The position numbers were made by a program, and so were the translations under genes. This document shows positions 1 to 35,561 of a stretch of DNA of 35,561 nt, piece after piece; the stretch's first letter is position 1, and each line of letters begins with the position of its first letter. The notes beneath the pieces are model-generated. The model was not told the DNA's origin. It saw only the letters and a list, made by a program, of their open reading frames with translations, and did no database searches. Origin of the DNA: Gammaproteobacteria bacterium (GTDB taxonomy: Bacteria > Pseudomonadota > Gammaproteobacteria > GCA-001735895); contig JAJDOF010000039.1 in NCBI GenBank assembly GCA_022340305.1, forward strand, positions 1 through 35,561, read 5' to 3'.

Positions 1-1625
1 ACATAACCCGGTGGAGCACCGATCAGCCTTGAAACGGTGTGGCGTTCCATGTACTCGGACATGTCGAAACGGATCAATTCGATGCCCATGATCTTGGCGA
101 TCTGGCGACATACCTCGGTCTTGCCCACCCCGGTCGGGCCAGAGAACAGGAAGGATCCCACCGGCTTGGTTTCACGGCCAAGCCCGGAACGCGACATCTT
201 GATGGCGGCATCGAGTGCCTTGATGGCCTCGTCCTGGCCGAATACCACGCGTGACAGGTTCTTGCCGAGGTTCTTGAGCATGTCGAGATCATTGGTGCTG
301 ACCGTATTCGACGGAATGCGCGCGATCTTGGCAACGATGTTTTCGATATCGTGAATGCCGATGGTCTTCTTGCGTTGACGTGCCGGTTGCAGGCGACGTT
401 GCGCGCCCGCCTCGTCGATCACGTCGATGGCCTTGTCCGGCAGATGCCGGTCGTTGATGTAGCGCGAAGCAAGTTCGGTTGCCTTGCGCAATGCCTGCAA
501 CGTGTACTTGACATTATGATGCTCTTCGAACCGTGACTTGAGGCCTTTCAATATCTGGTAGGTTTCCTCGGTGCTCGGCTCGGGCACGTCGATTTTCTGG
601 AAACGTCGTGCCAGTGCACGGTCTTTTTCAAAAATACCACGGAACTCGGTGTAAGTAGTTGAACCGATACACTTGATGTCACCGTTGGCTAGCACCGGCT
701 TGATCAGGTTGGAGGCATCCATAACGCCGCCCGAGGCCGAACCGGCGCCGATGATGGTGTGTATTTCGTCGATGAACAGGATCGACCCCGGCTCATTGAT
801 GAGCTGGTTGATGACGGCCTTGAGGCGTTTTTCGAAATCACCGCGATACTTGGTGCCGGCTACCAGTGCGCCGAGGTCGAGCGAATACACGGTACTGTCC
901 AGCAGGATGTCCGGTACCTCTTCTTCGACAATTTTGCGCGCCAGGCCCTCGGCGATAGCGGTCTTGCCGACCCCGGCTTCGCCCACCAGCAAGGGATTAT
1001 TCTTGCGACGGCGACACAGGGTCTGGATGATGCGTTCGATTTCGTTATCGCGGCCGATCAACGGATCGATTTTTCCGGAAATAGCAAGTTCGTTCAGGTT
1101 GGTGGCGAACTTTTCCAGTGGATTATTGGCTTCCTGATCGCTGGGCAAAGGTTCTGCTTCGTGGGTAAATGTTTCGTCATCCGTCTCTTCGTTGATGCGG
1201 GTAATGCCGTGCGAGAGGTAATTGGTGATATCGAGGCGCTCGATATTGTGCTTGTTGAGCAGGTAGACCGCGTGCGAGTCCTGCTCTGAGAAGATAGCGA
1301 CCAGTACATTGGCGCCGGACACTTCGCCGTTGCCGGAAGATTGTACGTGGAACAAGGCGCGTTGCAATACCCGTTGGAAACCCAGCGTGGGCTGGGTGTC
1401 GCGATCCTCGTCAGACATCAGCAGGGGTGTGTTCTGGTCGACGAATATTTCGAGTTCGGTGCGCAGTAACTGCACATTGCCACCACAGGCTTCGATCACC
1501 GCGGTGGCGGCGTCGTTCTCGGTTAGCATCAGCAGCAGGTGTTCCACCGTGATAAATTCATGACGCTTTTCATTGGCGTCATGAAATGCCTTGTTGAGTG
1601 ATTGTTCCAGTTCTTTGTTTAACAT
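1..1625 (-). CDS. clpA: ATP-dependent Clp protease ATP-binding subunit ClpA (partial, C-terminus beyond window)
   Basis: ClpA is the AAA+ unfoldase that feeds substrates to the ClpP peptidase in the cytoplasm. About 541 N-terminal residues are present; the gene runs off the left edge. The start [10 protein letters not shown] opens a Clp N-domain (two repeats, roughly residues 1-140), followed by the first AAA+ module with Walker A GEAGVGKT and Walker [10 protein letters not shown]. The second module begins with [11 protein letters not shown] before the edge. The N-domain sequence and the acidic linker after it match ClpA rather than ClpB, which has a long coiled-coil middle domain that is absent here. 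clpS lies 109 bp upstream on the same strand, the usual clpS-clpA pairing. The ATG at 1623-1625 has a weak GGA-type ribosome site. Confidence 0.97.
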
Positions 1626-1734
1626 GATTCCGGCTTTTCGATGGCTGCCAATAGATCTTAATATAGACGATTTGACCTTTAATGTACGCTAAATGTTCAA
1701 TCGTCCAGCGAGTGTATTTTAAACTTGCTTGCGC

Positions 1735-2058
1735 TCAACTCTCTTCCAGATCGCACAACAGTGGATGCTTGTTCTCACGGGCGTAACTGTTGACCGCGGT
1801 CACCTTGGTCTCGGCGATGTCACGGGTGTAAATACCACAGACACCCTTCCCGGTCTTGTGCACGTTGAGCATGATACGCGTGGCGTTCTCACGATTATGA
1901 CCGAAGATCGCTTCCAGGACATGAACCACGAATTCCATCGGCGTGTAGTCGTCATTCAGCAAAACCACCTTGAACAACGGCGGCTTCTTCAGCTTGGGGC
2001 GCGTGCGCTCGAGTAGCGTGGTGTCGTCGTCGTCGTTGCCTGGCTGCTGATCGGACAT
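1735..2058 (-). CDS. clpS: ATP-dependent Clp protease adaptor ClpS
   Basis: ClpS binds N-degron substrates and hands them to the ClpA N-domain. The 107-residue product has the family core [20 protein letters not shown], a later [20 protein letters not shown] block and the C-terminal [12 protein letters not shown], closely matching the 106-residue E. coli protein. The acidic, disordered N-terminus (DDDD run) is typical. I chose the ATG at 2056-2058 (MSDQQPG) because it gives the family length. A GTG seven codons upstream at 2077-2079 is also open, and neither has a strong Shine-Dalgarno. It is transcribed toward clpA. Confidence 0.96.
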
Positions 2059-2401
2059 GTTGCTGCAATATCGCTTCACGGAAAGTTATAAAGTAATGTC
2101 AGGCCTGAAATATTTCAAGGTTTGGGCGCTAAAATAATTTGTCTCAACAAGCGCAAAATGTGGCGGAAACTAAGGGTAAATATAGCCAGCAGAACGCCTC
2201 GGTGTACCATTTTTAGCAGCGAACAGCACAATACGGATACTGCGATTGACACTGACGGATTCACTGCAATTCGCAATCCACAGTCGCGTGGCGCCAGGAT
2301 TGCCGCCCGGCACGGTTGTCACTGCGCTTGCGCGCCTATGCTCGCGCGTTTTCTGATGTATAATTCGCCCTCTCAAAAAAACACGCGCTGCAGAGGATAC
2401 G
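2059..2401. other. clpS-icd divergent intergenic region
   Basis: About 340 bp between divergent clpS and icd. It holds the icd -10 element near its right end. In Pseudomonas a cold-shock gene (cspD) sits here, but no csp-like frame is visible. The short open frames in the region have no ribosome site and no recognisable product. Base composition is more AT-rich on the clpS side (2080-2160), consistent with a clpS promoter whose boxes I cannot fix. Confidence 0.5.
2359..2364 (+). promoter_or_regulatory. icd promoter -10 element
   Basis: A perfect TATAAT lies 38 bases before the icd start codon. No good -35 hexamer sits 16-18 bp upstream, so activation by a factor or an alternative upstream element is possible. 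A ribosome site (AGAGGA, about 2390-2395) follows. Confidence 0.55.
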
Positions 2402-3661
<1,260 letters not shown>

Positions 3662-3682
3662 CTATCCGCCGGCTAACACCGG

Positions 3683-4510
3683 CTAAATCAAATCCACTCG
3701 ATGCAGCCCGTTATCGCGGATGATACGGGCTGAAATCTCTTCGACCGACATTTTAGACGTGTTGATGTACGGAATATTGTGGCGCAAGTACATTTCCTCG
3801 ACCGCGCGCAGTTCGAAGCGACACTGATTCGTCGACGCGTAGCGGCTGTTGGGGCGTCGTTCCTCACGGATGTTGACCAACCTTTGCAGATCTGTGGTCA
3901 AGCCGAAAAGCTGCTTTTTGAAAGGGGCTATCGGTTGCGGTAGACGATCGCTATCCATGTCTTCTTCGGTAATCGGGTAGTTCGCCGCCTTGATGCCAAA
4001 CTGCAATGCCAGATACAGGCAGCTCGGCGTCTTGCCGGAGCGCGAGACCCCGACCAGGATGATATCGGCTTCATCGTAATTCTGCGTTTTACCGCCATCG
4101 TCGTGCTGCATCGCGTAGTCGATGGCATCGATGCGCGATTCATAAAGCGATGGATTCACCGTGCGGTGCGATTCGCCGGGCTGGTGATGCTGTGTGGCGA
4201 GCACCTTTTCCAGGCGTGGCAATATATCCCCAAACGGATCGATAACCAGGGCCTTGCAATGCTCGATTACCTTGATCAGGTCGTCGTCGCCCATGGTACA
4301 GATGACGATGGGCAGATGGCCGCTGGCATCTCTGCAGCGATTTATTTCGTCGGCGAAGGCATGCGCTTTTTCGAGCGTGTCGACAAAAGGTACGGTGTGG
4401 GTCTGGAAGGCGTGATCGGGGAACTGCGCAAGCAAGCTCATGCCGAGGGTCTCAGCGGTGATCGCCGTGCCGTTTGAAAGAAAATACACATGGCGTGAAT
4501 TGGGTTGCAT
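3683..4510 (-). CDS. ppsR: PEP synthetase regulatory protein PpsR (bifunctional kinase / Pi-dependent phosphorylase, DUF299)
   Basis: PpsR reversibly inactivates phosphoenolpyruvate synthase by ADP-dependent phosphorylation of a threonine next to the catalytic histidine. It reactivates the enzyme by phosphate-dependent removal. The 275-residue product (E. coli 277) has the DUF299 start RHVYFLSNGTAITAE, the P-loop GVSRSGKTPSC (about 154-164) and the C-terminal SRYAS and NTSKMSVEEIS motifs. The frame is open 21 codons further upstream, but the ATG at 4508-4510 gives the family N-terminus. It is divergent from its target ppsA across 86 bp. Confidence 0.95.
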   Translation of the reverse strand: MQPNSRHVYFLSNGTAITAETLGMSLLAQFPDHAFQTHTVPFVDTLEKAHAFADEINRCRDASGHLPIVICTMGDDDLIKVIEHCKALVIDPFGDILPRLEKVLATQHHQPGESHRTVNPSLYESRIDAIDYAMQHDDGGKTQNYDEADIILVGVSRSGKTPSCLYLALQFGIKAANYPITEEDMDSDRLPQPIAPFKKQLFGLTTDLQRLVNIREERRPNSRYASTNQCRFELRAVEEMYLRHNIPYINTSKMSVEEISARIIRDNGLHRVDLI

Positions 4511-4541
4511 GGTTCGCTTAATGGTCTCGGTTTCGAGTAGA

Positions 4542-4555
4542 TATACTAGTATAAT
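4542..4555. promoter_or_regulatory. Overlapping divergent ppsR/ppsA promoter core
   Basis: TATACTAGTATA (4542-4553) is a perfect 12-bp palindrome, so a TATACT -10-like box reads on both strands. A plus-strand TATAAT (4550-4555) overlaps its right end. The -35 boxes are weak. It sits in the 86 bp between ppsR and ppsA, so the two genes probably compete for or share polymerase. Confidence 0.5.
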
Positions 4556-4596
4556 CCCGATCCATACATACACACAGAGTTACAGAGATAAACCCT

Positions 4597-6969
4597 ATGT
4601 CAGAAAATATTGTGCCCCTGGATCAACTTGGTATGAACGATGTTGCAAGGGTTGGTGGCAAAAACGCCTCGCTCGGGGAAATGATCAAGAACCTGGCGAG
4701 CCTGGGCGTCGAGGTTCCGGGTGGCTTCGCCACCACAGCGAGCGCCTTCGACCGCTTCCTCGATGAAGCGGGCATAGGTGAGCGTATTCAGGCTCGACTC
4801 GATCAGCTCGATGCCGACGATACCAGGCAACTGGCGACTGTGGGCCAGGAAATACGGGGCTGGATCAACGCAGCTGCCCTGCCCGCCGACCTGCAAAGTG
4901 AAATTGCCGATGCCTACCAGGCCATGGGCGTCGACGGCAAGGATGCGACGGTCGCGGTACGTTCTTCGGCCACGGCGGAAGACCTGCCCGATGCGTCGTT
5001 CGCCGGACAGCAGGAAACCTATCTCAACATCAAAGGCATCGACCAGGTGTTGCACGCGATCAAGCTGGTATTTGCCTCGCTGTTCAACGATCGCGCCATC
5101 TCATACCGGGTGCACCAGGGATTCGCGCATGCCGACGTGTCGTTATCGGCCGGTATCCAGCGCATGGTGCGCAGCGACCTCGCCGCCAGTGGTGTCATGT
5201 TCAGCATCGATACCGAGTCGGGCTTCGAGGACGTGGTGTTTATCACCAGTAGCTATGGCCTCGGTGAAACCGTGGTACAGGGAGCGGTCAATCCGGATGA
5301 ATTCTATGTGTATAAAAAAACTCTCGGTGTAGCCGATCACAGCATCCTGATGAAGAACCGTGGCAGCAAGCGCATCAAGATGATCTACGCCGAAGATGAA
5401 GCACCCGCGAAAGCAATCTGCACGGTCGACGTTGACGAGGCTGATCGCAACGTCTTTTCCATCGATGACGCCGACCTCACAGCGCTGGCGAAAATGGCGG
5501 TTACCATCGAGCAGCATTACGGTCGTCCGATGGATATTGAATGGGCCAAGGATGGTGAAAATGGTCGTCTCTATATTGTCCAGGCACGTCCGGAAACCGT
5601 GCAATCGCGCGTAGGACGGGTCATCGAACGCTATCAGCTGAAGCAGAAATCGGCGGTGCTGGTGAGTGGTCGTGCGGTCGGCAACCGTATCGGCCAGGGT
5701 CAGGCCAAGGTGATTAGCGACCTGTCGCAGATGGATCAGATTACCGCGGGTGACGTGCTGGTTACCGATATGACCGATCCCGACTGGGAACCGATCATGA
5801 AGCGCGCTTCCGCGATTGTCACCAACCGTGGTGGGCGCACCTGTCACGCCGCCATCATCGCGCGTGAACTCGGTATCCCGGCGCTGGTCGGCACCGGTGA
5901 CGGCACCGCAACGATCAAGCATCTAAGCGAGGTAACCGTGTCCTGTGCAGAGGGCGATACCGGTTACGTCTACGATGGCTTACTCGAATTCGACTATCAG
6001 CAGCATGAATTGACCAGGATGCCCGAAATCCCGGTCAAGGTATCGATGAATGTCGGAAATCCCGAGCGCGCCTTTACTTTTTCACGGTTACCACACGCCG
6101 GCATCGGCCTCGCACGCCTCGAGTTCATCATCAGCAACATGATTGGCATCCATCCGCGCGCGCTGCTCGATTTCGACAATATGAAGCCCGAGTTACAGCA
6201 GGCTATCAACGCACGCATCGGTGGCTATGCCGGTCCGGTCGAGTACTATGTCGACAAGATGAGCGAGGGTATTGCAACGCTCGCCGCTGCCTTTGCGCCC
6301 GAACGCGTTATCGTGCGCATGTCTGATTTCAAATCGAATGAATACGCCCATTTGCTCGGCGGTGATATTTTCGAGCCGCATGAAGAAAATCCGATGCTCG
6401 GCTATCGCGGCGCGTCGCGTTACATCAGCGAGGATTTCAGGCCCAGCTTCGCTCTCGAGTGCGAAGCCATCAAGCGCGTGCGCAATGACATGCAGTTGCG
6501 CAACCTGGAAATCATGATCCCATTCGTGCGCACCCTTGGCGAAGCCGCGGCGGTACATGAATTACTGCGTGAAAACGGGCTGGTGCGCGGCGTTGACGGC
6601 CTGCGAGTCATCATGATGTGTGAAATCCCGTCCAACGTCATCCTGGCCGAGCAATTTCTCGAATATTTCGACGGCTTTTCCATCGGTTCCAATGACCTCA
6701 CGCAATTGACCCTTGGGCTGGATCGGGATTCCGGCCTGGTTGCAGCGGGATTCGATGAACGCGATCCCGCGGTGATGAAATTACTGGCGCAGGCGATCGC
6801 GGCCTGCAAAGCGGCTGACAAATACGTCGGTATCTGCGGCCAGGGGCCATCCGATCATCCCGACCTTGCTGAATGGTTGCTGGAACAAGGCATCAGCAGC
6901 ATCTCGCTGAACCCCGACTCGGTAATCGAGACCTGGTTGTTTATGGCCGAGCACTGCAAGTCAAAATAA
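4597..6969 (+). CDS. ppsA: Phosphoenolpyruvate synthase
   Basis: This enzyme makes PEP from pyruvate, ATP and water, the first step of gluconeogenesis from three-carbon substrates. The 790-residue protein has the N-terminal ATP-grasp/PPDK domain ([10 protein letters not shown] at 20-29, [21 protein letters not shown] at 121-141). Next is the phosphohistidine swivel domain [15 protein letters not shown], with catalytic His417 and Thr415, the residue PpsR modifies. The C-terminal PEP-binding barrel ends in [11 protein letters not shown]. The stop is 2 bp before the next start, so it heads a tight operon. Its control by adjacent ppsR is expected from the family. Confidence 0.97.
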
Positions 6970-6971
6970 TC

Positions 6972-7907
6972 ATGGCCGAGTTTTCGTCGCTGGCGCAGGA
7001 TGTTTATTGTATCGATGCGCTTTACATCCAGCCGCGAGTCGCATCGATATATCTGCTGCGCGCGGGTGACGAGGTCGCGATCATCGAGACCGGCACTTTT
7101 CATTCGCTGCCCAACGTACTGGCGACACTGCAGCAACTGGGTATCGACCGCTCACAGGTCAAGTATGTTATTCCCACCCACGTGCACCTCGATCACGCTG
7201 GTGGGGCCGGCGAAATGATGCGCCAGTTCGAACAAGCCAGCCTGATTGTCCACCCACGTGGTGCTCGTCATATGATCGACCCCTCGAAACTGGTGGCGGG
7301 TACCATCGGCGTCTACGGCCGGCAACGCTTCGAGCGCCTGTATGGCAGCATCGAGCCGATACCCGAAGACCGGATCATCATTGCCGAAGACCTTGCCTGT
7401 TATCGTTTGCAGCAGCGCGAGCTGGTTTTTATCGACACGCCGGGGCATGCTCGGCATCACTTTTGCATCTACGACCAGCAAAGCAACGGTATGTTTACCG
7501 GGGATACCTTTGGCATCAGTTACGACGCGATGAAGGTCCTGCCGCGCGGCCTGCTGCCCACTACCCCGCCGTCCCAGTTTGATCCCTCGGCGCTAAAAGA
7601 ATCGGTGGCTCGTATTATGAATTTTGCGCCCGAGCGACTTTATCTGACCCACTATGGCGAATTCAGCGATCCTGCCGCGCAGCTTGCCAGTTTCAACCAG
7701 TGGATAGACCAGTATGTGGCCGTTTGCGAGAGTTGCTCTGGTACTGGGGACGATTACGCAGCAGTGCTAGAACAAGCCTTGCTGCAACAGGTCATGAAGG
7801 GCCTGGGTAATGGCACCGATGAAGCGCTGCAACGACTTTTGAGCCACGATATAAAGCTCAACGCACAGGGCCTGGCGCACTGGTGGGGTCTACGTCCTGA
7901 TGGGTGA
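6972..7907 (+). CDS. Metallo-beta-lactamase-fold hydrolase
   Basis: A 311-residue zinc hydrolase of unknown substrate. The MBL signature THVHLDHAGG (69-78) supplies His70, His72, Asp74 and His75. Further ligands come from DTPGHARHH, FTGDTFG and a late LTHYGEF. The C-terminal helical extension has no motif I can name. The ATG at 6972 lies 2 bp after ppsA, and the 3' end overlaps nudJ by 8 bp, so the gene is translationally coupled on both sides. The frame is also open upstream inside ppsA, but such a start would cost over 90 bp of overlap. It could be a glyoxalase II-like or lactonase-type enzyme; the sequence alone does not decide. Confidence 0.85.
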   Translation: MAEFSSLAQDVYCIDALYIQPRVASIYLLRAGDEVAIIETGTFHSLPNVLATLQQLGIDRSQVKYVIPTHVHLDHAGGAGEMMRQFEQASLIVHPRGARHMIDPSKLVAGTIGVYGRQRFERLYGSIEPIPEDRIIIAEDLACYRLQQRELVFIDTPGHARHHFCIYDQQSNGMFTGDTFGISYDAMKVLPRGLLPTTPPSQFDPSALKESVARIMNFAPERLYLTHYGEFSDPAAQLASFNQWIDQYVAVCESCSGTGDDYAAVLEQALLQQVMKGLGNGTDEALQRLLSHDIKLNAQGLAHWWGLRPDG

Positions 7908-8358
7908 ATCGCTGTGGAAGCCGCATACTACAGTCGCCTCGATCTGTGAGCTCGATGGGCGCTTTCTGCTGGTGCGCGAAGTCGTTGACGGCTGTACCGT
8001 TTACAATCAACCTGCCGGCCATCTGGAACCCGGTGAAACACTGTTGGAGGCGGTGGTTCGCGAAACACTGGAAGAAACCCGCTATCGTTTCCGGCCGCTC
8101 GCACTGCAGGGTATATACCGCTACCGACCATCGCGCGAATCGGCAAAGACCTACCTGCGCTACCTGTTTCGTGGTGAAGTCGGGGAGCGGCTCGAGGGCG
8201 ACCTGGATCGGGGGATCATTGCCGCGGAGTGGTTGAGTTACGATGAGGTGGTTGCCTGCCGTGATCAGCATCGCAGCCCGATGGTACTGCAATGCATCGA
8301 CGATTATCGCAGGATTCCCGGATTTTCACTGGATGTTCTCAGCCGGGAATTTGCATGA
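7900..8358 (+). CDS. nudJ: NUDIX hydrolase, NudJ-like phosphatase
   Basis: A 152-residue NUDIX protein matching E. coli NudJ (YmfB, 153 aa) in length, in the start WKPHTTVASICE, in the NQPAGHLEPGETLLEA segment and in the late HRSPMV segment. NudJ acts on nucleoside tri- and diphosphates and on HMP-pyrophosphate. The Nudix box G-x5-E-x7-RETLEET spans about 40-62, but the usual glycine after EE-x is arginine (EETRY). In E. coli the gene also lies next to mnmA. Here it overlaps the upstream MBL gene by 8 bp, and its TGA overlaps the next ATG. Confidence 0.88.
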   Translation: MGESLWKPHTTVASICELDGRFLLVREVVDGCTVYNQPAGHLEPGETLLEAVVRETLEETRYRFRPLALQGIYRYRPSRESAKTYLRYLFRGEVGERLEGDLDRGIIAAEWLSYDEVVACRDQHRSPMVLQCIDDYRRIPGFSLDVLSREFA

Positions 8359-8951
8359 GACTGTTTGTTCTGCGCATTGCCCTGTTACTGTCAGGCAGTT
8401 CACTGTTATTGAGCATTTCAGTTCAGGCAGAGCCCTATTTCGTGCAGTGCTACGACTTTGGCTGCAAGACCACGCGCGAACTGCGATTCGAACCGCGCCA
8501 GTGGGAGCAGATCCGCGCAATTTTCACAGATGCTATTGTTGATATCGACGCCGAAAAACAGGCGATTCGACGGGCGGTGGCAATGATGGAAGGTTTCAGC
8601 GGCGAGCTAACCGGCACCCACTACGACAAGGGCGGAAACTATCCCGGATCCGATATTCCCGGGCAAATGGATTGTATCGACGAATCGACCAATACCTATC
8701 AGTATCTTTCCGCGTTACAGGATCTCGATTTGCTGAAATGGCACCGCGTCAGCCTCAAACAACGGCGCATCGTGTGGTTTGTCACCCACTGGACCGCAAC
8801 TATCCGCGAAATCGAGAGTAACCAGCGCTTCGCGGTCGACTCCTGGTATCGTGACAATGGTGAATTGCCCTACATTCAACCCATCGACGATTGGCTCAGC
8901 AAGCGTGATTTTCCAGACGATTTCAATCCGGAGCTCGCCGCGAATAGATGA
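8355..8951 (+). CDS. Secreted protein of unknown function
   Basis: A 198-residue product with a clear signal peptide ([14 protein letters not shown]... cleaved after VQA, about residue 25). The mature protein starts [15 protein letters not shown], with Cys32 and Cys37 able to form a disulfide. It ends in a charged region rich in Trp, Arg and Asp ([19 protein letters not shown]). I recognise no family. It is joined to nudJ and mnmA by ATGA overlaps on both sides, so it is co-translated with tRNA-thiolation and nucleotide-housekeeping genes although its product is exported. The start at 8355 was chosen because it gives the signal peptide and the overlap. Confidence 0.8.
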
Positions 8952-10048
8952 GCCAGTCCTCACCAGAAAAAATCATCGTCGGTATGTCCGGTGGCGTCGA
9001 CTCGTCGGTTGCGGCCTACCTGTTATTGGAACAGGGTTTCGAGGTCGAAGCGCTGTTCATGAAGAACTGGGAAGAAGACGATACCGCAGAATACTGTTCG
9101 GCCAGCGAAGACCTGGCAGATGCGCAGCTAGTCTGCGATGCGCTCGGAATCAAGTTACACACGGTCAATTTTTCCAGCGAGTACTGGGATAACGTGTTCG
9201 AGTATTTCCTGCACGAATACCGCATCGGCCGCACGCCGAATCCCGACATCATGTGTAATCGCGAAATCAAGTTCAAGGCTTTCCTCGATCACGCACAGCT
9301 GCTCGGTGCCGAACGCATTGCCACTGGCCACTACGTGCGTACGCGCCAGCTTAACGGCACGGTAGAATTATTGCGCGGCCTCGATAACAACAAGGACCAA
9401 TCCTATTTTCTGTACGCATTGAACCAGCACCAGCTCAAACACGCGTTGTTCCCGGTCGGTGCGCTGGACAAGTCCGAGGTTCGAGAAATCGCGCGGCGCG
9501 AAAACTTCGCGGTACATGCCAAGAAAGACAGCACCGGCATCTGCTTTATCGGTGAGCGCAAGTTCCGCGATTTTCTGCAGCGCTTTATTCCGGCACAGCC
9601 AGGCGATATCTATTCCGCCGCGGGCAAGCGCCTGGGCGAGCACAGTGGTTTGATGTATTACACCATCGGTCAGCGACAGGGCCTCGGCATCGGCGGCACC
9701 GAGCCCGGTAATGACGACCCCTGGTACGTGGTCGCCAAGGAGCTGCACAGCAATCGACTCATCGTAACCCAGGGCGTGGACAATTCACTTTTGTTTCATT
9801 CGCGTTGCCGCATTACAGACCTGCACTGGATTGGCGACCGGGTCGAGAACATTCCGTTTGCCTGTAGTGCTAAAGTTCGCTACCGCCAGCAGGACAGCCC
9901 TTGCAGATTGTTGTCAGTTGACGGTGGTGACGCCGAGATCGAATTTGCCGAACCGCAGCGGGCGATGACCCCGGGCCAGGCCCTGGTGCTGTACCAGGAC
10001 GAACAATGCCTGGGCGGCGGTACCATTGATATGGCTTCCAACCCCTGA
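8948..10048 (+). CDS. mnmA: tRNA-specific 2-thiouridylase MnmA
   Basis: MnmA thiolates U34 of tRNA-Lys, -Glu and -Gln, taking sulfur from the IscS/Tus relay and using ATP to adenylate the base. The 366-residue protein has the PP-loop GMSGGVDSS (about 12-20), the catalytic Cys103 in [12 protein letters not shown], the persulfide-accepting Cys199 in [12 protein letters not shown], and the DQSYFLY segment. All the required residues are present. The start overlaps the TGA of the secreted unknown (ATGA). hflD follows after 27 bp, the conserved gammaproteobacterial order. Confidence 0.97.
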
Positions 10049-10075
10049 ATCGCCCCCGGCGAACTCGATGCGACA

Positions 10076-10696
10076 ATGAATAAATTAGAGAATCAAACCC
10101 TGGCGATGGCGGGAATGTTCCAGGCAGCGACCCTGGTGGACGAACTGGCATCGCACGGGATTTGCGATGCGACCGGGTTCGACTGCAGTTTCGATAGCCT
10201 GTTTACCATTGAAGCCGACAGTCCGCGAGAGGCGCTTGGCGACATTGCCTGCCTGGCGCGCGGTTTTACCGCGCTGGGCGATTATCTCGGCGGTGAAAAC
10301 CGCTCGCCGGGACGCAATATCGCCTATTACCTGCTCTCCATGCTGAAACTATCGAGCCAGATCTTGCGCGACGAAGAGCTGTCGGAGTCATTGTTAAAAG
10401 GCTTGCGCGGGATTCACTCCGATCGCGACAATTTCAATATGAGCCGTCACAGTGTGATCCACAAGATCGACGGACTGTATCAGGACTGCATCAGCGGCCT
10501 CAGGCCGCGCATCATCGTGCGTGGTGAACAGAGTTACCTGCGCAACGATGACAATGCCGCAAAGATCAGGGTGCTGTTACTTGCCGGAATTCGTGCCGCC
10601 GTGCTGTGGCAGCAACTGGGTGGGAATCGCTGGATCCTGTTCTGGTCACGCAAGAAATACGTGGCGACGGCGCGAAAGTTTTTGAGTTATACCTAA
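10076..10696 (+). CDS. hflD: High-frequency lysogenization protein HflD homolog
   Basis: A 206-residue helical protein with family features such as MAGMFQAATLVDELA near the start, RNIAYYLLSMLKL, and the C-terminal IRVLLLAGIRAAVLWQQLGGNRW. HflD is a peripheral inner-membrane protein that in E. coli binds lambda CII; its housekeeping role is poorly known. It is normally found between mnmA and purB. No purB follows here; the gene instead converges on the phosphatase gene, with the two stop codons overlapping by 4 bases. Confidence 0.92.
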   Translation: MNKLENQTLAMAGMFQAATLVDELASHGICDATGFDCSFDSLFTIEADSPREALGDIACLARGFTALGDYLGGENRSPGRNIAYYLLSMLKLSSQILRDEELSESLLKGLRGIHSDRDNFNMSRHSVIHKIDGLYQDCISGLRPRIIVRGEQSYLRNDDNAAKIRVLLLAGIRAAVLWQQLGGNRWILFWSRKKYVATARKFLSYT

Positions 10697-11181
10697 AAAC
10701 AATGGGCGTTGCGTATGTGCCGCAGTAATCCGCGTGCAGCATCGTCGATCATATCGAACACCAGTTCGAAGCCATCGTCACCGAAATACGGATCCGGCAC
10801 TTCCCGCTGCGAGAATTGTTGCGAATACTCGAGCATCAACTGCAGACGAGCACTCGCAGCTTCGGGCCTGATGGCACGCATGTCGGCGATATTCGCCTGA
10901 TCCATGCCGAGCAGATAGTCAAACCCGGTGAAATCGGCGGAGACAAAGCGACGCGCACGCAATGCCGACAAATCGATCCCGTGCTGGTTCGCGGTCGCCT
11001 GCGAACGTGGATCGGGCGGGCTACCGATGTGGTAGCTGTGCGTTCCGGCCGAGTCGACCTGTATCGCGGCACCGAGATCATGCTTGTCCACCAGCGCCTG
11101 GAAAACGCCGTGCGCCGTCGGCGATCGGCAGATATTACCCATGCACACGAACAGGACTTTTATGGGTTGTTGCGTCGGCAT
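10693..11181 (-). CDS. Low-molecular-weight protein-tyrosine phosphatase
   Basis: A 162-residue cytoplasmic phosphatase. The P-loop VCMGNICRSP gives nucleophile Cys13 and Arg19, and the general acid is Asp130 in DPYFG. The length and SAGTHSYHIG block match the LMW-PTP family. No tyrosine kinase or polysaccharide locus is nearby, so an exopolysaccharide role (Wzb-type) is not supported. The stop overlaps hflD's stop by 4 bases (convergent). The start lies 93 bp from the divergent HisA-NDT fusion gene. Confidence 0.93.
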   Translation of the reverse strand: MPTQQPIKVLFVCMGNICRSPTAHGVFQALVDKHDLGAAIQVDSAGTHSYHIGSPPDPRSQATANQHGIDLSALRARRFVSADFTGFDYLLGMDQANIADMRAIRPEAASARLQLMLEYSQQFSQREVPDPYFGDDGFELVFDMIDDAARGLLRHIRNAHCF

Positions 11182-11239
11182 CTATTTTCCCTGCAGGTTG
11201 TTTGTCACGAAATGTAATTCCTGCGATCTTACTATTTGA

Positions 11240-11245
11240 TATACT
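11240..11245 (+). promoter_or_regulatory. Possible -10 element for the HisA-NDT fusion gene
   Basis: TATACT lies 29 bp before the ATG at 11275, in the short divergent gap with the phosphatase gene. No convincing -35 box is visible. Confidence 0.3.
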
Positions 11246-11274
11246 TGGATGCATTCTAAACGGGGTGTAGATCG

Positions 11275-12495
11275 ATGATCATAATACCAGAGATACAGAT
11301 TCAGGGCGGTAAGGTAATCACACGCAGTGCCATCGAGGGCGATGATACCGTCCACGATATCTCGCCAGCAGAAGCGCTGCATAAATTTGTCGCCGATGGT
11401 GCGCAAATGCTGCAGATCGTCGATGTCGATGCGGCCCGGGGGAAGCCTGAGCGCAACGTGGAGTTGATCAAGCAGCTGATCAATGAAACCGATGTGCCGA
11501 TCCAGGTCGCCGGCGGCATTCGCACCCTGTCGCAGATAAACGACTGGTTCGAAGCCGGCGCTGCTCGCGTTGTGCTTGGTACCGTTGCCATTACTGATTC
11601 ACCACTGGTCGTGCAGGCGGCCAGCAGGCATCCGGGCGGTATCATCGTGCACCTGGCCACACGCGGTGGATACGTCATGATCGACGGCTGGAAAACCCAG
11701 ACCGCATTCAAACCACAGGACCTGATTCGCGATCTGCAGATGACCGGAATAGCCGGGGTCGTGCACAAGGGTACCGAAAACCTGGAAACGGATTTTGACG
11801 AGGCTGTGGCGCTTACCGAGCAACTCAGCCACGACGTCTCGATCCCCGTGTATTCCAGTGGCACGGTGCAGAACCTTGACGACATTGCACGGCTGCGTTA
11901 CCTGCCGAATATCAATGGCGCGATTATCAGCCACGCGTTGATGACCGGGCGCATCAATCTCCGTGACGCCTTGCGGGTTGCGGCCGAAAAGGAAACCAAT
12001 CTCGAACCCGAATCCATCACCAGCAACGTCAACATGGGCATACATCACGGTGTACGCGCTTATCTTGCCGCCTACAACAGTTCGCAGGCGGCGCGCGTCT
12101 GGAATCTCGCCTTGCGCGATATGTTGACCGAGGATAACCCCTATATGGAAGTGCTGATCCCCCAACATGATCTTGACATCGACATTGAAACGCTGTCACC
12201 GCGCGAGCTACAGGCCTGCTACGAGGCCGAACTCGACAAGTCCGATATCGTGATCGTTGTTCTCGAAGGTGTCGAGTCAGAAGCCTGGACTGGATTTGAA
12301 TGTGGTTATGCGCGTGCGCACGGCAAGTATATTTATGGCATCACTTCGCTGCAATCCGTCAAGGGACCGAGCCAGCGGCGCTTCGAAGCCATGTGCGACG
12401 AGTTGATCCAGTTCAGTGCAGGCGACGATGTCACCAAGGCCCATGCAGAGATTTCGCACCAACTGGCAACCCGGGTCATGGTGAAGAACCAGTAA
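11275..12495 (+). CDS. HisA-like TIM barrel fused to nucleoside 2-deoxyribosyltransferase-like domain
   Basis: A 406-residue two-domain protein. Residues 1-235 follow the HisA (ProFAR isomerase) barrel: start MIIIPEIQIQGGKV, LQIVDVDAARG (47-56), the first phosphate loop AGGIRT (79-84), and IDGW (136-139). The catalytic Asp near residue 8 is Gln8, the second Asp (SLD-x-R in HisA) is Ala128, and the DGT phosphate motif is missing, so isomerase activity is unlikely. Residues 260-358 resemble NDT/nucleoside N-glycosidases: RAYLAAYNSS, KSDIVIVVLEG and GFECGYARAHGKYI, with Glu342 at the nucleophile position and an acid (Glu336) at the position of the second NDT acid. No other his genes are nearby. 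Function is unknown; a nucleotide- or ribosyl-binding N-glycosidase is my inference. Confidence 0.85.
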   Translation: MIIIPEIQIQGGKVITRSAIEGDDTVHDISPAEALHKFVADGAQMLQIVDVDAARGKPERNVELIKQLINETDVPIQVAGGIRTLSQINDWFEAGAARVVLGTVAITDSPLVVQAASRHPGGIIVHLATRGGYVMIDGWKTQTAFKPQDLIRDLQMTGIAGVVHKGTENLETDFDEAVALTEQLSHDVSIPVYSSGTVQNLDDIARLRYLPNINGAIISHALMTGRINLRDALRVAAEKETNLEPESITSNVNMGIHHGVRAYLAAYNSSQAARVWNLALRDMLTEDNPYMEVLIPQHDLDIDIETLSPRELQACYEAELDKSDIVIVVLEGVESEAWTGFECGYARAHGKYIYGITSLQSVKGPSQRRFEAMCDELIQFSAGDDVTKAHAEISHQLATRVMVKNQ

Positions 12496-12525
12496 CGGCG
12501 AAACCAGCACAGCCCGTACCCTGCC

Positions 12526-12548
12526 GACCCCGCATCAATGCGGGGGTC
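12526..12548. terminator. Hairpin after the HisA-NDT fusion gene
   Basis: GACCCCGCAT and ATGCGGGGGTC form a GC-rich stem 30 bp past the stop codon, between two convergent genes. No T-tract follows on either strand, so it may be a transcript-end stabiliser rather than an intrinsic terminator. Confidence 0.35.
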
Positions 12549-12636
12549 GTGCAGCGGAATTATCGATGTATTGCGAGCGAATCGTGCGCGCCGACCGGGG
12601 GCAGTCAGCGCTTCCGGGTCTGTGTTAAGCGGGCAA

Positions 12637-12957
12637 TCAGCCGTCAGGATTGATGCACTTGTAGACCACGAAGGTCTGTTGGCCGTTTTCGATCACGGTC
12701 AGCGGCACAATCGTATCGCCGCCCATGCGGGCTGCGCTGTTGCGTGCCACCGTAGTCAACTCTTTGGCCACGGCATCAGCAGGTCGTTCGAAAATAACCT
12801 TTGCGGTTACCGCGGTGTTGGTGCGACCGAGGTTCTTGCAACTGGATACCTCGTTGGGATCCAGTATGCGTATTTTTTCACCCCCTTCGGTCAGTTTCAA
12901 CGTCGAACAGCCGGAGAGCAGGATTGCTGCGGAAAGCAGGCAGGTAATCTTCTTCAT
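12637..12957 (-). CDS. DUF4156-type outer-membrane lipoprotein
   Basis: A 106-residue lipoprotein. The lipobox LLSGC puts the modified cysteine at residue 17, with no Asp at +2, consistent with outer-membrane sorting. The mature part (KIRILDPNEVSSCKNLGRT... ARMGGDTIVPLTV ... VVYKC) matches the small DUF4156 family of Proteobacteria as I remember it. Cys residues near the middle and the C-terminus could pair. Function is unknown. It lies 26 bp downstream of the aldolase gene and is probably co-transcribed with it. Confidence 0.8.
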   Translation of the reverse strand: MKKITCLLSAAILLSGCSTLKLTEGGEKIRILDPNEVSSCKNLGRTNTAVTAKVIFERPADAVAKELTTVARNSAARMGGDTIVPLTVIENGQQTFVVYKCINPDG

Positions 12958-12983
12958 AGTGTTTGTGTCATCCTTTGTTGGAA

Positions 12984-13883
12984 TCAGGTGATCGAGGCCT
13001 GGAAGATGCTTTCGATCGACGCGTCGAGTACCTGATTAAATTCAGCGTCACTTTGTTGAGCGCTCAGACCTTCACTGAGCGCGCGGGAAAAACTGGCCAC
13101 CATGCCGTGCTGGGCAGCAAGCCGTTGATTTGCTTCTTCGCGTGAATAACCACCGGACAGGGCGACGACTTTCAGAACATTGGGGTGTGCGATACAGCTT
13201 GCGTAAAAATTGTCCTGCTCCGGTAATGTCAGCTTCAACATCACCAGCCGATTCTCCCCGAGCTGGTCCAGGTTCGCCAGCAACGCGGTCTTGAGCAATT
13301 CTTCACAGGCGGCTTTTTGCGGACTTTTGATATCGACTTCAGGCTCGATGATGGGCACCAGGCCGGCATCGACGATTTGGCGGCCTATGGCAAACTGTTG
13401 GGCTACCACCGCGTTGACGCCGTCGGCATTGGCAGTCTTGATTACCGAACGCATTTTAGTCCCGAAGATATTCTTGTCGCGCGCTTTACGCAGCAACACG
13501 TCGAGATCCGGCATGGGCTTCATCAGCTGCACGCCATCGTGTTCGTCGGCAAGACCCTTGTCGACCTTCAGGAACGGGACCACGCGCTTGATCTGCCACA
13601 GGTAGTCGGCAGTGGACTGCCCTTCGACCTCTCGATCCATGGTGTTTTCAAACAATATCGCGCCCATGATACGCTCGCCATGGAACGCGGGGCTGGTCAT
13701 GATGCGACAGCGCATGGCATGGACCAGTTCAAACATTTCATCGTCGTTGGCAAAGGCGTCGGCCCCGATTCCATAGTTGGCAAGGGCTTTGGGGGTGCTG
13801 CCTCCACTTTGATCTAGGGCGGCAATAAATCCGGGTTCGGATCTGATTTTTTCGAGCTGTTCGTCGGTAGTAGTCACGGTCAT
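12984..13883 (-). CDS. fda: Class I fructose-bisphosphate aldolase
   Basis: A 299-residue Schiff-base aldolase interconverting fructose-1,6-bisphosphate and the triose phosphates. Recognised by [16 protein letters not shown] (about 19-34), FLKVDKGL (104-111), [11 protein letters not shown] (177-187) and MLKLTLPE (215-222), with Lys217 the probable imine-forming lysine. The length matches the short bacterial class I type. The ATG at 13881-13883 has GAAAGG just upstream; the frame is open 20 codons further but gives a non-family extension. It may work with ppsA in gluconeogenesis, though the genes are not linked. Confidence 0.93.
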
Positions 13884-13962
13884 GAACCTTTCAGGGTTGA
13901 GTGAAAATGTTAGCTTGTCGCGGTGGACCCGAAGTATAAACACAGTGATTTTCTAATACAAA

Positions 13963-14571
13963 TCACTTGTACTGGTTGTTCATCGAGACATAGTCGTCAA
14001 GTCCCTGAATGCGCGAAATCCAGGCGCGAATCGCGGGAAAAGTGGATAAGTCGAAACCGCCTTCGTGTGCGACATGGGTATAGGCATAAAGCGAGATATC
14101 GGCCAGGCTGACGCTATCGGTCGCCAGGTAGTCCTGTAGCTGCAATCGCTCCTCCATCACGTTTAACGCACGATAACCCGTCCGCAAACAGGCCTGGTAC
14201 TCATCCTGGCGAGCCGCGGGCATACCCTGGTAGAGGCGAATGAAACGCGCCACGGCAACGCCAGGTTCATGGCTGTACTGCTCGAAGAATTGCCATTCGA
14301 GAACCCGGGTTTGTGCCAGCAGATCCGCTGGCCAGTATAGACTGCCCTGCCCCAGGTAGTACAGGATCGCATTGGACTGCGTCAAAACCTCGCCATCGTC
14401 AGTTATGCAAACCGGGATCTGGCCGTTGGGATTCATTGCCAGGAACTGTTCGCTGCCGGTCTCGCCGCGCAGGATATCGACCGTGATCCATTCGTGCTCG
14501 ATGGAGAGCAGAGCACACAGCAGTTTGAGTTTGTAGCAATTGCCGGAATTGGCGTCGCCGTATATTTTCAT
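13963..14571 (-). CDS. Glutathione S-transferase family protein
   Basis: A 202-residue soluble GST. The thioredoxin-like N-domain carries SGNCYKLKL (9-17, with Ser9 as the probable glutathione-activating residue), the cis-proline segment NPNGQIPV and the glutathione-contacting QSNAILYYL. The helical C-domain has the SLADISLYAY motif. The substrate is unknown. It starts 15 bp after slt ends and is probably in the same transcript. The aldolase follows after 79 bp. Confidence 0.92.
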   Translation of the reverse strand: MKIYGDANSGNCYKLKLLCALLSIEHEWITVDILRGETGSEQFLAMNPNGQIPVCITDDGEVLTQSNAILYYLGQGSLYWPADLLAQTRVLEWQFFEQYSHEPGVAVARFIRLYQGMPAARQDEYQACLRTGYRALNVMEERLQLQDYLATDSVSLADISLYAYTHVAHEGGFDLSTFPAIRAWISRIQGLDDYVSMNNQYK

Positions 14572-14586
14572 AAACCAGGTGCTTGA

Positions 14587-16542
14587 TTAATACCTGGGTT
14601 TGATGTCGTTCATACGACTCGACATCAGGGTGTCTTTGCCCAGTGAACGGTCAAACACCGTTGAATAGGCCAGCACCGCCTGAACGTAGTTACGCGTTTC
14701 CTTGAAGGGTACTGTCTCCACCCATAAATCGGCCGACATGGTCTGTTCTCTCGGCAGCCACTTCTTCACGTTGCCGGGTCCCGCATTGTATGCAGCGGCA
14801 GCAAGGGCGACGTTGTTGTCGAAACGATTCATTACGTTACGCAGATATTGGGTGCCGAAGCGAATGTTGTTCTCGACGCTGAGGATGTCCGATTTACGCG
14901 GTCGTTTCATACCCAGTGAGCTGGCAACCCTGCGCGCGGTACTCGGCATCAACTGCATCAGGCCGAGCGCCCCGACGCTGGATCGCGCCAGCGGGTCGAA
15001 CAGGCTTTCGCGGCGCATAACGCCATAAATCAGCGAGGGATCGAGCTCACGCGCCTGCGCGTTTTCGAGTACCTGTTGTTTGTAAGGCATTGGAAAACGC
15101 AGGCTGTAATCGCTGCGATGCTTGGTTTTTGCCACCGTGCGAATAGCGCTGTCATGCCATTGCCATCTGGATGCGAGCGTGGCCGCCTGCTTGATCTGGT
15201 CCTGGTCCAGGTAACGTAATGCCTGGAACCACTCGCGCTTGGCATCAACCAGTCGGTCGAGGAAAAACAATTCACGCGCGCGCAGCATGTGCGGGTTTTC
15301 CGCGAGGAATGCGTCTTCGTCGACGCCGGTACTGGCGGCATTTTCCTGCTCGATAAGGTATTCGCGTTTGAGTTTATCGGCAGCAAGAAATCCATAGTAG
15401 GAGCTTTTGCCCGACAACTGCTCCAGCAGCGTCAGTGAGCCGCTTAACTGGCCCTCGGCTTCCATCGAGCGCGATAACCAGTACTGCCACTCGTTTTCCT
15501 CGTACAGGTGAGCCGGCATGCGATTGATGGTGTTCAATAATCCCGACCAGTCGCGTCCACGCAACTGAATGCGCGCCAGCCACAGATAGGCCTGATCGTT
15601 CATTGCCTCGGCATCGAGACCAGACAACAGGTCCCGCGCCTCGGACTCGTGCTGCAAGGCTGCCGACAACGCGATGCGCAACTGCACCTGTGCCTTGTGT
15701 TCGGGCGTAAATGCGAACTGGTCACTGATCTGGTTCCAGGCTTCGAGCGCCCTGAGACTGTTCTTGCGCGCCAGTCGATCTATCGCGTGCACGATGATGT
15801 CGCGGGTGCGTTCGTTATCTTCGCTCTCGGTCAGTTGCTTTAGCGACTGTTCCGGGCGCTTGTGCGCACGATACCAGGATTCGACAGTCGCGCGCGACTG
15901 TGCGTCGAGCTTCTTACCGAGGTAAAGTGCGAGGGCCGGCCGGCGCGCCTTGAAGGCTTTCTCGATGCGCGCCCAGATAACCTGCTCGGGATCTCCCTGG
16001 CTGTCCAGGTAATAGCTGAACGCCGCGTCGCACTGCGGTGGTTGTGAGTAGCCGCGTAACCAGATCCTGCTGATTTCCTCATTCAGGCCATCGAGCTGGC
16101 CAAGCTTGAGGCGTGCCTGAAACGATATGCATTGCAGGCGCGTATTGGCGCGATCGTCAAAATACTTCAGGTATCCTTCCCAGTCGCCGCGGCGGGCCAG
16201 GATGTCGAGCCAACTTCCGCGAGCGTGATAAGCAAAAGGATAATCGGCGTAGCGCTGCAGGAACAGCTCTACCTGTTGCGGCTTGAGGCGACTGATATTG
16301 CGCCGGAATGCATCGTACTCGAGATAAGCCTGCGCCGGATAGTCATCCAGCTGTTTCAGCAGGCGATTGAACTTGCTGATCTGATTTGTTTCGAGCGCAT
16401 ACGACGCATCGTGAAACAATTGCCGTTGTTGTTCGATGCTCGCCTGCGCCGGCGATCCCAGCATGGCCGCTACCACAATAGCAGTGATACCGACAATTTC
16501 GGTGATCATGGTCTTGTTCGATCGAGGTGCCGTCTTGATCAA
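14587..16542 (-). CDS. slt: Soluble lytic murein transglycosylase
   Basis: A periplasmic exo-transglycosylase cleaving the MurNAc-GlcNAc bond to make 1,6-anhydromuropeptides. The 651-residue product has a signal peptide ending near SPAQAS, then a long alpha-superhelical U/L region typical of Slt70. The C-terminal SLT domain has GVMRRESLFDPLARS (catalytic Glu near residue 510), GALGLMQLMPSTA and AAAYNAGPGNVKKW. The 16542 start is a TTG that gives a basic n-region (RSNK). An internal ATG at 16507-16509 would give a shorter, less basic signal. A sigma70-like promoter precedes it. Confidence 0.95.
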   Translation of the reverse strand: MIKTAPRSNKTMITEIVGITAIVVAAMLGSPAQASIEQQRQLFHDASYALETNQISKFNRLLKQLDDYPAQAYLEYDAFRRNISRLKPQQVELFLQRYADYPFAYHARGSWLDILARRGDWEGYLKYFDDRANTRLQCISFQARLKLGQLDGLNEEISRIWLRGYSQPPQCDAAFSYYLDSQGDPEQVIWARIEKAFKARRPALALYLGKKLDAQSRATVESWYRAHKRPEQSLKQLTESEDNERTRDIIVHAIDRLARKNSLRALEAWNQISDQFAFTPEHKAQVQLRIALSAALQHESEARDLLSGLDAEAMNDQAYLWLARIQLRGRDWSGLLNTINRMPAHLYEENEWQYWLSRSMEAEGQLSGSLTLLEQLSGKSSYYGFLAADKLKREYLIEQENAASTGVDEDAFLAENPHMLRARELFFLDRLVDAKREWFQALRYLDQDQIKQAATLASRWQWHDSAIRTVAKTKHRSDYSLRFPMPYKQQVLENAQARELDPSLIYGVMRRESLFDPLARSSVGALGLMQLMPSTARRVASSLGMKRPRKSDILSVENNIRFGTQYLRNVMNRFDNNVALAAAAYNAGPGNVKKWLPREQTMSADLWVETVPFKETRNYVQAVLAYSTVFDRSLGKDTLMSSRMNDIKPRY

Positions 16543-16575
16543 AATAAATTCTTATATTTCATAAATATAGGGGAG

Positions 16576-16604
16576 ATACTAGAAGTAAAGCATTAATTTA
16601 GCAA
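16576..16604 (-). promoter_or_regulatory. slt promoter
   Basis: On the minus strand, TTGCTA (16604-16599) and TAGTAT (16581-16576) are separated by exactly 17 bp, 4 of 6 matches each to sigma70 consensus. They lie in the 78-bp gap between fumC and slt, so slt-GST probably has its own promoter. Confidence 0.5.
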
Positions 16605-16620
16605 GCCTCTAACACCGGAT

Positions 16621-17994
16621 TCACAAGCTATTTTTCAGCAAATTGACGGGGTTCAACAATTCCCGTAATTGATTCGCATCGATGTCGGTCATTTCGACCG
16701 CAACTTCAAGTATAGGGCGGTTTTGCTCAACTGCCGTTTTTGCGATTTCGGCGGCCCGGGCGTAACCGATCAGTGGATTTAACGCGGTCACCAGAATGGG
16801 GTTCCGTGCCAGATCGCGCGCCATGACTTCGCTATTTACGGTGAAGCTTTCCACAGCCTGCGCCAGGTGACGACTGCCGTTTGCCAGGATTTGAATACTT
16901 TGCAGCAGATTGTAGGCAATCACGGGTAACATCACGTTTAACTGGAAGTTACCCGATTGGGCTGCGAGGCTGATCGTGGTGTCATTACCGATACACTGGG
17001 CGGCCGCCATCAGCACCGCCTCGGGGATCACTGGATTGACCTTGGCTGGCATGATCGAACTGCCCGGCTGCAACGCCTGCAGGCTGATCTCACCGAGACC
17101 GGACAAGGGGCCCGAATTCATCCAGCGCAAATCGTTGCAGATCTTGGTCAGCGAGGTCGCCAGTACGCGCAACTGCCCACTGAGCTCGAGCGCGGTATTT
17201 TGTGTGCTCAAAGCTTCGAACAGGTTATCCATCGGTGTGAAGCGGATGCCGGTAGCGCGCGCCAGCCTGGCACAGACGCGTTTGCCGAAATCCGGGCTGG
17301 TATTGATACCGGTGCCGACCGCGGTGCCACCCAGGGCGAGTTGTTGCAGGCGCATCAACGTGGTTTGTATGCGGTAGCGATCATTTTTGATCTGTGAAGT
17401 CCAGGCAGAAATTTCCTGCCCCAGGCTGATCGGCATCGCATCCATCAGGTGGGTACGCCCGGTTTTGATGCTGTGTTCGTGCTCTTCGCAACGCTTGCGC
17501 AACGCGTTCTCGAGCGCTTGCAGCGCTGGCAGTAACTGCTCGTGGACTTCGCAAGCCGCGGCGACGTGAATTGACGACGGGAAGACATCGTTGGAGCTCT
17601 GCCCCATGTTCACGTGGTCATTGGGGTGCACCGCAACGGCGTCGCTCGAGGCGAGTGTTGCAATCACCTCGTTCACATTCATATTGCTACTGGTGCCCGA
17701 ACCCGTCTGAAACACGTCGATGGCAAACTGATCTGTATGTTGACCGGCTATGATTAACCCGGCAGCGGCCGAGATCGCCTCGGCGCGTTGCGCATCGAGC
17801 TTGCCGAGATCGTGGTTGACCTCGGCGCAGCCCTGCTTGATACGCGCCAGGGCGCAAATCAACGAGGCCGGCAGGCACAGCGCGCTGATTTTGAAATTAT
17901 CAAGCGCACGCTGGGTTTGCGCCTGGTAAAGCGCGTCGGCAGGAACGGCTACGCTGCCCATGCTGTCGTGCATTTCCCTTTTTTCGTCGCTCAT
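16621..17994 (-). CDS. fumC: Class II fumarate hydratase
   Basis: The oxygen-stable, iron-free fumarase of the TCA cycle (fumarate to malate). The 457-residue product has the superfamily blocks DSMGSVAVPADALYQAQTQR at the N-terminus, GSGTSSNMNVNEV, GQSSNDVFPSS, GRTHLMDAMP, and the signature GSSIMPAKVNPV with the active-site serine loop. I chose the ATG at 17992-17994 (MSDEKRE) by comparison with E. coli FumC. The frame extends 14 codons upstream to another ATG (18034-18036), and neither has a strong ribosome site. The 5' leader holds a small CCCTG-TTCG-CAGGG hairpin (18073-18086). Confidence 0.96.
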   Translation of the reverse strand: MSDEKREMHDSMGSVAVPADALYQAQTQRALDNFKISALCLPASLICALARIKQGCAEVNHDLGKLDAQRAEAISAAAGLIIAGQHTDQFAIDVFQTGSGTSSNMNVNEVIATLASSDAVAVHPNDHVNMGQSSNDVFPSSIHVAAACEVHEQLLPALQALENALRKRCEEHEHSIKTGRTHLMDAMPISLGQEISAWTSQIKNDRYRIQTTLMRLQQLALGGTAVGTGINTSPDFGKRVCARLARATGIRFTPMDNLFEALSTQNTALELSGQLRVLATSLTKICNDLRWMNSGPLSGLGEISLQALQPGSSIMPAKVNPVIPEAVLMAAAQCIGNDTTISLAAQSGNFQLNVMLPVIAYNLLQSIQILANGSRHLAQAVESFTVNSEVMARDLARNPILVTALNPLIGYARAAEIAKTAVEQNRPILEVAVEMTDIDANQLRELLNPVNLLKNSL

Positions 17995-18226
17995 GCTGCT
18001 GTCAATCGCCAAATGAGGCGCGATTGTAACATTCATCAGGCAATTCGAAAGTGTCGCTGCTGGTGAAGAATTCCCTGCGAACAGGGATTGATAAGCCTCG
18101 GTGTCAGGAAAGGACTATAAAATATCGATAATGTCGGCTGATATCGCCAAAATAGGTTGATCTGAACTACAATTCTGGAGACCTGATCCATTCTGGCCAA
18201 CCCAAATCAGTACGGAGGTATTAACA

Positions 18227-18337
18227 ATGGACGAGGACGAGGACGACACAATAATCTTGACGGCTGAAGATATAAAGAAGGTCCTGGAGACCGATCAGGA
18301 GGCAGAAAAGCAGGCTGAAGACGACGAGAGCAGCTGA
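18227..18337 (+). CDS. Acidic 36-residue small protein (predicted)
   Basis: A short ORF with an unusually good translation start: GGAGGT at 18214-18219, seven bases before ATG. The product begins MDEDEDDTIILTAEDIKKVL and ends in QAEDDESS. About half the residues are Asp or Glu, with a predicted amphipathic helix in the middle (TAEDIKKVLETDQEAEKQAE). No signal peptide or membrane segment is present. It is divergent from fumC and lies between fumC and bioA. No family is recognised. It could be a DNA-mimic, a chaperone or metal-binding microprotein, or a chance ORF; the Shine-Dalgarno argues for translation. Confidence 0.6.
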   Translation: MDEDEDDTIILTAEDIKKVLETDQEAEKQAEDDESS

Positions 18338-18544
18338 GTTTTCGGCATCGCTGGAATGACGCTTCGCTGAACGCTACCGGTGTGTTCTTGCCGCAAAACT
18401 GGTCCGCCCCATCCAGACACCCCACTATTCCACCCGCCGTTGACCCGGCAGTCAGGCAGACTCTGATCCGGCGGTCGCTGGATGCCGGTTGAGCAGGCTC
18501 CGGATGTCGGTTTTCCGCGCGCCTGAAAGTGATTTCCCGCTAAC
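18338..18544. other. Gap between the acidic small ORF and bioA
   Basis: About 200 bp between convergent ends. It contains short GC-rich inverted repeats (CCGGC/GCCGG near 18470-18490) but no clear terminator with a T-run. I see no credible gene here; the open frames on the minus strand have no start site. Confidence 0.4.
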
Positions 18545-19840
18545 TCAATCAACCAGTTGCGCGACGATGTCGGTCAGGCGACTGCACAATAACCCCAGAT
18601 CTTCGTCACTGATGATATAAGCCGGCATCAGGTAAACCAGTTTACCGAACGGCCGCACCCAGATCCCCGCCTCGACGAAAAGCGGCACGACAGTCGCCAT
18701 ATCGACAGCCTGCTTCATTTCGATTACACCGATGGCGCCAAGGCAGCGTACCTCTGCGACCTGCGGCATGTTGCGACACGGGGACAGCAACAGTTCCAGT
18801 TGGCGTTCGATATGTGCAACGCGTCGTTGCCAGTCCGATTCCAGTAATAATTCGATGTTCGCGTTTGCCACCGCGCAGGCGAGTGGATTCGCCATGAAAG
18901 TCGGCCCGTGCATGAATATCCCCGGATCGCCGGCGTCGATGCCATCGCTGACGGCGCGCGTGGCGAGCGTCGCTGCGAGGCTCAGGTAACCGCCGGTTAA
19001 AGATTTGCCGATGCACATGATATCGGGGCTCACCGCTGCGTGCTCACAGGCAAACAATTTTCCGCTGCGCCCAAAGCCGGTTGCGATCTCGTCGGCGATG
19101 AGCAAAACCTGGTATCGATCGCAAAGATCGCGGGCACGCGACAGATACTCCGGCGAATAAAACCGCATGCCGCCGGCACCCTGCACGATCGGTTCGAGAA
19201 TCAGTGCCGCGATCTGTTCGTGGTTATGTTGCAGCAGGGTTTGCAGGGGCTGGATATCCTCGTCACTGCAATTGCTGGCGAAGCCAGCGCGGGGCGCGTC
19301 CACGAAAAATTGTGGTGCCAGTACCGCGTTGAACAGGCTGTGCATGCCGGTGACCGGGTCGCAGACCGACATCGCGCCCAGGGTGTCACCATGATAGCCG
19401 TTGCGCAGCGAGGCGAAGCGTTGCTTGTCGGGTTTGCCCCGGGCATTCCAGTATTGAATCGCCATCTTCATCGCGACTTCGACCGCAACCGAGCCCGAAT
19501 CCGCAAGGAATACCGACTCCAGTCCCGGGGGGGTCAGTGCAACCAGCTTTTCCACCAGGCGTATCGCGGGTTCGTGGGTCAGGCCGCCAAACATCACATG
19601 GGCCATGCTTTCGAGCTGGTCGCTTATGGCCTGGTTCAGGCGTGGATGATTGTAACCGTGCAGCGTACACCACCAGGACGACATGCCATCGATCAGTTCG
19701 CGACCATCCGCGAGGCGCAGTCTTACACCGCTGGCCGAAGCGACCTGGTAAACCGGCAGGTCACTGTGCATGGCGCTGTAGGGGTGCCAGATGTGGGCCG
19801 CATCAAAGGCCAGCCCTGCATCGATGGATTGGGCGCTCAT
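18545..19840 (-). CDS. bioA: Adenosylmethionine-8-amino-7-oxononanoate aminotransferase
   Basis: A PLP enzyme of biotin synthesis that transfers an amino group from S-adenosylmethionine to KAPA, giving DAPA. The 431-residue protein has the BioA-specific HIWHPYSAM (16-24) and [16 protein letters not shown] (51-66). The aminotransferase class III core is [22 protein letters not shown] and CIGKSLTGG, with Lys279 as the PLP lysine, plus [15 protein letters not shown]. All the usual residues are present. The other bio genes are not in the window, and I see no recognisable BirA operator upstream. Confidence 0.96.
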
Positions 19841-19948
19841 CGATTACCACCAGGATGACAGGGATGGCTCTTCAAGCTGACCGCAGCCAGCCTGATAATG
19901 AAATAAGGTGATTTATAGATAGTTGTCATATCCTATTGAATTTGAGGA

Positions 19949-19977
19949 ATTATAGTACTTCGAATATTGTGCAATAT
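19949..19977 (-). promoter_or_regulatory. Probable bioA promoter with overlapping inverted repeat
   Basis: A perfect TATAAT reads on the minus strand at 19954-19949, about 110 bp before bioA. The -35 region is occupied by an inverted repeat ATATTG-TG-CAATAT (19964-19977), a plausible operator. It does not match the BirA box. Confidence 0.4.
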
Positions 19978-20007
19978 CAGCTGCCACCCTGTGCCCCAAC
20001 AAACGCG

Positions 20008-20667
20008 TCAGCCCTGCCCCGCGACACTTCCGCGCTGCGGCTGTGGTGTCACCTGCCAGCCCGCATCGTAACCGTTTAACGCATCGATAAACAGCGCGCT
20101 GCCAAGCCTTGCGCATTCGCGTTCGACACGGGGCCGCTCAGGCGGGGGCAGCGGCTCCCGGAGTTCAGCCTGGGCGACAATATCTCCCTGGTCGAAATAC
20201 GCATTGAGCAGATGCAGGCTCACACCATGCTGTCGCGCACCATCTTTGAGTTGGTCACCAATCGGGTCGGCTCCACGGTAACGGGGCAATAACGATGGAT
20301 GCAGGTTGAGCGCCCCTTTTATCACGCTGTTAGTCACCCGCTGGTCGATCAGGTAGGGCCAGCAGGCGACCAGCATGAATTCGATAGCGCGCTGTTGCAG
20401 TAGCTGTGCGCACGGCTCTTGCTGCGCCGGCGGGGCATATGCGATTTCGATATTGCCGGCGAGCTGCAACAGCCGACGCTGGGATTTATTCGCGGGTTGC
20501 AGCAGGGTCGAGGATGCAGGCGTTGCCGCAGGTGGGTACTCCGGTAACACCAGCAGTTCGGGGTAAAAGCCCCGGCACTGCAGTGCCAGCAGCACTTCGC
20601 AGGCAAAACTGGCGCCATTGGAAAATAACGCGAAACTCGGTTGATACGCGACCGTGTCAGCCGTCAT
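20008..20667 (-). CDS. Short formyltransferase-family protein (Fmt/PurN-like catalytic domain only)
   Basis: A 219-residue protein with the formyltransferase fold core: [22 protein letters not shown] (119-140) and [12 protein letters not shown] (155-166). These supply the catalytic triad Asn121, His123 and Asp162. It lacks the C-terminal OB domain that methionyl-tRNA formyltransferase (about 310 aa) uses to hold tRNA, and its N-terminal third is poorly conserved. Its start lies 11 bp inside the upstream deformylase gene, so the pair is translationally coupled, echoing canonical def-fmt. The substrate could be a formyl-tetrahydrofolate-dependent acceptor other than tRNA. The activity is inferred. 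Confidence 0.8.
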
Positions 20668-21208
20668 CGTCGCAGGGTTGTCGGCTCAGAATGTCATTTT
20701 CAGTCAGCGTGTCGATAAATCCGAACTGTCGCATATCACGAATACGCTGCGGGTAGAGCACACCATCGAGATGATCGCACTCATGCTGGACCACGCGCGC
20801 GTGAAATCCGCATACATCGCGATCGATCGGCTTGCCAAACTGGTCGAAACCACGGTAACGGATACGCTGGTAGCGCGGTACCAGGCCGCGCATGCCCGGC
20901 ACACTCAAACAGCCCTCCCAACCGTCCTCAAGCGTTTCATCGAGCACTTCGATGACGGGATTGATCAACACGGTTTCGGGAATGTCGGGGGCCTCGGGAT
21001 AGCGCGGATTAGTTGCGCAACCGAAAATAACGATACGCTGCATCACACCGATTTGCGGTGCCGCGAGCCCGGCCCCCTTCTCCGCCGCCATGGTATCCCA
21101 CATATCCTCGAGTAGCGGCGCCAGCCGTTGCACATCGATCGGTTCGACTTCCAGCGAACGTTGCAGCAATCGCGGATCGCCCATTTTCAAAACTGCCTTG
21201 ATTGTCAC
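20657..21208 (-). CDS. def: Peptide deformylase
   Basis: Removes the N-formyl group from nascent proteins. The 183-residue form has the three PDF motifs: [10 protein letters not shown] (45-54), EGCLSVPG (98-105) and QHECDHLDG (141-149). Metal ligands are Cys100, His142 and His146, with catalytic Glu143. I chose the GTG at 21206-21208 ([15 protein letters not shown]) because the family N-terminus begins there and CAGGTAA precedes it. A longer frame to 21265 would run through the divergent promoter. The coupling to a non-canonical formyltransferase suggests this is not the organism's main def (inference). Confidence 0.93.
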
Positions 21209-21234
21209 TGGATTACCTGTCTGAGTTAAGCCGT

Positions 21235-21263
21235 TTGATTGTGCCAGATATCGGTGATATAAC
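21235..21263 (+). promoter_or_regulatory. Ureohydrolase gene promoter
   Basis: TTGATT (21235-21240) and TATAAC (21258-21263) are spaced by exactly 17 bp, and the start codon is 27 bp downstream. This is the best sigma70-type match in the window. It lies in the divergent gap with def. Confidence 0.65.
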
Positions 21264-21289
21264 AACTCGTCAAGTTGCGAGGAACCCAG

Positions 21290-22243
21290 ATGGCAAAGAC
21301 GCCCCCGATCGAGCCGGTGAGTGGTACCGTGGTACCGAGGTATGCCGGACCTGCAACTTTTTGTCGCCTGCCCGAACTACGCGACGTGCCCTACTGCGAT
21401 GTCGCCATCCTCGGTATACCTTTCGATTCCGGCACCAGCTACCGCCCGGGTGCGCGCTTCGGGCCGCAGGCCATTCGCCAGGCGTCGCGCCACTTGCGCA
21501 CCAATTTCCATCCACAATACGACACCGAGCCCTTCAAAACCATCCAGGTTGCCGATGCCGGGGACGTTGCCTGCAACCCCTATAACATCGAGGAAGCCAT
21601 AGCGCAGATCGAGGCGGCCGCTGACGAACTTTACCAGCATGCCGGGGCGATTCTGAGCCTGGGAGGTGACCATACCATCGCTGTTCCCTTGCTACGTTCG
21701 ATCAACAAGGTCGTCGGCCAGGTTGCCCTGGTGCATTTCGATGCGCACCTCGATACCTGGGATACCTATTTTGGTGCGCCCTATACGCACGGCACGCCGT
21801 TTCGGCGCGCCGCCGAGGAAAAGCTGTTTAATGACGATGCGTCCATGCACGTCGGTATCCGTGGGCCGCTTTACAGCCGCGACGATATGGCGAAGGATGC
21901 GGAGCTTGGTTTCAAGGTGGTGCATTGCGATGAGTTACAGGCGCATGGCGTCGAACACGTGGTAAAGCGGATTCGTGATCGAGTCGGCGACCATCCATTG
22001 TATCTATCCATCGATATCGATGTGCTCGACCCCGCGCATGCCCCCGGTACCGGCACGCCCGAGATCGCCGGTATCACCAGCCGCGAGCTGGTCGGTATTC
22101 TGCGGGGATTACAGGGCCTGAACCTGGTGGCGGCCGATGTCGTCGAAGTCGCGCCGGCTTACGATCACGCCGAGATCACCTCGCTCGCCGCTGCGACGAT
22201 TGCCTTTGAAATGATCAACCTGATTGCCTGTCGAAAAAAGTAG
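21290..22243 (+). CDS. Agmatinase-family ureohydrolase
   Basis: A 317-residue manganese ureohydrolase splitting urea from a guanidino compound, most likely agmatine (giving putrescine) or 4-guanidinobutyrate. The binuclear metal site is complete: GGDHTI (His128), FDAHLDTWD (Asp151, His153, Asp155) and [19 protein letters not shown] (Asp242, Asp244). The start at 21290 follows GAGGAA; an in-frame TTG five codons upstream is less likely. Subfamily residues that separate agmatinase from guanidinobutyrase cannot be settled by eye, so speB is not assigned. The stop is 4 bp from that of the convergent EamA gene. Confidence 0.9.
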
Positions 22244-22247
22244 CGGG

Positions 22248-23138
22248 TCACTGCAGGCTGCGTTCTTCGCGCAGGCTGCTGTGCGCAAACCACGCCACCG
22301 AGGTGAGTAATATGCTGCCGCCGATGATGGTGTTCAGTGAGGGTGTTTCATGGATCACCAGCCACACCCACAGGGGTCCGAGAATACTCTCCAGCAGGTA
22401 AACCAGTTGCACCTCGGCGGAATTGGCGAAGCGTGGCGCAATCGTCAACATGATGAAGGCAAACGGCACCAGCACCAGGCCGATGATCGCGACGTATACC
22501 AGTTGTTGCGCTGAAACCGTGAGCTCCGGTGTCTGGCTGAGCGCGTAGGCGGCCGTTATCAGGCTGCCGAGGATGATCGAGGGCACCAGGTCGGTGGCCT
22601 TGTGATAGCGCACCAACACTGCACTGGAGGCGGTTACCAGGGCACAGGCCAGTGCCAGCAGATCCCCGGTCAAGCCATTGCTGCCGTAGCTACCCCAGCC
22701 GATAATGAAAATACTGAACAGAGACAAGGCGATGATCAACCAGGTGCTGGGACGCTGGTTTTCGCGCAGCACCACGAGCGACAGCAGCGCGGCAAAAATG
22801 GGGGCCGATGAAAGCAATAGCAGGGTGTTGGCGACCGAAGTGCGTTGAATGGCGCCGATAAAGCTGATGTTGACCAGCGCGAACAGCACGGCGTTTACCA
22901 TGCCCGCCCAGCCGATGCGCAACAGCGCCGGGAAGAATTCCGCGCGATAGTGCAACCAGAGTATCAGGCTGATAGCACAGGCCGGCAACAGGCCGCGGTA
23001 AAAAATCAACGTGTAATCGTCGAGCCCGGCCAGGCGGATCAGCAGGCTGTCAGGGCTCAGGACAACGACACCCACCAGCGACATCAGTATCCCTTTGGAG
23101 CGGTCGCCGAAGCGGGCGAATTGTGGAAATTTATTCAT
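22248..23138 (-). CDS. EamA/DMT-superfamily transporter
   Basis: A 296-residue inner-membrane protein with about ten hydrophobic segments arranged as two EamA repeats (for example the ILMSLVGVVVLSPDSLLIRL and LALACALVTASSAVLVRYH starts). It has the family's GAIQRTSVANTLLLLSSAPIFAALL-type stretch after helix 4. These proteins usually export amino acids or metabolites; the substrate is not evident. The ATG at 23136-23138 (MNKFPQF) is preferred over an open upstream extension because the extension is not membrane-like. Polyamine or amino-acid export would fit the neighbouring ureohydrolase, but that is speculative. Confidence 0.9.
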   Translation of the reverse strand: MNKFPQFARFGDRSKGILMSLVGVVVLSPDSLLIRLAGLDDYTLIFYRGLLPACAISLILWLHYRAEFFPALLRIGWAGMVNAVLFALVNISFIGAIQRTSVANTLLLLSSAPIFAALLSLVVLRENQRPSTWLIIALSLFSIFIIGWGSYGSNGLTGDLLALACALVTASSAVLVRYHKATDLVPSIILGSLITAAYALSQTPELTVSAQQLVYVAIIGLVLVPFAFIMLTIAPRFANSAEVQLVYLLESILGPLWVWLVIHETPSLNTIIGGSILLTSVAWFAHSSLREERSLQ

Positions 23139-23256
23139 TGGCGGGTGTTCCAGGGCGATGGCACATGATAATGTCACGCGCCAGTTTAATCAGTAACAAT
23201 AGTCGGTAAGATTTATCGATTAGTCCAGTTTGCACCTCGTAACCCGGAGCAGCATC

Positions 23257-23832
23257 GTGCCATTAAGCAATCCCGTCTCGCGCAAGCTTGCGCATACCCG
23301 TGTCGTCACTTGCTACGGTTATCGCCGTGATGATGATTTATGGGACATCGAAGGGCGTATCGTCGACACCAAGCCTTATCGATTCCGCAACCGCGACCGG
23401 GGCGGATGGATCGAGGCTGACGAGGCCCTGCACGACATGTCGATCCGTCTCACCGTAACCCTCGACCTCGAAGTGGTCGATGTCGATGCGGTCATCGACG
23501 CGTCACCCTATAACTACTGCAAATCGGCGATGGCAATGGCACGCAATTTGATCGGCCTGCGCATCGCGCCCGGCTGGACCGATAAATCCAGGCGTGCAAT
23601 GGGAGCGAATAGCGGTTGCACCCACCTCACCGAATTACTCGGGCCGGTTGCAACTACGGCGATTCAAACCATCGCCAGCGAGCGCATTCGGCGCAGCGAG
23701 AGCGCTGGCGGTAACCGCCCACCGGCATTTTTGAATACTTGCCACAGCTATGCCGACACCAGCCCCGTGGTCAAATTGCAATGGCCGGAACACTACCGTG
23801 GTGAAGGCGACAACGACCCGGGCATGGCGTAG
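23257..23832 (+). CDS. DUF2889 domain protein
   Basis: A 191-residue cytoplasmic protein of the DUF2889 family, known by RIVDTKPYRF near residue 35-45 and the diagnostic GCTHLTELLGPVATTAIQTI near 120-140. The conserved Cys and His of GCTH could bind metal. Function is unknown. The GTG start at 23257 follows CCCGGAGCAG; a TTG start at 23230 is possible but lacks a ribosome site. It is divergent from the EamA gene. Confidence 0.88.
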   Translation: MPLSNPVSRKLAHTRVVTCYGYRRDDDLWDIEGRIVDTKPYRFRNRDRGGWIEADEALHDMSIRLTVTLDLEVVDVDAVIDASPYNYCKSAMAMARNLIGLRIAPGWTDKSRRAMGANSGCTHLTELLGPVATTAIQTIASERIRRSESAGGNRPPAFLNTCHSYADTSPVVKLQWPEHYRGEGDNDPGMA

Positions 23833-23911
23833 AACCGAGCGCGGAGCATTGTCATTGTTTTCGCAGCTGACGTTCGCCGCCACTAACGCTTTCGATGCTT
23901 GATCGATTGGT

Positions 23912-23917
23912 TATACT
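23912..23917 (+). promoter_or_regulatory. -10 element before the ABM-domain gene
   Basis: TATACT lies 33 bp before the start codon at 23951. The -35 region (TTTCGA, 16 bp upstream) is weak. Confidence 0.35.
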
Positions 23918-23950
23918 CGGCTCTCGACCCTGAAACCCTGATACATACCC

Positions 23951-24295
23951 ATGCTAGCTGTAATTTTTGAACTGGAGCCCATTGCCGAGAGCAAACAACA
24001 ATACCTGGATATTGCCGCGGCACTCGGACCGGAACTGAGCGCGATCGATGGATTCATATCGATCGAACGCTTCGAAAGTCTGAGTCAACCAGGTAAGTTG
24101 CTTTCACTATCCTTCTGGCGCGACGAGGCAGCCATCAGCGCCTGGCGCAATCTCGATCAGCACCGTAGCGCGCAGCGAGCCGGCCGTGACCACCTGTTTC
24201 GTGATTACCGGTTGCGGGTTGCCAGCGTGACTCGCGATTACAGCCTGCAGCAACGGACCACGGCGCCGGCTGACAGCCTCGATTTTCACGGCTGA
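23951..24295 (+). CDS. Antibiotic biosynthesis monooxygenase (ABM)-domain protein
   Basis: A 114-residue protein with the ferredoxin-like ABM fold pattern: VIFELEPIAESKQQYLDIAAAL, then DGFISIERFESLSQPGKLLSLSFW and DEAAISAWRNLDQHRSAQRAG. Such proteins act as small cofactor-free oxygenases or heme-degrading or stress proteins. No catalytic residues are diagnostic here, and the name should not be read as antibiotic production. It appears monocistronic. Confidence 0.85.
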   Translation: MLAVIFELEPIAESKQQYLDIAAALGPELSAIDGFISIERFESLSQPGKLLSLSFWRDEAAISAWRNLDQHRSAQRAGRDHLFRDYRLRVASVTRDYSLQQRTTAPADSLDFHG

Positions 24296-24352
24296 AAACG
24301 TACGCCTGAGCTTCTTTACGAACTCACGCTGAAGCAAGTTCGCCACCCTGGA

Positions 24353-24859
24353 TCAGGCCGCGTGGATCAGCTTTTCCAGGTTTGACAGGGTCTGCAGGCA
24401 GGCGCGCGCCGCTTCGCGCCCCTTGATCTTGAAGTGTTCATGGAAGAAGGTCTGCTGGGCCTCGGTTTCCTGAAACTGGTGTGGCGTGAGTACGATCGAC
24501 AATATAGGTACCTCGGTTTGCAGCTGAACCTGCATCATCGCATCGAGTACCGTAGCGGCAACGAAATCGTGCCGGTAAATGCCTCCGTCCACAATGAAAC
24601 CAGCAGCAACGATTACCGGGTAGATACCGGTTTTTGCCAGCAACTTGGCCTGCAGCGGAATTTCCAGGCTACCGGGTACCTCGAATAATTCAATGTCAGA
24701 CCCGGCGAGGCCCGCGACTTCACACTCCTCGACAAAGGAGCGATAAGCCTGGGATACGATTTGCCGATGCCAGCCGGCCTGAATGAAAGCGACCTTGCGT
24801 CCCGTGGGCAGCGAGGCGAAGGCATTGTGCTGCGGGTTGTTACTGTTGAACTGATCCAT
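24353..24859 (-). CDS. ribH: 6,7-dimethyl-8-ribityllumazine synthase, type II
   Basis: Lumazine synthase condenses the pyrimidine diamine with dihydroxybutanone phosphate in riboflavin synthesis. The 168-residue product has FELFEVPGSLEIPL-type substrate-loop sequence (about 58-69), AAGFIVDGGIYRHDFVA with catalytic His97, and VLTPHQFQE. These are signatures of the decameric type II enzymes described in Brucella and Mesorhizobium (RibH2), not the icosahedral RibH1. Other rib genes are absent. The start follows AAAAGG. An FMN riboswitch occupies the leader, so expression should fall when FMN is plentiful. Confidence 0.93.
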   Translation of the reverse strand: MDQFNSNNPQHNAFASLPTGRKVAFIQAGWHRQIVSQAYRSFVEECEVAGLAGSDIELFEVPGSLEIPLQAKLLAKTGIYPVIVAAGFIVDGGIYRHDFVAATVLDAMMQVQLQTEVPILSIVLTPHQFQETEAQQTFFHEHFKIKGREAARACLQTLSNLEKLIHAA

Positions 24860-24935
24860 ATCGATACCTTTTAGCTGGATGCTGGATCAGGGCGACGGGA
24901 ATGCGCCACGCGCAGGAAGCTGCACGACCTTCCCA

Positions 24936-25087
24936 TTCTCTATCGTCCGGACTGTGACCGTCGGCTTCGGTTTTTCACCGAATCTGCTGACCCTTTGAAC
25001 CATGCCCAAAGGCGCTCGCGGGCTTGTGCATTCCCTGCCGGGACTGGGCACTTACCGCCGGTGGGGAATTGCACCCCGCCCCGAGAA
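24936..25087 (-). promoter_or_regulatory. FMN riboswitch (RFN element) controlling ribH
   Basis: Read on the minus strand, the leader carries the conserved RFN blocks in order: TTCTCGGGGCGGGGTG, then ACCGGCGGTAA, AGCCCGCGAGC, CGGTG-AAAAACCG, GCCGACGGTCACAGTCCGGA, and the closing GAGAA. The first TTCTC pairs with the last GAGAA as P1. About 76 bases separate the aptamer from the ribH ATG. That stretch has a GGAAG/CTTCC stem but no T-run, so control is more likely at translation initiation than by termination. Confidence 0.95.
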
Positions 25088-25090
25088 TTT

Positions 25091-25119
25091 TGCTGCCAAT
25101 GGCAGCGCGCGCCAGTATA
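25091..25119 (-). promoter_or_regulatory. ribH leader promoter and 5' stem
   Basis: TATACT on the minus strand (25119-25114) places the transcript start near 25107, about 20 bases before the aptamer. Between them a GCTGCC-N3-GGCAGC hairpin (25105-25091) would cap the 5' end of the RNA. Confidence 0.5.
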
Positions 25120-25291
25120 GGAAAGAATCCGGCGTAATTAAAGTACGCGTTGCGATGGCGCCCGCAAAAAACATGGATTTAAGCAAATGACAACCTTATG
25201 CTTGAAGCCGTCGACGCGAGGGCGGTCAGGGCAACGATAGTTGCTGAAACATGCCCCCTCGGAGACAGCTTGGGAAAAAAGCGAGGTATAG

Positions 25292-27043
25292 ATGTCCGAA
25301 AAACAGAACCAGCGCAGGCTTTCCGCTATTCTGGCCGCTGATGTGGTCGAATATACCCTGCGCATGGAACGCGATACGGAGGGTACCGTGGCCGCCTGGC
25401 AGGATGCCCGACGTGCGGTGATCAATCCTACGGTCGGCGCCTGTCGCGGCAAAATCGTCAAGTTGACCGGTGATGGTTTTCTGGTGGAATTTTCGACCGT
25501 ACTGGACGCCGTCAACTGTGCTGTCGATTTGCAGCGGGGCCTGGCATCCAGCGCACTGGATTTTCGCATCGGTGTAAACCTCGGAGACGTGATCGATGAT
25601 GGTGAGGATATCCATGGTGAAGGCGTCAATATCGCGGCCCGCATCGAGGCGCTTGCAGATCCAGGTGGTATCAGTATATCCGGCGGCGTTTTTGAACAGG
25701 TACGCAACCGTGTGGATCATCTTTTCGAAGACTTCGGAGAACACCGGCTCAAGCATGTTACTACGCCGGTACAGGTGTGGCGCTGGGCAGCGGAGGGTCC
25801 GCTGCACAAGATGGTGGCGGAGGCGATTGTTGACGAAAAGCTGCCTCTGCCCGACAAACCCTCGATTGCAGTGTTGCCGTTTGACAATATCGGTGCCGAT
25901 CCGGAGCAGGAGTATTTTTCCGATGGCGTTACCGAAGACATCATTACCGAACTGTCGAAGATTTCCGGCCTGTTCGTGATCGCCCGTCATTCTGTATTTG
26001 TCTATAAGGACCAGAAAATTAACCTCAGGCAAGTGGGCAAGGATCTTGGCGTGCGCTATGTGCTTGAAGGCAGCGTGCGCAAGGCGGGTAACCGGCTGCG
26101 AGTATCATCACAGCTCATCGATAGCCGCAACGATAGCTGCCTGTGGGCCGAGCGCTACGATCGTGAACTGGAAGACATTTTTGCAATCCAGGATGAAGTG
26201 GCACACAACGTCGCCGAGGCCCTTAAGGTGGTTTTGAGGCCGGGCGAAGAAGCGAGTATCAACCGCCCGCCAACCCACAATATCGAAGCCTACGACATCT
26301 ATCTGCGAACCCGTTCTTCGCTATATCCACCGACTCGAGAAAACCTGTTGACCGCGGGCAGTGCCTATCGCCGTATCTGCGACATCGACCCGGGCTTTGC
26401 AGGCGGTCATGCCGGCCTGTCTCTGACGCATAGCTATATGGTCATTTTTGGACTGGCTGAAAATACTCGCCAGGACGCAGACCGGGCACTGGAACTGGCC
26501 AGGCTGGCGGTGTCCATAGATGCTCATTTTGCATTTGCCTACTCGGCACTCGGGCTTGCGCATCTCGCCGCTGGACAACATCAACTGGGAGTCGAATACA
26601 CGCGCTGTGCAATAGACCTGCAACCGGGTAACGCCGACGTACAGGTGTTTTCAGCCATTTCATGTATGTTTGCCGACCATATCGATGCTGCCTATGAGGC
26701 CGTAACCACGGCGCTTCGTCTCGATCCACAATACGTGCGAGGGCCGTATCTGAATATACTTGGGATGGTTTGCTTCTGTGGTGGACGTTATCAGGAAGCG
26801 ATTGATACCTTTCGGCAGAACACCGATCGAGGCGGACCCATCGGTCCGCCTGCCCTGGCGTTTCGCACCGCGGCCTACAGCGCGGACGATCAAATGATGC
26901 AAGCCCGCGCTTCGGCGCAGGAGTTGCTTAGTTTCTTTCCGGATTTCACGGTGTCAAAATTCAAGATGCCGACACTGTTCGCAAACCGTGACGATACCGA
27001 GCGACTCTGCAACGCTCTACGCGCGTCCGGTTTGCCCGAGTGA
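25292..27043 (+). CDS. Class III adenylate/guanylate cyclase with TolB-like and TPR regions
   Basis: A 583-residue soluble protein. Residues 8-165 form a class III cyclase domain whose catalytic set looks intact: Asp17 (AADVVEYT) and Asp61 (TGDGFLVEF) for the metals, Lys57, Asp106 in DIHGEGVN, and Asn113 and Arg117 for the transition state. Residues 188-315 (SIAVLPFDNIGADPEQEYFSDG... EGSVRKAGNRLRV) match the TolB-like region common after such cyclases. The rest is TPR-like, e.g. PGFAGGHAGLSLTHSYM and FAYSALGLAHLAAGQHQLGVEY. No membrane segment is present. GCGAGGTATAG precedes the ATG. The nucleotide specificity (cAMP or cGMP) and signal are unknown. Confidence 0.9.
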   Translation: MSEKQNQRRLSAILAADVVEYTLRMERDTEGTVAAWQDARRAVINPTVGACRGKIVKLTGDGFLVEFSTVLDAVNCAVDLQRGLASSALDFRIGVNLGDVIDDGEDIHGEGVNIAARIEALADPGGISISGGVFEQVRNRVDHLFEDFGEHRLKHVTTPVQVWRWAAEGPLHKMVAEAIVDEKLPLPDKPSIAVLPFDNIGADPEQEYFSDGVTEDIITELSKISGLFVIARHSVFVYKDQKINLRQVGKDLGVRYVLEGSVRKAGNRLRVSSQLIDSRNDSCLWAERYDRELEDIFAIQDEVAHNVAEALKVVLRPGEEASINRPPTHNIEAYDIYLRTRSSLYPPTRENLLTAGSAYRRICDIDPGFAGGHAGLSLTHSYMVIFGLAENTRQDADRALELARLAVSIDAHFAFAYSALGLAHLAAGQHQLGVEYTRCAIDLQPGNADVQVFSAISCMFADHIDAAYEAVTTALRLDPQYVRGPYLNILGMVCFCGGRYQEAIDTFRQNTDRGGPIGPPALAFRTAAYSADDQMMQARASAQELLSFFPDFTVSKFKMPTLFANRDDTERLCNALRASGLPE

Positions 27044-27102
27044 TTCACCGCGCAGCAAGTGCCCGCTTGCGCAGGAACATCTGATTCAGGCGATGCATGG
27101 AG

Positions 27103-27124
27103 CCGTTGCCGAACCGGCAAGCGG
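27103..27124. terminator. Hairpin between convergent cyclase and enolase-family genes
   Basis: TTGCCG-AAC-CGGCAA (27106-27120), extended by CCG/CGG with a bulged G, lies in the 94-bp gap between two convergent stops. The T-tract expected of an intrinsic terminator is missing on both strands. Confidence 0.35.
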
Positions 27125-27137
27125 TGAGACAGGCGAG

Positions 27138-28241
27138 TTAAGCGACCACCAGCACAGCATCGCCGAGGATTTCGAAATCCGGTGTAATACCGAGTCCCGG
27201 GCTGTCAGGGGCGGTCATTCGGCCGTTGACCCGCTGCGGCGCGCCCTGCGCAATCGTCACGGTTCCGTAACTGTTGAAATCAGTGGCGGAAAAGCAGAAA
27301 TCTGCAGGCGTCGAGCGCGCCAGGTGGGCGATCGCGGCGGTCACGATATCGCCACCCCAGGTGTCCTCGATGGTCATTGGAATGCCGGCGCTGACGCACA
27401 GATCACGCATCAACTTCGCCCGGCTCAGCCCGCCGACCTTGGATATCTTGAGGTTGATCACGTCCATCGCGTCTTCGGCGATGCCACGCACCAGCGTGTC
27501 CGTGCCATCGATGACTTCGTCGAGTATGAACGGCAGGGTTGTGCGCCGGCGGATCGATACGCTTTCCTCGTAAGTCATGCAGGGTTGTTCGATATAGACA
27601 TCGAGGTCGGCAACCGCGTTGACTACCCGCGCCGCTTCGTGGCGGGTCCAGCCGGTGTTGGCATCGGCGACCAGGATATCGCTCGCCTTCAGCACCGAAC
27701 GCGTTGCGTGAATGCGCTCGATATCGTCATTGGCATCGCCACCCACCTTGAGCTGGAACTTGGTATAACCCTCGGCGGCATACCCTTCGATTTTGGCCGC
27801 CATGCGCTCGGGACTTTCCTGGCTGATCGCGCGGTAAAGAGCCACGTCATCCTGTGCAGCGCCGCCGAGCAAGGTGTAAACCGGTTGCCCGGTTGCCTTG
27901 CCGAGCAGGTCCCAGCAGGCGATATCGATGGGCGCCTTGGCGTAAGGATGACCACGCAGGCCTGCATCCATGGTGCGATTGATCGCGCCGATATTCAGCG
28001 GGTCCTGGCCGATCAAATGCGGCGCCAGCTCGGCGAGGCCGGCTCTCACGCCCAGCGCAAACGATGGCAGGTAAGCCGATCCCAGTGGGCAACATTCGGC
28101 GTAACCGGTCAAACCCTCATCGGTTTCGATGGCGACCACGGTGCTGTCAAACACGTCGACAAAATTGCCGTTCGACCAGCTATAGCGGCCCTCTTTGAGC
28201 GGCAGGTCGACCTGCCATGCTTTGATTGCGGTAATTTTCAT
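27138..28241 (-). CDS. Enolase-superfamily (MR/MLE) enzyme, probable cis-3-hydroxyproline dehydratase or hydroxyproline-betaine epimerase type
   Basis: A 367-residue enzyme of the mandelate racemase/muconate lactonising group. Metal ligands are Asp193 (VADANTGW), Glu218 (YIEQP) and Asp241 (ILDEV). The two acid-base lysines Lys165 (KFQLKVGG) and Lys265 (NLKISKVGG) face each other across the site, as in racemases and epimerases. The N-terminal capping loop ([24 protein letters not shown]) and [15 protein letters not shown] closely resemble what I remember of cis-3-hydroxy-L-proline dehydratase and 4-hydroxyproline betaine 2-epimerase. It starts 15 bp after the ABC ATPase gene, so it is the enzymatic end of a transport operon. 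Substrate assignment is inference. Confidence 0.85.
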
Positions 28242-28256
28242 GGCGCTATTCGTCTT

Positions 28257-28979
28257 CTATTTAACCTTGGAAAGAAATTTTTGCAGGTGCACGGATTCCG
28301 GCGACTCGAAGAGTTCTTCGGGCGGCCTGATCTCGTCGATGACACCTTGATGGAAAAAGGCGACCCGATCCGAGACTCCCCGGGCAAAACTCATTTCGTG
28401 GGTGACGCAGATCATCGTCATACCCTCCTCCGCCAGTAACTGCATGGTGTCGAGCACTTCGCCAACCAGTTCCGGGTCCAGTGCCGAAGTGGCTTCGTCA
28501 AACAGCATGTAATTCGGTTCCATCGCCAGTGCCCGGGCGATCGCCAGGCGTTGCTGTTGCCCACCCGATAATGCCGATGGGTAGTTTGACAGCTTGTCAC
28601 CGAGGCCGACATGTCGCAGTTGTTTTTCAGCGATTTCCAATGCCTGTTCCCTGGAGAACTTGCGCACTATCCTCGGTGACAGCGCCACGTTTTCGAGCAC
28701 CGTAAGATGAGGAAAGCTGTTCCATTGCTGAAATACCATGCCCAGGTTCTGGCGCACTTCGTTTAAATTAGTGTCTTTGCCATGAACGTCGATACCGTCT
28801 ACCAGGATCTTACCCTGTTGAATTTTCTCCAGCCCGTTAATGCAATACAGCAAGGTCGATTTTCCCGAACCCGAAGCACCGATAACACTCAGCACCTCGC
28901 CATTTTCAACGTCGAGATCGATCCCTTTTAAAACCAGCAGATCGCCAAAGCTTTTGTGCAGATCACGTATTTCAATCAT
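28257..28979 (-). CDS. Polar amino-acid ABC transporter ATP-binding protein
   Basis: A 240-residue ATPase of the GlnQ/HisP class. Walker A is GASGSGKST (34-42), the Q-loop is VFQQWNSFPHLTV, the ABC signature is LSGGQQQR (137-144), and Walker B is YMLFDEATSALDP (157-169), followed by the H-loop VTHEM. The ATG at 28977-28979 overlaps the upstream permease stop by 4 bp; the longer open frame is only upstream read-through. It energises import with the two permeases and the binding protein encoded just upstream. Confidence 0.95.
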   Translation of the reverse strand: MIEIRDLHKSFGDLLVLKGIDLDVENGEVLSVIGASGSGKSTLLYCINGLEKIQQGKILVDGIDVHGKDTNLNEVRQNLGMVFQQWNSFPHLTVLENVALSPRIVRKFSREQALEIAEKQLRHVGLGDKLSNYPSALSGGQQQRLAIARALAMEPNYMLFDEATSALDPELVGEVLDTMQLLAEEGMTMICVTHEMSFARGVSDRVAFFHQGVIDEIRPPEELFESPESVHLQKFLSKVK

Positions 28980-29638
28980 TGGTTCCACCTGTCTTCGAGA
29001 TGTGCCGCGTACAGTGAGATAGGATAGGAAAGTGCAAAATAAAACGCTCCGGCAATTGCCAGAATCAAAATGGTTTCCTGGGTGCGCGTAATGAGAATCT
29101 GCGAGGCCTTGAGCAGTTCTACATAACCCAGCACAGAGACCAGGGCGCTGTCCTTCATCACCCCGAGGGCAACGCCTACCCAGGCCGGAAACACGGCACG
29201 CAGGCCGATCGGCCAGACGACGTAACGCATGTCCTGCCAATAGGTCATTCCCAGGCTACGCGCGGCACGGCGCATCGGTTGGCTAACGGCTTCAATACCG
29301 CCACGGGCGACATAGGCGACGTTCGCCGAGGTGTAGACAATGAGCACGATCAGGCCGGCATCGAATGCGTCGAGTCGTAAACCGATGATCGGGGCGAAGT
29401 TGTAGAACAGCACCAGTTGGATAATCAGTGGCACCGAACGGAAGATGTCGAGCAGCGGTGACAGCACAAACCCGCCCCCAATCCTTGAAACGCTCAGCAA
29501 CCAGCCAAACACGACTCCGATCATGGAACCGATGCTGATCGCCAGTAGCGAGAGCCACAAGGTGCGCAGAGCAGCCTCGCCCAGAAACCAGAGGTCGTGA
29601 GGGGCAAAGCCTGAGAAAAATGTTTCTGTCGGTTGCAC
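28976..29638 (-). CDS. Polar amino-acid ABC transporter permease (second)
   Basis: A 220-residue inner-membrane permease of the HisM/GlnP class with about five hydrophobic helices. The FRSVPLIIQLVLFY segment and the cytoplasmic EAA loop (GGIEAVSQPMRRAARSLGM ... VVWP) mark the family. It lies 12 bp after the first permease gene and overlaps the ATPase start. The two permeases probably form a heterodimeric pore. Confidence 0.93.
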   Translation of the reverse strand: MQPTETFFSGFAPHDLWFLGEAALRTLWLSLLAISIGSMIGVVFGWLLSVSRIGGGFVLSPLLDIFRSVPLIIQLVLFYNFAPIIGLRLDAFDAGLIVLIVYTSANVAYVARGGIEAVSQPMRRAARSLGMTYWQDMRYVVWPIGLRAVFPAWVGVALGVMKDSALVSVLGYVELLKASQILITRTQETILILAIAGAFYFALSYPISLYAAHLEDRWNQ

Positions 29639-29650
29639 GCGCTGAACTGC

Positions 29651-30310
29651 CTAATACCTGAAAAGTCGCATGGCAAGCAGGCGTGATGCGCCCAGGATAA
29701 TCTTGACGATGATGTAGTAAATCACCGCGGTAACCGCGAAATACTCGAATATGCGGAAGGTGCGTGAGGCGAAGAATTGAGTTTCACCCGAGAGCTCGCG
29801 AAAACCGACCAGCATACCCAGTGAGGACATCAACACCGCCCACACCATCTGGTTGGTCATCGGGTAATAAACGATACGCAATACCTGTGGAATCACAATT
29901 CGCGTATAGGTCTGGAAAGCGGTCATGCCGAGACTGCGCGCGGCACGAATCTGGGTATCGGGTACTGCACCGAAACCACCGCGAAAATTCTCGGCCAGGT
30001 ATCCGGCGTTGTTGAAGGTCAAACCCATCAACACGATCAGGTAGGGACTGAAATGAATACCGAAGGCACCGAGGCCGAAACCGAAGAAAAACAACTGCAG
30101 AAGTGCCGGCGTGTTGCGTGCCAACTCGACCCAGATGCTGGCAAGCCACATCACGGGGCCCTTCATGTGGATACGGATCAGTGATAGCCCGAGGCCGATC
30201 AGAACGCCCAGGATCATTGAAATTGCGGCAACTTCAAGGGTCAGCAATGCGGCCTGTAGCAGGTCCGGCAGCGCCTTGAACACGGGTCTCCAATGAAAAT
30301 TGTAGTCCAT
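29651..30310 (-). CDS. Polar amino-acid ABC transporter permease (first)
   Basis: A 219-residue permease paralogous to its neighbour. It has VELARNTPALLQLFFFGFGLG and an EAA loop (NFRGGFGAVPDTQIRAARSLGM). Overall hydrophobicity indicates about five membrane helices. A strong stem-loop separates it from the binding-protein gene upstream, so it is probably made at a lower level than the binding protein. Confidence 0.93.
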   Translation of the reverse strand: MDYNFHWRPVFKALPDLLQAALLTLEVAAISMILGVLIGLGLSLIRIHMKGPVMWLASIWVELARNTPALLQLFFFGFGLGAFGIHFSPYLIVLMGLTFNNAGYLAENFRGGFGAVPDTQIRAARSLGMTAFQTYTRIVIPQVLRIVYYPMTNQMVWAVLMSSLGMLVGFRELSGETQFFASRTFRIFEYFAVTAVIYYIIVKIILGASRLLAMRLFRY

Positions 30311-30331
30311 GTGGGTACGAACCAGTGCAGG

Positions 30332-30358
30332 CCTGGTCGACTCTTGCGGTCGACCAGG
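30332..30358 (-). repeat. Intercistronic stem-loop after the binding-protein gene
   Basis: CCTGGTCGAC and GTCGACCAGG form a perfect 10-bp stem with a 7-base loop in the 60-bp gap between the binding-protein and permease genes. No T-run follows. Such hairpins commonly protect the upstream mRNA from 3' decay or attenuate the downstream genes. Confidence 0.7.
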
Positions 30359-30370
30359 TCTGCTGTCGTC

Positions 30371-31186
30371 CTAGTAAAGCACGCCGGGAATGACGAGAGC
30401 GGGTGCTTCACCGCCGACGTATTTGCCCCAGAGTTCGGCATACCGACCCGAACGCACCTGGTGGGTGATGAACAGGTTCAGGTAGTTCAACCAGGTTACG
30501 TCGGTACGCTTGCCGACAACCGAGGTGTAATCGGTGCCCCAGGGCATCCGTGGCCCGGCGATGACCGTGTCATATTGCTGGGTAATTGGCAGGACAGTGG
30601 TATTGGTGGTGATTCCCGCGTCTGCTTTACCCTGCGCGACCGCCAGAAACACTTCATTTTCCGATTGATAGCCCTGGTAGTTACCCTCGACACCCCATTT
30701 TTTGGCCAGCTTGAGCCATTCCTGCTCCGGCACGGTGCCGATCGCTGCCGCTACTTTCTTGTTGCGCATATCTTCAACCGTTTTGATGCCACTCTTCGCA
30801 CCGACGACTGCCTGGGCATAGTAAATCGCGTAGGGGATGGTGAATCCCACGGTCTTGGCACGCTCCAGTGAATCAGAGGTAGCGCCAAACACAACATCGG
30901 CACGGTTGGTGACGATGACCGGCAGGCGTTCGGCCCAGGTCAGCGGCAGGATTTCAAACTTGACGTCCAGCGCTTTGGCGAGGTCTTTGCAATAGTCGAC
31001 GTCAAAACCCGCCGGCTCATTGTTGGAGTCGCGATAGCCGATGGGCGGGAAGTCGAGCACTACGCCACAGCGTAAAACACCCTCGTCGATGACGTCGTCC
31101 AGTTTGTCCGCAGATGCGCTGCCGACACTCAGCAGTAACGCCGCAGCCGTAATTGAGGTGGTTAGCGTTTTTGAAATTAGTCTCAT
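30371..31186 (-). CDS. Periplasmic amino-acid-binding protein of ABC transporter
   Basis: A 271-residue solute-binding protein (SBP_bac_3 type). The signal peptide is MRLISKTLTTSITAAALLLS..., cleaved after SASA near residue 26. Lobe one carries VLRCGVVLDFPPIGYRD and NNEPAGFDVDYCKDLAKAL, and the hinge region RADVVFGATSDSLERAKTV is typical of amino-acid binders. The ATG at 31184-31186 has an excellent AGGAG seven bases upstream; the open frame to 31306 is leader. It heads the operon SBP-permease-permease-ATPase-enolase-family enzyme. Specificity may be an imino acid such as hydroxyproline, judged from the linked enzymes only. Confidence 0.94.
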   Translation of the reverse strand: MRLISKTLTTSITAAALLLSVGSASADKLDDVIDEGVLRCGVVLDFPPIGYRDSNNEPAGFDVDYCKDLAKALDVKFEILPLTWAERLPVIVTNRADVVFGATSDSLERAKTVGFTIPYAIYYAQAVVGAKSGIKTVEDMRNKKVAAAIGTVPEQEWLKLAKKWGVEGNYQGYQSENEVFLAVAQGKADAGITTNTTVLPITQQYDTVIAGPRMPWGTDYTSVVGKRTDVTWLNYLNLFITHQVRSGRYAELWGKYVGGEAPALVIPGVLY

Positions 31187-31270
31187 TTGGTTATCTCCTG
31201 TGATTGAATGACAACACCGGCAACCGCCTCGAGAGGTCGCTCGAATGCTAGCGGATAATTTGAACACATA

Positions 31271-31280
31271 TTGTCGACAA
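31271..31280. promoter_or_regulatory. Candidate GntR operator upstream of the transporter operon
   Basis: TTGTCGACAA is a perfect 10-bp palindrome of the TTGT-N2-ACAA form typical of GntR/FCD operators. It lies about 85 bp before the binding-protein start, in an AT-rich promoter-like stretch. Three near copies lie upstream of the DapA-family gene. Confidence 0.6.
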
Positions 31281-31357
31281 ATAACATAGTTTATAAATTT
31301 CGCCATTTGAGCGGACGATTTTTAACACTGGTACGGGCATCGCCAGACCCGGCGAAA

Positions 31358-32071
31358 TCAAATTGCGACACTGATTTCAGCGATGTGCCTGCTGCCCAGA
31401 TAGGTTAAAAAGCGCTGCTGCATTTCCCGGGTATGTTCGTGCGCGAGCGATTCGGCCAGTGCTTCGTCCTGCTTTTCGATGGCGTGGATAATCTGCAGGT
31501 GTCCCTCGGTAAGCTTCGGCGGCGCGGCATCACCAAACGACTTGAAATACAGTCGTAGCGAACGCAAGCCGTCATCGAGCACCTGGCAATAGCTTTGCTC
31601 CAGGTAACGATTCTTGCCGGCATGGGCAATGGCGGCATGAAAATCCCGGTTGCCGAGGATCATGCCATGCACATCGCCCGCCTCTACACACCTGGCATAA
31701 CCCGCCTGCGCCTGGTAAATCTTTTCGATGTCGTTGCTATCCCTGTTTTTGGCCGCGAGCCGGGTCACCGCGCGTTGCAACAGGTCGAGTGCATCGACAT
31801 ATTGTGGAAATTCCTCGATGCGCAGCGGCGCCACGATCGTGCCTTTATTTGGCAGTGTCTGCAGCAGGGACTCGGCGACCAGGCGCACCAGCGCTTCACG
31901 AACGGGTGAACGCGATACCTTGAAGCGGGCCGCGAGACTGACTTCATCGATCAGCTGGCTGGGTTCCAGAACCAGCGAAAGAATCTCTCCACGCAAGGTT
32001 TCGTAGATCTTGACAGCCCCAAAACCCTTGGCGTTTTTCACCTGGTTGCTATTTTCAAGCGCCGTAGCCAT
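31358..32071 (-). CDS. GntR-family (FCD) transcriptional regulator
   Basis: A 237-residue repressor or activator. The N-terminal winged helix-turn-helix is EVSLAARFKVSRSPVREALVRL (about 43-64), followed by the wing LPNKGTIVAPL. The C-terminal helical FCD effector domain carries likely metal ligands in NRDFHAAIAHAGKN, EGHLQIIHAIE and HEHTREM. FCD regulators usually respond to organic acids or amino-acid breakdown products. The start is uncertain: ATG 32069-32071 is used, while ATG 32087-32089 and TTG 32126-32128 are also in frame and none has a clear ribosome site. It lies between the transporter operon and the divergent DapA-family gene, both probable targets. Confidence 0.92.
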   Translation of the reverse strand: MATALENSNQVKNAKGFGAVKIYETLRGEILSLVLEPSQLIDEVSLAARFKVSRSPVREALVRLVAESLLQTLPNKGTIVAPLRIEEFPQYVDALDLLQRAVTRLAAKNRDSNDIEKIYQAQAGYARCVEAGDVHGMILGNRDFHAAIAHAGKNRYLEQSYCQVLDDGLRSLRLYFKSFGDAAPPKLTEGHLQIIHAIEKQDEALAESLAHEHTREMQQRFLTYLGSRHIAEISVAI

Positions 32072-32118
32072 TACCAGTACCGGTATCATGCGACTGCCGA
32101 TGATTCCATTTTCTGCAG

Positions 32119-32147
32119 TTGAATTCAATACAAAATGTCGATAGAAT
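32119..32147 (+). promoter_or_regulatory. Promoter of the DapA-family gene
   Basis: TTGAAT (32119-32124) and TAGAAT (32142-32147) are spaced by exactly 17 bp, and the expected transcript start is near 32154. The -10 and start region are overlapped by the operator-like repeats, as expected for repression. Confidence 0.55.
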
Positions 32148-32171
32148 TCACTGTCTACATAATGTCGGCAA
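32135..32171. promoter_or_regulatory. Three operator-like near copies of TTGTCGACAA
   Basis: ATGTCGATAG (32135-32144, 7 of 10), CTGTCTACAT (32151-32160, 7 of 10) and ATGTCGGCAA (32162-32171, 8 of 10) resemble the perfect palindrome at 31271. They cover the -10 and transcript start of the DapA-family promoter and the leader of the GntR gene, suggesting autoregulation. Confidence 0.4.
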
Positions 32172-32223
32172 GTTCCAGACAGTATTCAAATCAGCACACT
32201 GATCGACCCAGGAGACTACCCAG

Positions 32224-33132
32224 ATGAGATTCCACGGCATTTATACACCGATAATCACGCCTTTCAACGATGACGCTTCGATCGATTGGGAGGCATACGC
32301 CCGGGTCATCGAGTTCCAGATTGAAAGTGGGGTCGCGGGCATCATCGTCGGCGGCTCGACGGGTGAGTTTTATGCCATGTCGAAGCAGGAAAGAATTCAG
32401 CAATTCAAATTTGCGGCACAGAAAATCGATGGTCGAGTCGAGTTCATGGCCGGCGTCAACGATATGCGTGTCGACGATTGCCTGGAGATCGCGCAAGCGG
32501 CTCAGGCAGCTGGCGCCCAGTCACTACTGGTTGCTGCACCGCCCTATTCATTGCCTTCAGAAGCCGAACTCGCGGCCCACGTACTCAAGATTGAACGGGC
32601 TACCGGCCTTGCAATCATGTTGTATAACTACCCGGGCAGGACTGGTGTCGAAATGGGCGAGGAGTTTCTCGACCTGGTAGCCGATAATCCCAATGTGGCC
32701 GGCATCAAGGAATCGAGTGGCGATGTCAATCGCATCCACTTGCTGGTGAACCACTACCCGCAGATCGAACTGGTCGCCGGCGCCGAAGACCAGGTACTGG
32801 AGTTTTTTGTCTGGGGTGCCAAATCCTGGGTCTGTGCCAGTGGTAATATTTTTCCCGCCGAATGCGTCAGGTTTCTCGACCTGGTAGCCAACCAGGGTGA
32901 TTTTGCGCGCGGCAAACGCATCATGGCGGCCTTCTCGCCCTTGATGCATGCGTTGGAGCAAGGCGGAAAATTTATTCAGTCGATTAAATACGCGAGCCAG
33001 CTGCAGGGTATATCCGCCGGTATCGTGCGCCCGCCGATGATGCCGATGAATGCCACACTCGAGCACGAACTGGAGGAGATCGTCAGCAATGTTCGCAGCC
33101 AGGTGAACGCCATCCTGGATGAAGCGAATTAG
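32224..33132 (+). CDS. Dihydrodipicolinate synthase (DapA)-family lyase
   Basis: A 302-residue class I aldolase-fold enzyme. The pyruvate-type site is present: GGSTGEF (43-49), LYNYPGRTG (133-141) with Tyr134, and IKESSGD with Schiff-base Lys162. It is probably not the lysine-pathway DapA, because it sits in a catabolic cluster under GntR control. Family members in such clusters include the pyrroline-4-hydroxy-2-carboxylate deaminase of hydroxyproline breakdown, N-acetylneuraminate lyase and keto-sugar-acid aldolases. The first fits the linked enolase-family enzyme best (inference). AGGAG precedes the ATG by about nine bases. Confidence 0.9.
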   Translation: MRFHGIYTPIITPFNDDASIDWEAYARVIEFQIESGVAGIIVGGSTGEFYAMSKQERIQQFKFAAQKIDGRVEFMAGVNDMRVDDCLEIAQAAQAAGAQSLLVAAPPYSLPSEAELAAHVLKIERATGLAIMLYNYPGRTGVEMGEEFLDLVADNPNVAGIKESSGDVNRIHLLVNHYPQIELVAGAEDQVLEFFVWGAKSWVCASGNIFPAECVRFLDLVANQGDFARGKRIMAAFSPLMHALEQGGKFIQSIKYASQLQGISAGIVRPPMMPMNATLEHELEEIVSNVRSQVNAILDEAN

Positions 33133-33357
33133 AAATTGCTTTTTCCAGGGCAATCAATCAACTGTCCGGGAATCCCGCTACAGATCATAGTGTCCGGTTG
33201 CCACTCGAGGTCAACGATAAGCACCGTTCCGATACTGCCGGTTGACTGATGTAACGGCACCGACGCTCTCGTTTCCCGCACTTATCAGACCAGGCCGCCA
33301 CGCCCGCGGAATAATTCAAATGTTGCGCTTATGGGTAGTGGTATTCGCGCTAAGCTA

Positions 33358-33502
33358 AAGCCCAATAAGTGCTGATGATTCCGCCAGGCAAAAGCAGAAA
33401 ATTGATCAGCTTTTGGTCTTCGGGAAAAGGACAGCTGGTAAGATCAACAGGCATGTTAAATTTTACGAGGGGCTAGGCTATATCCCAGGCACAGGAAAAT
33501 GA
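33358..33502 (+). pseudogene. Possible GNAT-like C-terminal remnant
   Basis: An open frame that follows a stop and has no start codon. It ends in RHVKFYEGLGYIPGTGK, which resembles the A-x-x-FYEKLGF tail of GNAT acetyltransferases. Nothing upstream in any frame supplies the rest of a GNAT domain. The evidence is one short motif. Confidence 0.25.
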
Positions 33503-33740
33503 CGATTGCTTCAAAATGAAATAAACACAGCGGAACAATTTATGGACCTTCCACGACAAAAAGTACCATGAACGGGAAGTACTGCACGGTCAAATTGGAT
33601 GATACCGTGTCAAATTCAACAAAAAATAGCTCTTATAGGAAGTGGTTCTTAAAAGAATCAAAGAAATATCGAATGTGGCTCCCTGTCGATTGAATGTCGA
33701 TATCATTCAAATAATCCCGATAAAACCCTCTCGTCGATAA

Positions 33741-33941
33741 CTGCTTTTTACACTGCCCGACAAACTGCCACCTGGAAAGCACGAGCTGAAATTTCATGGG
33801 GCACTGGATCGTAGTAACATCGACGGTCTGTTTGTTCTCGATACCGGAATGCAGCGACCGGCAGATTTACGCGGCCATCCAGAAGAATCGGCGTCTGCCA
33901 TGCGAAATCCGGTCGCGGCCCCCAATACGAAGTATGCATAA
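33741..33941 (+). pseudogene. Startless open frame, possible gene remnant
   Basis: 66 codons bounded by stops, without an ATG at the front. The translation (LPDKLPPGKHELKFHGALD... then NIDGLFVLDTG) reads like folded protein, but I recognise no family. Overlapping frames are less protein-like. Confidence 0.25.
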
Positions 33942-34070
33942 TGGACCCAGCTGTGCCCTACGAAGATTACAGAAAAGCACTCGATAAAACCGTTGAGAAA
34001 CAATGAATAAAATGTCTAAAACACGTGGCGGGCGCATCCGTACCGGTCGCCTGGTCCAACTCACTTAATC

Positions 34071-34790
34071 ATGGATTCACTCACCGCCATTATTGTTTAC
34101 ACGGTATGCGCCGGCGCCTGCATCCCGCTCGGGGGCGCATTTGCCTACGCGGAAAGAATCAGGCCCAGGTGGCTGGAAAACGAGTTCCGTCACTTCGTTA
34201 TCGCGCTGGGTGGCGGTATATTGATCGCCGCTGTTGCGCTGGTGCTGGTTCCTGAAGGCATGAAATATGTCAAACACGCCGGCGTTAGTGTCATCGTTTT
34301 ACTCGGCGGTGGTATCTGCTTTTTCGTCCTCGAACGGGCGCTTGGATCCCGGCACCAGGAAAAACCACAGTTCGTTGCGATGCTGTTGGACTTCGTACCG
34401 GAGTCCCTGGCCCTGGGCGGTGCCTTTGCGATCGGCGCACATTCGGCGCCACTGCTGGCGATGTTCATCGGTTTGCAAAATCTGCCCGAGGGTTTCAACG
34501 CCTTCCGCGAACTGCGCGCCGTGCCCGGATCCAGCGCGCGGCGCATCCTGGGACTCATGCTGCTGCTGGTCCCGATCGGCCCGATCATGGCGATTCTGGG
34601 CTGGCTTTATCTCAGCCAGAATGTCGTGCTCCTGGGTGCAACCATGCTGTTCGCCTCGGGCGGGATACTTTATCTGGTTTTCCAGGACATCGCGCCCCAG
34701 GCACACATGAGGCGACACTGGGCCCCTCCCCTGGGTGCGGTGATCGGTTTCAGCATCGGCATGCTGGGTAACAATCTTGTATCGGGGTAG
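34071..34790 (+). CDS. ZIP-family divalent metal transporter homolog
   Basis: A 239-residue inner-membrane protein with about seven or eight hydrophobic segments in the ZIP/ZupT pattern. The two metal-binding helix motifs are recognisable but altered: DFVPES (107-112) where ZupT has HNFPEG, and QNLPEG (136-141) where ZupT has HNIPEG. Both histidines are thus Asp or Gln while the prolines and glutamates remain. The metal or direction of transport may differ. The ATG at 34071 has no good ribosome site upstream. It stands alone. Confidence 0.82.
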   Translation: MDSLTAIIVYTVCAGACIPLGGAFAYAERIRPRWLENEFRHFVIALGGGILIAAVALVLVPEGMKYVKHAGVSVIVLLGGGICFFVLERALGSRHQEKPQFVAMLLDFVPESLALGGAFAIGAHSAPLLAMFIGLQNLPEGFNAFRELRAVPGSSARRILGLMLLLVPIGPIMAILGWLYLSQNVVLLGATMLFASGGILYLVFQDIAPQAHMRRHWAPPLGAVIGFSIGMLGNNLVSG

Positions 34791-34975
34791 TGCCCGGTGC
34801 GCAATGAAATCGACGACGGTAACCGGGGCGCCTCGTGAATTACCTCGATCCGGGTAAAGTAGTCGCCCGTAGCAGATCGAAGCCATGACAGCAGGGCCGC
34901 CGAGAATCAGCGAGAACTGAAGACTCGTTGCTATGAGTCATGCGGCCTGCCCTGGGCTCCACGAGAATTTGAAGT

Positions 34976-35004
34976 GACCTGGCACTCCGACTTCATGCCA
35001 GGTC
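34976..35004 (-). terminator. Hairpin downstream of the GlcG/HbpS-like gene
   Basis: GACCTGGCA and TGCCAGGTC form a perfect 9-bp stem with an 11-base loop, 19 bp past the stop of the minus-strand gene. Only scattered T residues follow, so it is a weak or non-canonical terminator. Confidence 0.45.
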
Positions 35005-35023
35005 GAGCGACATAGTGGTTGAC

Positions 35024-35527
35024 TCAGAAACCGATGTCTTCCTCGATGGCCTCGATGCCGGCAAGGGAGCAGACCTCGTCGAGATCGCCGCCAGGTGCGC
35101 CGGATACGCCGATGGCGCCGACCAGCGCTCCGGCGGCCTCGATAATTACGCCGCCGCCGATGATCGCGACATTGTCGAGGTGGCGGATGCCGGCCTGCGC
35201 CTCGCCGGCGGCAGTCAATTCGAGCATGTCACTGGTGTTGGTGCGGAAACTGGCCGCGGTCCAGGCCTTGCGACGTGCGGTTTCCGGCGTGTGGGCGCCG
35301 GCAAAGCGATCGCGGATAACCACCTGCACCACGCCCATGCGATCGACCACGGCGACGGCGACCTGGTAGCCCGCTGCACGGCAGTTTGCCAGAGCCGCAG
35401 AGGCCGCCGCAAGCGCGGTTTCCGGTGTCAATGAGGGTGTCATGAACAAAGCTTCTTCCTGGGCCATGGCCGAATGGCTGGAAAACGCCAGCAGCAAACC
35501 GATCGATAATGTCCGTACGAGTTTCAT
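35024..35527 (-). CDS. Secreted GlcG/HbpS-family (DUF336) heme-binding-like protein
   Basis: A 167-residue protein with a signal peptide (MKLVRTLSIGLLLAFSSHSA, cleaved after AMA near residue 22). The mature part follows the GlcG/HbpS fold: LTPETALAAASAALANCRA, VAVAVVDRMGVVQVVIR, HTPETARRKAWTAASF, and the glycine-rich end GGGVIIEAAGALVGAIGVSGAPGGDLDE. Members bind heme or cobalamin-like ligands or have no known role. The exported form is common in marine and soil Proteobacteria. GGGAG sits five bases before the ATG. The upstream region is cut by the window edge. Confidence 0.9.
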   Translation of the reverse strand: MKLVRTLSIGLLLAFSSHSAMAQEEALFMTPSLTPETALAAASAALANCRAAGYQVAVAVVDRMGVVQVVIRDRFAGAHTPETARRKAWTAASFRTNTSDMLELTAAGEAQAGIRHLDNVAIIGGGVIIEAAGALVGAIGVSGAPGGDLDEVCSLAGIEAIEEDIGF

Positions 35528-35561
35528 TTGATCTCCCGCAAAATGCCAATCATGGCGTTTT

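Follow-up and report, generated by a model that had tools for sequence, protein, structure and literature searches.

A fusion of a HisA-like barrel with an NDT/DNPH1-superfamily domain in a gammaproteobacterial genus: a predicted ligand-binding barrel joined to a putative divergent N-glycosidase

The fusion gene and its locus

The window, a stretch of 35,561 nucleotides of gammaproteobacterial DNA, carries an ORF with an ATG start (11275..12495, +) encoding a fusion protein of 406 aa. The N-terminal part is a HisA-like (beta-alpha)8 barrel (residues 1-237; 11275..11985, +), identified by Pfam, an AlphaFold2 model and PDB fold matches. It is followed by a linker (residues 238-257; 11986..12045, +) with pLDDT <50 at residues 242-257, and by a domain assigned to the NDT/DNPH1 superfamily by Pfam, profile alignment and predicted fold (residues 258-406; 12046..12492, +). 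The original prediction, made from the sequence, had placed a HisA-like barrel and an NDT-like domain in this ORF, and both are borne out by Pfam and the predicted fold.

In Pfam searches with the whole protein, His_biosynth spans residues 3-227 (144 bits, E 5.8e-42) and Nuc_deoxyrib_tr spans residues 263-359 (30.9 bits versus a cut-off of 28.8, E 3.2e-7). Nuc_deoxyri_tr2 reached 27 bits, which is below its own cut-off of 30. When the C-terminal domain was run alone, Nuc_deoxyrib_tr scored 33.3 bits, and every one of the 58 rows in the C-domain alignment, that of the window among them, matches this family (E up to 0.01). With Nuc_deoxyrib_tr above its cut-off, the C-terminal half was not placed outside the NDT superfamily, a result that the original prediction had named as speaking against it. 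Among the 50 PDB matches listed for the barrel, HisA/PriA rows gave TMt values of 0.78-0.90. In the AlphaFold2 model of the full-length protein the domains are good (mean pLDDT 82.8), but with a pTM of 0.56 and the weak linker at 242-257 the arrangement of the two domains with respect to each other is predicted without confidence. The ORF and both halves of the fusion are confirmed as real, and conservation through one genus together with purifying selection (see below) argues that the fusion did not arise by chance.

Upstream of the fusion gene, homologues of nudix, tRNA_Me_trans (mnmA) and DUF489 genes, the last of which we take to be hflD, are followed by a divergent LMW phosphatase gene. 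Downstream, the opposite strand encodes a DUF4156 lipoprotein, a class I aldolase, a GST, a lytic transglycosylase and a Lyase_1/FumaraseC_C protein. The fusion gene looks monocistronic. A scan for sigma-70-type promoters found none. The original statement that his genes are absent from the vicinity is correct for the 30 scanned ORFs; hisA and hisF, canonical by sequence, are located side by side on another contig of the same genome. In 22 fusion loci, some of them cut by contig ends, the aldolase gene is kept in 17 and the phosphatase gene in 14. At one distant locus (L017) the downstream lipoprotein and transglycosylase genes are kept and the upstream genes are those of exonuclease VII and a molybdopterin oxidoreductase, and two further copies (L053, L054) adjoin cation ATPase and pirin genes.

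Operon or neighbour logic was considered and set aside, as the scanned neighbours gave no functional hint; the only one tied to nucleotide metabolism is the nudix gene, which lies five genes off. A defence island was likewise rejected, with no PADLOC match at E up to 1. In viral contigs 33 stretches fitted the search pattern and none was confirmed. Elsewhere in the window, an FMN riboswitch (24931-25092, -; 103.3 bits) is located immediately upstream of the gene for a lumazine synthase homologue (DMRL_synthase; 24353-24859, -), and the region 25292-27043 (+) encodes a TPR-repeat protein that weakly matches adenylate/guanylate cyclases.

Active-site positions of the two domains

Sites in the barrel were mapped by numbered alignment to Salmonella HisA and residues were counted over 21 copies, which stem from a single genus and are not independent. 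Residues were also counted in the 120 homologues listed from the 1342 matches of a whole-protein search, most of which are close relatives. D7 of Salmonella HisA is taken here to be an active-site Asp. A published study names D176 as catalytic Asp of the Salmonella enzyme, describes R83 and S103 (T105 in PriA) as grippers of the distal ProFAR phosphate, and describes W145 of HisA/PriA as stacking on ProFAR (PMC9088769).

At the place of D7 the fused barrel carries Gln8 (11296..11298, +), which is Gln in 20 copies and His in one, and Gln in 119 of the 120 listed homologues. The place of D129 is taken by Ala128 (11656..11658, +; Ala in 17, Val in two, Thr in one and Ser in one of the 21 copies), with Asp in 0/21 copies and 0/120 listed homologues. 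The claimed replacement of the HisA catalytic aspartates at positions 8 and 128 is thus upheld, and an alignment restoring Asp at both, which would have spoken against it, was not obtained. The second phosphate motif had also been described as gone, and the TDISRDG loop is indeed replaced. The loss of the SRDGT loop had, however, been counted only as that of a phosphate motif, though D176 lies there and aligns with Leu170 (11782..11784, +; Leu in 15, Met in five and Asn in one of 21), so that three active-site aspartates are lost (D7, D129 and D176). Position 166, the conserved Asp of TDIS and Asp in the genome's own HisA, is Gly in 15, Ala in three, Asn in two and Asp in one of the 21 copies. 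The SGG of HisA has become SGT in 21/21 copies, and GRAL has become SHAL in most.

Arg83 (11521..11523, +), at the place of the gripper R83, is found in 20/21 copies (Lys in L035) and 119/120 listed homologues, and Thr103 (11581..11583, +), at the place of S103 or PriA T105, in 20/21 copies (Pro in L033) and 120/120 listed homologues. Trp139 (11689..11691, +), at the place of W145, is present in 19/21 copies and 119/120 listed homologues, the two copies without it being the diverged L042 (Leu) and L048 (Gly). Across the 21 copies the distal-phosphate gripper and the stacking Trp of HisA are therefore mostly retained, and the places of D7 and D176 carry no Asp. The half of the pocket that would hold the non-reactive phosphoribosyl-imidazole appears to be mostly kept and the reactive half to be remodelled, and the retained distal-phosphate residues would fit the earlier suggestion of a barrel repurposed for a phosphoribosyl ligand.

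In the C-terminal domain, Tyr263 (12061..12063, +) aligns with the active-site Tyr of NDT and DNPH1 (Y24 in human DNPH1) and is Tyr in 21/21 copies and 34/36 covering rows. Glu342 (12298..12300, +), at the nucleophile position (E104 in human DNPH1), is Glu in 21/21 copies and 58/58 rows, so that its retention, as originally read, holds throughout. In DNPH1 (Y24) and CtNDT (Y7) the Tyr positions the nucleophile Glu. Two other positions depart from the family. Tyr316 (12220..12222, +; 21/21 copies, 57/57 covering rows) occupies the place of the NDT catalytic Asp, D80 in human DNPH1 and presumably D72 in L. leichmannii NDT, and Trp338 (12286..12288, +; 21/21 copies, 58/58 rows) occupies that of an NDT Gly, which yields a Trp-x3-Glu spacing. 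Both placings come from an alignment of two solved NDTs and six family members; a separate profile alignment puts a 3-residue gap at the place of D80 and likewise shows no Asp. In a pattern scan of doubtful register the place of Trp338 reads Ala in two sequences (L098, L102) and Gly in one (L099). According to two studies, D80 of DNPH1 protonates the leaving base (PMC10603095, PMC10483697), and Ser98 of DNPH1 binds phosphate. Position 336, six before Glu342 and at the place of L. leichmannii NDT D92 or DNPH1 S98, is Glu in 46, Lys in six, Thr in two, Ala in two, Gly in one and another residue in one of 58 rows, and the residue expected there was not recovered.

Compared with the NDT/DNPH1 enzymes, the domain thus has a Pfam score above the cut-off, the fold, the nucleophile Glu and the Tyr, and is without the catalytic Asp. 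Its membership of the NDT/DNPH1 superfamily at the level of the predicted fold is supported, and by its residues its active site departs from that of a standard NDT. The NDT-like assignment consequently stood as regards the superfamily, by profile and fold, and did not stand as regards the active site, with Tyr316, Trp338 and the variable position 336. Ordinary deoxyribosyl transfer is doubtful because the catalytic Asp is replaced by an invariant Tyr, position 336 is variable and a Trp takes the place of the Gly.

Distribution, origin and constraint

A whole-protein search of 41 genomes of the order (E up to 1e-40) identified the fusion in 24 of the 31 genomes of its own genus and in 0/10 genomes of two other genera. 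Among 398 genomes across the phylum, its own included, the fusion was found only in its own genome, and the same was true for the C-domain profile (E up to 1e-4). Beyond the phylum, breadth was probed by a contig scan with six exact peptides, a method that reaches close relatives; it gave 24 stretches and 17 confirmed loci, of which 16 were titled Gammaproteobacteria and one Olavius algarvensis Gamma 3 endosymbiont. The copy of this endosymbiont (L008/L035) has 412 aa, and its last residues are unlike those of the other 20 aligned copies. Canonical HisA was identified in 27/31 genomes of the genus (one partial) and in 17/17 good ones; since it is present alongside, the fusion does not replace HisA. 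Some copies are absent or incomplete, since these are draft genomes. No second NDT-family match was found in the genome of the window. At a contig end (G000:C40:1-150, L021) a further piece of a gene of the His_biosynth family was observed (41.1 bits), besides hisA, hisF and the fusion.

With residues 246-406 as query, 61 matches of 89-282 aa were obtained, of which 59 carry the NDT Pfam domain. Of 14 such sequences that were read 13 were short, eight starting with barrel residues and five inside the C-terminal domain, and these 13 look like truncated fusions. Two copies, L016/L047 and L049, match in two reading frames within the C-terminal domain, which reflects a split gene or an assembly error. 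Two sequences that are 84-86% identical to the query (P0034, P0050) are named Pirellulales and Planctomycetota by their sources and are probably mis-binned gammaproteobacterial contigs.

Barrel-only relatives with 36-37% identity were found in two of the 398 phylum genomes. A search with one of them gave 656 matches, of which 120 (P0186-P0305) are listed. The listed proteins are mostly 247-248 aa long, carry the source names HisA/HisF-related TIM barrel protein or HisA, and, where an organism is given, come from genera that include Sulfitobacter, Aliiroseovarius and Ruegeria; Sulfitobacter and Aliiroseovarius belong to the Rhodobacterales. Among these matches Glu8 and Asp128 are each present in 120/120 and Asp at the place of D176 in 93/120, and among the papers listed none was on this paralogue by title or abstract start. 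The paralogue coexists with canonical HisA in both genomes checked (L025, L026) and its 25 aligned members are 30-36% identical to the fused barrel. In a tree of 54 rows, among them 18 paralogues, eight fused barrels and 27 HisA sequences (26 of 29 extracted and the genome's own), paralogues and fused barrels formed one group apart from HisA with a support of 99/95, and of 100/99 without HisF, the program warning for both trees that long branches meet. Two residues near position 212 that are present in the genome's own HisA are absent from L025, L026 and the fused barrel. By these relationships the barrel likely derives from an already diverged HisA paralogue and not from the HisA of the genus.

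Constraint was studied in 19 genomes with a full-length fusion and HisA (171 pairs); the other five of the 24 genomes were dropped, two with a frame-split fusion, one with a partial fusion, one with a partial HisA and one without HisA. Mean pairwise identity was 76.9% for the barrel, 74.6% for the C-terminal domain and 81.0% for canonical HisA, and the barrel was more conserved than HisA in 38/171 pairs and the C-terminal domain in 34/171. Median dN/dS was 0.095 for the barrel (27 pairs), 0.092 for the C-terminal domain (15 pairs) and 0.069 for HisA (34 pairs), calculated for pairs with dS 0.05-1.5 out of 51 for which dS was finite in each of the three. Purifying selection thus acts on both halves and is slightly weaker than that on HisA.

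Possible function and comparison with known enzymes

As the best reading we propose, with a probability of about 0.42, a barrel that binds a ligand and is coupled to a divergent N-glycosidase, in which ligand, substrate and coupling are predictions. The barrel has lost its isomerase acids and would bind a ligand of phosphoribosyl or nucleotide type; it would grip the phosphate and stack on the base in the non-reactive half of a compound resembling ProFAR, for example AICAR ribotide or another nucleotide. Glu342 would attack C1' of a nucleoside or nucleotide and cleave the N-glycosidic bond, and Tyr316 and Trp338 may reshape leaving-group protonation and base choice, so that the substrate would not be an ordinary 2'-deoxynucleoside. 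Ligand binding in the barrel could then regulate or feed the glycosidase. Counting against this reading are the missing counterpart of DNPH1 D80, by which the predicted glycosidase activity may be lost, the loss of the stacking Trp in 2/21 copies, the faster evolution of both halves compared with HisA in most genome pairs, the low pTM for the domain arrangement, and neighbours that, apart from the nudix gene, show no tie to nucleotide metabolism. The roles in nucleotide salvage, repair or signalling that were originally put forward are conjectural, and the neighbouring genes lend them no support.

The loss of the three HisA acids and of a D80 equivalent would also agree with a nucleotide sensor or scaffold in which neither half is catalytic and both active sites have turned into binding sites, and no operon partner was seen in the fusion loci compared. 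We nevertheless regard this as somewhat unlikely, as a pure binding site need not retain a nucleophile, and Glu342 and Tyr263 are kept in 21/21 copies at a dN/dS of ∼0.09. Rather unlikely is that the barrel is itself an enzyme with a new chemistry, using Gln8, His126, His164, Lys165 and other residues, on whose product the C-terminal domain acts. Strand-end places in the genus copies are filled by conserved residues (H164 in 21/21; Q8, H126 and K165 each in 20/21), but no HisA-family enzyme with such a set was met in the analysis and no known reaction fits.

The Trp338-x3-Glu342 spacing raises the idea of a TIR-like NADase or cyclase that uses NAD or a related dinucleotide as substrate and is switched on by the barrel ligand, which we consider improbable. 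TIR profiles gave no match at E up to 10, with HMMER filters dropping most matches above ∼0.1, and no PADLOC model matched at the threshold given above. NADase TIRs usually carry Phe or Ala beside the Glu, and the Tyr found here is an NDT/DNPH1 trait (PMC11204291). TcpC, with the same Trp, gives a non-cyclic product, and the surroundings of the locus are stable in most members of the genus. More improbable still is a self-contained nucleotide-signalling enzyme, in which the barrel would serve as receptor of a ligand like phosphoribosyl or ADP-ribose compounds and would switch a hybrid NDT/TIR-type site, made of the NDT Tyr and the TIR Trp-x3-Glu, for cleavage or cyclisation of a dinucleotide, for instance NAD; if true, it would represent housekeeping, non-defence TIR-like chemistry and a link between the NDT and TIR enzyme groups. 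That the protein is a normal HisA carrying a tail, as source names including 'phosphoribosylformimino-5-aminoimidazole carboxamide ribotide isomerase' imply, is highly improbable and was rejected, being contradicted by a score of 149.1 bits versus a cut-off of 228.95 for TIGR00007 (the NCBIfam HisA equivalog), the three lost Asp residues, the separate canonical HisA and the trees that place the barrel outside HisA.

Both folds are known, and no paper on their pairing was found in open-access full texts. A biosynthetic barrel without its chemistry that appears to keep most of its substrate grip and is joined to a base-cutting domain with a rewritten active site would be a clean natural case of a repurposed enzyme. 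Some database labels denote a histidine enzyme or a nucleoside transferase, and neither is safe on the residues. If the ligand of the proposed ligand-binding barrel is a histidine or purine intermediate, the protein would be an unrecognised sensor linking the two pathways. A Trp-x3-Glu inside an NDT-type pocket could also serve to probe directly the difference between deoxyribosyl transfer and TIR-type NAD chemistry.

With HisA and PriA the fused barrel shares the fold, the GGIR and LGT loops, including R83 and T103, and Trp139 in 19/21 copies, whereas the places of D7, D129 and D176 are filled by Gln/His, Ala/Val/Thr/Ser and Leu/Met/Asn and its score is below the HisA equivalog cut-off. The Rhodobacterales paralogue groups with the fused barrel and shares the two-residue gap near 212 (L025, L026), but has no C-terminal domain and carries Glu8 and Asp128 in its 120 listed members. 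TIR-domain NADases resemble the C-terminal domain in the WxxxE spacing (W338/E342 in 58/58 rows) and may have a related fold, whereas the fusion is without a TIR profile match and carries the NDT Tyr. The deoxynucleotide N-hydrolase DNPH1 (Rcl) differs in that the fusion has Tyr at the place of Asp80 and a variable residue at that of Ser98. The top match of the C-terminal domain by both sequence profile and fold is the NDT of Desulfotalea psychrophila (7o62), with which the Tyr, PQxD and Glu are in common; its Asp eight residues before the strand Asp is Tyr316 in the fusion, and where it has DDG ahead of the Glu, the fusion has a variable residue followed by Ala and Trp.
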